Below, in pieces: positions 1 through 60,268 of a stretch of DNA of 60,268 bases. Under the pieces are notes generated by a model. That model searched no databases and was not told the DNA's origin. It saw only the letters and a program-made list of their open reading frames with translations. Both the position numbers and the translations under genes were made by a program. Position 1 is the first letter of the stretch. Each line of letters begins with the position of its first letter. Source of the DNA: Pseudomonadota bacterium (lineage in GTDB: Bacteria; Pseudomonadota; Alphaproteobacteria; GCA-2731375); contig JAQBYC010000009.1 in NCBI GenBank assembly GCA_027623205.1, positions 1 to 60,268 on the forward strand, read 5' to 3'.

Positions 1-69
1 TAATCCTGTGGGTGGTCGGGAGGGGGAGCGGGTGGCTCGGTGACTCAATGAATATCGAAAATGGTCTAG
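1..69. repeat. MITE-like repeat, right half (copy A)
   Basis: This matches the right half of the complete palindromic element at 44387-44522, from the segment TAATCCTGTGGGTGG through the terminal sequence ATATCGAAAATGG, with only a few differences. It ends at a CTAG tetranucleotide (66-69). The left half would lie outside the window. It abuts a truncated aldolase reading frame, so insertion may have cut that gene. Confidence 0.75.
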
Positions 70-70
70 G

Positions 71-256
71 GGCATCGATGGCGTTTTCATTGGACCAAAT
101 GATATGTCCACATCGCTGGGTGTTCCAGACGACTATTTGAACAAGAAATATTTACTTTTGATCGAAGACGTCATAAAGCGCCGCGCCGCGCGTAACATTC
201 CGGTGATGGTGCGCCAGCAAACCATGAAAACGTCGAGTAACGCGATCAAAACATGA
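71..256 (+). pseudogene. HpcH/HpaI-type aldolase, C-terminal remnant
   Basis: One frame is open from 71 to the TGA at 254-256 and reads GIDGVFIGPNDMSTSLGVPD followed by about 40 more residues. The segment DGVFIGPNDMSTSLG matches the conserved C-terminal substrate-loop region of HpcH/HpaI aldolase/citrate-lyase family proteins, which cleave 2-keto-hydroxy acids with a divalent metal. No start codon exists: upstream sequence is the MITE-like repeat. The residues after VMVRQQ do not match the usual C-terminus, so the 3' end may be worn as well. I read this as a dead fragment of a gene cut by the repeat. Identification rests on a short motif but the match is distinctive. Confidence 0.6.
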
Positions 257-663
257 GCTCGTTTTGTTCTCCATTCGACCGATGGGCGGATGCTGTAACG
301 TGTTATCCAGAACACGATGAATACTCTGGGGAAGGTTGCCGGTGCGACGGCGACCTCGACGAAAGATACAGTCGAAACGGTATAGAGGAAAATTTTCGTC
401 TGGGACTGATACGGTTAATTTCGTTCCTCTATTTTGGGTCGCGGAAAATGAAATTGTTAGGTTCGAGAACCCCCTCTCAAATCTCACCAGACAATTTGAC
501 TTAGTTACGTGCCGAGACATCGGCGAAATCGGATGTCCGAAAGGTGTACACCCAGACTGTTCGCCGTCCTTGATATGAGGCTCGAAGCTACAGGCTGAGC
601 GGAAATCTGCTTGGCACTGGTTTTCGTCCGAGAAACCTGCACAAATGCTGCCATTCGACCTCG
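257..663. other. Intergenic, no feature seen
   Basis: This stretch has a lower GC content than the rest of the window and several short open frames with no recognisable protein content. It lies downstream of the aldolase remnant and of the cyclase gene that ends at 664. I see no hairpin followed by a T-run. Confidence 0.4.
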
Positions 664-3600
664 CTAATTCAATTCGTCCAGCAGCGCCTTGGCGTCGATC
701 AAATCCGGCATCTCGAAGCCTTCGGTGAACCAGCCGTAGACCGGCGCCAGTAGATCGCGGGCGCCCTGTGGATCGCCCTGATCGCGCAGGAAGCGGGCGA
801 AATCCGTTGCAATGCGCAGTTCATACATCCTGAGTGACCCAGACCGGGCCTTGTCCAACGCCAGTTCGAACATTTCAGCCGCGCCACCGTGGTCACCGTT
901 GAGCCGCAAGGCGATAGCCCGGATGCGCATGATTTCCCCGATTTGCCATTGCTCGCCGGTTTCATCGGCCAATAGGGTCGCCTGGTGAATGCTCTCCAGC
1001 GCAGCTTCAGCCTCCTCCAAAGCGACATGGACCTCCGCTTTCATTGCCCACATGCCGGGCAGGAAAAACTTCATATGAAAATCTTCGATATAACTGGGAT
1101 AGAAACAGTCAAATTGACCGATGGCCGCGCGGTTGTTGCCCATGATGGCCGTCAAAGAAAATTCAGTCAGTTTCCCGGCGACACGCCAAAGCGGCATATC
1201 ATAGTTGTCGGTCAGCTGTTGCAACTTTGCCAAGATGCTCCGTGTTTTTTCCTCATGCCTTAGTCCAGAAACCAACAAGCCCATATGCATCAACACATAA
1301 CCAGTCGTGTTTGGGTGATCAAGCTTCACTGCTCGTGACAGGGCGCGGTCGGCTATAGCCAACGACTGTTCCGGATATCCTTGCTGCCACGCCAATAACG
1401 CTCCGTAACAACTAGCGGCGGCCTCAACATCCTGGCCATAAACGTGGGGTGGGGAGCGCCCTGCTTCCGGCATGTCGGCATTGGCGGCCGCCAGGACGTG
1501 GGGTTCTGCGGCGCTGGGCGCGCCGCTGATGAATTGCGCCGTCCCGACGAGGCGATGCCCCAGGACAACCGGTTCAAAGTGGTTCTGACGTTTTGCCAGG
1601 CTCAGAAACTCGTCGGCCAATTCACCGGCCCTTACGACCTGCCCCGTGACGAGATGGAATATATAGCGGCCATACAGAATGGGGAAAACGCCGCGAGCCT
1701 CCCCGGTTTTTTCGGCAAGCGCGATGGCCTTGGTAAAGTTCTCCGCCAGTTTTTCCGAGCCATACCCTACCGTCGCAACCAACGGACCGGTAAGGTCGGT
1801 GTACAAGGCCAATTCCTGTCTGGCTCGTTCGTCCGTGTCGGGGAGACGGCCCAATGTTTCAAGACCGTGGTTGAGCTGGACAAGAGCTTCGGCATTGGCG
1901 GACCGGGCGGCGGAACGCAAACCGGCGCGATGCCAGTATTCAGTTGCGGGTTCGTCCTGGCCTGCTTCGGAAAAGTGATGGGCCAGCAGTTCGGGTGCGG
2001 TTTCCGCAATATCGGGAAACCGCTCGGACAAAACTAGGGCGATGCGCGCATGGTGACCCTGGCGCAATTCACGCAACATGCTGTCGTAGATCGCGTCTTG
2101 TATCAGCGCATGCTTGAAGGTGTATCTGGCAAGGGGTGGCACACCGGTGCGGAATACCAGCTCCGAGCGGAGCAACTTCGTGAGCACGTCCTCGAGAGTC
2201 GATTCCGAGCTATCCGCGACGGCAATCAACAGATCATGGGCAAATTCACGCCCGATCACTGCACCGATCTGGGCAATTTCTTTGACCTTGGGAGCCAATC
2301 GGTCGATGCGAGCCAAGAGCGAGGCCCGTAGCGTGGTTGGAATTTCGGCGTCAGCAATGTCAAGACCACTCTCGACCAGGGATTTGGTCAATTCCTCGAT
2401 GAAAAGCGGCACGCCATCGGTCCGCTCTACGATCCGCGCGACCACGTCATCGGGCACGAACTCGCCGGCGACCGCACGCACGATTTCGGCGCCGTGGTTC
2501 CGGCTTAGGCGATTTAGTTGCAGCGAGGTGACGTGGTTGTGGCCGGAGGCCTGCGGTTGCCATTCCGGCCGGTGAGTGACAACAATCAAGACCTGCGCCG
2601 ATGAAATCCGGCCAATAGCCAGTTCCAGCAATTCCTGACTAGTCGGATCAATCCAATGAGCATCCTCAAACAGGAAAAGAACCGTTTCCAAATCCGCCAA
2701 TCTCAAAAGATGGCTGGTCAGTGCATCCAGCAGCCGCGTCTTGATCTGTTCCGGCGTCTGTGGCAAGGCACCATAGCGGTGCTCGAATGGCACCGACAAC
2801 AAATGCGCAAATAGTGGGGCGATCTGGGCGATATCGTCGCCGGATTGCTTGAGGATGCTTTCGATCTTGTCCAGTTTTGCACCGCTATTGTCACCGGGGG
2901 CGATATTCGCCGCCCGATGCAATTGCTGGATTGAGGGATAAAGCGCGCTGTTGCCGTGATAGGGCGAGCATTGATAGCGGACGCGGATGTGATCGCTCGA
3001 TGCCACCTGATCGCTCAACGCCTGGATTAAGCCGGATTTGCCGATGCCCGCTTCGCCAGAGAGCAAGACAATTTGGCCTTCGCCCGCTCTCGCCAGGCGC
3101 CAGCGTTCCAACAGCAACTGCAACTCGCTATCTCGGCCAACCAGGTGGATCGAGGCCGCGCCATGAGCCGCTTCAAACCGGCTTTCGACCAGAATTTCAT
3201 GGCCGATCCGCCAGACCGGGACCGCATCATCGAATCCCTTTAGCGCATGGGCGCCAAGGTCTTCCATGGCAAAGGTCTGACCTAACAACTGGCGGGTGAT
3301 GTCGCCGACCACGACCTGACCCGGTTCCGCAATATTTTCCAATCGCGCCGCCAGATTAGGGGTTTCGCCGGTTACCGCTTCCGAGTCCCGGCCGCTTTCC
3401 CCGACCAGGTCGCCAACCACTACTTGCCCGGTGGCAATCCCGACTCGGGCGGCAAGCGCCGTTTCGTTGGCCATGTGTACCCCGGCAACGGCAAGAACCG
3501 CATCCAGGCCGGCCCGCACGGCCCGTTCGGCTTGATCCTCATACGCCTGCGGCCAACCGAAGTAGGCCAGAACGCCATCGCCGAGATACTTGGCGACGTG

Positions 3601-3966
3601 CCCGCCGTACCGGGTCACGGCACCGGCGACGGCATCTTGGTAGCGCCGCATGACATCACGTAGGTCTTCGGGGTCAAGTCGTTGGGACAGGGCTGTCGAG
3701 CCGACAAGATCGCAAAACATCACTGTCAGTTGGCGTCGTTCGGCCGCCGTCGGTTTCCGTTCGGCCTTGTCCGCCACCGCGGCAACGTTCGATGTGGAAG
3801 TGGCGCGCAACAGTCGTTTGCGATCGCCAAGGTTGACGCCGATGCTTTTTAGATCGGCATCGTCAAGTTCCGCAAGTATATCCAGATCAATACCGTTCTC
3901 GGCAAATACCGCGCCGTATTTGCCAAGCCCGCGTTCTTGCAACCATTGGTGAATGTCGTCTGTCAT
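664..3966 (-). CDS. SAM domain-class III nucleotide cyclase-AAA ATPase-TPR signalling protein
   Basis: 1100 aa cytoplasmic multidomain protein. Residues ~3-60 form a SAM domain (WLQERGLGKYGAVFAENGID). Residues ~78-255 form a class III adenylate/guanylate cyclase domain: metal-binding Asp86 (FCDLVGS) and Asp130 (YLGDG), Lys126, and the NLAARLE segment with Asn204 and Arg208. An AAA/STAND-type ATPase follows, with Walker A GEAGIGKS at 304-311 and a likely Walker B ending in FEDAHWID. The C-terminal ~500 residues look like helical TPR repeats. This architecture is common in alphaproteobacteria and is thought to couple partner sensing and ATP hydrolysis to cAMP synthesis; the ligand is unknown. 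The ATG at 3966 is preceded by GGAGAGG; a longer TTG start at 3987 would place the ribosome site inside the gene. All main catalytic residues are present, so cyclase activity is plausible. Confidence 0.88.
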   Translation of the reverse strand: MTDDIHQWLQERGLGKYGAVFAENGIDLDILAELDDADLKSIGVNLGDRKRLLRATSTSNVAAVADKAERKPTAAERRQLTVMFCDLVGSTALSQRLDPEDLRDVMRRYQDAVAGAVTRYGGHVAKYLGDGVLAYFGWPQAYEDQAERAVRAGLDAVLAVAGVHMANETALAARVGIATGQVVVGDLVGESGRDSEAVTGETPNLAARLENIAEPGQVVVGDITRQLLGQTFAMEDLGAHALKGFDDAVPVWRIGHEILVESRFEAAHGAASIHLVGRDSELQLLLERWRLARAGEGQIVLLSGEAGIGKSGLIQALSDQVASSDHIRVRYQCSPYHGNSALYPSIQQLHRAANIAPGDNSGAKLDKIESILKQSGDDIAQIAPLFAHLLSVPFEHRYGALPQTPEQIKTRLLDALTSHLLRLADLETVLFLFEDAHWIDPTSQELLELAIGRISSAQVLIVVTHRPEWQPQASGHNHVTSLQLNRLSRNHGAEIVRAVAGEFVPDDVVARIVERTDGVPLFIEELTKSLVESGLDIADAEIPTTLRASLLARIDRLAPKVKEIAQIGAVIGREFAHDLLIAVADSSESTLEDVLTKLLRSELVFRTGVPPLARYTFKHALIQDAIYDSMLRELRQGHHARIALVLSERFPDIAETAPELLAHHFSEAGQDEPATEYWHRAGLRSAARSANAEALVQLNHGLETLGRLPDTDERARQELALYTDLTGPLVATVGYGSEKLAENFTKAIALAEKTGEARGVFPILYGRYIFHLVTGQVVRAGELADEFLSLAKRQNHFEPVVLGHRLVGTAQFISGAPSAAEPHVLAAANADMPEAGRSPPHVYGQDVEAAASCYGALLAWQQGYPEQSLAIADRALSRAVKLDHPNTTGYVLMHMGLLVSGLRHEEKTRSILAKLQQLTDNYDMPLWRVAGKLTEFSLTAIMGNNRAAIGQFDCFYPSYIEDFHMKFFLPGMWAMKAEVHVALEEAEAALESIHQATLLADETGEQWQIGEIMRIRAIALRLNGDHGGAAEMFELALDKARSGSLRMYELRIATDFARFLRDQGDPQGARDLLAPVYGWFTEGFEMPDLIDAKALLDELN

Positions 3967-4014
3967 CGACGTCCGCCTCTCCGACAATCAATCTATCAGA
4001 ATAAGCCTAAATAG

Positions 4015-4380
4015 ACAGCCCGAACAGCAACAGTCGCGTTGCTGCTGGCCGTCATTGCAATGGCGCTGCCGATATTTGTTCCGACCTCCAGTCTTGTGCT
4101 CATCGCGCTCATGGTACGCAGCGGCGCCGGGTTGGACGCGGTCCTGCCGGCACGCGACCTGATGTCGCGCGCGCTAACGCCGCCGGGTCTATTCGGAAAG
4201 ATATTCGGCTTTGTCTTCGTCGGATACTCGGTGGGTTTGAGATTTACTCCGATTCTGTTCGGGTGGTTTCTGGACGGCGACCAACCTGCCCTTGTTTTCG
4301 GTTTTGCGGCTCTATTCGCTCTGCTCGCCCTATTGGCGACAGCCGCCGCCCATCGCATGACACCGCATCGGCACGCATGG
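4015..4380 (+). pseudogene. MFS transporter, C-terminal remnant
   Basis: An open frame encodes about four hydrophobic segments (VALLLAVIAMALPIFVPTSS; LIALMV; FGFVFVGYSVG; ALVFGFAALFALLALLATAA) with the loop RALTPPGLFGKIFGFVFVGY, typical of the last helices of major facilitator proteins. The N-terminal two thirds are absent and there is no ribosome site. After AAHRMTP the frame runs on into sequence that overlaps the nucleoside hydrolase gene on the other strand and has no family character. It is a decayed transporter tail. Its substrate cannot be told. Confidence 0.6.
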
Positions 4381-4437
4381 AGTCAGACCGTCATAACTTC
4401 GCATTCGACGACCTGTTCCGATGGGCCAAAGCGCAGG

Positions 4438-5370
4438 TTATTCCAGGTTGGCCAATCGTTCCGTCAGCAAGTCGAAAAAACCATCCGCATTCACATCCCG
4501 TAGCACGAGGGCATTTTTGCCGCGGTCCGTGACGCCCCACCAATCCACGACGGTGGCGCCACGGGTGAGGTTGGATTTTGTTTCGATTTCAACATTGCAC
4601 ATGCGGCCCTTGAACAAATCCGGTCTGAGCAACCAGGCAATGGTCGTTGGGTCATGCAGCGGACCGCCGTCCGTACCGTATTTTTCTTCATTGAAGCGTT
4701 CGTAGAACAACAACATCTGCGTCAGGGCCCTGGCCGCGCGATTGTCGACGGCGCGGATCCGTTCAACACGCAATTTTGTTGTCAGAACCTTGTGGGTGAC
4801 ATCCAGAGGCAGCATGACAAGGGGCGCGCCACAGGCAAAAACGATGGCGGCCGCTTCGGGATCAACGTAAATATTAAACTCGGCCGACGGTGTGATGTTG
4901 CCTTGCTCAAAATAGCCGCCACCCATCAACACGATCTGTTTGATGCGACCGGCCACGGCAGGCTCTTTCTGCAGCGCCAGGGCAATGTTGGTCAGCGGTC
5001 CGATGGGACACAGCGAGACGGTCCCGGAGGCTTCGTTCATCAATGCCTCAATAATGAAATCCACGGCATGCCCATCCTGAAGCGGCACAGCCGGCTCAAA
5101 CAGCTCAGGGCCATCCAGGCCGGTTTTGCCGTGTGCATGTTCGGCGGTGACGAGGGCGCGGCGCAAGGGTTGATCGGCGCCGGCAAAGACCTTGACGTCC
5201 GTCCGTCCAGACAGCTCGCAGACGATAAGCGCATTACGGGTGGTCAAGGCCAAGGGTACATTGCCGGCGACCGTTGTTATGCCCAGCACTTCTATCTCCG
5301 GGCTGCCCAGCGCCAGCATGATCGCGGCGGCGTCATCCTGTCCCGGATCGGTATCAATAATGATCTTCAA
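4438..5370 (-). CDS. Inosine-uridine preferring nucleoside hydrolase family protein
   Basis: 310 aa. Members hydrolyse the N-glycosidic bond of nucleosides to free base and ribose using a tightly bound calcium ion. The N-terminal calcium motif DTDPGQDDA is intact at residues ~6-14, and the C-terminal catalytic segment GGPLHDPTTIAWLL supplies the His and the last calcium Asp. Length is normal for the family. Translation most likely begins at the TTG at 5370 (reading LKIIIDTDPG), with GGGGAG about 7 bases upstream; the frame stays open to 5439 but that part is repeat R1. The gene stands alone, so it is probably a purine/pyrimidine salvage enzyme. The exact nucleoside preference cannot be read from sequence. 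Confidence 0.88.
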   Translation of the reverse strand: MKIIIDTDPGQDDAAAIMLALGSPEIEVLGITTVAGNVPLALTTRNALIVCELSGRTDVKVFAGADQPLRRALVTAEHAHGKTGLDGPELFEPAVPLQDGHAVDFIIEALMNEASGTVSLCPIGPLTNIALALQKEPAVAGRIKQIVLMGGGYFEQGNITPSAEFNIYVDPEAAAIVFACGAPLVMLPLDVTHKVLTTKLRVERIRAVDNRAARALTQMLLFYERFNEEKYGTDGGPLHDPTTIAWLLRPDLFKGRMCNVEIETKSNLTRGATVVDWWGVTDRGKNALVLRDVNADGFFDLLTERLANLE

Positions 5371-5381
5371 TACGGTTCTCC

Positions 5382-5472
5382 CCAGCGCACGTTTGATCCA
5401 GATGTGCTCGAGATCCTCAGCGTAGAGCAATTGAACCAATTTCTTAAGTCGCGTTCACGACGTCGGCTTAGC
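5382..5472. repeat. Dispersed two-hairpin repeat, copy R1 (partial)
   Basis: The element starts with CCAGCGCACGTTTGATCC, continues through TAGAGCAATTGAACCAA and TTAAGTCGC, and loses its second arm after about 5470. Compared with R5 it has the same order of blocks. The first hairpin (GCACG..ATGTGC, imperfect) ends about five bases before the GGGGAG ribosome site of the nucleoside hydrolase on the minus strand, so it would lie in that gene's 5' leader. Confidence 0.7.
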
Positions 5473-5663
5473 CCCCAGAGTGCCATACGGAGATATTCGG
5501 GGATTTGCCGAGCACGGCCATTTTTCGAAGGTAGTGGAGGCCGAAGCGTCCGACGCGGCATACGGCTCAAGAACTGACGCTGAAAACCATGACATCCGAG
5601 CAACGATGCATATAGTGATCGCTCTTGGCAACCGCGATCACGATGATTAGGGAGATCTTCGGA

Positions 5664-5975
5664 ATGGCTTTGGAATTAAGACCGAACTGCGAATACTGCG
5701 ATAAGGATTTACCGCCTGCCGCCACGGAGGCGCGTATCTGCAGTTATGAGTGTACGTTTTGTGCTGACTGCGTCGAGAACCGGCTGAATAACGTCTGTCC
5801 AAACTGTGGCGGGGGATTCGCGCACCGGCCAATTCGGCCACAGTCGGAATGGCGCCCCGGCCTTTCGCTTGCAAAGCGGCCGCCGTCAAGCCAGCGGCGG
5901 CAGCTTTCATATGAACCCGACGATATAGCGGCGCTCCGCGATCGCATACAAGAAATCCCACCGCAGGATCGTTAG
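5664..5975 (+). CDS. DUF1272 family zinc-ribbon-like protein
   Basis: 103 aa. The N-terminal half carries the DUF1272 signature: LELRPNCEYCDKDLPP, then ICSYECTFCADC and NVCPNCGGGF, which gives several CxxC-type pairs likely to bind zinc. The C-terminal tail (RPIRPQSEW onward) is variable and polar. No function is established for the family. The ATG at 5664 is chosen because the family similarity starts there and AGGGAG lies about 11 bases upstream; the frame is open from 5625. It is monocistronic here, between the nucleoside hydrolase and an amidohydrolase. Confidence 0.8.
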   Translation: MALELRPNCEYCDKDLPPAATEARICSYECTFCADCVENRLNNVCPNCGGGFAHRPIRPQSEWRPGLSLAKRPPSSQRRQLSYEPDDIAALRDRIQEIPPQDR

Positions 5976-6120
5976 CAGTATGGGATATGGACCTCTGGCA
6001 CGAACCATCTCACCTTATCGCTCACCCTTGGCGTTTCAAAAATGCGCACTCCCCTGAAGTGTTGTCAGAAATATTGATCGTTTCCGCCGCATCCGGCGCG
6101 GTATACAATTGCGGTTCGGC

Positions 6121-6147
6121 GATAGGCGATTTTCTGGCCCGCCTATC
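6121..6147. other. Perfect 8-bp inverted repeat
   Basis: GATAGGCG and CGCCTATC flank an 11-base spacer in the gap between the DUF1272 gene and the amidohydrolase. No T-run follows, so it is not a convincing intrinsic terminator; it could be an operator or an mRNA hairpin. Confidence 0.35.
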
Positions 6148-6212
6148 TTAGTCAACCCGATATAATTTGGCCCAGCCTCGGGCCGGATGTTCTCGATGAA
6201 AGTCCTGACCCC

Positions 6213-7862
6213 TTGTCCAAAATCACCATTTATGCCGCAAAAAAGGTCATCACCATGAACAGCCGCCGGCCTGTCGCCAGCCATGTCGCGGTTCGCGACG
6301 GGCATATTCTTGGCGCCGGAACCTTGGAGGAACTGGCGGGCTGGGGTTCGTATGAGTTGGACGAGAGGTTTGCCGACAAGGTGATCATGCCGGGATTGGT
6401 TGAAGGACACGCCCATTCGTGGGAGGGCAGTGCATGGGAAGATACCTTCGTCGGGTTTATGGAACGCACCGCACCGAACGGCATTCGGCACCAGGGCTGC
6501 GGTTCCATCGACCAGGTTGTTGATCGGCTTATCAAGGTTGAAGCCGCGCTGACGGATCCTGACGAAGCCCTGATGGCCTGGGGCTTCGACCCCATTTTCT
6601 TTGATGGCCGGCGGATGAACCTGGCTGATCTGGATCGGGTCTCCACCACGCGTCCGGTGCTGGTCATGCATGCCAGCGGACATATCGTCAATGGCAACAG
6701 CATGCTGCTTGAACGCGGCAACATCACCGCACGAACCAATGTCCAGGGCCTGATGAAAGATGCCAATGGCCAGCCAACCGGTGAACTGCAAGGCCCGGCG
6801 TTGCGCCAGATCGCCTACAAGGCGGCGGGCAAGGATCGCTTTCTTGATATGGGCAAGGGCGAAGCACTCTGGCGCTTTGCCTTTTCAGCCCAGCGCGCCG
6901 GCGTCACGACGGCAACCGATCTTGCCAATGAATTGCCCGAAGCCACCGTCGAAAGCATGACCGCCCTAACCGCGCGCGATGATTTTCCGCTGCGCATCGT
7001 GCCCGCGTTCGTTGGCATGTCATGCTCTGCCGATGATGGCATTGCCCGGGTTAAATCGCTGATCCCACGCAGCAATGACAAGCTGCGTTTCGGTCTGATC
7101 AAGCTGGTTGCGGACGGCTCCATTCAGGGCTTTACAGCCCGCCTGAAATGGCCCGGCTATTATAACGGCGCCGAAAACGGCCTCTGGTATATCGACCCGG
7201 AAGAATTGCCGCGACGCCTCGCTGCCTATCACGAAGCCGGGCTGCAGGTGCATATTCACACCAACGGCGACCAGGCGACCGAAGTCACCATCGACAGTAT
7301 AGAACAGGTCCTGCGCAACGCGCCGGACGCCGATGCCCGTTTTACATTGCAGCATTGCCAAATGGCCCATGACGCCCATTTCCGCCGCATGGCGCGTCTG
7401 GGCATCTGCGTCAACCTGTTTGCCAATCACCTCTATTACTGGGGCGACCAACATTACGCCCATACCATGGGGCCGGAGCGTGCGCACCGGATGGACGCGG
7501 TTGGCACGGCGCACAAGCTGGGTGTGGCCTACGCAATCCATTCCGACGCGCCGGTCACCCATCTCGCCCCGCTGTTCACCGCATGGTGCGCGGTTAACCG
7601 CGTTACGGCCACGGGCCGGGTGCTGGGAGAAAGCGAGCGCATCAACGTCGAGGATGCCCTGCATGCCATCACGCTCGGGGCTGCTTTCACCTTGAAGCTG
7701 GATACCGAAATCGGCTCGATAGAGACCGGCAAGCGGGCGGATTTTGCAATCCTGGATGACGACCCATTGACGGTCGATCCCATGCGACTAAAGGATATCC
7801 CTATCTGGGGCACCGTAACGGGCGGGGAAATATTCCCCTGTAGCGAAATCGACTGCGCCTAA
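6213..7862 (+). CDS. Amidohydrolase family 3 (YtcJ-like) metal-dependent hydrolase
   Basis: 549 aa. Amidohydro_3 enzymes hydrolyse C-N bonds in N-acyl or exo-amide compounds with one or two metal ions in a TIM barrel. Visible are the N-terminal beta segment ITIYAAKKVITMN, the first metal motif GLVEGHAHSWEG, the mid-barrel HIHTNGDQA, HCQMAHDAHFRRM, the late Asp motif AIHSDAPVTHLAP and the C-terminal GKRADFAILDDDP. Translation appears to begin at the TTG at 6213, since the conserved N-terminal strand is then complete; no strong ribosome site is seen and an ATG at 6255 would remove that strand. It is followed after 12 bases by a CobW-type GTPase, suggesting that metal supply is coupled to this enzyme. 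Substrate unknown. Confidence 0.85.
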   Translation: MSKITIYAAKKVITMNSRRPVASHVAVRDGHILGAGTLEELAGWGSYELDERFADKVIMPGLVEGHAHSWEGSAWEDTFVGFMERTAPNGIRHQGCGSIDQVVDRLIKVEAALTDPDEALMAWGFDPIFFDGRRMNLADLDRVSTTRPVLVMHASGHIVNGNSMLLERGNITARTNVQGLMKDANGQPTGELQGPALRQIAYKAAGKDRFLDMGKGEALWRFAFSAQRAGVTTATDLANELPEATVESMTALTARDDFPLRIVPAFVGMSCSADDGIARVKSLIPRSNDKLRFGLIKLVADGSIQGFTARLKWPGYYNGAENGLWYIDPEELPRRLAAYHEAGLQVHIHTNGDQATEVTIDSIEQVLRNAPDADARFTLQHCQMAHDAHFRRMARLGICVNLFANHLYYWGDQHYAHTMGPERAHRMDAVGTAHKLGVAYAIHSDAPVTHLAPLFTAWCAVNRVTATGRVLGESERINVEDALHAITLGAAFTLKLDTEIGSIETGKRADFAILDDDPLTVDPMRLKDIPIWGTVTGGEIFPCSEIDCA

Positions 7863-7874
7863 GGACACGTGAAG

Positions 7875-8804
7875 ATGGCGGCACCGGTTCCTCTTTCGGT
7901 CATCGGCGGCTTTCTCGGGACCGGCAAGACGACGCTGCTTAATCAACTCCTGAATAACCGGTCGGGTATCCGATTCGCTGTGCTGGTGAATGATTTTGGC
8001 GATATCGTCGTGGATGGCGACCTGATCGCCGATCATGATGGTCAATCGATTACCTTTGCCAATGGCTGTGTCTGTTGCTCCCTCGGCAACGACCTGCTGG
8101 CGACCCTCACCCAGCTTCTGGCGCAGGACGAGCCACCGGAACAAATACTTGTGGAAGCCAGCGGCGTTGCCGACCCGCGCACGATCGCGGATTTCGCGGC
8201 GCTGGATTCCGAGCTGTTTCGCGACCTGGTTATCGTTCTCGTTGATGCCCAAACTCTGCGTCAGCGCGCCGCGGACGATCGCCTGAGCGATACAGTCACG
8301 CGGCAAATCGCGGCTGCGGACCTGATCATCATGAACAAGTGCGACCTGGTGGACGCTGATGAGCGGCGCGCCACCCGCCTGTGGCTGCAGGCCCAGCGCG
8401 GCGATATTCCGATCATCGAAACCCAGCACGCACAGGTTCCGTTCGACGTTCTCTCAGCCGTGCCGCCGTCGGCGGCAAGCGTTGCAAAAATGCCGGCGCA
8501 TCATCATGGACGCAACCATACCGAGTTGTTCCGCAGTGAGACCATGGACAAGGTCGAGGCGGTTGATTTGAAGATACTGCGACAAAGTCTGGAAGCACTG
8601 CCCAGCTCCATTCTAAGGGTAAAGGGAATAGTCCCCGTGCAAGATCGCGACGAGCCGTTTTTTCTGGTCCAGCTGAGTGGCCGTGAAATCGAAATCGCGC
8701 CCTGGCGGGGGACGGCACCCGCACGGACCGGCCTCATTATCATCGGCACCCCGGACATGCCGGATAGGCGACAGCTCGACCAGATCTTCCGTGCTGAAAG
8801 CTGA
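7875..8804 (+). CDS. CobW/COG0523-type GTPase metallochaperone
   Basis: 309 aa. COG0523 proteins use GTP to deliver zinc, cobalt or other metals to client enzymes. Seen here: Walker A GGFLGTGKTTLLNQLL near residue 15, the metal-binding CVCC motif in NGCVCCSLGNDLL, the guanine-specificity motif NKCDLVD, and a C-terminal CobW_C region (LRVKGIVPV). A short His cluster (AHHHGRNH) precedes the C-terminal domain and may add metal ligands. The ATG at 7875 has AAGGA nine bases upstream; a GTG at 7869 is possible but too close. It forms a two-gene unit with the amidohydrolase, which is the natural candidate client. Which metal it handles cannot be told. Confidence 0.87.
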   Translation: MAAPVPLSVIGGFLGTGKTTLLNQLLNNRSGIRFAVLVNDFGDIVVDGDLIADHDGQSITFANGCVCCSLGNDLLATLTQLLAQDEPPEQILVEASGVADPRTIADFAALDSELFRDLVIVLVDAQTLRQRAADDRLSDTVTRQIAAADLIIMNKCDLVDADERRATRLWLQAQRGDIPIIETQHAQVPFDVLSAVPPSAASVAKMPAHHHGRNHTELFRSETMDKVEAVDLKILRQSLEALPSSILRVKGIVPVQDRDEPFFLVQLSGREIEIAPWRGTAPARTGLIIIGTPDMPDRRQLDQIFRAES

Positions 8805-9124
8805 GGCGCGATATCAGCCGGGTCGGCGCATGCATGCGTGAGGTGGTGCTGCGCTCAATCCCCATCAGAAGACAGGCAATTTCGTGGTTTTCATTGATCG
8901 CACGCAGGATTGGCATCCCTTCGTGACATTGTGCTACGGCGAATGGGCATCAATCCGCAAAACGGCCACCAAACGGCCGGTCCATCGGGCTTGGCGGAGC
9001 AGCGTGTTTCTCCTTTACCGATCTTTCAGGCAGCTCATACCAGCCCATGGGTTCCTATCAGCGCGGGTTGGTATTAACCTTGAACCGGACCGTCAGCCAG
9101 CCGAGCAAACCAATGAGAGATACC
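8805..9124. other. Intergenic, no clear feature
   Basis: This 320-base gap separates the CobW gene from the TPR gene. It holds no recognisable coding remnant, no repeat of the families described here and no terminator-like hairpin. GAGAG just before 9125 is the probable ribosome site of the next gene. Confidence 0.4.
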
Positions 9125-10777
9125 ATGAGCTATTATGATCTAGGCACATTCAAACGCAGCATCACCACAAACAGTCCGGACGCCCAGGTTTGGTTCGACC
9201 GAGGCCTCAATTGGACTTATGGCTTCAACCATGCCGAAGCCATTGCCTGCTTTGACAAGGCGTTGGAACATGATGCGACCTGCGCCATGGCCCACTGGGG
9301 CAAGGCCTATGCCTTCGGCCCCAACTACAATCTACCCTGGCAACTGATGGATCCCGCCGGCAAGGCCCAGGCCCTTGGCGCGGCTTATGACGCCATGCAA
9401 TTGGCGCTGCGACATTGCGACGGCACGACGGATATTGAACAGGCCTTGATCCGCGCCCTGCCGGCCCGCTATCCCCAGCGTGACCCGATCGATGACCAAT
9501 CCGGCTGGAACGAAGATTACGTGGATGTCATGCGCGATATCTACAAAGTAAGTTCCAGCGATCTGGATGTCTGTACTGTTTTCGCCGAGGCGATCATGAA
9601 CTTGACGCCCTGGCGCATGTGGGATTTGAAAACCGGCGGCGTTGCGGAGGGCGCCGGCACGGCCGAGGCCCAGGTCGTGCTGGAGACGGCCTTTGAGCAA
9701 TTCCCGGAGGCTTGGGCGCATCCGGGGCTGCTGCATCTTTATATCCATCTAATGGAAATGTCGCCGTTTCCGCAAAAGGCCCTGCGCGCCGGCGATTGCC
9801 TGCGCGACCTGGTGCCCGACGCCGGCCACCTGATCCACATGCCGACCCATATTGACGTGTTGTGCGGCCAGTACCGTGACGTGGTGATCTATAACCAAAA
9901 GGCCATCGCCGCGGACCGCAAGTTCCTGGCCGAAGCCGGAGCCTTGAACGTATATTCCCTGTACCGCACCCATGATCATCATTTCGCCATTTATGGCGCT
10001 ATGTTCCTGGGCCAGTTCACGCCGGCGATCCAGGCGGCGCAGGAGTTGATCGACACGACACCGGAAGAATTGCTGCGTATCGAATCCCCGCCGATGGCTG
10101 ACTTCATCGAGGGTTATCTGTCCATGAAACAGCACGTCCTGATACGCTTCGGCAAATGGCGGGACATCGTGACACAGGACCTGCCGGCGGATCAGGACCT
10201 CTATTGCGCCACCACCGCCATGATGCGGTACGCCCGATCGGTGGCTCATTCCGCCATGGGCAATGTGGCGGAAGCCGAGCAGGAGCGCGAGGCTTTCCTG
10301 GCCGCCAAGGTCAAGGTGCCGGAGACCCGCCGTATCCACAACAACACCGTGGAGGATATTCTAGAGATTGCCGAAGCCATGTTGGAAGGCGAGTTGGCGT
10401 ATCGCAAGGGCAACCACGACGTGGCCTTCGGCCATTTGCGCCGATCGGTGGAACTGGACGACGCCCTGCCCTATGACGAGCCATGGGGCTGGATGCAACC
10501 GGCCCGCCATGCCCTGGGCGCCCTGTTGATGGAACAAGGCCATCTGGAAGAGGCCGAGGCCGTCTACCGCGCCGATCTGGGCCTGGACCAAAGCCTCAGC
10601 CGGGCCTGCCAGCATCCCGGCAATTTGTGGAGCCTGCACGGCCTGCACGAATGCCTGCAGCGGCGCGGCGAGAAAGTTGAAGTGCTGCACATCAAGCAGC
10701 AATTGGACCAGGCGCTATCCAGGGCCGAGGTCACGGTCAACGCCTCCTGCTATTGCCGCCAAGCCGCTGCTGCATAA
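9125..10777 (+). CDS. Tetratricopeptide repeat protein
   Basis: 550 aa soluble protein without signal peptide or membrane segment. The N-terminal part (WFDRGLNWTYGFNHAEAIAC, then FDKALEHDATCAMAHWGKAY) is a clear TPR unit, and further repeats appear near the C-terminus (EEAEAVYRADLGLDQS). The middle resembles a conserved bacterial family of about 550 residues with the segments GPNYNLPW and HMPTHIDVLCGQY. No enzymatic function is established. The ATG at 9125 gives the MSYYDLGTFKRS start typical of the family and has GAGAG just upstream; the frame stays open to 9047. It converges on the giant protease gene, ending 95 bases away, with no evident terminator. Confidence 0.8.
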   Translation: MSYYDLGTFKRSITTNSPDAQVWFDRGLNWTYGFNHAEAIACFDKALEHDATCAMAHWGKAYAFGPNYNLPWQLMDPAGKAQALGAAYDAMQLALRHCDGTTDIEQALIRALPARYPQRDPIDDQSGWNEDYVDVMRDIYKVSSSDLDVCTVFAEAIMNLTPWRMWDLKTGGVAEGAGTAEAQVVLETAFEQFPEAWAHPGLLHLYIHLMEMSPFPQKALRAGDCLRDLVPDAGHLIHMPTHIDVLCGQYRDVVIYNQKAIAADRKFLAEAGALNVYSLYRTHDHHFAIYGAMFLGQFTPAIQAAQELIDTTPEELLRIESPPMADFIEGYLSMKQHVLIRFGKWRDIVTQDLPADQDLYCATTAMMRYARSVAHSAMGNVAEAEQEREAFLAAKVKVPETRRIHNNTVEDILEIAEAMLEGELAYRKGNHDVAFGHLRRSVELDDALPYDEPWGWMQPARHALGALLMEQGHLEEAEAVYRADLGLDQSLSRACQHPGNLWSLHGLHECLQRRGEKVEVLHIKQQLDQALSRAEVTVNASCYCRQAAAA

Positions 10778-10872
10778 ACGGACTGTTAGGGATGTGTTCA
10801 CGCGCCCCAAAGATTGCGTTTCCGACGCTCGCAAGTCGCAAAAGAAGGATGAAACCCATCCGGGCGCTGCAA

Positions 10873-13800
10873 TTATCTCGTTTGCAGGAAAATCAGGGCC
10901 GTCTCGCTCAGAACACGCAGCGCGGCATCGCCGGCGAGGTCAGCCGCCTTATGATCGAAGGAGATGCGATAGCTGCCATCGCCGCCGTCCCGCGTGGTCC
11001 CCCGCCCCTTCCCCCTGGCCCACTCGATCGTCACGAACTTCCCATAACCGGGGCCGAGAAGCTGCCCGTTCAGGTCCTGGGGGCGCACAGTTATAGAAGC
11101 CATGCGATCGCCATTTTCGGGTTCTTTCAGCCGCACCTCCGAGGCCGGGAGCGACACCTTGACCGGGACGAAGAAGCCGCGGCTGAACTCGCGGACAAAG
11201 GGCTCGCCATCGATGGTCTTGCCTTCGGCCCGATAGGTGACACGATAGGTCCCGTCCCGGTGCAGCGGCCCAATTCGGGTACCGAAACGACGCAGGCCAG
11301 GAGCGCGCCTGTGCTGCTTGCCGGCGTCCGGCAGTTTCACTCGCCGGCTTGCGGTGGCAATTCGCGGCTTCGCCTTCAATAAGACCAGGCGACGAGCCAG
11401 GACATCGTGATCAGTCCGCAGCGATTTGGTCAGGGCCATGACTTTCTTGTCGCTCCCATTGGCCGCCGCCAAGGCCGCGCCGAGACCGAGTGTCGGTTCG
11501 CTCAACGTCGCCGTCACCACGACGTCGGTGGCGAGTTCGGCGCCGAACAAGGCAACCTGCAGGGGTAGAAACTCGGTTGTTGCGGCCGGGTCAAAAGGCT
11601 CGGCGGGCCGCAGACGCAGAGGCGAATCGGCAAGAACGACGAGGGTGAACGGCTCTTCAGTTCCGGCCGCATCGGTGCCGCGCGTCACGCGCGCCGTCCA
11701 GTTTCCAGGCTCGCGGCTGGCCGGGGGATGCAGGATCACCGCCTGAAACGTGTCTCCACCGATCCGGGTCACACCGACGAGGTCGGCCGTCAGACTGCCC
11801 TGCGCGCCCGGTGGCTGAAGGTTGAGCTTGAGCTCGGCCGTCTTATGAGCCCAGTTCAGCAGGACCAGGATCGAGCGGTCCTGCGAGGTGACGGGGAACT
11901 CGATCGCATGACTTGCGCCCTCGGTCAGACTACCCTTGGGATCGAGGATGACGGCCTGTTCGAGGATCACGCTCAGCACCTCGGAGAACCACTTCGCCAG
12001 TTCCTGGTCGGTGTTGGCGCTGTCGTAGAGGCCGTCGGTGGCGAGTTGCTGGAGCAGCCCGGCGTCGATTTGGCTGTCAGCTCCGAAACCGACCGACAGA
12101 AGCTGGATGCCGGGATCGGTGATATTCTCCAGGCGAAACGCGGCGATCTCCTGCGGGTCGGGCCCGATCATGCAGTTGTCGGTATTCTGCTTTCCGTCGG
12201 TCAGCAACACCATTACGCGACGGCGCCAGAACGGTTGCCCGGCAAGCACAGCGCTGCCGGTTTGCAGTCCGGCACGCAGCGGCGTCGCCCAGCCGTTGGC
12301 GGCCAGGCCCTCGGCCGTCCCGACGATCTCGGGAACGACCGCCTCAGCCGGGGCGAGGTCGATCAGGCTCTGCGACCAGTCTGGCTGACAAGGCTGCGTG
12401 TCATCACCGTTGGGGGGGACTTTGAAACCAAGGAGGCCGACGCGATCGCCGAGCCCCTGGCGATACTGGGAGATGATCTGCGCGAAGGTGTCGGCAGCGT
12501 GGCGTAGCGACGCAATCTTCGACAAACCGGTGTCGTCACCACTCGACTGGTTCATGCTCCCGGTATCATCGAGCACCAGGACAATATCCGCCGGACGCCG
12601 CACCGTGATCTCCAGGTCGCAGCTCTGCGAGGCGTTGCCGGAGGCGTCGACGGCCTCCAGCCTGACGGTCTGAACGCCATCCAGCGGCAGGGGATCGGGC
12701 GCGTCGCTGACGATGGTTGGTGTGGGGTCCACGAGGTCGGTGGCCTCAATGCCGGCGAGGAAGTCCGTCCAGGCCGACGCGGCCTGGGACAGCCCCGCCG
12801 GTCCGTCGGCGCCCAGGTCCTGCAGCGGCGCCGGACAGACAAGGCTCGGCGGCACCGTGTCCGAGACCGTCACGGCGATGGTGCAGGCAGCCCTGTTGCC
12901 GGCGACATCGCGGGCGGTAACGGTGAGGGAATGCGGCCCGCCAAGCGGCAGAAAGCCGGACACATCGAAGCTGAGCGACGGCGGCGGGGCGTCACCGTCG
13001 CTGGCGGTTACCCCGAGGGCGGCCGGGTCGAGCGTGGCGATGGCGACGCCTTCGGGCGCTCCGGCTTCGAGAACAAGGCTGGCAGGGCAGGCGATCGTCG
13101 GCGGCTCGGTGTCGAAGCCGCCGACCAGCGAGAAGCGTTGGGGACCTTGGGGGATGGCGAACCCGCGGACCCGGGCGATCCAGACGCCCGGGCTCGCGGC
13201 GGCGATCACCTGCTCGACGTTGTTCAGGTGGTCCCGTCCCTTGGCCGCGGGCTGCAGCGGGATGGTGCCGCCGGGATAGTCGATGCCGTCACTGGCGCCC
13301 TGGTTAACCTGCAGGTCCGTCAGGACCTGAATGGCCGTTCCGCAGGGCTGCTGCTCGGGCGTGAGCACTATGGCCGGATCGTCGGCCGCGGTAATGCGCT
13401 GGTTGAGCGCCCAGGGATAGTGCAGATCGCCAACGGGCGCGACCAACTCCAGGTCGAGGTCGTTGATCAGACGCGGGGCCGTAAGCGGCAGGGCAGGATC
13501 GGAACTCGGGTCGTCCCAGGCCAGGGTCACCCGCACCTCCGCCTGGGCGGCGCTGACCAGGAAGGGAAACGCGCGCACCTCGCAGGTGGTATCCAGCTCC
13601 GCCTCGACCACGCCTTTCGCCTCGACGGCTGCGACGGCGGCTGAAGCATCGACGAGACCCCAGCCTGTGGCGAAGTCCGGACCCGGCAGGTAGGCTACCG
13701 GACCGTCCGGGTTGGTGAAATCGGGATTGGCGAGGCCCGGCGGTGCAGCATTGACCCAGTCGAGGTCCTGCGCCGTGTGGACGATCAAGGCGCGCAGGCT

Positions 13801-16680
13801 CGACGGCATTGGCCCGCCCGCCTGTCCGCCGGGGTCGAGATGCCGCCGCCAAGCCTGCTGCAGAATACCGACAACGCCGGCAACGGCGGGGCTGGCCATG
13901 CTGGTGCCGACCATGCTGACGTAGCTGTCTTGATAGACAGTTGGCACGTCGATCGACCCGACAGAGACGATGCTGACGGCCGGCGCAACCACATCCGGCT
14001 TGATGCGCCCGTCATAGGCCGGCCCGAGGCTGCTGCCCGGCCACATAAGGGGCGGGCTCGTTTCGTCCCTCCAGCCGCCGACAAGGAGTACATTCTTTGT
14101 CTGGCTGTTAAGCGAGTAGTAGCCGATCTGGTCGCCCCCGTGGGGATTGGTTCCGGCGTTACCCGCGGCCATGATGATCGGCGTGGCCGGGATCGGCTGT
14201 CCGGCATGCAGGCCATTACCGCCAACTACGTCGTCCTGCAGCCTGGCGCGGGCGCCGTATTCACCGTCGGGATCCAGAGCCAATGAGATATTGATCAGGT
14301 CGGCGCCCTGCTCAGCGGTGACCTCGTGGAAGCGCTGCGCCGAAGTCGCTAGATTGGGCAGAAAGATCAGCCCAGCTTCCGGCAGCATGCCGCGCCACTG
14401 ATGGGGCATGCCGCCATTAGACGCGCCGCCGACATTTCTTCTGCCGCTGCGCGCGCCACTTCCGGCGATCGTTCCAAGAACATGGCCGGCATGCGGGCTT
14501 GAGCCGGACGGCAGGGTCTCGGGTCGCGCAACGATGCGGCCCTCAAAATCGCCATGCCGCCATTCGGCCGATCCCTCGAGGTTGACCACCCGTATGCCGT
14601 CAAGGTCGGCATCGCGCCACAGCGGCGCGGCATGAGAGTTGACGGCCAGGGACGGATGCTCGACAGAGAGCTGGATACCGGCCTCGAAGACCTGCGGTTC
14701 GCCGGTGCTGCGATAAAGCCAGACCTCGCCTGCTGCCGTGCCCACCGCCAGGTCCTGCAGGCCATCGCGGTCGAAATCGAACAGCGACGGCGCAGCGTTC
14801 TCCCCGGCATCGAGCGCCGCGCCGCCGGCCTCGAGTGGCACGCCCTGGGCATAGACCGGCGCCTCGTCGCTGGCATTGTTGCGGAACCAGGTGACACCTC
14901 CGCCGGAGTCGCCGACCAGAAGATCGTGCGCGCCGTCGCGATCGAGATCGAACAGGAGCGGGCGCGCGTTGCCGCCGACATCGAGCGTCACCCCGCCCGC
15001 CTGTATCGTGACGCCGGCGGCATAGTTCGGCGCATTGTAGTCGTTGGTTCTCTGGTTCAGGAAAAGTAACAGGCGCCCATCGCCCGCACCGACCAGAAGG
15101 TCGCGCCCGCCGTTGCGGTCCCAGTCAAACAGAATTGGGGCGGCATTGCCGCCGACGGCCACTGGCAGGCCGTTCGCCTCGACGGGAATGCCGACGTCAT
15201 AGACCGGCAGGGCGTCGCTGCCGGCATTGATGAAGGCGATGACCGCGCCGTCGGCGTTACCGACCAGCAGGTCGAAATCCCCGTCATTGCCGAGCGCGGC
15301 AATGTGCCAGTCGGTAAAGAACGGTACGGCATTGGCGCCAACATCGAGCGCGACACCGCCGGCGAGTAGAGGCGTGCCGCCATCATAGTTCGGCGCCTCG
15401 TCCGATCCGATATTCCTGAACAGCCGGACAGTGCCGTCGCCGGCGCCAAGATAGAGATCCTTGTCGCCGCTACCCGAATAGTTATAGCCGGGAGCCGGCG
15501 GCGCCAGGTCGATCGCGTGCAGCGGCTCGACCATGATAACGCTTCGTGATTTATTGTTCAGCGGCAGCGGCGGCGGTGGTACCGGTGCGATCCATTCGAC
15601 CTGCGGCGCGCGGGCCAGGCGCCGAATTCCGGCGGGGTCGAGGGTGACGGTCCAGTCCCGGTCGGACTCCCGTCGAAGCGTCCGGGCCAGCCTCCCAAGA
15701 AGCATGTCGACCTCGCTCCCGGCCACCTGCGGCGCGAAAATAACGCTCAGGTTTACGCTGCCGTCGCTGTTCAGCACGTAAGGTATCCGCGTGTCTTCCT
15801 TGCTGTCCGGTGCCGGCGCCAGGAAGCGGGAGAACTGCCCGAGGGCGACGCGCGGCGATAGCTTGTCTGCAGGGCGCAGGCCGGCCGCCGCCTCGATTAG
15901 CTGGCCGGATAGACCGGCGCCCAGATCGGCGCCGCGCTCGATGACCGCGCGATAGGTACGCAGCGACAGAAACTGATAGAGATGGATGCCAGCGCGGCGC
16001 AGGGCAGCCAGCTCCACGGGTTTCGGCAGCCGCCTGACGCGAACAAAAGCAAGCTGGCGTGGCGGCGCGGCGCGCGAAGCAACCGATTCGACCAGCGCCC
16101 GCGTGCTGACCGTGTCGAGAAGTATTGCGCCGGAGCGCATGCCCAGAGTGCCGCGTCGCGCTGGCGCCTCGGGATAGGTGATCGCCAGCGTTCCGCCGGC
16201 CGAAGCTTTGACCTCGCCGGTCAGCCGCAAGCGCCAGCTCACGCCGTTGCGGACCAGTTGTTCCGGCAGGCTTGTCTCGAAACGAAGCGGACTGGCGGCG
16301 CGTCGCTGCACGAGCGGCGTCGCCTCGCCCGGCGCGTAAAGCTCCACGGTCAGCAGGAATGGCTCTGCGGGCCAGCGGACCTCGACGGCGAGGCGGCCGG
16401 CCCGATTTATGCCGAACACAACGCCGTCTGACTCATTGGGGCGGAGCTCAAACGCCTTGTGAATTTGGGTACGGGGGCCGTCCTGCGCTAGTGCGCAGCC
16501 TACGGCGAGGCTGGCGACAAAAATACTGTTGAGCAGACCGGCCACGACGTGCAGCCGCGCACGACATCGCCTCGCAGGATTAGGCCGACATGGAACGCCG
16601 GCCGATCGTCTGGTGAGAGGGCGGGCGGGTCGCGGCAGCTGGCGCTGTCTCATATCCGGCCGAATCGAATGCGTTTGCAT
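10873..16680 (-). CDS. Giant secreted subtilisin-like (S8) protein with FG-GAP, HYR-like and VWA domains
   Basis: 1935 aa. Residues ~45-68 form a signal-like helix (VVAGLLNSIFVASLAVGCALA) after a long Arg-rich start. Then comes a propeptide-like region to ~385. The peptidase domain opens with YNYSGSG (402-405) but is interrupted by about 285 residues of FG-GAP/VCBS-type repeats (LLVGNADGAV, FDLDRDGAHDLLVG). It resumes near 695 with VVNLEGS, His730 (PHAGHVLGTIAG) and Ser927 (GTSMASPAVAGV). A C-terminal beta domain ends near 1190, then HYR-like repeats (DTEPPTIACP, DTVPPSLVCP), a VWA domain with MIDAS DDTGSM near 1365, and more beta-rich sequence. The position expected for the catalytic Asp reads Glu702. 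The ATG at 16680 has GGAGGG upstream. Probably exported, for proteolysis or adhesion. No sorting motif was identified. Confidence 0.85.
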   Translation of the reverse strand: MQTHSIRPDMRQRQLPRPARPLTRRSAGVPCRPNPARRCRARLHVVAGLLNSIFVASLAVGCALAQDGPRTQIHKAFELRPNESDGVVFGINRAGRLAVEVRWPAEPFLLTVELYAPGEATPLVQRRAASPLRFETSLPEQLVRNGVSWRLRLTGEVKASAGGTLAITYPEAPARRGTLGMRSGAILLDTVSTRALVESVASRAAPPRQLAFVRVRRLPKPVELAALRRAGIHLYQFLSLRTYRAVIERGADLGAGLSGQLIEAAAGLRPADKLSPRVALGQFSRFLAPAPDSKEDTRIPYVLNSDGSVNLSVIFAPQVAGSEVDMLLGRLARTLRRESDRDWTVTLDPAGIRRLARAPQVEWIAPVPPPPLPLNNKSRSVIMVEPLHAIDLAPPAPGYNYSGSGDKDLYLGAGDGTVRLFRNIGSDEAPNYDGGTPLLAGGVALDVGANAVPFFTDWHIAALGNDGDFDLLVGNADGAVIAFINAGSDALPVYDVGIPVEANGLPVAVGGNAAPILFDWDRNGGRDLLVGAGDGRLLLFLNQRTNDYNAPNYAAGVTIQAGGVTLDVGGNARPLLFDLDRDGAHDLLVGDSGGGVTWFRNNASDEAPVYAQGVPLEAGGAALDAGENAAPSLFDFDRDGLQDLAVGTAAGEVWLYRSTGEPQVFEAGIQLSVEHPSLAVNSHAAPLWRDADLDGIRVVNLEGSAEWRHGDFEGRIVARPETLPSGSSPHAGHVLGTIAGSGARSGRRNVGGASNGGMPHQWRGMLPEAGLIFLPNLATSAQRFHEVTAEQGADLINISLALDPDGEYGARARLQDDVVGGNGLHAGQPIPATPIIMAAGNAGTNPHGGDQIGYYSLNSQTKNVLLVGGWRDETSPPLMWPGSSLGPAYDGRIKPDVVAPAVSIVSVGSIDVPTVYQDSYVSMVGTSMASPAVAGVVGILQQAWRRHLDPGGQAGGPMPSSLRALIVHTAQDLDWVNAAPPGLANPDFTNPDGPVAYLPGPDFATGWGLVDASAAVAAVEAKGVVEAELDTTCEVRAFPFLVSAAQAEVRVTLAWDDPSSDPALPLTAPRLINDLDLELVAPVGDLHYPWALNQRITAADDPAIVLTPEQQPCGTAIQVLTDLQVNQGASDGIDYPGGTIPLQPAAKGRDHLNNVEQVIAAASPGVWIARVRGFAIPQGPQRFSLVGGFDTEPPTIACPASLVLEAGAPEGVAIATLDPAALGVTASDGDAPPPSLSFDVSGFLPLGGPHSLTVTARDVAGNRAACTIAVTVSDTVPPSLVCPAPLQDLGADGPAGLSQAASAWTDFLAGIEATDLVDPTPTIVSDAPDPLPLDGVQTVRLEAVDASGNASQSCDLEITVRRPADIVLVLDDTGSMNQSSGDDTGLSKIASLRHAADTFAQIISQYRQGLGDRVGLLGFKVPPNGDDTQPCQPDWSQSLIDLAPAEAVVPEIVGTAEGLAANGWATPLRAGLQTGSAVLAGQPFWRRRVMVLLTDGKQNTDNCMIGPDPQEIAAFRLENITDPGIQLLSVGFGADSQIDAGLLQQLATDGLYDSANTDQELAKWFSEVLSVILEQAVILDPKGSLTEGASHAIEFPVTSQDRSILVLLNWAHKTAELKLNLQPPGAQGSLTADLVGVTRIGGDTFQAVILHPPASREPGNWTARVTRGTDAAGTEEPFTLVVLADSPLRLRPAEPFDPAATTEFLPLQVALFGAELATDVVVTATLSEPTLGLGAALAAANGSDKKVMALTKSLRTDHDVLARRLVLLKAKPRIATASRRVKLPDAGKQHRRAPGLRRFGTRIGPLHRDGTYRVTYRAEGKTIDGEPFVREFSRGFFVPVKVSLPASEVRLKEPENGDRMASITVRPQDLNGQLLGPGYGKFVTIEWARGKGRGTTRDGGDGSYRISFDHKAADLAGDAALRVLSETALIFLQTR

Positions 16681-16836
16681 TGCTGATCCCTCCAAAATTT
16701 AGCCCCTGCATCCTTACATCGCATACACACAAAAGCGCAAAATCAAGCAGGCGAATCTCGCACTCGAAAAGTAGCGCGCCTTCCCCGGACATCGTCGCTT
16801 TGCCCATACCTGCGGCCAAGGATCGGACCAAACGAT

Positions 16837-16867
16837 ATTATAACCCAATCGCGGTCGAATTTTGCAA
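16837..16867 (-). promoter_or_regulatory. Candidate sigma70-type promoter for the giant S8 protein
   Basis: Read on the minus strand, TTGCAA (16867-16862) is followed after 19 bases by a perfect TATAAT (16842-16837). The start codon lies about 157 bases downstream. The spacer is slightly long, so this is only a candidate. Confidence 0.35.
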
Positions 16868-16925
16868 GCGGCGATTATGCCGTCAGCGGGAGCAATTTTT
16901 TTCCAAAACGATCGATAATACCCGG

Positions 16926-17960
16926 CTACTTGCCCAGACGGCGGGCCTCTTCGTCCATCACGATGGCGACCCGGCCTTGGGACAGGCGGCCCAGCACGAC
17001 GGCCATGGCGGCTTGAAAATCGTCCAGGGCAAAGCTGTGCGAAACCCTTGGGTTCAACCGCCCCTGTTCGAACCAGGCAAACAGTTGCGCCAGCATGGCC
17101 TGCATGCGGGGACCGTACGCGTGGCGCACGTCGTCGGGGCTCCAGCCAACGTAATAACCCATGTTCAGGCCGCAGACGGTGATGTTCTTGACCAGCAACA
17201 GATTGGCGGGGATCTGCTGGATGGTGCCGCCGGCAAAACCCACCGGCATGATCCGGCCCTCGGGCGCGATGCAGCGCAGGGACTGCTCGAACACCGCGCC
17301 GCCCACCGGGTCATAGATCGCGTTGGCGCCCCGGCCTCCGGTGATTTCCAGCACCTGGTCACGGAACGGCCCGTCGCGATAATTGATCACATGATCGGCG
17401 CCATGGGCCTTGGCGATGGCCAGCTTTTCTGCCGAGCCCGCCGTGGCAATCACCCGGGCGCCAAGGATCTTGCCGATTTCGATGGCGGCAATACCGACGC
17501 CGCCAGCCCCGCCGTGAACCAATAGGGTCTCGCCGTCCTGAACATGCAACAAATGCGGCCAGGTCAGGGCGGCGCAGGAGGTTCCATATGAATTGGTAAA
17601 ACAAATGGCCCGGTGGAATTCCAGGCTAGGGGGCAGAACGAAGGTATTCACCTCGTGCGCGACCGCTTCCTCGGCCAGGCCGCCCCAATCCAGGATACAG
17701 GCGACCCTGTCGCCAACCTTCAGCCGCGCCACCTCGCCGCCGGTCTCGGTGACGATGCCGGCAACTTCCGTGCCGGGGACAAAAGGCAAGGGCGGTTTGC
17801 GCTGATAGCGTCCCGAGACAATCAGCGAGGTGGCGAAACTGACGCCGGCGGCCTGGGTTTTGATGCGCACCTGTCCCCGCTCCAGCGGCGGTATGGGACA
17901 ATCTTGAACTTTTAGAGTCTCGAATTCGGTGAATTCCTCGACCAGAACGCCACGCATCAT
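16926..17960 (-). CDS. Zinc-independent NADPH:quinone oxidoreductase-like MDR protein
   Basis: 344 aa medium-chain dehydrogenase/reductase. The N-terminal GroES-like part contains AGVSFATSLIVSGRYQRKPP and PFVPGTEVAGIVTETGG, and the Rossmann part carries the NADPH motif VHGGAGGVGIAAIEIGK. The zinc ligands of alcohol dehydrogenases are absent, which points to the quinone oxidoreductase/enoyl reductase branch acting on alpha,beta-unsaturated carbonyls or quinones. The start is taken at ATG 17960 (MMRGVLVEEF), with GGGGA five bases upstream; an ATG at 17972 is in frame but includes that ribosome site. It is divergent from an oxidoreductase gene at 18056 with a short shared promoter gap. Substrate unknown. 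Confidence 0.85.
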   Translation of the reverse strand: MMRGVLVEEFTEFETLKVQDCPIPPLERGQVRIKTQAAGVSFATSLIVSGRYQRKPPLPFVPGTEVAGIVTETGGEVARLKVGDRVACILDWGGLAEEAVAHEVNTFVLPPSLEFHRAICFTNSYGTSCAALTWPHLLHVQDGETLLVHGGAGGVGIAAIEIGKILGARVIATAGSAEKLAIAKAHGADHVINYRDGPFRDQVLEITGGRGANAIYDPVGGAVFEQSLRCIAPEGRIMPVGFAGGTIQQIPANLLLVKNITVCGLNMGYYVGWSPDDVRHAYGPRMQAMLAQLFAWFEQGRLNPRVSHSFALDDFQAAMAVVLGRLSQGRVAIVMDEEARRLGK

Positions 17961-18055
17961 GGAAATCCCCATTATATTTTCTGCGAAATCATTTTGCCAA
18001 ATCGACTTGGCCGCATAATCTTAGAGGTAGATCTAGAGATGGAAAGAGAAGACTG

Positions 18056-19117
18056 ATGGCCAAGGAAAAAATCCGCGTCGGCGTTATTGGCGCCGGCGGC
18101 AATACCACCAAGCTGCACATACCGGGCCTGCAGGCCCAGGACGGCGTCGAGATCGTGAGCGTAGCCAACCGGACCATGACTTCCGGCCAGCGGGTGGCGG
18201 ATGAATTCGACATTCCGGGGGTTGCCGCCGATTGGCAGGAGGTTGTCGAGGACCCGAACATCGATGCGGTCTGCATCGGCACCTGGCCCTATATGCATGC
18301 GCCCATGACCATTGCCGCCCTGGAACAAGGCAAGCATGTTTTGTGCGAGGCCCGCATGGCCCTGAATTCCAATCAGGCCCATGACATGCTGGCGGCCGCG
18401 CGCCAGGCCCCCCGTTGCGTGGCGCAAATCGTGCCCGCGCCCCACACCCTGGCATTTGACCAGACCATAATCGAGATGATCGCGGCCGGTTTCATTGGCG
18501 ATCTGATTGCCCTTGATGCCAGGATCGCGGCGGCCAGCGACTTTCCCAACCCCAATTCGCCGACCCATTGGCGCCAGGACCGGGATCTGTCCGGCAACAA
18601 CATCATGTCCATGGGCATCTGGTACGAGGCGATGATGCGCTGGGTCGGTCCCATGGCAAATGTGTTCGCCACCGGTCAGGCCGTCGTCTCCCATCGGGTT
18701 GATGGCGACGGGCGGCGGGTTGCCATGACCATTCCCGACCATGTGGATATCATGGGCAAAATGGAACAGGGCGGGCAAATCCGCTTCAACGTGTCCACCG
18801 TGCTTGGCCATGCACCGGCGGTCGTCGATGTCTGCCTGTTCGGCACCAATGGTACGCTGCGCCTGTGCCAGACGGGCGCCGACCCCTTGACGCTTTATGC
18901 TGGCAAGCGCGGCGAGGACGGCTTGGCGCCGGTTACGATAGATCCGGCAAAGAAAGGCGCCTGGCGGGTGGAGGAAGAATTCATCAACGCCATTCGGGGC
19001 ATCGAAGCGGTCAGCCATACCGACTTCACAACAGCGGTCAAATACATGGAATGGACCGACGCGGTGACCCTGTCGCTGCGATCCGGTCAGTCCATCGCCC
19101 TGCCCCTGATGGGCTGA
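18056..19117 (+). CDS. Gfo/Idh/MocA family NAD(P)-dependent oxidoreductase
   Basis: 353 aa. The N-terminal Rossmann fold shows VGVIGAGGNTTKLHIPGLQ, then the family's EGKHVLCE-like segment as QGKHVLCEARMALN, followed by the alpha/beta C-terminal substrate domain. The usual catalytic EKP motif is replaced by CEARMAL, so Lys is missing at the position that normally assists hydride transfer. That is seen in some members but makes the reaction uncertain. Most relatives act on sugars, inositols or related polyols. The ATG at 18056 has GGAAAGAGAAG upstream. It ends 11 bases from the convergent RND permease gene. Confidence 0.82.
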   Translation: MAKEKIRVGVIGAGGNTTKLHIPGLQAQDGVEIVSVANRTMTSGQRVADEFDIPGVAADWQEVVEDPNIDAVCIGTWPYMHAPMTIAALEQGKHVLCEARMALNSNQAHDMLAAARQAPRCVAQIVPAPHTLAFDQTIIEMIAAGFIGDLIALDARIAAASDFPNPNSPTHWRQDRDLSGNNIMSMGIWYEAMMRWVGPMANVFATGQAVVSHRVDGDGRRVAMTIPDHVDIMGKMEQGGQIRFNVSTVLGHAPAVVDVCLFGTNGTLRLCQTGADPLTLYAGKRGEDGLAPVTIDPAKKGAWRVEEEFINAIRGIEAVSHTDFTTAVKYMEWTDAVTLSLRSGQSIALPLMG

Positions 19118-19128
19118 TTAACAGGCTC

Positions 19129-22100
19129 CTAGCCTGTTTGCGCCACGCCGTCGTCGCGCAATAGTATGTAGATCGCCGGGATCACCAGGACCGTCAGCAG
19201 GGTCGAGGACAGCAGACCGAAGAGCAAGGAAATGGCGAGGCCCTGGAAAATCGGGTCGGTGAGGATGAAGGCGGCGCCGATCATGGCGGTGACGGCGGTC
19301 AGGAAGATCGGCTTGAAGCGGATGGCGCCCGCGGCCAGCAAGGCTTGCCGCAGGGGCGCGCCCTGCCGTTGGCGGTGGCGAATAAAGTCAATCAGCAGGA
19401 TCGAATTGCGCACGATGATCCCGGCCAGGGCAATGAAACCGATCATCGAGGTGGCGGTAAAGGGCGCCGAGAGAAGCCAATGGCCGCCGACAATACCGAT
19501 CAGGGTCAGGGGTATGGGCACCAGCACAAGCAACGGCACCTTGAAGCCGCCGAATTGGATGACCACCAATAGATAAATGCCGACAATGGCGGCCATGAAT
19601 GCGGCGCCCATGTCGCGGAAGGTGACATAGGTAATCTCCCATTCTCCATCCCATAGCAGCACGGGGGCCGCGTCATCGGCAGGTTGTCCGTGCAGGGCGA
19701 CCGTGGGTTTTGGAAGATCGCCCCAGTCGTGGCGGTCAATGGCCTCCTGCACCGCCAGCATGCCATAGATCGGCGCTTCGAAACGCCCGGCCAATTCGGC
19801 GGTGATCATCTCGGCGTAGTTGCCGTCGCGGCGGAAAACAGGGAAGGATGCGGTATCCCAACTGACTTTCACCAGTTCGCCCAGTTCCACCAGCTCGCCG
19901 GTCCGGGCCGGCACCGGCGTGGTCAGCAACCGTTCGCTCAGATAGCGGGCCGATTTCGGCAGTCCTATGGCGATTTCCATCGGCTCCACCCCGGCGCCGC
20001 GATGGGAATAGCCAAGGCTGCGGCCACGCAGCAGGGTGGCTATGGTGTCGTAAAGCTCGACTTCCTCGACCTGGTGGTATTCCAGATTTTCCCGGTCCAC
20101 CGCCAGGCGCAGGCGCTGCCCAGGCACGCCAAAGCTGTCGTCCACATCGACGATGAAATCGATCGCCTCGAACAGACCGCGCAATTCGGTGGCGACGGCC
20201 CGCCGGGTCTTGGCGTCGGGGCCGTAAATCTCGGCCAGCAGGGTCGCCAGCACAGGCGGCCCCGGCGGCACCTCGATCACCTTGATATTCGTTCCCTTCG
20301 GCGTATCCAGCCCGTGCAGGCGCCCGCGGATGTCCAAGGCGATGGCATGACTGGTCCGGTTGCGATCCGCCCTGGCCCGCAGATTGATCTGCAGTTCACC
20401 CAGATTGGGGGCGCTGCGCATATAGCTATGGCGGACCAGGCCGTTGAAATTAAACGGTGCGGCAGTGCCGGCATAGACCTGCATATGCCGCAGTTCGGGC
20501 AGGCTGGCGATGGCGTCCGCGGCGGCGCGCAACACCCGTTCGCTGTCTTCGAGGCTGGCCCCTTCCGGCAGATCCACAACCACCTGCAGTTCACTCTTAT
20601 CATCAAAGGGCAGCAGTTTGACCACCACATCCTGCGAATAGAACAGCGTCAGGGAAGCAAGTGTCGCCAGCCCCACGGCTGCCAAAAACAGACCGGAACG
20701 CCGTCGCCCCGTGAGCAGCGGACGGCCAATCATCAGGAACAACCGGCCCAGCAGCCCGCCGTTTTCCGCCGCGGCCCGCGCCGCCTGGCCCCCAGAATCC
20801 CCGGACGGGTCCCCGGACGATTTCCCGGACAAGCCCTGACGAAACTTCATCATCAGCCACGGTGTCACGGTCAGCGCCATCAGCAAGCTGAGAAACATGG
20901 CGGCGGAGGCGATGGCGGGAATGGGGCTCATATAAGGTCCCATCAGGCCGGAAACGAACATCATCGGCAGCAACGCGGTGATAATGGTAAAAGTGGCGAT
21001 AATCGTCGGATTGCCAACCTCCGCCACGGCCTCGATGGCCACGGTGACGGCGTTACCTTTGTTCGTGCCGCCGGCGCGCCAATGGCGGACGATATTCTCG
21101 ACAATAACAATGGCGTCATCGACCAGGATTCCGATGGCGAAAATCAGGGCGAACATGCTGACCCGATTGATGGTGTAGCCCAGAAACCAGGCGGCCAGAA
21201 ATGTCAGCAAAATGGTGGTCGGCACCACGAACATGACCACCATGCCTTCACGCCAACCCAGGAACAGGGCCAGCAGGACGACGATGGAAACGGTCGCCGA
21301 AAGCAGATGGAGCAATAATTCGTCGGCTTTCCGTTTCGCAGTGTCGCCGTAGTTTCTGGTGATGATCAACTCAACGCCCGCCGGCAGCTTGTTTTCGGCA
21401 ATGCGGGCCAGGCGCGCGATGCTGCCATCGGTTATTTCAACGGCGTTGGCGCCCCGGCGTTTGCCGATCGCGAGACTTACCGCCAGTTCCCCCCGCAAAG
21501 CGCCCTTTGCATCGGTTGCCAGATGCCATACCCGTTGTTCGTCCTGGCGGCCGCCGGTCACCACCCGCGCCACGTCCTTCAGATAAACCGGCCGGCCATC
21601 AACGCTGGTCAACAGCAACAATTCCACATCGGTACTGCCGCGCAGGGTTTCGCCGGCGATCACCGGCAGGGTTTGGCCCGCATGGCGTACGCTGCCGCTC
21701 AGAAAGGCGCGATTGGCATTCTCCAGCTTTTCCACCAACTGGTTCAGAGTAATGCCTTCGAGCGCCAGGCGCTCCGGGTCCGGCTCGATGCGGACCTGCG
21801 CCGGGCGCCCGCCGACGATGTAGGTCAGGCCGACATCGGTCTGCCGGCTCAACTCGTGCTGCAATTCTTCCGCCAGACTATACAGCGCGACGTCGTTCAC
21901 GCGGCCCGGGTTTCCAGGTTTGGCCGCGACGGTCACCACCAGAACGGCGACGTCTTCGATGCCCCGCCCAACGATCAGCGGTTCGGGAATGCCCAACGGG
22001 ATGCGGTTCATATTGCCGCGAATTTCGCTATGCACCCGGACAATCGCGTCGTCGGCGTCGTGGCCCACCTTGAACCGTACCGCCAGGTTGACCTGATCGT

Positions 22101-22371
22101 CGAAAGACTGCGAATAGACATGCTCAACGCCGTCAATGCCCTTGACAATATCCTCCAGCGGTTCGGTCACCAGTTCAACCACATCATCCGCTTTCAGGCC
22201 ATCGGCGCGGACCAGAATATCGACGATGGGCACGCTGATCTGCGGCTCTTCCTCCCGCGGCAGAACGTACAATGCAAGCGCCCCCAGCACGATCGAGGCG
22301 ATCAGCAGCAAAGGGGTCAATGGCGAGGCAATGAAGGCCCGCGTAATATGGCCTGATATTCCCAGTTTCAT
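19129..22371 (-). CDS. RND efflux permease (AcrB/HAE1 family)
   Basis: 1080 aa inner-membrane proton-driven efflux pump. The N-terminus has one transmembrane helix followed by the PREEEPQI motif typical of this RND branch. Helix 4 carries the proton-relay pair in FAIGILVDDAIVIVENI, and the C-terminal half repeats the fold (FIALAGIIVRNSILLIDFI, then LFGLLSSTLLTVLVIPAIY). A hydrophilic insert around residues 520-545 (GKSSGDPSGDSGGQAARAAA) is unusual and looks like a low-complexity linker. The ATG at 22371 overlaps the adaptor stop by four bases (ATGA), so the two are translationally coupled. The divergent ArsR-type regulator suggests response to a thiol-reactive or sulfur stress; the exported substrate is unknown. 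Confidence 0.9.
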   Translation of the reverse strand: MKLGISGHITRAFIASPLTPLLLIASIVLGALALYVLPREEEPQISVPIVDILVRADGLKADDVVELVTEPLEDIVKGIDGVEHVYSQSFDDQVNLAVRFKVGHDADDAIVRVHSEIRGNMNRIPLGIPEPLIVGRGIEDVAVLVVTVAAKPGNPGRVNDVALYSLAEELQHELSRQTDVGLTYIVGGRPAQVRIEPDPERLALEGITLNQLVEKLENANRAFLSGSVRHAGQTLPVIAGETLRGSTDVELLLLTSVDGRPVYLKDVARVVTGGRQDEQRVWHLATDAKGALRGELAVSLAIGKRRGANAVEITDGSIARLARIAENKLPAGVELIITRNYGDTAKRKADELLLHLLSATVSIVVLLALFLGWREGMVVMFVVPTTILLTFLAAWFLGYTINRVSMFALIFAIGILVDDAIVIVENIVRHWRAGGTNKGNAVTVAIEAVAEVGNPTIIATFTIITALLPMMFVSGLMGPYMSPIPAIASAAMFLSLLMALTVTPWLMMKFRQGLSGKSSGDPSGDSGGQAARAAAENGGLLGRLFLMIGRPLLTGRRRSGLFLAAVGLATLASLTLFYSQDVVVKLLPFDDKSELQVVVDLPEGASLEDSERVLRAAADAIASLPELRHMQVYAGTAAPFNFNGLVRHSYMRSAPNLGELQINLRARADRNRTSHAIALDIRGRLHGLDTPKGTNIKVIEVPPGPPVLATLLAEIYGPDAKTRRAVATELRGLFEAIDFIVDVDDSFGVPGQRLRLAVDRENLEYHQVEEVELYDTIATLLRGRSLGYSHRGAGVEPMEIAIGLPKSARYLSERLLTTPVPARTGELVELGELVKVSWDTASFPVFRRDGNYAEMITAELAGRFEAPIYGMLAVQEAIDRHDWGDLPKPTVALHGQPADDAAPVLLWDGEWEITYVTFRDMGAAFMAAIVGIYLLVVIQFGGFKVPLLVLVPIPLTLIGIVGGHWLLSAPFTATSMIGFIALAGIIVRNSILLIDFIRHRQRQGAPLRQALLAAGAIRFKPIFLTAVTAMIGAAFILTDPIFQGLAISLLFGLLSSTLLTVLVIPAIYILLRDDGVAQTG

Positions 22372-23339
22372 GGCAGCGCCAGCCGATCGCCGTTGCGCAG
22401 GCCGGAGAGGATTTCCACCATGCCATCGCGGGCCGCCCCCGTCTGCACCACCACCTCTCCACCGTTTTCCAGGCGGATGAAGGACACGCCCAGCCGGGTG
22501 CCGATATAACCCCGTGGCACCAGGTAGGTCCATCGCTTGCCGCTGGATATCCAGACCCGTACCCGCTCGCCCACGAAGAAGTCGCCCAGGCCCGGCACAT
22601 CGACGTCCGCTATCACGCGGCCGTCCTGGATTTCCGGATAGATCTGCCGGATGCGGCCGTCGCGAATGCCAACCGGCGTGGCGGTCAGTCCCCGCGCGCC
22701 AACCTTTACCGGATCATTCACATGAATATATTTGGCATGCCGTTCCGGCAGACGCAGACGCAGGACAAAGCGGTTGGCGGCGATCAGGGCAACGTCCTCA
22801 CCCGACACCACGACACTCCCCGCAATTTTGCCGACCCGCAGGATTCGGCCGCTGGTCGGCGCCAGCACGGCACCCTCCCTGCCGCGCTGGGTAATCAGGT
22901 TCTGTTCCGCCGTCAGCGCCGCCATTTCCTGCCGCAACACATCCAGCTCGGTCTGCGATTCATCGAGCCGGGTCTGCGAAACCGCGCCCTTTTTATGTAA
23001 TTCGCCGGTTCGCACCAGATTTGTCTGTGCCAGGGTCTTGCGGGCTTTGAGGGATTCGAGCCTTGCCGCCAGGGCCACCGACTGTAGGTGCAATTTTTCG
23101 TCAACCACGACAGCCAACACCTGCCCCTTGGTGACCAGATCGCCTTCATCGATCGACAAATTGCGCAATGTGCCGGCAATGCGGGTGCGGGCGTGGGTTT
23201 GATCCACGGAAGCGACTTGCCCAAAGACCGCTTTTAAATCGTCCACCTGGACCGATTGGACGACCAGATCGGCCCATGCGGGAGCCGCACCGAAGGCAAC
23301 CGCCAGCGAAAGAAGATAGGGCGCGGTCACTTTCAGCAT
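22368..23339 (-). CDS. RND efflux periplasmic adaptor (HlyD/MFP family)
   Basis: 323 aa. A signal peptide (LLSLAVAFGAAPAWA) is followed by a lipoyl half (RNLSIDEGDLVTKGQVLAVV), a helical hairpin of ~70 residues (LKARKTLAQTNLVRTGELHK to ALTAEQNLITQRG), the second lipoyl half (VLAPTSGRILRVGKIAGSVV) and beta-barrel and membrane-proximal domains. It links the RND permease to an outer-membrane channel, which is not encoded here. It sits 52 bases behind the DUF2892 gene and overlaps the permease gene by four bases, forming a three-gene operon. Confidence 0.88.
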   Translation of the reverse strand: MLKVTAPYLLSLAVAFGAAPAWADLVVQSVQVDDLKAVFGQVASVDQTHARTRIAGTLRNLSIDEGDLVTKGQVLAVVVDEKLHLQSVALAARLESLKARKTLAQTNLVRTGELHKKGAVSQTRLDESQTELDVLRQEMAALTAEQNLITQRGREGAVLAPTSGRILRVGKIAGSVVVSGEDVALIAANRFVLRLRLPERHAKYIHVNDPVKVGARGLTATPVGIRDGRIRQIYPEIQDGRVIADVDVPGLGDFFVGERVRVWISSGKRWTYLVPRGYIGTRLGVSFIRLENGGEVVVQTGAARDGMVEILSGLRNGDRLALP

Positions 23340-23391
23340 AACGGGCTCCCGACATGGTGGCGGCTGGGGATGACGAACCGGGCGTTTGCCG

Positions 23392-23595
23392 TCAGTTGAA
23401 GGCGGAGCCCGGGGCCTGGCCGAAGCGGTGCAAGATCTTTGCTAGCGGACAAAAGCCGGTAAAACCAGCTTGCAACAGGTTAAGGCCGACAAACAGCGTG
23501 AACAACAGGAAAGCCGGGTGCACGAAGTAACCCAGGGCCAGGCTGACGACGATAAAGCTGCCGGCGATGGTGATGACAAGACGGTCGATATTCAT
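23392..23595 (-). CDS. DUF2892 (YgaP transmembrane-like) small membrane protein
   Basis: 67 aa with two hydrophobic helices ([38 protein letters not shown]) and the family's terminal [12 protein letters not shown] segment with a conserved Cys-Pro. In YgaP this region is the membrane anchor of a rhodanese; here no rhodanese domain is attached. The ATG at 23595 has AGGAGCAAACC upstream. It is the first gene of the operon with the RND adaptor and permease. DUF2892 proteins often occur beside sulfur-handling genes and ArsR/BigR-type regulators, which fits the divergent regulator here. Confidence 0.85.
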
Positions 23596-23683
23596 GGTTT
23601 GCTCCTTCAGGTGATGGGACCGGTATCGTCCGGCCCCGATTGGCGTAACCGTGGCTTTAGTAAATGCCATCCTAAATAATACT

Positions 23684-23716
23684 AACATTTGTATGTTCGT
23701 ATATATATATTATATA
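23684..23716. promoter_or_regulatory. Candidate operator/promoter between ArsR gene and efflux operon
   Basis: The divergent gap contains a perfect inverted repeat AACAT-TTGT-ATGTT (23684-23697) followed by an unusually AT-rich run. Within that run, TATAAT can be read on the minus strand at 23714-23709, as a possible -10 for the efflux operon. ArsR-family proteins bind such AT-rich palindromes overlapping promoters. This is a sequence-based guess. Confidence 0.45.
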
Positions 23717-23826
23717 GTTGTCTTACAAGGCCATTTGGGCGAAATTGTCGATCGGCTTGGATTTGCCGTATCCGGGCGGGCCAAGCCGCAAATCTGGCCG
23801 GGACGGCCCGTATCAAAGGAGTGGGA

Positions 23827-24135
23827 ATGGATATTGATCCGGTCGAAATGCATGGCGCCGCCGGCGATGCAACGCAATTGATGAAAGCACTATCGAACGA
23901 AACCCGTCTGCTGATCCTCTGTCAGTTGATTGACGGGGAGCTTTCGGTTGGCCGATTGTCGCAGCTGCTGGCCCTGCGGCAAACCACGGTTTCACAGCAG
24001 TTGAGCCTGTTGCGGAAGGACGGTCTGGTCAACGGCCGCCGCGATGGCCACTCGGTATTCTACTCAATCGCAAACCCGGGCGTCGGCCGGATCATCAGGA
24101 TTCTTTACGATATGTACTGTCCAAAACCGAACTGA
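23827..24135 (+). CDS. ArsR-family repressor of the SqrR/BigR type
   Basis: 102 aa winged-helix dimeric repressor. It reads LMKALSNETRLLILCQLIDG, then the recognition helix QTTVSQQLSLLRKDGLV and the wing GRRDGHSVFYSI. Two cysteines stand at 32 (LILCQL) and 98 (MYCPKPN). Their 66-residue spacing equals that of the persulfide-sensing pair Cys41/Cys107 in SqrR, and the metal ligands of ArsR/SmtB are absent. This points to sensing of reactive sulfur species or oxidants by a disulfide or polysulfide bridge. The ATG at 23827 has AAGGAG upstream. It is divergent from the DUF2892-adaptor-RND operon, its probable target. Confidence 0.85.
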   Translation: MDIDPVEMHGAAGDATQLMKALSNETRLLILCQLIDGELSVGRLSQLLALRQTTVSQQLSLLRKDGLVNGRRDGHSVFYSIANPGVGRIIRILYDMYCPKPN

Positions 24136-24259
24136 CCCAATTTGTTCCCAAAAGCCTTCATGATCGGAAAATCATCAAACGAAAGATACTTGGCCGCATG
24201 GCCGCAAAAGCCGCGCGGCGACGGACTGAAGAAACAGGCCGAAGGTAGCCAGCATCTCT

Positions 24260-24598
24260 TCACAGAGGCTTTAACCTGTCTAAATGATCATTTTTAAGGA
24301 CGGGCAGGTTTCCAGGATCGACCTGCAACATTATGCTCCTGGCTACCCCCGGCTGTCTTTGTATGAGCCCTGCGCGCTCCAGGTTCAGCACCATTTGATG
24401 GACGGACGGCGGTGTGACTTGGAAATACCGCCGCATGTCGGCTTCGGCGGGGGGCCGGCGGTTAATTTGCGTATAGGCGTGGATGAAAGCGAGGTACTGA
24501 CCTTGCTTAGGCGTGAATTTATTTTCGCGGCGGGAGTGACAAGGGGCGTTTGTTTGCTGCATCAGGCTAGCCAGCTGTATGGAGGTCCCGATGAACAT
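24260..24598 (-). CDS. LexA-like winged-helix DNA-binding protein
   Basis: 112 aa. The segment FTPKQGQYLAFIHAYTQINR followed by PPAEADMRRYFQVTPPSVHQ is a helix-turn-helix related to the N-terminal domain of LexA, followed by the wing (LIQRQPGVARSIML). There is no C-terminal peptidase domain, so it is not a self-cleaving LexA. Small proteins of this kind are frequent in proteobacteria and have no defined regulon. The start is uncertain: 24598 gives a long leader without a good ribosome site, and the ATG beginning MQQTNAPC (internal) is an alternative. Repeat R2 lies just upstream. Confidence 0.7.
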   Translation of the reverse strand: MFIGTSIQLASLMQQTNAPCHSRRENKFTPKQGQYLAFIHAYTQINRRPPAEADMRRYFQVTPPSVHQMVLNLERAGLIQRQPGVARSIMLQVDPGNLPVLKNDHLDRLKPL

Positions 24599-24638
24599 AC
24601 GATACCGCGTTGAATTGAGGCAATCGGAGCGTTGCGAA

Positions 24639-24743
24639 CGAGAGCATGTTTCTTCGAAACATGCCCGGACTCCTAAGAATAGATAAATTGAATCAATTAC
24701 TTAAATCGCGATAGCGACTCCGATTAATTGAAAGCTGCTCTGG
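24639..24743. repeat. Dispersed two-hairpin repeat, copy R2 (complete)
   Basis: Ends are CGAGAGCATGTTTC and, reversed, CCAGAGCAGCTTTC, a 14-base imperfect terminal inverted repeat. The first hairpin GCATGTTTC-TTC-GAAACATGC (24644-24664) has a perfect 9-bp stem. The second spans from AGATAAATTG to GCTGCTCT with the inner stem TCGC-GATA-GCGA. It lies between the LexA-like gene and the enoyl-CoA hydratase gene. Confidence 0.8.
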
Positions 24744-24763
24744 TACCAATGGTTCTTGATATT
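24744..24763. repeat. 20-base repeat shared with 31642-31661
   Basis: TACCAATGGTTCTTGATATT here and TACCAATGGTCCTTGATATT at 31642 differ by one base. Both copies lie next to other dispersed repeats (R2 here, a MITE vestige there). Confidence 0.55.
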
Positions 24764-24930
24764 GATCTGTTTCGTGGATCGGTCTGGCCCGCGGGTTGAA
24801 ACGGGCGCAAATCCTTTTGGTCGCCGACGCGGGCGCAGCAGCAAGGTTGCCATCCCGGCGCCAGCCGCTATCCTTTAGGCAACGACGGAAAATTCACCCC
24901 GAATTGCCGAAGTCAAATGGAGACGAGAGA

Positions 24931-25734
24931 ATGGCTGTCGTAGAAACCGAACGTCACGGACAAATCTTCGTGGTCAGAATGAACCGGCCGGAGCGCCTGA
25001 ACGCCTTGAACCACGAACTGCGCACGGAGCTTGCGGAAACCTGGACGGCGTTCCGGGAAAGCACCGATCTGGAGGTCGCCATATTCACCGGCGCCGGCCG
25101 GGCCTTCTGTGCCGGCGAGGATATGAAGGAATCCCTTCAGGACGGCGCCCCGGGTGGCCGGCGCCCGGCCACGGAAGATCCGTTCATGTCGGGCGCGCTG
25201 GAAAAACCGGTCATCGCGGCGATCAACGGCTATGCCATGGGCGGCGGCTTTATGCTGGTCGAACGCACCGACCTGCGCGTTGCGGTGCGGGAAGCGGTCT
25301 TCGAGGTATCGGAGGCAAAACGCTGGCTGCTGGGCGGCTACAACCATGGCCATATTGCCAACCTGCCCTATTCAGTGGCGATGGAGATGGCACTGGGTTT
25401 TCGCTTCACTGCACAACGGTTCCACGAAATCGGCTTCCTCAACCGGGTGGTCGAAGCCGACGCGTTGCTGCCGACCGCCCTGGAAATGGCCGCCCATCTG
25501 CTGACCCTGCCCCCCGCTTCACGGGTCAACACCGTGCATATGATGCGCCAGATGCGCCCTGGCGTGGGACCCGAGTTGCAGCGCCTCGCCGGTGCCCTGC
25601 ACGACCATGGCGCGAAAAGCGACCTTATGGAATCCCGTGCGGCTTTCTCGGAAAAGCGTGCGCCGAACTTCAAGGGTTGGGACGACCCGGCGGACCGCTT
25701 TCGTCTGCCGACCCTGGAAACGCCGGAGACCTAG
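24931..25734 (+). CDS. Enoyl-CoA hydratase/isomerase family protein
   Basis: 267 aa crotonase-fold protein. The CoA-binding and oxyanion-hole segments are clear: NRPERLNALNHELRTEL, then FTGAGRAFCAGEDMKE and the second glycine-rich turn NGYAMGGGFMLVERTDLRVA. The usual catalytic Glu pair of mitochondrial crotonase is not both in place: the first position reads Met in GGGFMLVE, so another crotonase reaction (isomerase, hydrolase or acid ligase product processing) is possible. The ATG at 24931 follows GGAGACGAGAG. The gene stands alone between repeat R2 and the ABC importer, probably in fatty-acid-like or aromatic acyl-CoA catabolism. Confidence 0.85.
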   Translation: MAVVETERHGQIFVVRMNRPERLNALNHELRTELAETWTAFRESTDLEVAIFTGAGRAFCAGEDMKESLQDGAPGGRRPATEDPFMSGALEKPVIAAINGYAMGGGFMLVERTDLRVAVREAVFEVSEAKRWLLGGYNHGHIANLPYSVAMEMALGFRFTAQRFHEIGFLNRVVEADALLPTALEMAAHLLTLPPASRVNTVHMMRQMRPGVGPELQRLAGALHDHGAKSDLMESRAAFSEKRAPNFKGWDDPADRFRLPTLETPET

Positions 25735-25990
25735 GCGCGGACCGCCGACCCTATGGTGGTTCCAAATATAGGGGCCGACGAAATGCCAGGTTGACCGGCA
25801 GCGGTTAATAATTCACGCTTCATCAGTGGATTTTGACTCAAGCCAGTGAAATGCCGTCGCGGTGTGTGACTGTCGGCCGCTGGGAACGGTAGTAGACGGC
25901 ATGTCCATGGCGGCATCTGAATAAGAACGCGTGATCCGTTTCACATCACGTTACGGCACGCAGAAATTATTGACGCGGAGGAGGCACGAA

Positions 25991-27631
25991 ATGAAAAATC
26001 ACCGATCGAAAATTGTTTATCTGCTTTCACTATTAGTCACGGTGTTCGTCTGGACCCCCCTAACGGCGGCGGATCAGAAAGGCACGCTTATCGTCGCCCT
26101 CGAGTCCCTGGGCGGTCAAAGCATGGACCCGATCCAGGAAGGCCGGCCGACGAATGCCCACATTCAGGCGCCGGTGTTTGATTCCCTGCTCGGCTACAAT
26201 TATGAAAAGGGCGGCGTCGGACCCGGTGTGGCGGAACGCTGGGTGCTCTCCGATGATGGTTTGAGCTGGACATTTTACCTGCGCAAGGACGTTAGGTGGC
26301 ACAACGGCGACCCGCTCACCGCGCATGATGTGAAGTTCAGCCTGGAACGCACCATGTCAAAGGATTCGCTGTCATCGCGGCGGGCGCAGCTAAGCCGGAA
26401 CGTCACGAAAATTGAGGTGGTCGATGACTATACCGTCCGCGTCTTTACCAAGGGGGTGCAGGTGCATTTTCCCTCCGGGCTCAGCCGTTCTGTGTTCCAG
26501 GAAGGGCAGCTTATGCCCAAGAAGTACATCGAGACGGTTGGCGAGGAAGAGTTCCGCAAGAAACCCATCGGCAGCGGGCCGTGGAAGTTCGTGCGCAGTG
26601 TGCCCGGCGATCTGATTGAATACGAGGCGGTCGACTACCCCCATTGGCGCGGCACGCCAAAGTACAAGAAACTGCTGATCCTGCTGGTGCCCGAGGAAAG
26701 CACCCGGGTGTCCATGGTCCGTACCGGCGAGGCGTCGATCGCGTCGATCAGCCCGGAGGCGATCCAGGAGGCCAAGGCGGGCGATTTGAAAGTGATCTCG
26801 GTGCCGGCGACCATGCAGGCGATCTATCAGTTCTGGGGCCTCTACCAACCGCAGTTCAAGAACTCGCCATTGGCCGATGTCCGGGTTCGGGAAGCGTTAT
26901 CCCTGGCCATCAATCGCCAGGAAATCATCGATCATGTGATGTACGGGCAGGCCAGTTGGCCCATGCCCTTCGCTTCCTTCGGCTACAGCGTGGATATGGA
27001 TACAAAGCGTTGGGCCGAATGGAGCCGGCACGCCCTGCGCTATGACCCGGCCCGGGCCAAGGAACTGCTGGCGGAAGCCGGCTATGCCGATGGCTTCGAG
27101 TTGGCTTTCGCCAATACCGCCCTGCCCGGGACGCCCTATATGACGCAGATCGGTATTGCGGTCGCTGATTTCTGGACCAAGATCGGGGTCAAGGTCAAAC
27201 TCACGAACTATGAATGGGGCGCATTCCGAACCTTGAACGAAGGCGATCAAAAGAAGTTGGCGGGCGGCGCCTCGATGTTCCGCACCGCCGGACGGCCGGT
27301 CGCCATGACCCGCTACAACGTGGCGTTCGGGACCAAAAGCCCGCACCGCCTGTTTGGCAATGCTGAAATCTGCACCGGAATCTGCGAGACGTACACGAAT
27401 ATGTACGCCAAGCAGGTGACCCAACAGGACCCTGTCAAACGGGCCGCGATGACCGACGCCATAATGGGCGTGGTGGCTGATACCTGGATGGCGGTGCCGA
27501 TCCTGGAAGGCATGGGCTATTGGGCCGTCAATCCCAAGAAGGTCGGCGCCTTCAAGCCGATCCCCGGGCGGCACGAGTTTGGCGACGTGTTCGAACGCAT
27601 TCCAAGACCCGATCAAATGGCCTGGCAGTAG
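25991..27631 (+). CDS. Peptide/nickel-type ABC transporter substrate-binding protein
   Basis: 546 aa family 5 extracellular solute-binding protein. A signal peptide (YLLSLLVTVFVWTPLTAA) ends near residue 27. The family signature appears as LSWTFYLRKDVRWHNGDPLT and AHDVKFSLERTMS. The long two-lobed body suits oligopeptides or other bulky ligands. GGAGG lies eight bases before the ATG at 25991. It heads an operon with two permeases and two ATPases and is separated from them by a strong GC hairpin. The ligand is unknown; flanking acyl-CoA genes suggest an organic acid or peptide-like carbon source. Confidence 0.9.
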   Translation: MKNHRSKIVYLLSLLVTVFVWTPLTAADQKGTLIVALESLGGQSMDPIQEGRPTNAHIQAPVFDSLLGYNYEKGGVGPGVAERWVLSDDGLSWTFYLRKDVRWHNGDPLTAHDVKFSLERTMSKDSLSSRRAQLSRNVTKIEVVDDYTVRVFTKGVQVHFPSGLSRSVFQEGQLMPKKYIETVGEEEFRKKPIGSGPWKFVRSVPGDLIEYEAVDYPHWRGTPKYKKLLILLVPEESTRVSMVRTGEASIASISPEAIQEAKAGDLKVISVPATMQAIYQFWGLYQPQFKNSPLADVRVREALSLAINRQEIIDHVMYGQASWPMPFASFGYSVDMDTKRWAEWSRHALRYDPARAKELLAEAGYADGFELAFANTALPGTPYMTQIGIAVADFWTKIGVKVKLTNYEWGAFRTLNEGDQKKLAGGASMFRTAGRPVAMTRYNVAFGTKSPHRLFGNAEICTGICETYTNMYAKQVTQQDPVKRAAMTDAIMGVVADTWMAVPILEGMGYWAVNPKKVGAFKPIPGRHEFGDVFERIPRPDQMAWQ

Positions 27632-27641
27632 GTCTGCCACT

Positions 27642-27666
27642 CCGCGGCCGCGTCCTGCGGCCGCGG
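27642..27666 (+). terminator. Strong GC hairpin between binding-protein and permease genes
   Basis: CCGCGGCCGC and GCGGCCGCGG form a perfect 10-bp stem with a 5-base loop, just after the binding-protein stop codon. No T-run follows. Such intercistronic hairpins commonly cause partial termination or protect the upstream mRNA end, giving more binding protein than permease. Confidence 0.65.
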
Positions 27667-27711
27667 TGAGCCGCGGTTTCTGAGGTTATCGTTTCCGAAA
27701 GATCGGGTTGA

Positions 27712-28629
27712 ATGCAGCGTTATATCGTCAAGCGTCTGTTTCAAGGTCTGCTGCTGCTCGTTATCGTATCGACGATTGTCTTCGCCGTGGGCCGCCTTAC
27801 GGGCAATCCGGTTGATTTGCTGCTGCCGGAAGAGGCCTCCGAAGAAGAACGTCAGGCGATGATCGAGGCCCTGGGGCTGGATGGTCCGATCCTTGAACAG
27901 TTCGTGGTTTTCATCACGGGCGCGGTCCAAGGCGACCTGGGGGTCTCAATTCGATACCGCCAGCCCGCGGTCGACGTCTTCTTCTCCCGTCTCCCCAATA
28001 CACTCATGCTGATGCCTGGGGTGATGCTTCTGGCCATCGTCATGGCCATTCCGCTTGGCGTTTTATCGGCCCTGCGCCGTGGCCGCCTGACCGACAGGAT
28101 TTCGGGAACCATTGCGGTGCTGGGCATCGCCACGCCAAATTTCTGGCTGGGCATTCTGCTGATCTATCTTTTCAGCGTCCAGTTGGGCTGGCTGCCGTCG
28201 AGCAGAATGGGCGACTGGTCGCATTTTGTGCTGCCCACCGTCACCCTTGGCACCTTTCTGGTGGCTGGCTTCATGCGGCTGATACGCTCCAGCATGCTGG
28301 ACATCCTGGACAGCGAATTCGTCAAGCTGGCCCGGATCAAGGGCCTGAGCGAGATGAAGGTGGTCTGGAAACACTGTCTCAGAAACGCCTTGATCCCCGT
28401 TCTTACCCTTTGGGGCGTATTCATGGGGGCGCTGGTGACCGGCACCATCGTCACCGAGACGGTGTACGCCTGGCCCGGCGTCGGTCGGCTTACCTACGAG
28501 GCCGTGATCTTCCGCGACTATCCCCTGTTGCAAGCCGTGGTCATCATGGATGCGGTGCTGATCCTGGTCATCAATTTGGTTGTCGATATTCTCTACGCCT
28601 ATGTCGATCCCCGGATCCGGTTCACCTAG
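27712..28629 (+). CDS. ABC transporter permease, DppB/OppB type
   Basis: 305 aa inner-membrane protein with six predicted helices. The N-terminus MQRYIVKRLFQGLLLLVIVS is characteristic of DppB-type permeases, and the EAA loop that contacts the ATPase is EFVKLARIKGLSEMKVVWKH. It ends DPRIRFT, typical for the family. Its TAG stop lies at 28627-28629 inside the CTAG that bounds repeat R3, so the gene end and the repeat edge coincide. It pairs with the DppC-type permease downstream despite the 115-base insertion. Confidence 0.9.
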   Translation: MQRYIVKRLFQGLLLLVIVSTIVFAVGRLTGNPVDLLLPEEASEEERQAMIEALGLDGPILEQFVVFITGAVQGDLGVSIRYRQPAVDVFFSRLPNTLMLMPGVMLLAIVMAIPLGVLSALRRGRLTDRISGTIAVLGIATPNFWLGILLIYLFSVQLGWLPSSRMGDWSHFVLPTVTLGTFLVAGFMRLIRSSMLDILDSEFVKLARIKGLSEMKVVWKHCLRNALIPVLTLWGVFMGALVTGTIVTETVYAWPGVGRLTYEAVIFRDYPLLQAVVIMDAVLILVINLVVDILYAYVDPRIRFT

Positions 28630-28732
28630 AGCAATTATCAGTTAGTCGGCGTCGCTGTCGCGACCTAGGTAATTGGTTCAATTGCTCTAATCTTAATAGA
28701 GTCTGAGCATGTTTCAAGGAAACATGCCCTAG
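28626..28732. repeat. Dispersed two-hairpin repeat, copy R3 (complete, inverted)
   Basis: Bounded on both sides by CTAG (28626-28629 and 28729-28732). The ends CTAGAGCAATTATC and, reversed, CTAGGGCATGTTTC are terminal inverted repeats. The hairpin GCATGTTTC-AAG-GAAACATGC (28707-28727) is a perfect 9-bp stem; the other hairpin contains GTCGC-TGTC-GCGAC. It lies between two permease genes of one operon. Confidence 0.82.
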
Positions 28733-28744
28733 CGGAAAAAAAAT

Positions 28745-29569
28745 ATGCGAAAGCTGCCCTGGGTCTCGATATTGATAATCGGCGGAATGGTGTTCGCCGC
28801 CATCTTTGCGCCTTATCTCACGCCCCATTCGCCAATCGAGCAAACCCTCCCGGACAAGCTGCTGCCGCCGTTCTGGGAAGCCACGGGCAGCACGAAATAT
28901 ATTCTGGGTACCGATATCTTTGGCCGGGACGTCCTCACCCGGTTGCTCTACGGCGCCCGGGTAAGCTTGATCGTGACCGCGCTTTCGCTGCTGGTCGGCG
29001 GCGGCGTCGGTCTGACGATCGGCATCGCGTCGGGCTACATCGGCGGCCGATTGGATAGTCTGTTGATGCGGCTGGTCGATGCCGCTTTCACGTTTCCCGC
29101 CATCCTGTTCGCGCTGCTCCTCGCGGTGACCATGGGGCAGGGCCTGGATACCCTGGTCGTCGCCATCGGTCTGCTGCTCTGGGCCGGCTTTGCGCGGATC
29201 ATCCGCGGCGAGGTCCTGGCCCTCAAGCAACGGGATTTCGTCGCGCTTGCCAAGGTTCATGGCTGCTCGGAACTGCGCATCATGGTCACCCATATTCTGC
29301 CGAACGTCATGAATACCTTCATGGTCCTGGTTACCTTGAACGTAGGCGCGGTGATTGTCGCCGAGGCGTCGTTGAGCTTTCTGGGCGCCGGTATTCCACC
29401 CCCCACGCCGTCTTGGGGGCTGATGGTGGCGGAGGGGCGCGGCAAGATCAGTTCCGCCTGGTGGCTCTCCCTGCTTCCCGGCATCGCCATTACAATGGTT
29501 GTGCTCACCTTCAATCTGTTCGGGGACTGGCTGCGCGACCGCCTGGACCCCAAACTGCGGCAGTTGTGA
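28745..29569 (+). CDS. ABC transporter permease, DppC/OppC type
   Basis: 274 aa with the DppC layout: an N-terminal helix (WVSILIIGGMVFAAIFAPYL), the conserved segment STKYILGTDIFGRDVLTRLL, and the EAA loop DFVALAKVHGCSELRIMVTH. It ends RLDPKLRQL, usual for this family. The ATG at 28745 lies 12 bases beyond the R3 repeat and the upstream A-rich run has no strong ribosome site, so translation may depend on coupling or on the altered leader. It forms the membrane channel with the DppB-type subunit. Confidence 0.9.
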   Translation: MRKLPWVSILIIGGMVFAAIFAPYLTPHSPIEQTLPDKLLPPFWEATGSTKYILGTDIFGRDVLTRLLYGARVSLIVTALSLLVGGGVGLTIGIASGYIGGRLDSLLMRLVDAAFTFPAILFALLLAVTMGQGLDTLVVAIGLLLWAGFARIIRGEVLALKQRDFVALAKVHGCSELRIMVTHILPNVMNTFMVLVTLNVGAVIVAEASLSFLGAGIPPPTPSWGLMVAEGRGKISSAWWLSLLPGIAITMVVLTFNLFGDWLRDRLDPKLRQL

Positions 29570-29612
29570 GGTATCCAGCCGTGCCGGGTCGGACAACAAA
29601 AAAGGTGCGCCT

Positions 29613-30590
29613 ATGAACGGGAATATCGCCCTCGAGGTGCGGGACCTTCACACCCATTTCTTCCTGCGCCGTGGCGTCGTAAAGGCCGTCGATGGCGTCA
29701 GCTTTACGCTGCACCGCGGCGAGGTGCTGGGCCTGGTCGGCGAGTCCGGCTGCGGCAAGAGCGTCACCGCCCTGTCGCTGATGCGCTTGCTGCCCAATGA
29801 AGCCGCCCGGACCGTGCAGGGCCAGATACTGCTGGAGGGCGAGGATCTTCTTACCAAGAGCAAGCGGCAGATGCGGCAAATTCGGGGGCGCAAGATCTCG
29901 ATGATCCTGCAGGACCCGCAAACCTCGCTGAACCCGGTGTTCACCATCGGCAACCAATTGTCCGAAGTGATCGACACGAAGGGCGCCGGGCGCGGCAAGA
30001 GCGTCATGCAGCAGGCCATCGAGGTGCTGCGCAAGGTCAAACTCTCGGCGCCCGAACAGCGGGTTCACCAGTATCCGCACGAGTTGAGCGGTGGCATGAA
30101 GCAGCGGGTGGTCGGCGCCATCGCCATGCACCGCGGGCCGGGCGTGCTGATCACCGACGAGCCCACGACGGCCCTGGACGTAACGATCCAGCTGCAATAT
30201 CTGAACCTGCTCAAGGAACTGCAGCAGGACACCGACATGGCGATCCTGTTCATCACCCATGACTTCGGCGTGGTCGCGCGCATGTGCGATCGCGTGGCGG
30301 TGATGTATGCGGGCCGAATTGTCGAGACCGGTCCGGTCCGCGATGTCTTCAATAATCCGTCCCACCCCTACACCCAGGCGTTGATCGCGTCGGTGCCCAA
30401 GATGCAACGCTCCGCAGCGCGGTTGCACACGATCGAGGGTCAGCCGCCGGTCCTGTCCGACCTGCCGGCGGGATGCCGCTTCGAGGCCCGTTGCCCGTAC
30501 GCCGAGGCGCGTTGCCGGGCGGCCTATCCGGACTCGTTCACGGTGGGAGCCGGGCATGCCGCCAGTTGCTGGAGGCTCGAGCCGGCATGA
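29613..30590 (+). CDS. ABC transporter ATP-binding protein, DppD/OppD type
   Basis: 325 aa. Walker A is GESGCGKSVTAL, the Q-loop follows in LQDPQTSLNP, the signature motif is LSGGMKQRVV and Walker B is VLITDEPTTALDVT. The C-terminal oligopeptide/dipeptide domain (CRFEARCPYAEARC) carries the cysteines that bind a 4Fe-4S cluster in some relatives. The ATG at 29613 is used because similarity starts there; the upstream frame is open to 29499 but overlaps the permease. The stop overlaps the next ATPase start by four bases. Confidence 0.9.
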   Translation: MNGNIALEVRDLHTHFFLRRGVVKAVDGVSFTLHRGEVLGLVGESGCGKSVTALSLMRLLPNEAARTVQGQILLEGEDLLTKSKRQMRQIRGRKISMILQDPQTSLNPVFTIGNQLSEVIDTKGAGRGKSVMQQAIEVLRKVKLSAPEQRVHQYPHELSGGMKQRVVGAIAMHRGPGVLITDEPTTALDVTIQLQYLNLLKELQQDTDMAILFITHDFGVVARMCDRVAVMYAGRIVETGPVRDVFNNPSHPYTQALIASVPKMQRSAARLHTIEGQPPVLSDLPAGCRFEARCPYAEARCRAAYPDSFTVGAGHAASCWRLEPA

Positions 30591-31600
30591 CCGAAGCGCT
30601 GACCGAACCGCAAACCGGACCCCAGGCCGAACCGCTGCTGCGGGTCGAGAACCTGCGCAAATACTATCCCTTCACCCGGGGCATTGTTTTCGTCACGAAG
30701 GTCGGCGATGTGAAGGCGGTCGACGACGTTTCATTCACCATTGCGGCCGGCGAGACCCTGGGCCTGGTCGGGGAATCCGGTTGCGGCAAGACCACGACCT
30801 CCAAGCTGGTGCTCAACCTGGAACAGCCGACCGGCGGCAGGGTGCTGTTGCAGGGAAAACCCATACATGGCCTGAAGGGCGAGGCGCGGCGCGAATACCG
30901 CGCTTTGGTACAAGCGGTGTTTCAGGACCCCTGGGCCTCGCTCAATCCCCGCATGCGGGTGGGGAAGATCATTGCCGAGGCGCTGGTCGTGACCAAGTGG
31001 GGCAGCCGAAGCGAAATCGACCACCGTGTCGTCGAATTGCTGGTCCAGGTCGGCCTGCGGCCCGAGCATGCCCTGCAGTACCCGCACGAATTCAGCGGCG
31101 GGCAGCGTCAGCGCATCGCCCTCGCCTCCGCGCTGGCCTCGAAGCCGAAACTCATCGTGCTGGACGAGCCGGTGTCCGCCCTCGATGTCTCCATCCGGGC
31201 GCAGATGATGAATCTTCTCAAGGATATCCAGGAAAGCGAGAACGTCGCCTATTTGCTGGTCGCCCACGACCTGGCGACCGTGCGGCACATGACCCACCAG
31301 GTCGCCGTCATGTATATGGGGCAAATCGTCGAGACAGCGCCGACCGAGAAACTGTTCGAAGAGGTCCGGCATCCTTATACCAAGGCGCTGCTTTCGGCCG
31401 TACTGCCGGACCATCCCGATCACCGGGGCGAGGAGATCGTGCTGAGCGGCGAGGTGCCGTCGCCCATGGATATGCCGCCCGGGTGCCGCTTCCACACCCG
31501 TTGCCCGTTCGCCTTGCCCGAATGCGTCACCCACGAGCCGGCGCTACGCGAGATAACTCCGTCACACCAGGTCGCCTGCCACCTCTATTCGGACCCCTGA
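30587..31600 (+). CDS. ABC transporter ATP-binding protein, DppF/OppF type
   Basis: 337 aa, partner of the preceding ATPase. Walker A GESGCGKTTTSK, Q-loop FQDPWASLNPRM, signature FSGGQRQRIALASALA and Walker B LIVLDEPVSALDVS are intact, and the C-terminal CRFHTRCPFALPEC segment is present. The ATG at 30587 overlaps the upstream stop (ATGA), which is preferred to the longer frame from 30473. It is the last gene of the importer operon; a MITE vestige lies 17 bases downstream of its stop. Confidence 0.9.
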   Translation: MTEALTEPQTGPQAEPLLRVENLRKYYPFTRGIVFVTKVGDVKAVDDVSFTIAAGETLGLVGESGCGKTTTSKLVLNLEQPTGGRVLLQGKPIHGLKGEARREYRALVQAVFQDPWASLNPRMRVGKIIAEALVVTKWGSRSEIDHRVVELLVQVGLRPEHALQYPHEFSGGQRQRIALASALASKPKLIVLDEPVSALDVSIRAQMMNLLKDIQESENVAYLLVAHDLATVRHMTHQVAVMYMGQIVETAPTEKLFEEVRHPYTKALLSAVLPDHPDHRGEEIVLSGEVPSPMDMPPGCRFHTRCPFALPECVTHEPALREITPSHQVACHLYSDP

Positions 31601-31616
31601 GATCGGCGCGAGACGG

Positions 31617-31661
31617 CTGGACCATTTTCCAGATTGTCCAATACCAATGGTCCTTGATATT
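31617..31661. repeat. MITE vestige plus 20-base repeat
   Basis: CTGGACCATTTTCCAGATTG (31617-31636) matches the terminal sequence of the MITE-like family, and TACCAATGGTCCTTGATATT (31642-31661) matches 24744-24763. GGACCATT (31619-31626) and AATGGTCC (31646-31653) are complementary, so the two parts form a small inverted repeat between convergent genes. Confidence 0.5.
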
Positions 31662-32691
31662 ACGGCACGGGCCAGAAATCGGGCACCTGGGTCGCCAGCC
31701 AGTGGCTCGGCGCGGCATTGACCGCCACCGGTTTTTCCTGCGCCATCCAATGACCGCTGTCGATCACCCGGTTGGTCAGGTTCCCGCGGCTGGCGGCCAT
31801 GGGCTTTGCCAGATCCGAATCGATACATTCGCAGGTGTAGTCATAGCGCGCGGCGATGAACAGCACCGGCATTTCCAGGACGCCGCCATTGCCTGCGGTC
31901 CCGGCATAGGCGGCATTGGCGGCATGGTTCATATAATAGGAATCCGCGCCAAAAAAGCCGGTGCGCGTCATGGCGGCGGCATAGACGGATAGATCTTCCT
32001 CCGTAATCACCGCATCGTCACGGGGCACATCAGGCGCCGCGTTGTCCGGGCCAAACCAGCCGCCCTGCTTGCGGACAAAGGCCGTGCGCGAAGGCTTGCC
32101 GCGGCCCGACGGACTGCCACTGCGAAACAGCGCCTTGGCGGTATTGTAGGGATTGGCCTCGAAACCGGCCGTCGCGCGGGCGAAATTTTCCTCGTAAAAG
32201 CGCATATACTCCCATCGCCCGGCGGGAAACTCGTCCTCCGGATATACGGATCTATCGACGGCGGCGATCAAACCCTCCAGGCCCTGTTCCAACGGGCCAT
32301 AGGGCACGCATAAAGAGGCCACGCCGGCAACCCGCCCGGGGTGGTGCGAAGCGATATTCCAGACCACCGGGCTGCCCCAGTCATGGCCGATCCAGACCGC
32401 CCGCTCGCGGCCCAGGGCATCCAGCAATTCGATCATATCGGTGACGATTTCCGCCTGACCATAGTCTTCATGGCGCCCCGGCACGGAAGAACGGCCATAG
32501 CCGCGCATGTCCGGGGCCACGCAGCGGAAGCCCAGGGCGGCGAATGCCGGCAACTGGTGCCGCCAGCTGATCGATAGCTCCGGCCAGCCGTGCACAAAGA
32601 TCAACAACGGCCCATCCCGCGGCCCGGCCGCCAGATAAAAGGTCGTGTGACGGGTAGATTTAACCACATGTTCGGTGATGGCAGCCGCCAT
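31660..32691 (-). CDS. Epoxide hydrolase-like alpha/beta hydrolase
   Basis: 343 aa. The oxyanion segment FVHGWPELSISWRHQLPAFA, the nucleophile elbow WIGHDWGSPVVW (Asp nucleophile, as in epoxide hydrolases and haloalkane dehalogenases) and the late His region (IDSGHWMAQEKP) are visible. The HGWPE and RGYGRSS motifs favour epoxide hydrolase over dehalogenase. It opens an epoxide to a diol through a covalent ester. The ATG at 32691 has GGGAGACAATC upstream. It is a single gene convergent with the importer operon and divergent from the acyl-CoA dehydrogenase, consistent with catabolism of an oxidised hydrophobic substrate. Confidence 0.86.
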   Translation of the reverse strand: MAAAITEHVVKSTRHTTFYLAAGPRDGPLLIFVHGWPELSISWRHQLPAFAALGFRCVAPDMRGYGRSSVPGRHEDYGQAEIVTDMIELLDALGRERAVWIGHDWGSPVVWNIASHHPGRVAGVASLCVPYGPLEQGLEGLIAAVDRSVYPEDEFPAGRWEYMRFYEENFARATAGFEANPYNTAKALFRSGSPSGRGKPSRTAFVRKQGGWFGPDNAAPDVPRDDAVITEEDLSVYAAAMTRTGFFGADSYYMNHAANAAYAGTAGNGGVLEMPVLFIAARYDYTCECIDSDLAKPMAASRGNLTNRVIDSGHWMAQEKPVAVNAAPSHWLATQVPDFWPVP

Positions 32692-32743
32692 GATTGTCTC
32701 CCTGTCCGCTAGCTTTGCCCCGATAGCATATTGGGGCATTTTG

Positions 32744-32848
32744 CCAGACCACATTTGCTCAAAATGTGCGCGGGCTCCTTATTGAAGGGCAATCGAATCG
32801 ATCACTTAAGCCGCGTAAGCGACTCTGATGAATTGAAAATTGCTCTAA
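32744..32848. repeat. Dispersed two-hairpin repeat, copy R4 (complete)
   Basis: Starts CCAGACCACATTTG and ends, reversed, TTAGAGCAATTTTC. The first hairpin CACATTT-GCTCA-AAATGTG (32750-32768) has a 7-bp stem; the second runs from AGGGCAATCGAATC to AAATTGCTCT (32786-32846) with an inner stem GCCGC-GTAA-GCGAC. It lies in the divergent gap between the hydrolase and the dehydrogenase. Confidence 0.8.
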
Positions 32849-33001
32849 TTTGTACCTATGTTACAGCAGCGGACCCCCCTATTGCCATGGGGCGGGCGTT
32901 GGCTACTATCGCCGTCGATTGGCGGATATCCGGGATTGGCCGGATAGACGGTTGCGCACGCTCTCGTTTCTTACAGGCGTTATTTTGGAGGATTGAAAGC
33001 G

Positions 33002-34672
33002 ATGATACCTTTAAAACCCCTGGCCAATCTGCCCACCCACGACGTCACCAACATGCCGCCTCACCTGGGCGATCAGGATTTATGGCGGGAGGATGTGGCC
33101 CTGCGCGAGGGTGTGGCGCGGGAGGGCGGCGGCTGGGCCGGGGCTCGGCTGGCGGCGTTCGGCAGAATCGCGGGCGCCGTGGAGATATTCGAGAAAGCCG
33201 ACCAGGCCAACAGGCATTCACCCGAGATCAAGGCGTTTGACCGCAACGGCATGCGCATCAACCAGGTTGAATTTCATCCCGCCTATCACGACCTGATGGC
33301 CGTGGCGATCGCGAACGAGGTGCCCAACTTCGCCTGGAACCACCCCAAGCCCGGCGCCCAGGTCGCCCACGCGGCGCTGACCTATATGTTCAATCAGCCC
33401 GAGGGCGGCGTGCTGTGCCCCATGGCGATGACCTATGCCGTGGTGCCCGCTTTGCGCACGACGCCCGGCGTCGGCGACAGCTGGATCCCGGGCCTGCTTT
33501 CAACCGTCTATGACCCCCGCGACATTCCGGCAGGCGAAAAAACCGGCGCCACCATGGGCATGTTCATGACCGAAAAACAGGGCGGCTCCGACGTGCGCAG
33601 CAATACCACCCGGGCCGCCGCCGCGGGGCAAACCTCCGGCCAGGGCGCTGAATACCGTTTGACGGGGCACAAATTCTTTTGCTCGGCGCCCATGTCGGAT
33701 GCGTTCCTGACCCTGGCCTATACCGATGTGGGCCTGTCCTGTTTCCTGGTGCCGCGCTGGACGCCGGATGGCGAGCGCAACAACCTGTTCATCCAGCGCC
33801 TCAAGGACAAGCTGGGCAACCGCTCCAATGCCTCTTCGGAAATGGAACTCCAGGATACCTGGGGTGTAATGATCGGCGCAGAGGGCCGGGGGGTGCGCAC
33901 GATCCTGGAGATGGTGCAGGGCACCCGGTTTTACTGCTGTTTTTCGTCCGCGGCGCTGATGCGCCAGGGCCTGGTTCAGGCGCTGCACCACACCACGCAC
34001 CGGATGGCCTTCCAAAAGAAGCTGATCCAGCAGCCCTTGATGCGGAACGTGCTGGCGGACCTGGCGGTGGAGTCCGAGGCCGCCCTGGCCCTGACCTTGC
34101 GGATCGGGCGCGCCATGGATCAAGGGGTGGCGGATGAAGGCGCCGCCGCCCTGGCCCGCATCGCCACCGCCGTGGGCAAGTACTGGATCACCAAGCGCGC
34201 GCCGGGACACACCTACGAGGCCATGGAATGTCACGGCGGCCCCGGCTATATCGAGGATTCGATCATGCCGCGCCTCTACCGCGAAGCGCCGGTCAACAGC
34301 ATCTGGGAAGGTTCCGGCAATGTCATCTGTCTGGACGTGCTGCGCGCCATGTTCCGCGAGAAGGCCGCCGTGCCCGCCTTCCTGAGAGAGCTGGAGGCCG
34401 CGCGCGGGGGCAATGCGCGGCTGGACGCCGCCACCGAAGCGCTCAAGGATGAACTGAACAACCCGGCGGACCTGGAACTGCGCGCCAGGAGCGTCACGGA
34501 AATGATGGCGACGACGCTGCAGGGCGCCTTGCTGGTGCAACATGCCCCCGCCGCGATAAGCGACGCCTTTTGCGCCTCGCGCCTTGGCGCGCGCTGGATG
34601 GGGGCCTACGGCACCCTGCCCGCCGGCGTGGATTTCGCCGCCATCATCGAGCGGGCGTCGCCCGCCTCATAA
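33002..34672 (+). CDS. AidB-like acyl-CoA dehydrogenase family protein
   Basis: 556 aa flavoprotein. The N-terminal signature THDVTNMPPHLGDQDLW and the length identify the AidB/isovaleryl-CoA dehydrogenase-like subgroup rather than short acyl-CoA dehydrogenases (~380 aa). The FAD-contact segment is MGMFMTEKQGGSDVRSN, and the C-terminal catalytic region reads YEAMECHGGPGYIEDSIMPR with the subgroup's RLYREAPVNSIWEGSGN. AidB binds FAD and DNA in enterobacteria; other members are simply catabolic. GGAGG lies ten bases before the ATG at 33002. The surrounding hydrolases and ligase favour a catabolic role. Confidence 0.88.
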   Translation: MIPLKPLANLPTHDVTNMPPHLGDQDLWREDVALREGVAREGGGWAGARLAAFGRIAGAVEIFEKADQANRHSPEIKAFDRNGMRINQVEFHPAYHDLMAVAIANEVPNFAWNHPKPGAQVAHAALTYMFNQPEGGVLCPMAMTYAVVPALRTTPGVGDSWIPGLLSTVYDPRDIPAGEKTGATMGMFMTEKQGGSDVRSNTTRAAAAGQTSGQGAEYRLTGHKFFCSAPMSDAFLTLAYTDVGLSCFLVPRWTPDGERNNLFIQRLKDKLGNRSNASSEMELQDTWGVMIGAEGRGVRTILEMVQGTRFYCCFSSAALMRQGLVQALHHTTHRMAFQKKLIQQPLMRNVLADLAVESEAALALTLRIGRAMDQGVADEGAAALARIATAVGKYWITKRAPGHTYEAMECHGGPGYIEDSIMPRLYREAPVNSIWEGSGNVICLDVLRAMFREKAAVPAFLRELEAARGGNARLDAATEALKDELNNPADLELRARSVTEMMATTLQGALLVQHAPAAISDAFCASRLGARWMGAYGTLPAGVDFAAIIERASPAS

Positions 34673-34700
34673 TAGTGGCGACCGCCCGCAACGGCGGACC

Positions 34701-35411
34701 CTATGGCTGGGCCAGCAGGCTCAGTACGTCATCGGTCTGGCGGACGAAGCCGTAGGCGCCTTGCAACGACAGGGTGGTGGCGTCTTGCAGTTCCTGGGAA
34801 TAGGTGGCGCTGCCATCATCCACCAATATCACCCGGTAGCCCCGGTCCGTGCCGTCGCGCATGGTGGTCTCGACGCAACGATTGGTGACCACCCCGCCCA
34901 GCACCAGGGTCTTGATACCGAGGTTGCGCAGGGTGGCGTCCAGGCCGGTGGAGGCAAAGGCGCCAAAGGTGGTTTTGTTGATCACCACCTCGTCCGCGTT
35001 GGGTTCCAGGGCCTCGATCATGCGGGCCCAGGGGTCGGTCCTGGCGGGCAGGGCCGTCTCGCCAATTCCCGCCTGCGCTTCGGCGTTCATGCGTTTGAAG
35101 GCCGGCGCCCAGTCGCTGCCATCGGCGCATTCCGAGGCGACGGTGGTGAAGATCACCCGCAGTTTGCGGGACCGGAAATACGCCAGCAGCCGCGCCAGGT
35201 TGGGCTCGACCACGGTTCTTGAACGTTCCTGAAAATAGGCGCCCAGCCCGGAGGTCCGCCGTTCCAGCATCCGGGAAAACGGCGACTGGGGATTAACGAA
35301 ATACTCCTGCATATCGATGATCAGCAGGGCGGTGCTCGGCAGATCGATTTCAATGGGCGCCGCGTTCAGTTTGCTCTGGGCCGCGACAAATCTTTCATGG
35401 GCGGTGCTCAT
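34701..35411 (-). CDS. Isochorismatase-family cysteine hydrolase
   Basis: 236 aa. The catalytic triad is readable: Asp in TALLIIDMQEYFVNP, Lys in VINKTTFGAFASTGL and the nucleophilic Cys in GGVVTNRCVETTMRDGTD. Members cleave N-carbamoyl or amide bonds (biuret, carbamoylsarcosine, nicotinamide) or the isochorismate vinyl ether; the family fold alone does not choose. The ATG at 35411 has GGGGGAAAC upstream. It converges on the AidB-like gene with 28 bases between. Confidence 0.87.
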   Translation of the reverse strand: MSTAHERFVAAQSKLNAAPIEIDLPSTALLIIDMQEYFVNPQSPFSRMLERRTSGLGAYFQERSRTVVEPNLARLLAYFRSRKLRVIFTTVASECADGSDWAPAFKRMNAEAQAGIGETALPARTDPWARMIEALEPNADEVVINKTTFGAFASTGLDATLRNLGIKTLVLGGVVTNRCVETTMRDGTDRGYRVILVDDGSATYSQELQDATTLSLQGAYGFVRQTDDVLSLLAQP

Positions 35412-35552
35412 GTTTCCCCCTCCAACGCGGATATCATCGGCGATACCGGGATAATTGTAGGGTAAGCGCCTGTTCCGGCCAAGCGTCGCAACCGTGTGGC
35501 GGGGCAAGGGGCGAGAATCATGGCCGTTTATGGACGGCCATGACCGTGCAAG

Positions 35553-36095
35553 TTATTTGCCCTTGATGGGAATTTTTTTGCTCTTGGCTTTCGCTTCCTT
35601 TTTCTTCGGCAGATTTATTTTCAAGACGCCCTTATCGAAATCCGCCCTGATCTTGCTTTCATCGACCGACGAGGGAACCCGGAAGGCCCTGAAAAACGAT
35701 CCGTAATGACGCTCCGACAAATAGTGATCGCCATCCTTTTCTTCTTTTTCGAGTTTTTTCTCGCCCTTGATGGTCAGCACCCCATCCTCGAACGTCATAT
35801 CGATGTCTTCTTCGTCAATGCCGGGTAGTTCGGCGCTGACTTTCACGGCCTTTTCATCTTCGCTGACATCAAACCTGACGTCGATGACATCGCCGCGAAG
35901 CGACTTCAACATGCTTGGTGCCGTGAAGGGGTCGAAACGCTCCCAATCGCGAAACAGGGTCGGCATGCGCCAATCCCGCGAGAAATTCTCGAACAGGTGC
36001 TCCATGCGATGGATCAGATCCTGTGGCGCCGCCATGGCGGAACTTTCCCGCTTTTCCACATCCTTCGATTTTGTTTCGACGTCCTGCTTGTTCAT
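35553..36095 (-). CDS. Hsp20 (alpha-crystallin) small heat shock protein
   Basis: 180 aa ATP-independent holdase. A helical N-terminal part (IHRMEHLFENFSRDWRMP) is followed by the alpha-crystallin domain (VSAELPGIDEEDIDMTFEDG, then LSERHYGSFFRAFRVPSSVD and the DKGVLKINLPK closing strand). A C-terminal Lys-rich tail ends IPIKGK, with the I-x-I oligomerisation motif. The start is the ATG at 36095, seven bases after AGGAG; two upstream in-frame codons would sit on the ribosome site. The 5' leader has a short AAGGC-TTTT-GCCTT hairpin, but no clear ROSE-type thermometer was found. Confidence 0.9.
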   Translation of the reverse strand: MNKQDVETKSKDVEKRESSAMAAPQDLIHRMEHLFENFSRDWRMPTLFRDWERFDPFTAPSMLKSLRGDVIDVRFDVSEDEKAVKVSAELPGIDEEDIDMTFEDGVLTIKGEKKLEKEEKDGDHYLSERHYGSFFRAFRVPSSVDESKIRADFDKGVLKINLPKKKEAKAKSKKIPIKGK

Positions 36096-36157
36096 CACCA
36101 TTCTCCTTTGTGCCATCGCATTCAGTTCGATCCTGCCCTTCACCCGCTACGGCGGCT

Positions 36158-36171
36158 AAGGCAAAAGCCTT
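36158..36171. other. Small perfect hairpin in the Hsp20 5' region
   Basis: AAGGC-AAAA-GCCTT (on the plus strand) lies about 60 bases upstream of the Hsp20 start codon. It could form in the leader RNA. It does not pair with the ribosome site AGGAG, so it is not an obvious thermometer. Confidence 0.3.
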
Positions 36172-36228
36172 CGGGCATAGCAAATTTGAACGCATCCCTT
36201 ATATGGTGTAGGTGGGGCGCCGGATTTA

Positions 36229-36246
36229 TTTGCCCTATATGGCAAA
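36229..36246. promoter_or_regulatory. Inverted repeat in the Hsp20 / 36426 divergent gap
   Basis: TTTGCC-CTATAT-GGCAAA is a 6-bp dyad in the ~330-base divergent gap (36096-36425). It may be an operator or promoter element for either gene. The rest of the gap holds no coding remnant that I recognise. Confidence 0.35.
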
Positions 36247-36425
36247 ATGTCGCATGTGAGACGACGGTCTCCGGTTCCTGGTGCAAAATGGGACACCCGC
36301 CGCCGGGGCAAAAGAAAACATAAGAAGGGCAAGATCAAATTTCGCTTGAGCAGGCCAAGGCTAATTTGATAAACGGTGACGGTATGGTCCAACCACAATT
36401 TCCAGCAATTGGTATTTGAATAAAA

Positions 36426-36920
36426 ATGGCTACGAAACCCAGCACGAAGACCGACAGCAAGACGAAAACCGCCGATGGCGCAAAGCCGAAGGCGGACGCG
36501 GTAAAGGCCGAAAGCGCCACATCGGAAAGCGCCAAATCCGAGGCCGCGACAGCCGAGGCCCCGGCATCAACCGGCGATGCGGACAGCAGCAGCAGTGGCG
36601 GCAAAAAATCCGCCGCGCCCAGCCGCCCGATCAGCTATTTTTCCAGCGTTTCGACGAACGAATACCGTTCGGGCTGGGATGATATTTTCAGTTCGGGAGA
36701 AAAATCCGCAACCCGCAAGCCGGTGAAATCGGCAGCGAAACGAAACAACAAGCTGCCGGCGAGCATCACCCTGGGCGCCGATGATCTTGATCCCGCAACC
36801 CGCGAACAGTTGGAAGCCGTGTTTCGCCAGCATGCCAAGAAACAACGCCTGAACTACGACAAGCTATCCAGCAGGGGGCAGGTCAGCTGGCAGATCTCCT
36901 GCCGTATTTCCAACGGCTAG
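36426..36920 (+). CDS. Hypothetical protein with Lys/Ala/Ser-rich N-terminus
   Basis: 164 aa. Residues 1-65 are low-complexity (KTDSKTKTADGAKPKADAVK and similar), then a more ordered part begins with RPISYFSSVSTNEYRSGWDD and continues through LGADDLDPATREQLEAVFRQ. I do not recognise a family. The TAG stop (36918-36920) is part of the CTAG that borders MITE copy B, so the natural C-terminus may have been replaced. There is no good ribosome site before the ATG at 36426. Composition suggests a real protein: the frame is long and the C-terminal part is not repetitive. It is predicted cytoplasmic and basic. Confidence 0.55.
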   Translation: MATKPSTKTDSKTKTADGAKPKADAVKAESATSESAKSEAATAEAPASTGDADSSSSGGKKSAAPSRPISYFSSVSTNEYRSGWDDIFSSGEKSATRKPVKSAAKRNNKLPASITLGADDLDPATREQLEAVFRQHAKKQRLNYDKLSSRGQVSWQISCRISNG

Positions 36921-36957
36921 ACCATTTTCGATATTCATCGAGTCGCCGAGCCAGGCT
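36917..36957. repeat. MITE-like repeat, half copy B
   Basis: CTAGACCATTTTCGATATTC followed by ATCGAGTCGCCGAGCCAGGC matches the reversed right end of the element at 44387-44522 with few changes. The remaining half is absent. It begins at the stop codon of the preceding gene. Confidence 0.72.
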
Positions 36958-36970
36958 GGGGCGGTTTGCT

Positions 36971-37429
36971 TTAAGCCTGCCTGAAACAGAAATCGCAATG
37001 GCTGTCACCGCCCATGATGGTCCGGGTTCTCTGCAGGCTCAGGCCCGAACCCACCGCCGCCGTCATGGGCGGATCGATGCCGCAAACCAGCATGGCGCCA
37101 AACTCCGCTTCGCCGAGGGCTTGAAAATACTCGGCATACTTGCAGCCGCGGATATTCACCGACAGTTCGGTCTCGGTATGTGCGACGGGTTCAAGCACGA
37201 GCGCCCCGTCCGCCATGAACATGCGAAAGGCGGTTCGCATTTTCTCCAACGACGTCCCCTCCCCCTGCGCGGCGATCTCCGCGCCAAGGGCGGTGGCGAA
37301 TTCGTCGACCGCCTCGCGTAGCAGCGCGCCGGCCCGTTCGGCGCCGATCTCCAACTTGAGACGGCGATAAAGCGGCAACAGAATTTCCGCCTGAATTTTC
37401 GCTCTTTGCAGATATGGCAATTGGTCCAT
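36971..37429 (-). CDS. L-2-amino-thiazoline-4-carboxylic acid hydrolase-like protein
   Basis: 152 aa. The C-terminal half matches the ATC hydrolase family pattern: NIRGCKYAEYFQALGEAEFG, then LVCGIDPPMTAA and TRTIMGGDSHCDFCFRQA. The founding Pseudomonas enzyme opens the thiazoline ring to S-carbamoyl-cysteine on the way to L-cysteine, but many family members are of unknown role and occur far from cysteine genes. Three conserved Cys residues are present. It is divergent from the acyl-CoA ligase gene, and its substrate here is unknown. Confidence 0.72.
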   Translation of the reverse strand: MDQLPYLQRAKIQAEILLPLYRRLKLEIGAERAGALLREAVDEFATALGAEIAAQGEGTSLEKMRTAFRMFMADGALVLEPVAHTETELSVNIRGCKYAEYFQALGEAEFGAMLVCGIDPPMTAAVGSGLSLQRTRTIMGGDSHCDFCFRQA

Positions 37430-37561
37430 CAGTTTCGCCTCCCCGTCGGCACGTCCAAATCATATCCAAGCACTGAAAATCGAGGCCGTCCACAAAAAGC
37501 GGGGTTTGTTCCTGCCGCAGAAACGTTAGGATTGGCGCATTCGCAACGTGAGGGAGCGGAA

Positions 37562-39142
37562 ATGAGCGATAACGCCATGCAGATGCGTTTGACCCAGATG
37601 GTGCAGCGCGGGGCGCAGACAAACGGCAAACGGGTGGTGACGGACTTTGCCGGGCGGCGCCACACCTGGGACCGTTTCGCCGACCGGGTGGCGCGGCTGG
37701 CCACGGGTCTGGACGAGCTTGACGTCAAGGACGGCGACCGGGTGGCGATCCTGGCCCTGAATTCCGACCGCTATCTGGAGTTTTTCTTTGCCGTCCCCTG
37801 GGCCGGCGCGGTCTTCGTACCAATCAACACCCGCCTGGCGCCACCCGAGATCGCCTATTGGCTGAACGATTCCGGCAGCGAGATCCTGTTCGTGGACGAT
37901 ACCTTCGTCCCCCTGCTACCGGCCCTGGCGGGCAAGCTGGAAACGGTGCGCCAGGTGATCTATCTGGGCGATGATACGGCGCCCGCGGGTCTGGGCCACT
38001 ATGAGGGCCTCATTCAAGACCGTGCGCCCCGCGAGGATGCGGGCCGGGGCGGCGACGACCTGGCGGGGCTGTTTTATACCGGCGGCACCACCGGCGTCTC
38101 CAAGGGCGTGATGTTGAGCCATGCCAATCTGGTCGTGAACGCCCTGAACATCACGCCTTTTCTGCATTTCGACCCCTGGACAAACTGGCTGCACGCCGCG
38201 CCCATGTTCCATCTGGCCGACGGCGCCGGCGCCTTTGCCGTGGCCATGGCCGGCGGCGCCCATTGCTTCATTCCCAGTTTTGAGCCGGTGGGGGCCATGG
38301 CGGCGATCCAACAGCACCGGCCCAGCCACTGTGTCATGGTGCCGACCATGGTCAACATGGTGGTCAACCACCCAAGCGTGGGCGATTACGACCTGACGTC
38401 GCTACAAAAAGTCCTGTACGGCGCATCACCGATGCCCCGGGCGGTGATCGACCGGGCCCGGCACTTGATGCCCGGCATCGGTTTCATCCACGGCTATGGT
38501 CAAACCGAGGCCGCCCCCTTCCTGACCGCCCTGGACCCGCGCCATCTGGAAGAACCGGGCGCGCCCGGCGAGCGGCGCAATTCCATCGGCCATTCCGGCC
38601 CGGCCATCGAGGTCAGGGTGCTGGACCAGACCGACTGCGAGGTCCCCGCGGGCACGGTGGGCGAGATTTGCGCCCGCGGCATGAACGTCATGCAGGGCTA
38701 TTGGAAGAAACCGGAATTGACGGCGGAAACCTTGCGCAACGGCTGGCTGCATACGGGCGACGGCGGCTATATGGACGAGGACGGCTTCCTGTATATCGTC
38801 GACCGGGTCAAGGACATGATCATCTCCGGCGGCGAGAACGTCTATTCGGCGGAGGTGGAAAACGCCATTCATCAACATCCCGACGTGATCGAATGCGCCG
38901 TGATCGGCATCCCGCACGAAAAATGGGGCGAACAGGTGCACGCCATCGTGCGCTTGCGCGAGCCCGGCGCGGTCGGTGCGGCGGCGCTGATCGCCTTCTG
39001 CCACGCGCTGATCGCCAATTACAAATGCCCCCGCGGCGTCGCATTCGTGACAGATCCCCTGCCCCTGTCGGGCGCCGGCAAGATCCTTAAAACCGAGCTG
39101 CGCCTACCGTACTGGGCCGGACACGAAAAGGCCGTAAACTAG
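37562..39142 (+). CDS. AMP-dependent acyl-CoA ligase
   Basis: 526 aa ANL-superfamily enzyme that makes an acyl-adenylate and then an acyl-CoA. The P-loop-like motif is LFYTGGTTGVSKGVMLSHAN, followed by A5 GYGQTEAAP, the A7/A8 hinge LHTGDGGYMDEDGFLYIVDR and VKDMIISGGENVYSAEVEN, and the catalytic Lys in SGAGKILKTELR. Length and the DGDRVAILALNSDRYLEFFF start are typical of fatty-acid or aromatic acid ligases. The ATG at 37562 follows GAGGGAGCGGAA; the frame stays open upstream to 37406. It overlaps the convergent NTF2-like gene by four bases (shared CTAG). Confidence 0.9.
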   Translation: MSDNAMQMRLTQMVQRGAQTNGKRVVTDFAGRRHTWDRFADRVARLATGLDELDVKDGDRVAILALNSDRYLEFFFAVPWAGAVFVPINTRLAPPEIAYWLNDSGSEILFVDDTFVPLLPALAGKLETVRQVIYLGDDTAPAGLGHYEGLIQDRAPREDAGRGGDDLAGLFYTGGTTGVSKGVMLSHANLVVNALNITPFLHFDPWTNWLHAAPMFHLADGAGAFAVAMAGGAHCFIPSFEPVGAMAAIQQHRPSHCVMVPTMVNMVVNHPSVGDYDLTSLQKVLYGASPMPRAVIDRARHLMPGIGFIHGYGQTEAAPFLTALDPRHLEEPGAPGERRNSIGHSGPAIEVRVLDQTDCEVPAGTVGEICARGMNVMQGYWKKPELTAETLRNGWLHTGDGGYMDEDGFLYIVDRVKDMIISGGENVYSAEVENAIHQHPDVIECAVIGIPHEKWGEQVHAIVRLREPGAVGAAALIAFCHALIANYKCPRGVAFVTDPLPLSGAGKILKTELRLPYWAGHEKAVN

Positions 39143-39624
39143 CGCGGCCGCAAATAGTGCATGTCATCGCCGGTCCAGCCGACCCCGGCAGGCACGGTGT
39201 AGTAGAGGGTCGCGATCATCTCGCTGAAGCGCCAGGCGCCGCCGACGCGCCGGTAACGGTCATCGTAACGGCCCGAGACCAGATAGGAGACGCCGAAACG
39301 GCCGTAGCGCGCCTCCAGATACGAGACGCCGGTTGCCGTATCGCCCGCAACCTCGATCTGGTGGCTGTGGATGTATTGTTTGATGAAAAAGCGCTCGCGC
39401 TCGCCCATGGCGCGAAAGCCGGCATCGACCGCATCGCGGCCCTCGTAGCGGGCCAGATAGCCCAGCTCGACCACCGCATCGTGGGTGAACAGATCGGCGA
39501 TCTGGCCGTAGCGGCCATCGTTGATGCAACCGTGATAGCTGTCGCGCAGGGCGCGGATGGCGTCCCGGTCTTCCAGAATGCCCAGACGGGCTTCCAGCGC
39601 GGCAATGCGTTCGGCATCTGTCAT
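39139..39624 (-). CDS. NTF2/SnoaL-like protein
   Basis: 161 aa. A coiled N-terminal segment (MTDAERIAALEARLGILEDR) leads into the cone-shaped NTF2 fold (IRALRDSYHGCINDGRYGQI; DAVVELGYLARYEGRDAV). Members include bile-acid dehydratase-, dioxygenase beta- and ketosteroid isomerase-like proteins; no active-site set identifies this one. The ATG at 39624 has GGGGAGATTGCC upstream. The frame runs on to 39693, but that stretch is repeat R5, which places a hairpin directly before the ribosome site. Confidence 0.8.
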   Translation of the reverse strand: MTDAERIAALEARLGILEDRDAIRALRDSYHGCINDGRYGQIADLFTHDAVVELGYLARYEGRDAVDAGFRAMGERERFFIKQYIHSHQIEVAGDTATGVSYLEARYGRFGVSYLVSGRYDDRYRRVGGAWRFSEMIATLYYTVPAGVGWTGDDMHYLRPR

Positions 39625-39635
39625 GGCAATCTCCC

Positions 39636-39740
39636 CTCGCGCACATTCGATCCAAATGTGCTCGGAACTTTTAGAATAGAGCAATTGAACCAAACTCTTA
39701 AGTCGCCTTCGCGATTCGAATTAATTGAAAATCGCTTTAA
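39636..39740. repeat. Dispersed two-hairpin repeat, copy R5 (complete)
   Basis: Starts CTCGCGCACATTCG and ends, reversed, TTAAAGCGATTTTC. The first hairpin GCACATT-CGATCCA-AATGTGC (39641-39661) has 7 bp; the second spans 39678-39738 with an inner stem GTCGC-CTTC-GCGAT. The LLM oxidoreductase stop codon TAA (minus strand, 39739-39737) falls on the repeat edge. Confidence 0.82.
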
Positions 39741-40759
39741 TCGAGAATCAATTCGGCATAGGCAGCCAAATCCCCGTCGGTCTTGGGCCAGACCAGCAGG
39801 GCGGTGACCGCGCTGTCTTCCCAGGCCGCCAGGCGCTGTTTGATGCGGTCTTTCGGCCCCACCAACGCGATGTCGTCCACCAGTTCGTCGGGCACGGCGG
39901 CCACGGCTTCCGCCTTTTTGCCGTCCAGATACAGATCCTGAATTTTCGCCGCCGCCTCGCCGTAGCCCAGGCGCACCACCAGCTCGTTATGAAAATTGCG
40001 GTCCCTGGCGCCCATCCCGCCCACGTAAAGCGCCAGATCCTTTTTCACTTCCAGACGCCCGGCTTCCAGATCGTCGGTGATGTGCAACTTCATGGGGTAC
40101 ATGATTTCGAAACCGTCCGGCCGTCCGGCGATGGCGTCGGCATAGACTTCCTCGCGCTCCGGGGAATAGTACAGGGGGAACCAGCCGTCACAGATTTCCG
40201 CCGCCATGGCGACGTTTTTCGGCCCTTCCGCGCCCAAAAAGATGGGGATATCGGCGCGCAGGGGATGGGTGATCGGCTTTAACGGCTTGCCCAGGCCCCA
40301 GGAGCCGGGCGCGTCTTCGGGATAGGGGATGGTGTAGTGAGGACCGTGGCTTTGCACCGGTTGCTCGCGGGCCAGCACCTGGCGGACGATGTCGATATAT
40401 TCCCTGGTCCGGGCCAATGGCTTGGCAAAGGGCTGGCCGTACCAGCCTTCCACCACCTGGGGCCCGGACACGCCCAGCCCCAGGATCAGCCGCCCGTTGG
40501 AAAGATGATCCAGGGTCAGGGCATGCATGGCGGTGGCTGTCGGCGTGCGGGCGGAAATCTGCACGATGGCGGTGCCCAGCTTGATGGTCTTGGTATGGGC
40601 GCCGACCCAGGCCAGCGGCGTCAGGGCGTCGGAGCCATAAGCCTCGGCGGTGAAAAACCCGTAGTAGCCCAGGGCCTCCGCCCGCTTGGCCAGGCCAATC
40701 AAATCCCGCGGCGGCCGCGCGCCCCAATAGCCGGTCATCAAACCCAATTTCAATGCCAT
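39737..40759 (-). CDS. LLM class flavin-dependent (F420-type) oxidoreductase
   Basis: 340 aa luciferase-like TIM barrel. It reads LGLMTGYWGARPPRDLIGLA, AEALGYYGFFTAEAYGSDAL, then LGTAIVQISARTPTATAMHA and RLILGLGVSGPQVVEGWYGQ, which fits the F420-dependent LLM subgroup rather than FMN monooxygenases. Similar proteins in proteobacteria may use FMN instead, so the cofactor is unsettled. The ATG at 40759 has CAGGAGAGC upstream. Its stop codon coincides with the edge of R5. Substrate unknown; it lies among acyl-CoA and hydrolase genes. Confidence 0.85.
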   Translation of the reverse strand: MALKLGLMTGYWGARPPRDLIGLAKRAEALGYYGFFTAEAYGSDALTPLAWVGAHTKTIKLGTAIVQISARTPTATAMHALTLDHLSNGRLILGLGVSGPQVVEGWYGQPFAKPLARTREYIDIVRQVLAREQPVQSHGPHYTIPYPEDAPGSWGLGKPLKPITHPLRADIPIFLGAEGPKNVAMAAEICDGWFPLYYSPEREEVYADAIAGRPDGFEIMYPMKLHITDDLEAGRLEVKKDLALYVGGMGARDRNFHNELVVRLGYGEAAAKIQDLYLDGKKAEAVAAVPDELVDDIALVGPKDRIKQRLAAWEDSAVTALLVWPKTDGDLAAYAELILD

Positions 40760-40809
40760 TGCACGCTCTCCTGCTGTTGCCGGCGATGCAAAAATTCCAC
40801 CGGTCTTGC

Positions 40810-41730
40810 CTACCCCATATGGGAATACATGATCTGTCCCGGCGTTGGCAGCTCGGCCCGCAGGATTTTGCCGCTGAACGACGAGGTAATGAACAGCGAG
40901 CGATTGTCCGGGCCGCCATAAGCCATGTTGGTGGTCAGCAGACTGCCGTCGGGATCAGGGATTTTATAGATCGGCAGGCCCAGGGCCGAGAACAGCCAGA
41001 CGGCACCGAAACCCGCGTGCGCGATGCTAAGGTTGCCCGCCACATCCATGGCCATGCCATCGGGGCCCATGCCGCCGACCAGTTGCGCGAACAGACCCAC
41101 CCGGTTGACGCTGCCGTCCTGGCGGAAGGGCATGCGCCAGACCGAATTGGTCCGGGTCACGGCGATGTAAAGCTGGTTTTCATCCGGGTCCATGACCAGA
41201 CCGTTGGGGCTGGGCACATTGTCGATCAGGCAATGCAGGGCGCCTTTCGCATCCCGTCGGAAGACCCGCCCGGTGGGATCATGCAGGCCGGTATCGCCCT
41301 GATCGGTGAAATAAAGATCACCGTTGGAGGCAAAAAACAGATCATTTACCCCCTTGTAACCGGGTAATTGGTCCGGCCCGACGAAGCTCGAGAGCTTGCC
41401 GTTCACCGGATCGATTTCAATGATGCCGTTCTGCCGGTCCGCCACGAAGATACGGCCGTCCTGGTGAATTTTCAGGCCATTCGGACTGCCGTCATAATCG
41501 GCGGCCACATGGAATTCGCCGCCTGGGGATACCTTGAAAACCCGGCCATGGGCAATATCGACCACGTAAAGGTTGCCGTCGCGATCAAACGACGGACCCT
41601 CCAGAAACGAGCCCAGGGGCCGGCCGCGAAAAATGTCCCGGGACATATGCGACTCCCTGTCCATCAGTTGCAATTCATCGGGCACCTGGGCAAAGACGGT
41701 GGGCTCTATCACGGTCGGTTGAGGGTACAT
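40810..41730 (-). CDS. SMP-30/gluconolactonase/LRE family protein
   Basis: 306 aa six-bladed beta-propeller lactonase. Visible blade segments are LEGPSFDRDGNLYVVDIAHG, HQDGRIFVADRQNGIIEIDP, FFASNGDLYFTDQGDTGLHD and SPNGLVMDPDENQLYIAVTR. The Glu in EGPSF, Asn in SPNG and the Asp residues match the calcium-coordinating set of the family. Reaction would be hydrolysis of an aldonolactone or related lactone. No signal peptide is seen. The ATG at 41730 has GGAGCCGCACC upstream. It shares a 113-base divergent gap with the deacetylase operon. Confidence 0.87.
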   Translation of the reverse strand: MYPQPTVIEPTVFAQVPDELQLMDRESHMSRDIFRGRPLGSFLEGPSFDRDGNLYVVDIAHGRVFKVSPGGEFHVAADYDGSPNGLKIHQDGRIFVADRQNGIIEIDPVNGKLSSFVGPDQLPGYKGVNDLFFASNGDLYFTDQGDTGLHDPTGRVFRRDAKGALHCLIDNVPSPNGLVMDPDENQLYIAVTRTNSVWRMPFRQDGSVNRVGLFAQLVGGMGPDGMAMDVAGNLSIAHAGFGAVWLFSALGLPIYKIPDPDGSLLTTNMAYGGPDNRSLFITSSFSGKILRAELPTPGQIMYSHMG

Positions 41731-41843
41731 GGTGCGGCTCCGGCATGGGTTGAGCGGAAATAGAGGTGACATTGTGCGCCGAGCTTGGGTCTGGCTCAAG
41801 CCTGTGGCAAGATTTAGCCTATGACAGACCGGAGCCACGGCAA

Positions 41844-42752
41844 ATGACGACGCAACGCTTGACCTATTCGCCGATCAACGATCGGCCGCAGTTGAAATTG
41901 CCGAACGGGGCGCGGGTGGCATTGTGGGTCTGCCCGAATATTGAACATTACGAATACCTGCCCGATCCCGTGCGCATTCGCGATCCCTGGCCGCGCATGC
42001 CGCACCCGGATATTCTGGGCTATGGCATCAAGGATTATGGCAACCGGGTGGGTTTGTGGCGGATGATCGATGTCATGGACCGCTTCAATGTGCGCTGTAC
42101 CGTCTCTCTCAACCTCAGCGTTTTCGAGCATTATCCGGAGATCATGGCGGCCTGCGAGGAAAGGCGGTGGGACGTACTGTGCCATGGCATCTACAATACG
42201 CAATATCTGTGGGGACTGGCGGAGGAAGACGAGCGGGCCATTATCCGGGATTGTGTTGCCATCTATCGCCGCCTGACGGGCCGACAGTTGCCCGGTTGGT
42301 TCTCGCCGGCGGCCTCGCATACCCTGAACACCCCGGATCTGGTGGCCGAAGCGGGCATCAAGTATTACGCCGACTGGTTTCATGACGACCAGCCGGGGCC
42401 CATGAACGTGCGTCAGGGCCGCCTTTTGACCGTGCCCTACAGCATGGAGCTGAATGATGCGGTGCTGCATAACCGGGCCCAGGAGGCCGATGATTTTCTA
42501 GTCATGGTGCGGGATTATTTTGACACCATTTATGCCGAGGGGGCGGAACAGCCCCGTATCATGTGCCTTGCCCTGCACCCTTACATGATGGGTCAGCCGC
42601 ACCGCATCGGATATCTGGAAAAGGCGCTGGATTACATCCTCTCCCACGATGGCGTCTGGCAAGCCACGGGCGAGGAAATCGCGGATTGGTACTATGATCA
42701 GATGTGGGACCGGGTCACCGCGCATCTTGGTACGGGAGGCGCCAATGGCTGA
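41844..42752 (+). CDS. Polysaccharide deacetylase/PuuE-like hydrolase, copy 1
   Basis: 302 aa NodB-homology protein of the PuuE-like branch: VALWVCPNIEHYEYLPDPVR, GYGIKDYGNRVGLWRMIDVM and CHGIYNTQYLWGL. The usual deacetylase TFDDG metal Asp pair is missing, as in the cofactor-independent allantoinase PuuE, so it may act on a ureide or related amide instead of a polysaccharide. No signal peptide is present, which agrees with a cytoplasmic small-molecule role. The ATG at 41844 is where similarity begins. It overlaps the second copy by eight bases. Confidence 0.82.
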   Translation: MTTQRLTYSPINDRPQLKLPNGARVALWVCPNIEHYEYLPDPVRIRDPWPRMPHPDILGYGIKDYGNRVGLWRMIDVMDRFNVRCTVSLNLSVFEHYPEIMAACEERRWDVLCHGIYNTQYLWGLAEEDERAIIRDCVAIYRRLTGRQLPGWFSPAASHTLNTPDLVAEAGIKYYADWFHDDQPGPMNVRQGRLLTVPYSMELNDAVLHNRAQEADDFLVMVRDYFDTIYAEGAEQPRIMCLALHPYMMGQPHRIGYLEKALDYILSHDGVWQATGEEIADWYYDQMWDRVTAHLGTGGANG

Positions 42753-43686
42753 ACGTCGCGCGCCCGGCATGGATCACAACCTCTATGCCTATTCCGCACT
42801 CCCCACCCGCCCGGCCCTGGCCTGGCCCGGTAATAAACGGCTGGCTGTATGGGTCGTTCTGCATCTGGAACAATGGGAACTACAGCCCCCGGCCGCCAGC
42901 ATCCGGGATACCCGGTTTCGCAGTGAATTCGGCAATTTTTTTCCCGACTACCGTACTTATTCGACCCGTGAATATGGCAACCGGGTCGGCGTCTTCCGGT
43001 TGCTGGAGGTGCTGGACCGGTATCAGATCCCGGTCACCGTGGCGGCCAACGCCGCCCTGTGCCGCGAACGGCCGGAATTGATCGAGGCATGCCTGCACCG
43101 CGGTTATGAAATCGCGGCCCATGGCAGCTACGCAACCCGCATGATCAGCGCCCGCATGAGCGCGGCCCAGGAAGAAGACTATATTGCCAACGCCATGGCC
43201 GTGGTCCGCCAAAGCAGCGGTGCCGGGCGGGTTGGCTGGATCGGTCAGGATTTTGGTGAAAGCCCGCGCACCCCGCAACTGCTGGCCGCGGCCGGTGCCG
43301 ATTACCTCGGCGATTGGCCAAATGACGACCAGCCGTATTGGCTGACCCTGTCCCCGCCGCTGGTATCCCTGCCCTATCATGTGGAATGGGACGACGCCAC
43401 GCTGATGGCCCTGCGCCAACTGACTGCGCCGCGTTATGGCCAGATGGTCATGGACGCCGCCGATCGATTATATGAAGACGGCGCGGCAAGCGCGCGCATG
43501 ATGAGCCTTGGCCTACACCCCTGGGTAATCGGGCAGCCCCAGCGCATTCGATATCTGGAGCAAATTCTGGCGCATCTGCGGCGAATGGATGGTCTGTGGT
43601 TGACCACCGCCGGTGCGATCGCCGATAGCTTCCGGACGCAGACACCCGGACCCGGACCTGTATCTGTGCCTGAGCCGCGCCCGTGA
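42745..43686 (+). CDS. Polysaccharide deacetylase/PuuE-like hydrolase, copy 2
   Basis: 313 aa paralogue of the preceding protein, with the same landmarks: LAVWVVLHLEQWELQPPAAS, TREYGNRVGVFRLLEVLDRY, AAHGSYATRMIS and the shared late segment SLGLHPWVIGQPQRIRYLEQ. The metal-site residues again differ from classical deacetylases. The ATG at 42745 has GGGAGG upstream and overlaps the first copy, so both are made from one message. Divergence between the copies suggests two substrates or a heteromer. The stop overlaps the next gene's GTG by four bases. Confidence 0.82.
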   Translation: MAERRAPGMDHNLYAYSALPTRPALAWPGNKRLAVWVVLHLEQWELQPPAASIRDTRFRSEFGNFFPDYRTYSTREYGNRVGVFRLLEVLDRYQIPVTVAANAALCRERPELIEACLHRGYEIAAHGSYATRMISARMSAAQEEDYIANAMAVVRQSSGAGRVGWIGQDFGESPRTPQLLAAAGADYLGDWPNDDQPYWLTLSPPLVSLPYHVEWDDATLMALRQLTAPRYGQMVMDAADRLYEDGAASARMMSLGLHPWVIGQPQRIRYLEQILAHLRRMDGLWLTTAGAIADSFRTQTPGPGPVSVPEPRP

Positions 43687-44390
43687 CGGATCTATGGCCG
43701 GCGCTGGCCAGCGCGTTGGAGATGCTGGGCCGGGGAGACGGTTATTTGCGCGACATCGTAATCCTGTCCCTGCAGGTCAGTTTGACCGCCGTAACAATCG
43801 CAACCGTCGTCGGCCTGCCGATCGGCGCCATGACCGCGTTGTTCCGCTTTCCCGGCAGGCGGTTTCTGGTGGTCTGTCTGAACGCCCTGATGGGGTTGCC
43901 CCCGGTGGTCGTGGGCCTGGTGGTCTATCTCGCCCTGTCCCGGGCCGGCCCGTTTGGCGTCTTTGGCCTGCTGTTCACCCCGACGGCCATGATCATCGCG
44001 CAATTCATTCTGGTGCTTCCGATCATCGCCGCCCTGAGCCGCCAGGTGATGGAAGAGATGTGGCTGGAATACCGCGAACAATTGCAATCGCTGGGAGTTT
44101 CTCCCCTGGGCCAGCTTTCGGTCCTGCTATGGGATGGCCGTTTCGCCCTTTTGACGACAGTCCTGGCCGGCTTTGGCCGGGCGACGGCGGAGGTCGGCGC
44201 TGTGATGATCGTCGGCGGCAATATCGATCATGTGACCCGCGTCATGACCACGACCATCGCCCTGGAGGCCAGCAAAGGCGATCTGGCCAAGGCATTGGGC
44301 CTGGGTATTGTTTTGCTGCTGGTTTCATTGGCGGTCAATTTATTGGCCTATTTGCTGCGCGAATTATCCCGTCTTCGATTTGCGGCCTAG
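43683..44390 (+). CDS. Tungstate/molybdate-type ABC permease (TupB-like)
   Basis: 235 aa with five to six helices. The EAA loop region (REQLQSLGVSPLGQLSVLLW) and the segments TALFRFPGRRFLVVCLNALM, GLPPVVVGLVVYL and GRATAEVGAVMIVGGNIDHV match TupB/WtpB permeases that import tungstate. Start is the GTG at 43683, coupled to the upstream stop (GTGA). No binding protein (TupA) or ATPase (TupC) is encoded within the window, so the transporter is incomplete here. Its TAG stop (44388-44390) belongs to the CTAG that borders the complete MITE; downstream genes may have been lost. Confidence 0.85.
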   Translation: MTDLWPALASALEMLGRGDGYLRDIVILSLQVSLTAVTIATVVGLPIGAMTALFRFPGRRFLVVCLNALMGLPPVVVGLVVYLALSRAGPFGVFGLLFTPTAMIIAQFILVLPIIAALSRQVMEEMWLEYREQLQSLGVSPLGQLSVLLWDGRFALLTTVLAGFGRATAEVGAVMIVGGNIDHVTRVMTTTIALEASKGDLAKALGLGIVLLLVSLAVNLLAYLLRELSRLRFAA

Positions 44391-44522
44391 ACCATTTTCG
44401 AGATTGACTTACCCACCCGCTCCCCCTCCCGACCACCCCCCAGTCGCTCTTGGGATCATAATCCTGTGGGTGGCCGGGAGGGGAGCGGCTGGCTCGGTGA
44501 CTCAATGAATATCGAAAATGGC
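44387..44522. repeat. Complete MITE-like palindromic element (copy C)
   Basis: Left end CTAGACCATTTTCGAGATTG and the reversed right end GGCCATTTTCGATATTCA are terminal inverted repeats. A second internal pair follows: CCGCTCCCCCTCCCGACCAC at the left and its near complement GTGGCCGGGAGGGGAGCGG at the right, around a ~25-base centre. It encodes no transposase. It starts in the permease stop codon and runs directly into repeat R6. Confidence 0.8.
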
Positions 44523-44620
44523 CCAGCGCACATTCGATCCAACGGCGCGCGGAATTCTCAGAATAGAGAAATCGAACCAATTACCTAAGCCGCATTCAAT
44601 ATGAATGGTTCGATCTTTTT
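44523..44620. repeat. Dispersed two-hairpin repeat, copy R6 (degenerate), with terminator-like end
   Basis: Starts CCAGCGCACATTCGATCC as in R1 and R5 and keeps AGAATAGAGAAATCGAACCA. The normal right arm is lost; instead ATCGAACCA pairs with TGGTTCGAT, followed by CTTTTTTA. That stem plus T-run resembles an intrinsic terminator reading plus-ward, though the loop is long (it holds a smaller ATTCA-ATA-TGAAT hairpin). Confidence 0.6.
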
Positions 44621-44736
44621 TATGCCCCGCCGGTTCTCACGGGTAAATCGTTAACTATGCGCATTTCGGGTTTCTTAACTCCTGGTTGGATAGACTTTGT
44701 ACCGACCGATGCGGCAGTAAGCCCATCTTTTAATAT

Positions 44737-46464
44737 GTGGCGAAAATGGAACCGCTGTCACCTAAGACATCCATCGAGGCCATCCCGGACTGGAATCTTG
44801 ATCTGCTGGCGCGAACGATCAACGCGGCGGGGCAGGCGTTCTATTTTTGGGATATCCCATCCGGGCGACTGGAATGGTCGGCAGGCGCGGCGGACGTTCT
44901 CGGTGTGACGGACGAAGACATGCCCCGCCTGGCCGCCGAAATGCAATTACGGGTCGCCCCGGACGATTTGCCCGTGCGGGCGATCGCCCTGTCGCGGCTG
45001 CTCGAGGATGGCACCGCCTATGGGTGTGAATTCAAACTTCGCCGCTCCGACGGCGGCTTCGAATGGATCAGCGAGCGCGGCAGCATCGAACTGAACGCCG
45101 AAGGCAAGCCGGTGCGGTTCTATGGCCTGTTGAACGTGATCACCGGATGGAAAAAGCGCGAACATGAATTGGAGCGGATGGCCTACTTCGACGAGCTGAC
45201 CGGCCATCTGAACCGCGCCTGCCTGAGGGAAGCCTTGGATGAAGTCCTGAAAAGCTGCCGCGATGAAAATACCTCGGCTGCCTATATGCTGGTCAATATT
45301 GATCGGCTGAGCATGCTCAACGACGCCTATGGCTTTGCTATCGCGGATACCGTCATTGCCGATATTGGCAAGCGGATGGAAGACTGCACCCGGTTCGGCG
45401 ATATCATAGGCCGGGTCGGGGGCAATCAGTTCGGCCTGGTGCTGGTGGGCGCCGCCGATGTGGAATTGCGCAAGGCGGCGGAACAGATACTTTCCTCCGC
45501 CCGCCGCCGCGAGGTTGCCACTGAAGCCGGCCCCTTGGCGGTGACCTTGTCCCTGGGCGGCGTACTTTTGCCAAAAGATGCGGTCAACAGCCGCGAAGCC
45601 ATAGGCCGGGCTGAAGAAGCCCTGTCGAAAGCAAAACAGCGGGGGCGGGACGGCTTTGTGTTGCACCGCGCCTCGCTCAATCGTGACAACGCCCGGCGCA
45701 AAACCCTGGCGACCGGCGCCGCGGTCATGCGGGCCATGAAGGATGGCCGTCTGACCTTCGCGGTACAGCCCATCGTGGACGGTGTTAGCGGCGAAACGAT
45801 GCTGTATGAATGCCTGTTGCGCATGCTGAACGAAAAAGGTGACGTGATCCCCGCCGGACTGTTCATTCCCGTGGTCGAGAAATTGGGCCTGATCCGCCGT
45901 CTGAATATATTCACCCTGGAACTTGCCCTCCTTGAGATGGAAGAAACCAAGTTCGTCAATCTAGCGGTCAACGTATCGGGTATGACCGCGACCGATCCCG
46001 CAACCATGGGCCAGTTGCTGTCCCTGGTGCATCTGCATTCCACTGTCGCCGACCGGCTGATTTTCGAGATCACGGAAACCGTGGCGATGATGGACTATGA
46101 GGAAACAGCCCGCTTCGCCGGTAAGTTGCGGGATCTCGGCTGCCGTATCGCCTTGGACGACTTCGGCGCCGGTTATACCTCGTATCGGCATCTGAAAAGC
46201 CTGTCCGTGGACATTGTAAAAATCGACGGACAATTCGTGAAGGACCTGCACAACAACAAGGAAAACCAATTGTTCGTGCAAACCTTGCTGGACTTGGCGG
46301 AGGGTTTCGGCGCCGAGGTGGTCGGTGAATGCGTGGAGACCGAAGACGAGGCCCAGGCGTTGCGTGACCGTGGCGTCAAATACCTACAGGGCTATCATTT
46401 CGGCGCCCCTGTCCTGGAACGGCCTTGGAACGCGCCAAATCTGCGAATGGTTCCCACGCTCTAA
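44737..46464 (+). CDS. PAS-GGDEF-EAL protein, probable c-di-GMP phosphodiesterase
   Basis: 575 aa cytoplasmic protein. A PAS domain covers ~30-140 (FYFWDIPSGRLEWSAGAADV; LRRSDGGFEWISERG). The GGDEF domain follows, but its signature reads GGNQF (228-232), so cyclase activity is likely lost. The EAL domain keeps the key residues: Glu358 in YECLLRM, Asn in NLAVNVSG, Glu in FEITETVAMMD, both Asp in LDDFGAGYTS, Lys in IVKIDGQF, Glu in GECVETEDEA and Gln in LQGYHFG. It probably degrades c-di-GMP under PAS control. Start is uncertain: GTG 44737 or ATG 44746, neither with a good ribosome site. It overlaps the convergent acetyltransferase by four bases. Confidence 0.86.
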   Translation: MAKMEPLSPKTSIEAIPDWNLDLLARTINAAGQAFYFWDIPSGRLEWSAGAADVLGVTDEDMPRLAAEMQLRVAPDDLPVRAIALSRLLEDGTAYGCEFKLRRSDGGFEWISERGSIELNAEGKPVRFYGLLNVITGWKKREHELERMAYFDELTGHLNRACLREALDEVLKSCRDENTSAAYMLVNIDRLSMLNDAYGFAIADTVIADIGKRMEDCTRFGDIIGRVGGNQFGLVLVGAADVELRKAAEQILSSARRREVATEAGPLAVTLSLGGVLLPKDAVNSREAIGRAEEALSKAKQRGRDGFVLHRASLNRDNARRKTLATGAAVMRAMKDGRLTFAVQPIVDGVSGETMLYECLLRMLNEKGDVIPAGLFIPVVEKLGLIRRLNIFTLELALLEMEETKFVNLAVNVSGMTATDPATMGQLLSLVHLHSTVADRLIFEITETVAMMDYEETARFAGKLRDLGCRIALDDFGAGYTSYRHLKSLSVDIVKIDGQFVKDLHNNKENQLFVQTLLDLAEGFGAEVVGECVETEDEAQALRDRGVKYLQGYHFGAPVLERPWNAPNLRMVPTL

Positions 46465-47057
46465 GTCTCGTCTTTGCGGTCGGTCTGTAGCATGGCGAAC
46501 AGCACGTGATCGCTCCATCTGCCATTGATGCGCAGATATTTTCTGGCAAAGCCCTCCTTGCGAAAGCCGGTCTTTAGCAAAACCCTTGTCGATGCCTCGT
46601 TACTGGGCAGACAGGCGGCTTCGAGGCGATGCAGGCTCAGTTCATCAAACACAAAGGGCAGGCTGGCCAGCACAGCGTCCTGCATCAGGCCGCGACCGGC
46701 AAATTGTTGCCCCATCCAATAGCCCATGGAACAGGATTGGGTTACGCCGCGGCGCACATTCGACAGGGTGATGCCGCCCATCAGACAATTGTCGTCCTTG
46801 CGGAATACGAAAAATGCATAGCCCACGCCGTCGCGTGCATCACGGGCATAGCGGCGCAAACGACGGCGATAGGCGTTCCTGGTCAATTCGTCTTCCAACC
46901 AGGTCGGCTCCCATGGCGTAAGGAAGGCGCGGGAGGCGGCGCGCAGGCGCGCCCAGCTGGACCAGTCCGCCAATTGCGGCGCCCGCAAATAGACCTGGTC
47001 GCCCTTCAGCGTCGGTGGGCTGCCAAGCCAGGGTGGATTACGCAGAAATGCAGACAA
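46461..47057 (-). CDS. GNAT N-acetyltransferase, RimJ-like
   Basis: 198 aa. Segments VYLRAPQLADWSSWARLRAA, GYAFFVFRKDDNCLMGGITL, CSMGYWMGQQFAGRGLMQDA and LHRLEAACLPSNEASTRVLL fit the RimJ/RimL subgroup that acetylates N-terminal residues of ribosomal proteins or small amines; the acetyl-CoA loop is QQFAGRGLM. It probably starts at the TTG at 47057, as no ATG is in frame and the family's N-terminus is then complete. It sits 36 bases after the M16 peptidase gene on the same strand, an order common in alphaproteobacteria, and is likely the last gene of that operon. Confidence 0.82.
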   Translation of the reverse strand: MSAFLRNPPWLGSPPTLKGDQVYLRAPQLADWSSWARLRAASRAFLTPWEPTWLEDELTRNAYRRRLRRYARDARDGVGYAFFVFRKDDNCLMGGITLSNVRRGVTQSCSMGYWMGQQFAGRGLMQDAVLASLPFVFDELSLHRLEAACLPSNEASTRVLLKTGFRKEGFARKYLRINGRWSDHVLFAMLQTDRKDET

Positions 47058-47093
47058 ACCGATGACCCATCACTGTAGCGGTTCTCCAAATTA

Positions 47094-48359
47094 TTAACCT
47101 TTGGCAAATCTTGCCGCAATATCAGCCTGGCTGGCAAGGCCCGCGATCGGGCCCAATGCGGCGACGGCGGGGGGACCGGCGGTGGCGATCCGGCCAGCCA
47201 CCCGGCGCACGGCGGCGACATCGACGGCATCAATCCGCGAGATCAACTCTTCCAGCGGGATCTGGCGGCCGAATACCAGGGTCTGCCGCGCCAATTGTTC
47301 GGCCCGCGCGGCCGAGCTTTCCAGTGACATCAAGGTGCCGGCCTTCAACTGATTGCGGGCACGGGCAACCTCCTCGTGATCCGCATCGCCGCTCAGGCGC
47401 AACATCTCGTCACAAATTACCGGCACCAGTTCACCAATCTGATCCGCCCCCGTGCCGGCATAGATGGTGAAGGCGCCACTGTCCTTGTAGGACGAGGCAA
47501 AGCAGAATATGGAATAACACAGGCCCCGCTTTTCGCGGACTTCCTGGAACAGCCGCGACGACATGCCCCCACCCAACGCCGTCGACATCACCTGCATGGG
47601 ATAGAAATCCTCGTCATCATAGGACAAGGCGGGTAGGGCAAGGGCGAAATGAACCTGCTCAAGCTCCCGTTCATCGCGCCGGTCGCCGCCCTGAAAATGG
47701 GCTGGCTCAAACGGATGCTCACGCCCACGGCGCAGCCCGCCGAAATGCTTTTCGGCCAGGGCCACCAGGACATCGTGCTCGACCGCGCCGGCGGCACAGA
47801 GCAACAGGCGGGAGGCGGTGTAATGTTCCGCCATGAAATCGAACAGAACCTGCCGGCCCATATTGGCGACCCCTTCAACGGGCCCCAGAATAGACCGGCC
47901 CATGGCCTGACCGGGAAATGAAACCTCCTGCAGACGGTCAAAGATGATGTCGTCCGGGGTATCTTCCGCCTGGCCGATTTCCTGGATTACGACCGTCCGT
48001 TCCCGCGCCAGCTCCTCCTCCGCAAAGGTTGAACGTTGCAGAATATCCGCCAGGATATCAACGCTGAGGGCCAGGTCCTCTTTCAGGACACGGACGAAAT
48101 AGGCGGTATGTTCCCGCGATGTATAGGCGTTTAGATGGCCGCCGACGCTTTCAATCTCCACCGCGATGTCCTGGGCGCTGCGGCTGCCGGTACCCTTGAA
48201 GGCCATATGCTCCAACATATGGGCAACGCCATTGTTGGCGATGGTTTCGTAGCGGGCGCCGGCATCGACCCAGACCCCGACGGCCGTGGTCTGCATCCCC
48301 TCGCGGCGGTCGGAGATGACCCGTAGGCCGTTGGTGAGCGTTGTCATTTGGATTGTCAC
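47094..48359 (-). CDS. M16 family zinc peptidase (mitochondrial processing peptidase-like)
   Basis: 421 aa. The inverted zinc motif HxxEH is in GVAHMLEHMAFKGTGSRSAQ, with the third ligand Glu downstream in RERTVVIQEIGQAEDTPDD; the second half lacks the motif, as expected. It resembles the bacterial relatives of mitochondrial processing peptidase beta and has no signal peptide. A GTG at 48359 is the likely start, with an alternative ATG at 48347. It lies 45 bases after thrC. Physiological targets in these bacteria are unclear; degradation of short peptides is expected. Confidence 0.9.
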   Translation of the reverse strand: MTIQMTTLTNGLRVISDRREGMQTTAVGVWVDAGARYETIANNGVAHMLEHMAFKGTGSRSAQDIAVEIESVGGHLNAYTSREHTAYFVRVLKEDLALSVDILADILQRSTFAEEELARERTVVIQEIGQAEDTPDDIIFDRLQEVSFPGQAMGRSILGPVEGVANMGRQVLFDFMAEHYTASRLLLCAAGAVEHDVLVALAEKHFGGLRRGREHPFEPAHFQGGDRRDERELEQVHFALALPALSYDDEDFYPMQVMSTALGGGMSSRLFQEVREKRGLCYSIFCFASSYKDSGAFTIYAGTGADQIGELVPVICDEMLRLSGDADHEEVARARNQLKAGTLMSLESSAARAEQLARQTLVFGRQIPLEELISRIDAVDVAAVRRVAGRIATAGPPAVAALGPIAGLASQADIAARFAKG

Positions 48360-48404
48360 GGTCAGTTCCGATCCTTCAATCAGTCTTGTAACGAGGGTTC
48401 CCGG

Positions 48405-49790
48405 TCAAGACCGGCGCAGGCGGCGAATATGATCCTGCAGCGCCGCTAAATTACTAGGCAACACGGCGCAGCGTTCTTCGCGTTCATATAGGTCCGCCAT
48501 ATGGTCTGGCAATGGCGGCCGTTGGCCACAGGCTTTTTCCACCGCATCGGGAAATTTTGCCGGATGGGCGGTTGACAGCGTCACCACGGGGCCATCCGGC
48601 ATCAGTTCCCGGGCCGCGCGCAGACCGACGGCGGTATGAGGGTCAATAGTAACGCCCAGTTCGCGGAACACCTCGGCCATGGTTGCCGTGGTCGCCGCTT
48701 CGTCCACCCGGCAGGAAATAAATAATTCGCGGGCCTGTCGCAACGCCGCGGGCGAGACCTGAAAGCCGCCCTGTTCCGTCACCGCCGCCATCTGTTGCCG
48801 GACAACCGCACCGTCGCGGCCGGCCAGATCAAACAACAAACGCTCGAAATTGCTGGCGACCTGGATATCCATGGAGGGGCTTTGCGTCGCCACCACATCT
48901 TCGCAGCGGTAAGCGCCGGTCTGAAAAAACCGGTGCAGGATATCGTTGCGGTTTGTCGCAACGATCAGCTTCTCGACCGGCAGACCCATTTGCGCCGCGC
49001 CATATCCTGCGAAGACGTCACCGAAATTCCCTGTTGGCACGGCGAAACTGATGGCCCTGTCCGGTGCCCCCAGGGCAACGGCCGCGGTGATGAAATAGAC
49101 CACCTGGGCCACGACACGGGCCCAGTTGATGGAGTTGACCGCCGACAAGGTCACCTCGTCGCGAAAAGCCAGATCATTGAAGGCGCCTTTCAACAGCGCC
49201 TGACAGTCATCGAATGTGCCTTGAACGGCGATGTTGTGCACGTTGTCGGACAGCACGGTGGTCATTTGCCGCCGCTGCACTTCGGAAACCCGGCCCTGAG
49301 GATGCAGGATAAAGATATCGATGGCATCGCGGTCCCGGCATGCCTCGATGGCGGCCGAGCCGGTATCGCCCGAGGTCGCGCCAACAATGGTGATGCGTTG
49401 TTGCCGGCGCGCCAGTTCCCGGTCAAATAGCCGGCCCAGCAATTGCATGGCCACATCCTTGAAGGCGAGCGTGGGGCCGTGGAACAACTCCAGCAACCAA
49501 TGCCCCTCGGACAATTGCCGCAGGGGCGCTATGGCTGGATCAGCAAAATCGGCATAGGCGGCCCGTGTCATGGCCAGTAGTTCATCCGCCTCGATACCAT
49601 CCATGAAGGGCAGCAGGATCCGCGTCGCCGCTTCCGGATAGGACAGGCCCGCCAACCCGCGCAGATCGTCATGGCTCAACTGTGGCCAGAAGCCAGGCAC
49701 GTACAGGCCGCCGTCCCGGGCCAGACCGGTCAATAGAACGTCGGGGAAACTCACCTCGGGCGCCTGATCGCGGGTGGAAATGTATTGCAC
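48405..49790 (-). CDS. thrC: Threonine synthase
   Basis: 461 aa PLP enzyme converting O-phosphohomoserine to threonine. The N-terminus (MQYISTRD, VSFPDVLLTGLARDGGLYVP) is typical of the long thrC class, the PLP Lys lies in GPTLAFKDVAMQLLG, and the phosphate-binding SGDTGSAAIEACRDRD follows. GTG at 49790 is chosen because GGAG lies nine bases upstream and similarity begins there; the frame is open to 49820. It is in a minus-strand run between the M32 carboxypeptidase and the M16 peptidase, 31 and 45 bases apart. Confidence 0.94.
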   Translation of the reverse strand: MQYISTRDQAPEVSFPDVLLTGLARDGGLYVPGFWPQLSHDDLRGLAGLSYPEAATRILLPFMDGIEADELLAMTRAAYADFADPAIAPLRQLSEGHWLLELFHGPTLAFKDVAMQLLGRLFDRELARRQQRITIVGATSGDTGSAAIEACRDRDAIDIFILHPQGRVSEVQRRQMTTVLSDNVHNIAVQGTFDDCQALLKGAFNDLAFRDEVTLSAVNSINWARVVAQVVYFITAAVALGAPDRAISFAVPTGNFGDVFAGYGAAQMGLPVEKLIVATNRNDILHRFFQTGAYRCEDVVATQSPSMDIQVASNFERLLFDLAGRDGAVVRQQMAAVTEQGGFQVSPAALRQARELFISCRVDEAATTATMAEVFRELGVTIDPHTAVGLRAARELMPDGPVVTLSTAHPAKFPDAVEKACGQRPPLPDHMADLYEREERCAVLPSNLAALQDHIRRLRRS

Positions 49791-49821
49791 GGCATCTAAC
49801 TCCTGGAATAGGGGCGCCAAC

Positions 49822-51312
49822 CTATCCAGCTAGATAGCGCTTTTCAAGGTGCTGGCGAAAGATCGTGCCGTCGAGGGGCCGCCCCGTGGCCGCGCACAAC
49901 AAATCATCGGTGCTGGCATGCAGGCGACCCTGACTATGGACCATTTGGCCCAGCCACTTCATCAGGCGACCAAAATTACCCTGCACAATATCGCCGGACA
50001 AGCCTGGCAGGGCGGCTTCGGCCGCCCGGTACACCTGCGCCGCCGCCATTGCCCCCAGGGTATAGGTGGGAAAATAGCCAAAGGCGCCGTCCATCCAATG
50101 GATATCCTGCATACAGCCGTCGCGGTCGTTGGGCACCGCGATACCGAGCAATTGCGCCATGCCCATCCGCCAGGCGGTAGGCAGGTCCGCAACCTCCAGA
50201 TCGCCGGCCAGCATGGCCCGCTCCAGGCGGTAGCGGTGGATGATGTGCAAAGGATAGGTCACTTCGTCGGCTTCGACCCGGATCAACGATCGGGCCACAT
50301 GGCGCACCCGCCGGGCTAGGCCCTCGGCGTCCCAGGCCGGACCGGATACGCCGCCCCGATCACGCAACAGGGGTGCCAGATAGCGCAGAAAGGCATCGCC
50401 CCGGCAGACCTGCATCTCGATCAACAATGATTGGCTTTCGTGCATGGCCATGCCCATGGCCTGGCCCACGGGCTGCAATCGCCAGGCCGGCGGCAAGCCG
50501 CGCTCGTACATGCCATGGCCGCCTTCGTGCAAGGCGGGATACAGGCTGCCCAGGGGGTCGGCTTCATCATAACGGGTGGTCAGGCGCACGTCATCCGCCA
50601 CCCCACCGGTGAAAGGATGCAGGGACACATCCAGTCGGCCGTGGTTGAAATCAAAGCCCAGGGCCTCAAGTAGATGCCGGGACAGGCCCTCCTGGATGGC
50701 TGCCTCCAGCCGCTCCGGCGCCGCCGGAGGCGCCACCTGGCGGGCTAGGACCCGATCCAGCAGATCGGGCAAATAGCCAGCTAGAACGTCAAAATTCCGG
50801 TCGATATCCACCGCGCTCATGCCTGGTTCGTATTGCGACAGCAAGGCATCATAGGATGAGCAGCCAAAGGCCTCTGCCTGGGCTGCAGCCGTCTCGCGAA
50901 CCAGGGCGACCACCTCTTCCAGGTAGGGGCAAAGCGTGGCGAAATCATCGTTCGCGCGGGCCGTGCGCCAGACCCTCTCGCAGGCCGATCCGGCACGGCT
51001 AAGCGCGGCCACCAGAGTGCCGGGCAGGGCCGAGGCATGGGCGTATTTGCGCCGCATTTCGCGCAAATTGGCGCGCTCCCACAGACCCAGATGATCCATC
51101 GCGGTCTCGGCCTGGTGCAACAGATCCGCAACTTCGTCCTGGCACAGCATTTCATGCGCCAGCAACGACAAGGTTGCCTCCTGTTCGGCCCGGGCCGCGG
51201 CCCCCCCGGAGGGCATCATGGCGGCGGCATCCCAATGCAACATGGCTGCCGCGCCATTTAGATTAGCCAACCGCGCAAACCGGCCGCAGAGCTGTATGTA
51301 GGCTGACTTCAT
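49822..51312 (-). CDS. M32 family metallocarboxypeptidase
   Basis: 496 aa. The zinc motif HEGGHGMYERGLPPAW is the M32 form of HExxH, followed by the family's MHESQSLLIEMQVCR with the third ligand Glu region; upstream are HPFTGGVADDVRLTTRYDE and the C-terminal LQVYR-like helix. It removes C-terminal residues from peptides, with broad specificity, in the cytoplasm. The ATG at 51312 overlaps the surf1 stop by four bases, so it is coupled to the cytochrome oxidase assembly operon, a neighbour I regard as unusual. GGGATCACCC upstream provides a weak ribosome site. Confidence 0.92.
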   Translation of the reverse strand: MKSAYIQLCGRFARLANLNGAAAMLHWDAAAMMPSGGAAARAEQEATLSLLAHEMLCQDEVADLLHQAETAMDHLGLWERANLREMRRKYAHASALPGTLVAALSRAGSACERVWRTARANDDFATLCPYLEEVVALVRETAAAQAEAFGCSSYDALLSQYEPGMSAVDIDRNFDVLAGYLPDLLDRVLARQVAPPAAPERLEAAIQEGLSRHLLEALGFDFNHGRLDVSLHPFTGGVADDVRLTTRYDEADPLGSLYPALHEGGHGMYERGLPPAWRLQPVGQAMGMAMHESQSLLIEMQVCRGDAFLRYLAPLLRDRGGVSGPAWDAEGLARRVRHVARSLIRVEADEVTYPLHIIHRYRLERAMLAGDLEVADLPTAWRMGMAQLLGIAVPNDRDGCMQDIHWMDGAFGYFPTYTLGAMAAAQVYRAAEAALPGLSGDIVQGNFGRLMKWLGQMVHSQGRLHASTDDLLCAATGRPLDGTIFRQHLEKRYLAG

Positions 51313-52007
51313 GGGTGATCCCTGCCACGGCGGTGCGCCAACAGGAAAATCACAATCAGGATGCCGGCCAGGGAAAACCAGGTGATGGCATATTGCAGGT
51401 GATCGTTGTGCAGCATCGGCTGCGCCACCCCGCCAATAGGCAGGCCGCCGGGGTTCGCGGCGCCGTCGGCCTGCACCACCGCCGTCATCAGTTCCAGGCC
51501 GCGCGCCTTGGCGATGCCCGCAACATCATACCAGAACCACAGATCCGCATGGCTGTCATAGTCCGGTGTCCAGGCGCCTTGAGCAAGCCTGCTGCGCAGG
51601 ATGCCCCGGATCGTGACCGGGCCTGGCACCTGACCAGAGGCGCGGCTGGCGGGATCGCGGCGGTCCTTGGGGATCCAGCCGCGATTGATCAATATCGTGG
51701 CGCCATCGGCAAGTCGCAGCGGCGTCAGTACATGCAGTCCGGCCCGCCCCTGATGCACCCTGGGCCCGACATAGGCCTCCCGGTCATGTAGGAATTGCCC
51801 CCGCAGCCGGACAGCGCGGTAGTTCAAAGCCGCAAGGTTGTCGAGATAGAGGTCCAAAGAAACCGGCGGCGCGGCCATGCCGGCCTGGGTTTCGGCGATC
51901 AGGCCGGCCTTCCAGGCCATGCGCTGCAACTGCCAAATGCCCAACGCCACCATCAGAGCCAGACCGAACAGGGTCAGGCAAAGGGACCAAAGGCCGGGAC
52001 GGCGCAT
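51309..52007 (-). CDS. SURF1 family cytochrome oxidase assembly protein
   Basis: 232 aa inner-membrane protein with one helix at each end (LWSLCLTLFGLALMVALGIW; YAITWFSLAGILIVIFLLAH) and a periplasmic domain between. It contains the typical QLQRMAWK, RLRGQF, GLHVLTPLRLADGATILINR and GWIP motifs. SURF1 helps insert heme a into subunit I of aa3-type oxidases. It lies three bases from the DUF983 gene and overlaps the M32 gene, within the cox operon. Confidence 0.92.
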   Translation of the reverse strand: MRRPGLWSLCLTLFGLALMVALGIWQLQRMAWKAGLIAETQAGMAAPPVSLDLYLDNLAALNYRAVRLRGQFLHDREAYVGPRVHQGRAGLHVLTPLRLADGATILINRGWIPKDRRDPASRASGQVPGPVTIRGILRSRLAQGAWTPDYDSHADLWFWYDVAGIAKARGLELMTAVVQADGAANPGGLPIGGVAQPMLHNDHLQYAITWFSLAGILIVIFLLAHRRGRDHP

Positions 52008-52010
52008 AAG

Positions 52011-52397
52011 CTAGTCTGCGTGCCGGTCGCTGAAACCGGCGACATGATGGCGGTATTGCAAGGCAATCAGGGTCGCTTTGAAAGGCCGCAAAAACAGGAT
52101 CGAGGCGCCGAGCACGAATGGTATCTGATAGACCAGATGCGCCCAGATCGGCGGCGCGAATGCGGTTTCAACGATAAATGCGGAGGTCACGGCCAAACCA
52201 CCGACGATCAGGATTACAAAAACCGCTGGCCCATCACCGGCATCATGGGCGGACAGGCCGAGCCCGCAGATATCGCACGCGGCAGCGACATTCAACATGC
52301 CCTGGAACAGTTTACCCCGGCCGCACCGAGGGCAACGGCACCTCAAACCGGCGAGAAAAGGCGATACCGTCGCGCCGCCCCAGTCTTCGCCGGCCAT
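52011..52397 (-). CDS. DUF983 family membrane protein
   Basis: 128 aa. The CxxC-type ribbon GLRCRCPRCGRGKLFQGMLN with CDICGL precedes two hydrophobic helices (GPAVFVILIVGGLAVTSAFI; LVYQIPFVLGASILFLRPFK). DUF983 is regularly found beside coxC and surf1 and is probably a small assembly factor, though no biochemical role is proven. The start is taken at ATG 52397, ten bases after the coxC stop; the frame runs back further but overlaps coxC. Confidence 0.85.
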   Translation of the reverse strand: MAGEDWGGATVSPFLAGLRCRCPRCGRGKLFQGMLNVAAACDICGLGLSAHDAGDGPAVFVILIVGGLAVTSAFIVETAFAPPIWAHLVYQIPFVLGASILFLRPFKATLIALQYRHHVAGFSDRHAD

Positions 52398-52407
52398 GCC
52401 GGCCCCG

Positions 52408-53220
52408 TCAATGCGCAGCGACGGTCCCTGCGCCCCAAACGTAGATGAAGAAAAACAGAAACAACCAGACCACATCGACGAAATGCCAATACCAGGCAGC
52501 CGCCTCCAAACCGAAATGGTGATCCGGCGTGAAATCGCCCCTGGCGGTACGGATCAGGCAAACCAGCAGAAAGATGGTGCCGATCAGAACATGCAGGCCG
52601 TGAAAGCCGGTGGCCATGAAGAAGGTGGAGCCATAAATACCGCCCGTGAAGGCGAAAGTTGCATGGGCATACTCATAGGCCTGCACGCAGGTGAAAATCG
52701 CCCCCAGCAGCACCGTAACGGTCAAACCTTGAACCGCACTTTTCTGATTGCCTTCCCGCACGGCGTGATGCGCCCAGGTCACCGTGGTCGAGGACGTCAA
52801 CAAGATTAGCGTGTTGAGCAGGGGCAGATGCCAGGGATCAAAGGTATGGATACCCTCGGGTGGCCAAACACCGCCCATCTGCGCGGTGGGGTAAATGGCA
52901 GCGTTGAAAAAGGCCCAGAACCAGGCCATGAAGAACATCACTTCGGAAGCGATGAACATAATCATGCCAAAGCGCAAATGCAGCCGCACCACCGGGGTGT
53001 GATGGCCCTCATCCCTGGCCTCACGGATGACATCGCGCCACCACACAAACATGGTGTAAAGCACCATCAGGAAGCCGATCACGGCAACCCAGGGCGGCCC
53101 CCCGTGCATGGACCAGATAAAGCCCGAGGCCAGAATCAACGCGCCCAACGCGCCAAGAGCCGGCCATGGGCTGGGATCCACCAGATGGTAATCATGCCCT
53201 TTTGCGTGCGTGTCAGCCAT
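52408..53220 (-). CDS. ctaE: Cytochrome c oxidase subunit III
   Basis: 270 aa with seven helices. Characteristic segments are [71 protein letters not shown] and the final [18 protein letters not shown]. It surrounds and stabilises subunit I and may aid oxygen and proton access. GGAACGGAGTAAAAA precedes the ATG at 53220. It follows ctaG by 51 bases. Confidence 0.95.
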
Positions 53221-53271
53221 TTTTTACTCCGTTCCCAGCAACTTTATTGCCACTTTGCCATCACTGCGCAG

Positions 53272-53883
53272 CTAATCGTTTGTCGCTTGCCTTGCAGCGA
53301 TTGTCGTCATCGAATTGTTGTCATTGGTTCCGCCCGGCACCTCGAAGAAGGTGTAGGACAAGGTTATGTTATTCACGTCATCCAGGTTTGGGTCATCCGA
53401 AATAGCGGGATCAACAAAAAATGACACCGGCATATCGACACTTTCGCCGGGCAGCAACGCCTGTTCGGTGAAACAAAAGCATTCGATTTTGTTGAAATAG
53501 GCGCCCGCCTTGGCCGGTGTCACATTGAAGGTCGCGGAGCCGACGATGCGCCGTTGGCTTGGGTTTGACGCTTCGTAGAGCGCCAAGGTCTGCTCGCCCA
53601 CCCGGACCGTGACGGCCCGTTGTTGTGGGCGGAAGCGCCACGGCATGGCATTGGCCGTATCGGCATTGAAGCGCACGGTAATGACGCGCTCGCCCACCGC
53701 CGCCGGCGCTTGTGCGGCCACCTGAGTGGTGCCGCCAAAGCCGGTGACCTGACAGAACAACCGATACAGCGGCACCGCCGCGTAAGCCGCGCCAACCATG
53801 CCGAAGACCACACAGACCGCAGCCAGGGCGGTCAGCCGGGTGCGCCGGCTATGACCGGGCGGGGGGCTCAATTGGGGTTCCAT
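53272..53883 (-). CDS. ctaG: Cytochrome c oxidase assembly protein CtaG (Cox11-type)
   Basis: 203 aa. One N-terminal helix (LTALAAVCVVFGMVGAAYAA) anchors a periplasmic copper-delivery domain that builds the CuB site. The copper motif CFCF appears in FNKIECFCFTEQALLPGESV, after AVPLYRLFCQVTGFGGTTQV and before MPVSFFVDPAI. The start overlaps the preceding 44-aa gene by 16 bases. Confidence 0.94.
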   Translation of the reverse strand: MEPQLSPPPGHSRRTRLTALAAVCVVFGMVGAAYAAVPLYRLFCQVTGFGGTTQVAAQAPAAVGERVITVRFNADTANAMPWRFRPQQRAVTVRVGEQTLALYEASNPSQRRIVGSATFNVTPAKAGAYFNKIECFCFTEQALLPGESVDMPVSFFVDPAISDDPNLDDVNNITLSYTFFEVPGGTNDNNSMTTIAARQATND

Positions 53884-54002
53884 GTCTGGCCCTGCATATT
53901 GATCATGGTGATGACGAATGCCGCCGCCATAAAGACGACAAGGATCACGGCCACGGCTAGATTGCGGCCCAACCTTTGCCGGTGCATTTTACCCAGCGGC
54001 AT
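53868..54002 (-). CDS. Small single-helix protein between ctaB and ctaG
   Basis: 44 aa: a basic N-terminus (MPLGKMHRQRLGRN), one hydrophobic helix (LAVAVILVVFMAAAFVITMI) and the polar tail NMQGQTWNPN. The ATG at 54002 overlaps the ctaB stop (TGATG), and its own stop lies inside the start of ctaG. Tight coupling on both sides and the matching charge pattern (cytoplasmic N-terminus) indicate a real gene. Short membrane proteins occupy this place in several alphaproteobacterial cox operons and are sometimes called CoxF-like; the role is unknown, presumably in oxidase assembly. Confidence 0.72.
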   Translation of the reverse strand: MPLGKMHRQRLGRNLAVAVILVVFMAAAFVITMINMQGQTWNPN

Positions 54003-54922
54003 CAGGCCCAGGCCCCCGCCAAACGTTCGCCCAACATCACGGCAAAAAGCGCAAAAAGGTAAAAGATGGAATAGCCAAACAGCCGCCGCGCAGGTGCATC
54101 GTCATCATCGCCCGTACGCCAGACCCGATAGGCGAAGGCTATAAAGATCAGCCCCAACAATGCCGCGCCCAGACCATAGGCCAGACCACAGACGCCCAGC
54201 GCCACCGGGCTTAAGGTGATAGGGAACAGGATCAAGGAATAAATCAGGATCTGCCGCCGGGTCGCCGCCTTGCCGGCCACCACGGGCAGCATCGGTACGC
54301 CGACGTTGCGGTAATCATCGGCCCGGTACAATGCGAGGGCCCAGAAATGTGGCGGCGTCCAAAAAAAGATGATGGCAAACAGTGAAATTGAAGCCAGGGA
54401 TACCTCGCCGCTGGCGGCGGCCCACCCGATCATCGGCGGAAAAGCGCCTGCCGCGCCGCCAATGACAATATTCTGCGGCGTCCGCCGTTTCAGCCACATG
54501 GTATAGATAAAGACATAAAAGGCGATCGTCATGGCCAGCAGCGCCGCCGACAGCAGATTAACCAACGCGCCCATGGCCAGAACCGAGGCGAAGGACAATA
54601 CCGTGCCAAAAGCCAGGGCGGCGCCGGGCCGCACATGGCCGCGCGGAATGGGCCGATCGCAAGTACGCAGCATTTGCCCATCAATATCGGCGTCGTACCA
54701 CATGTTGATGGCACCCGAAGCGCCCGCTCCCACGGCAATACAAACCAGGGCGGCTACGGCAACCAGCGGGTGCAGGCCGCCAGGTGCCAGCGCCAGTCCG
54801 ACCAGGGCGGTGAAAACCACCAGGCTCATCACCCGTGGCTTCAAAAGCGCAAGGTAATCGGCCAAACGGGCACCACCAACCCGCCGGGTCCGTTGGACGA
54901 TGGCCAAATTGGGGCTATTCAC
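54002..54922 (-). CDS. ctaB: Protoheme IX farnesyltransferase (heme O synthase)
   Basis: 306 aa UbiA-superfamily membrane enzyme adding a farnesyl chain to heme b to make heme o. The polyprenyl-diphosphate motif is NMWYDADIDGQMLRTCDRPI, and the second loop reads YRADDYRNVGVPMLPVVAG. GTG at 54922 is selected with AAGGA eight bases upstream; a TTG is one codon earlier. It lies 33 bases after coxA. Its product feeds heme A synthase, which is not in the window. Confidence 0.94.
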   Translation of the reverse strand: MNSPNLAIVQRTRRVGGARLADYLALLKPRVMSLVVFTALVGLALAPGGLHPLVAVAALVCIAVGAGASGAINMWYDADIDGQMLRTCDRPIPRGHVRPGAALAFGTVLSFASVLAMGALVNLLSAALLAMTIAFYVFIYTMWLKRRTPQNIVIGGAAGAFPPMIGWAAASGEVSLASISLFAIIFFWTPPHFWALALYRADDYRNVGVPMLPVVAGKAATRRQILIYSLILFPITLSPVALGVCGLAYGLGAALLGLIFIAFAYRVWRTGDDDDAPARRLFGYSIFYLFALFAVMLGERLAGAWA

Positions 54923-54955
54923 CAATCAATTCCTTTCAACGACCATGCCCCGCGC

Positions 54956-56560
<1,605 letters not shown>

Positions 56561-56633
56561 CTATCTGTCTTCCTATCGCTGAATTCTTTTTACTGAGGCC
56601 GGGCAAACCGTGACCGGATCAATCCGCCAGATT

Positions 56634-57485
56634 TTATTCGGCTGTTCCGCCGCCGGCATCCGCCAACTTCAGGCCAGGCCGGCCATCCCGGGCGGCATAT
56701 TCCGCCTTGGCCTTCACGACCCAGGCGGCAAAGGCCTCTTTCGAGACCACCTTGACCATGATCGGCATAAAGCCGTGACCCGTGCCACACAGCTCTGAAC
56801 ATTGGCCATAATAGGTACCCTCTTGCGCCACCCGTACCCAAGTTTCGTTTAAGCGGCCCGGTACGCCGTCCAGCTTTACGCCGAAGGCCGGCACGGCCCA
56901 GGCATGGATCACGTCATCGGCGGCAATCAACAAACGAATGTTGGTGTTGACGGGCAGGACGATCGCCGCGTCCGTGGCCAGCAGGCGGGGCTGCCCAGGT
57001 TTCAATTCGTCATCCGCCAACATGGAGGCATCAAAACTGAACTCTCCATGATCAGGATATTCATAGGACCAATACCATTGATGGCCGACGGCCTTGACGG
57101 TCATCTCGGCGTCCACGATGCGGTCCGAGAAATACAACAGCTTGAAAGACGGAATGGCGATGACCACAAGGATCAGGATCGGAATCGCCGTCCACAAGAC
57201 TTCCAACAAGGTATTATGCGTGGTGGTTCGCGGCGTTGGGTTCGCTTTGGCGTTGAATTTCACAAACACGACAACCATCAACAGGGTGACAAACACCGCA
57301 ATGGCGGTGATAATGACAAGCAGCAAGTTATGGAAATCATTGATCTGTACCGCTACCGGCGTCACCGGCGTTTGCAGGCCCAATTGCCAGGGATGTGCCA
57401 TGCCATGGTCCGCCAGTGCCGATGCGCTTGCCACCAAAGTGCCCAGTAGCGCCATCGGCGCGGCCAAAATTCGCCAAGCCGTCAT
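56634..57485 (-). CDS. ctaC: Cytochrome c oxidase subunit II (CuA)
   Basis: 283 aa. A signal peptide (MALLGTLVASASALA) is followed by two helices (LLLVIITAIAVFVTLLMVVV; EVLWTAIPILILVVIAIPSF) and the periplasmic cupredoxin. The aromatic electron-entry patch is GHQWYWSYEYPDHG and the dinuclear CuA site is GQCSELCGTGHGFMPI with His in DVIHAWAVPAFG. It accepts electrons from cytochrome c and passes them to heme a. It heads the minus-strand cox operon and is divergent from tldD. Confidence 0.96.
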   Translation of the reverse strand: MTAWRILAAPMALLGTLVASASALADHGMAHPWQLGLQTPVTPVAVQINDFHNLLLVIITAIAVFVTLLMVVVFVKFNAKANPTPRTTTHNTLLEVLWTAIPILILVVIAIPSFKLLYFSDRIVDAEMTVKAVGHQWYWSYEYPDHGEFSFDASMLADDELKPGQPRLLATDAAIVLPVNTNIRLLIAADDVIHAWAVPAFGVKLDGVPGRLNETWVRVAQEGTYYGQCSELCGTGHGFMPIMVKVVSKEAFAAWVVKAKAEYAARDGRPGLKLADAGGGTAE

Positions 57486-57772
57486 ATCAAAGCCTCGATT
57501 TTTTCTGAAATTTTCACGCCAGGAACAGTCCCCATTACTCCGATCTCCTTATGTAGCCCAACGGATTGTGAGGGAACAAGCCCATTGCTCGAACAGGGTC
57601 AAGACAAGAATCGCCGATATCGTTGCAGTCTGCCCAGGCGCCGGACCTTGCTAGGCAGGATAATCCCCTTCATATGACTACTTGGTGACCATAAAAACGC
57701 CGCTTAATCCGATTTTATGAGGCGCTTTACGGTCAGTCATGTGCGCTGTGCGGCGAATTGTCGCAGAAGATT

Positions 57773-57801
57773 TTGACTGGCATAATCGCTTCATAAATAA
57801 T
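57773..57801 (+). promoter_or_regulatory. Candidate tldD promoter
   Basis: TTGACT (57773-57778), a 17-base spacer and AATAAT (57796-57801) make a reasonable sigma70-type promoter about 70 bases before the tldD start. The rest of the 386-base divergent gap (57486-57871) shows no coding remnant. Confidence 0.45.
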
Positions 57802-57871
57802 GTTTCATAATCGAGCGTTCACCATTTGTGGTAACAGATGGTACCGAAGCCCAATTGGAGCAGATACAATT

Positions 57872-59365
57872 ATGAGTGATTTGAAGGCTAAAACCGGATC
57901 CAGCGGCGGCTTGCGCAAAACCGTCGATGGCGCGGCTGGCGATAGCGCGGATCCAGCGCTGCTGTTCGAGCGGGCCGGATTGGATGAAGGCCGGATCCAA
58001 AATATCGTCGGCGAAGCTCTGAGGGGTTGCGACGATGGCGAATTATTTATGGAGTACTGCCAGAGCGAAAGCCTGGTTCTGGATGACGGCCGTATAAAAT
58101 CCGCTAACTTCGATACGAACCAGGGCTTTGGGCTGCGCGCCGTGGCAGGTGAACAGACCGGTTACGCCCATGCCTCTGATTTAAACGAGGATGCCATTGC
58201 CAGGGCCGCGGCGACTGTACGGGCGGTGCGTGCGGGCCATGGCGGCAGCATGAGCCAGGCGCCCATGGCGACCAATCAAAGCCTTTATCCCGATGACAAT
58301 CCACTGGGCGAAATACCCTTCGCGGACAAGGTCAAGATGTTGGGCGAGATCGACAGCTATGCCCGCAACCGTGACGCCAGGGTGCGCCAAGTCACCGTAT
58401 CGTTGCATGGACAGTGGCAGGCAGTGGAAATTATGCGGGCCGACGGTCGGCGGATCCGCGATGTCCGCCCTCTGGTTCGTCTGAATGTCTCGGTGGTGTT
58501 GGGCGACGGCGATCGTCAGGAAACAGGCAGCCATGGAGTTGGCGATCGAATAGGTTTCGCACGCTACCTTGAAACGGCGAACTGGCAGGCGCAAGTGGAT
58601 GAAGCCATGCGTCAGGCCGAGGTCAATCTGTCCTCGGTGCCGGCGCCGGCAGGCGAGATGCAGGTGGTTCTGGGCCCGGGCTGGCCTGGTATTCTGCTGC
58701 ACGAAGCCATCGGCCATGGTCTGGAAGGGGATTTCAATCGCAAACAAACCTCGGCCTTTGCCAATTTGCTGGGCGAACGGGTCGCGAGTCCGGGGGTGAC
58801 AGTCGTCGATGACGGCAGTATCGATGGCCGGCGTGGCTCGTTGTCGGTTGATGACGAAGGCACGCCGACCGAATGCACGACCTTGATCGAGGACGGCATT
58901 TTAAAAGGCTTCATGCAGGATCGCCTAAACGCCCGCCTGATGGGCATGGCGGCGACTGGCAATGGCCGGCGGCAATCATTTGCCCATATGCCCATGCCAC
59001 GGATGACCAACACCTTCATGCGGGCCGGAGAGCAAGATCCGCAGGAAATAATCAAAAGCGTGAAAAACGGCATCTACGCCGTAAATTTCGGCGGCGGCCA
59101 GGTCGACATTACCTCGGGCAAGTTCGTTTTCAGCTGTACCGAAGCCTACCAGCTGCGGAACGGCAAGATCGGGGCCCCGGTAAAAGGTGCGACCCTGATC
59201 GGCAACGGACCGGATGTCCTGACCAAGGTTGGTGGCATCGGCAATGATCTGGCCTTGGATACAGGCGTCGGCACTTGCGGTAAAAGCGGTCAAGGCGTGC
59301 CGGTCGGTGTTGGCCAACCGACATTGTTAATTAATGGCCTGACCGTCGGCGGTACTGCGACCTAG
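57872..59365 (+). CDS. tldD: Metalloprotease TldD
   Basis: 497 aa. The zinc motif HExxH is in ILLHEAIGHGLEGDFNRKQT, and the C-terminal half carries GILKGFMQDRLNARLMGMAA and NGRRQSFAHMPMPRMTNTFM. TldD pairs with TldE/PmbA to process peptides such as microcin precursors and to degrade unfolded peptides; the partner is not encoded here. The ATG at 57872 is used, as the leader from 57800 has no family similarity; GGAG lies about 12 bases upstream. Confidence 0.93.
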   Translation: MSDLKAKTGSSGGLRKTVDGAAGDSADPALLFERAGLDEGRIQNIVGEALRGCDDGELFMEYCQSESLVLDDGRIKSANFDTNQGFGLRAVAGEQTGYAHASDLNEDAIARAAATVRAVRAGHGGSMSQAPMATNQSLYPDDNPLGEIPFADKVKMLGEIDSYARNRDARVRQVTVSLHGQWQAVEIMRADGRRIRDVRPLVRLNVSVVLGDGDRQETGSHGVGDRIGFARYLETANWQAQVDEAMRQAEVNLSSVPAPAGEMQVVLGPGWPGILLHEAIGHGLEGDFNRKQTSAFANLLGERVASPGVTVVDDGSIDGRRGSLSVDDEGTPTECTTLIEDGILKGFMQDRLNARLMGMAATGNGRRQSFAHMPMPRMTNTFMRAGEQDPQEIIKSVKNGIYAVNFGGGQVDITSGKFVFSCTEAYQLRNGKIGAPVKGATLIGNGPDVLTKVGGIGNDLALDTGVGTCGKSGQGVPVGVGQPTLLINGLTVGGTAT

Positions 59366-59368
59366 TTC

Positions 59369-60268
59369 ATGAGCGAACCTGCAAAGCCGCAACCGGAGGC
59401 CCCCGGCCTGGCCATGGTGGATTTGGGACCGCCACGGAGAATGGCGGCGGCCAGCGACTATATTACCGGACTTGCAGCGCCAATACGGCGCCAAAGCGCC
59501 GGCAAAGCAAATGGTTCCAACGGCTCTGCAGTTTCTCAACAATAACATGGGCGGCTGGCCCGCTGATTTGAACCTGCTGGCTGGAGAACCGGGCGACGGC
59601 AAGACCGCATTTGCCTTGTCCGATGCCGCCGTGGCTGCCCAGTACTGATTTCCCGTTTTTTGTATTTAAGCTTCGATTTGCAGTCCGAATTTCTGGTGAT
59701 GAAGCTGTTGTGCCAACAAGCGGAATTGAACAGCCGGGAACCGATTGACGGCGAATTGGACAAAGCCGTGCTGAAAGCTGCCATAGCGGCCCATAAGGAC
59801 ACCTTTTCCCGCATCAAGGTGGTCGAAGCAGACTCGGAATTGCCGAACGAAAAGCCGCGGAAATGGACCGTGAAATGATCGCCGCCAGCGACTGCGACCG
59901 CGTTCTTGTCGTCGTCGATTATTTGCCGATTTGGGCGGCGGGTGCGCGGCAGTTTTTTGAATTCCGCCATGGAATTGCAAAGTTGATAACCGTAATGCGG
60001 CGTCTGGCGTGGAGCCTGGACAGCCCGGTTCTGGAAATATCTTCGCAGAATCGCAGACATCAGGGTGAAGCGATCCTGCAAAGCCTGGAGGGCACATAGG
60101 ATCTGGAATATTCCGCCAATCGTATCCGTTTCCTCGTCAATGTTGAACGGGCGGTCAACCAGGACAATTACATCCATCCGGACGAGTTATACCAACCCGC
60201 GTTGATATTAGAGCGTGTGGCGGCTAATGGCGAAGGCGCCGGTCGAACAGCGCCAACATGGTTTCCCA
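59369..60268 (+). pseudogene. Decayed DnaB-like replicative helicase (continues past window)
   Basis: Three frames together give a helicase of the DnaB C-terminal type: LQFLNNNMGGWPADLNLLAG with Walker A GEPGDGKTA (59510-59645), then SFDLQSEFLVMKLLCQQAEL and DGELDKAV (59670-59876), then RVLVVVDYLPIWAAG as Walker B (59863 on), SLDSPVLEISSQNRRHQGEA and LQSLEGT. An in-frame TAG at 60097-60099 precedes DLEYSANRIRFLVNVERA, where relatives read ES(G/S)DLEYSAD. Two frameshifts and one stop disable it. It begins four bases after tldD (ATG at 59369), as if once co-transcribed. The 5' part (MSEPAKPQPEAPGLAMVDLG) is its probable original start. A working copy of dnaB must lie elsewhere. Confidence 0.7.

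Follow-up and report, generated by a model that had tools for sequence, protein, structure and literature searches.

A five-repeat FG-GAP block within the peptidase domain of an S8 homologue bearing glutamate at the catalytic aspartate position

Peptidases of family S8, the subtilisins, are described as Asp-His-Ser enzymes (PMC9549277). The window analysed here, the whole stretch of 60,268 nucleotides, holds a gene for a member of this known family in which the peptidase domain is split by a five-repeat propeller block and the triad carries a glutamate; no second case of the insertion occurs among the collections sampled. This locus raises two questions. The first is whether the inserted block and the glutamate belong together, as the initial annotation had proposed. 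The second is whether a protein built in this way can still act as a peptidase.

Domain order and fold

The gene is a single intact reading frame in which all 1935 codons are open; its features are collected in Table 1. The Pfam profile Peptidase_S8 (PF00082) matches residues 720-979 (1.3e-23; 84.2 bits against a cut-off of 21.8). The match spans profile positions 46-274, and the unmatched first 45 positions are where the insert lies. Pfam also gives three FG-GAP_3 matches (8.5e-10), two HYR matches, and VWA_2 at 1366-1497, where a VWA domain had been expected downstream. In a scan limited to the C-terminal half, the VWA profile (PF13519) reaches 28.3 bits against a cut-off of 27; in the whole-protein scan it reaches 25.5 bits, slightly below that cut-off. 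A second HYR-like or Ig-like stretch follows the HYR domain at 1190-1272. The NDLDL and NNVE segments of the C-terminal sandwich align with KP-43, each weakly on its own, and align well with KP-43-like relatives. The protein is probably secreted, to judge from its sequence, and pro-regions of similar style are found in the relatives L002, L013 and L112.

Table 1. Features of the S8/FG-GAP gene, with positions in the window
Feature	Position	Strand	Basis or remark
Whole CDS, 1935 aa	10876..16680	(-)	stop codon 10873-10875, ATG 16680
Residues 1-398, hydrophobic signal-like stretch and long N-terminal pro-region	15487..16680	(-)	sequence
YNYSGSG (399-405), N-terminal arm of S8 core (GxG)	15466..15486	(-)	homologue alignment
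Insert, residues 406-695, five FG-GAP repeats	14596..15465	(-)	
FG-GAP repeat 1 (406-467, 62 aa)	15280..15465	(-)	
Asp408, proposed N-terminal half of split calcium loop	15457..15459	(-)	inferred; register with DxDxDGxxD of other repeats
FG-GAP repeat 2 (468-524, 57 aa)	15109..15279	(-)	
FG-GAP repeat 3 (525-583, 59 aa)	14932..15108	(-)	
FG-GAP repeat 4 (584-640, 57 aa)	14761..14931	(-)	
FG-GAP repeat 5 (641-695, 55 aa), ends DADLDG	14596..14760	(-)	
Asp690, Asp692, Asp694, proposed C-terminal half of split calcium loop	14599..14613	(-)	inferred
Remaining S8 catalytic core, 696 to ~985	13726..14595	(-)	
Glu702, catalytic Asp position	14575..14577	(-)	
His730, catalytic His	14491..14493	(-)	motif HAGHV, not HGTHV/HATHV
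Asn841, oxyanion-hole Asn (AAGN)	14158..14160	(-)	
Ser927, nucleophile (GTSMASP)	13900..13902	(-)	
KP-43-type C-terminal beta-sandwich, ~1020-1190 (NDLDL...NNVE...)	13111..13623	(-)	
HYR domain, 1190-1272	12865..13113	(-)	Pfam
VWA domain, 1366-1497	12190..12585	(-)	Pfam; homologous to VWA of L112

The nearest solved relatives by sequence in the PDB are KP-43 (1wmd, 1.7e-15) and SubHal (5fax). An AF2 model of residues 370-1190, built from 37 rows, has a mean pLDDT of 50.7 and is confident in the S8 core only, where it confirms the S8 (subtilisin) fold: its top Foldseek match is again KP-43 (1.8e-13), and VIA-align superposes the modelled core on KP-43 with a Z of 24.5, tied with several other subtilases, and an rmsd of 3.4 over 259 residues. 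KP-43 and SubHal (MEROPS S08.123) are thus the best sequence match in the PDB and among the best fold matches. They share with the window protein the S8 core, the His and Ser motifs and, probably, the C-terminal beta-barrel or sandwich, but they have a triad Asp, nothing inserted before the Asp strand, and neither HYR nor VWA. Vpr (8jmw), cucumisin and C5a peptidase also appear among the sequence and fold matches. In these the S8 core carries an inserted PA domain, which is an added domain as in our protein; the PA domain, however, lies between His and Ser instead of before the Asp strand, and it is not a propeller.

The inserted block, its joins and its distribution

The FG-GAP block does lie within the S8 domain, with parts of the S8 core to either side of residues 406-695. 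The YNYSGSG motif occupies residues 399-405, and not 402-405 as first given, and the insert measures 290 residues instead of about 285, in five repeats of 62, 57, 59, 57 and 55 residues. Every repeat runs from just after the Gly of one DxDxDG-type loop to the next such loop. The insert begins and ends at the Gly of such a loop and so comprises a whole number of repeats. As had been read correctly, DADLDGIR (690-697) passes directly into VVNLEGS (698-704); Gly695 is at once the last Gly of the insert and the second Gly of the S8 GxG motif.

The joins were placed with relatives that have no insert, namely L013 (Bradyrhizobium), L002 (Hydrogenedentota), L005, L017 and L019. YNYSGSG, which aligns with YGLTGAG, ALDGEG and LGLSGSG of homologues, falls on the YGLTGAG-type arm of insert-free KP-43-like relatives, and its Gly403 stands in a column that is 100% Gly across a non-redundant set of 85 S8 sequences. 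On the other side, GIRVVNLEGS matches their GVKVGIWDGG-type strand (also GVVVMVYDGG) without a gap. To have both ends in one loop is what a closed propeller seated in a loop of the host domain would need, and the two ends could share one calcium site. If so, the insertion illustrates how an enzyme loop can take up an entire repeat propeller, with both cuts at equivalent positions of the repeat.

Both joins preserve the reading frame, the GC3 of the insert (0.78) matches that of the host gene, and its codon usage correlates with the rest of the gene at r 0.84-0.89; together these features argue against a chance or chimeric join. The repeats are mutually diverged, with 63-73% DNA identity. A search for direct repeats or microhomology at the joins found that both end in CGGC and have nothing longer in common, which is the chance level for GC-rich DNA.

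We must nevertheless consider that the insertion is recent and possibly damaging, in a gene that is being lost, or that it is an assembly chimera. The arrangement is known from one genome, a draft assembly of 228 contigs; 14 further genomes of the order, 10 of which belong to this genus, lack an orthologue; and the branch of the protein is long (1.87). Set against these points are a fully open frame, in-frame joins at equivalent positions of the repeat, uniform composition, and repeats too different from one another to be fresh duplications, and we regard decay or chimerism as improbable. The same S8/FG-GAP arrangement was also not found in samples comprising 385 genomes from the class, about 400 from the phylum, 274 from another class, IMG/VR and plasmids, nor in a scan of genome contigs with a single-sequence query that detects close relatives only. 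An orthologue was likewise absent from the class, phylum, plasmid and IMG/VR samples. The gene looks to have been acquired, or else differentially lost elsewhere.

As to the source of the block, a paralogous or local origin can be rejected, since the genome contains no second S8 gene, and its only other FG-GAP gene is unrelated. An integrin-type propeller of seven blades, with seven FG-GAP repeats, does not fit either, since there are five repeats here. Nostoc (L079) and Azospirillum (L080) offer close parallels in FG-GAP/VCBS blocks that likewise comprise five repeats, each about 58 residues long and with a DxDxDG loop, at 29-34% identity; these blocks are free-standing, whereas ours is permuted into an enzyme domain. 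Five is thus a natural number for such repeats in no fewer than two other lineages. A PDB sequence search with the insert as query gave no match, and a collection of FG-GAP homologues from viral contigs yielded one poor row, which in one alignment was wrongly placed on the S8 part. Since usable homologues are lacking, pLDDT over the block is low, about 25-47, in both AF2 models (of the block alone and in context), and below 50 nearly throughout. A 760-residue FG-GAP-repeat protein (L021, on C33 of the Hydrogenedentota genome G754) is 31-35% identical to the block; the same genome carries the insert-free S8 relative L002.

The catalytic residues and the glutamate-bearing relatives

Glu702 does stand in the Asp column of the profile alignments, 28 residues before His730 as had been stated, and His730 and Ser927 are intact. 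An S8 alignment whose members come for the most part from viral contigs shows Asp at this position in 57 other rows and Glu in the window gene only; in the non-redundant set, 75 of 85 sequences have Asp. By its sequence, the protein is therefore an S8 homologue but not a canonical Asp-His-Ser member.

Another acidic residue might take the place of Asp, giving an Asp-His-Ser triad by a different route with Glu702 as a bystander. The alignments contain no apparent sign of such a residue. The acid strand aligns gap-free with GVKVGIWDGG and GVVVMVYDGG; the model and KP-43 are in register there (model residue 317, which is residue 686, onward aligns to KP-43 residues 15-318, and model residue 333 is Glu702); and three relatives have Glu in the same column. 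By the model register, Glu702 would lie at or adjoining Asp30 of KP-43. We therefore find a replacement acid very improbable.

The three relatives are KP-43-like proteins that a profile search recovered from a different class of this phylum: L085 (G875; motif GWEGG), L088 (G788; IWEEG) and L091 (VFEPT), of which L112 is the full version. A further protein, L106, has Glu in one alignment and is unaligned at that position in another, and is left out of this count. All three keep the His, the oxyanion Asn and the Ser, and have no FG-GAP repeats. L085 and L088 also have no VWA that we could see, and a standard HATHV motif. Relatives bearing Asp are likewise free of the insert, and a homologue with Asp plus the same insertion was not found in the collections searched. 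Thus Glu is not a consequence of the insertion, and the link between the two that had been suggested is not supported; the acid change and the propeller insertion are two separate oddities.

In a tree of the cores, four Glu and four Asp proteins form one clade with support 100/99, and a larger tree is concordant with weaker support. Constraining the Glu proteins to one clade is rejected (p-AU 0.0006), whereas a grouping of the window protein with L091 is acceptable (p-AU 0.40), in a test set up after the Glu rows had been seen and on few, long-branched rows that do not fix the number of switches. The mixed clade and the rejection of a single Glu group indicate that switching between Asp and Glu is recurrent here. 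A clade in which Glu repeatedly stands beside intact His, oxyanion Asn and Ser is material with which the function of a Glu-His-Ser subtilisin can be tested.

L112 (G803:C53, 1473 residues) is especially informative. It has Glu in the Asp column and a KP-43-type core and sandwich, and it is colinear with the window protein over the S8 part (1e-31) and the VWA/C-terminal part (1e-11). In it a pro-region is followed by the Glu-bearing S8 domain, the sandwich, VWA and C-terminal domains, with neither FG-GAP nor HYR; it ends in a predicted outer-membrane beta-barrel, which the window protein lacks. Since the S8(Glu) plus VWA layout exists without the insert, the insertion is most simply a later event. 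At L112:991-5409 (-), the His motif reads HTTMV and the Ser motif SQTSAAA.

It remains to ask whether the protein cuts. It may be a pseudoprotease, a surface adhesin of propeller, HYR and VWA displayed on an S8 core without useful catalysis. Two highly conserved active-site columns are altered: besides D702E there is T732G in HAGHV, near the active site, where Thr is present in 57 of 57 other aligned S8 sequences and which L085 and L088 do not share. The propeller adjoins the acid strand, both HYR and VWA belong to the adhesion-type domains, the branch is long, and CspC is among the best NCBIfam matches, though at 30.2 against a cut-off of 675. CspC-type pseudoproteases have lost triad residues outright; with His730 and Ser927 in place, we reject membership of that type. 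Moreover, the protein keeps 19 of the 23 columns conserved across the 85 S8 sequences (including His730, Gly840/Asn841, Thr926/Ser927 and Pro931), which a dead scaffold need not keep, and Glu recurs in relatives with intact His and Ser. A dead scaffold thus seems to us rather unlikely, at roughly one chance in four, though it is the chief rival of our preferred reading. The earlier view that Glu alone is the sign of a weakened or inactive enzyme is unsupported, given three Glu homologues that keep His, Asn and Ser.

Because Glu recurs beside an otherwise intact active site, a Glu triad is plausible, and the protein probably still cuts, slowly or selectively, as an endopeptidase that relies on a Glu-His-Ser triad. 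A limited literature search found no natural or engineered Glu in a subtilisin triad, and such papers may exist. The sedolisins (S53) combine a subtilisin-like fold with an active-site Glu (PMC9549277). Their triad is Glu-Asp-Ser without His, whereas our protein keeps His730 within an S8 His motif and has no S53 match; sedolisin membership is therefore rejected.

A proposed role for the inserted block

The reading we prefer, to which we give about an even chance, is that of a secreted, KP-43-like Glu-His-Ser subtilase, probably active, that independently gained a five-blade propeller as a binding or calcium module. The host would have been a secreted S8 subtilase from the clade with recurrent changes of the triad acid, and a whole number of FG-GAP repeats would have entered the loop just before the Asp/Glu strand. 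As the two ends lie behind the Gly of one DxDxDG loop, the first strand and the last would together complete a blade, and Asp408 together with Asp690, Asp692 and Asp694 would form one common calcium site, clipping the module to the core. The propeller, HYR and VWA domains would then act as a calcium-dependent exosite or adhesive module, most likely docking the protease on its target, a polymer or a cell surface.

The same geometry admits two regulatory variants. If the propeller ends share a calcium site, eight residues ahead of the triad acid, calcium or a ligand might set the position of Glu702 and so switch the subtilase on or off, which we consider quite improbable. Alternatively, the propeller might be a lid over the active site, the enzyme being on when calcium or a ligand moves it. 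The insert meets the core six residues before Glu702 and calcium-type loops stand at both joins, but the models, of low confidence over the block, lend a lid no support, the pro-region already supplies the usual inhibition, and an arm that precedes the Asp strand does not have to point towards the substrate cleft; we find a lid very improbable.

The genomic context (an RND pump, an alcohol dehydrogenase, a TPR protein and an amidohydrolase) offers no functional link. Elsewhere in the window, positions 664-3987 (-) encode a 1107-residue protein with an unusual-looking signalling combination of SAM domain, adenylate/guanylate cyclase, AAA_16 and TPR-like parts, and positions 17972-19018 (-) hold a 348-residue reading frame without a Pfam match, flanked by the alcohol dehydrogenase and RND pump genes. 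Finally, a viral contig from IMG/VR, that of L027, carries a short S8-like protein (L124:3521-4417 (+)) in which Gly occupies the Asp position (VGIIGTG) and GHETAV replaces HGTHV; its Ser is kept, and it resembles a pseudoprotease.
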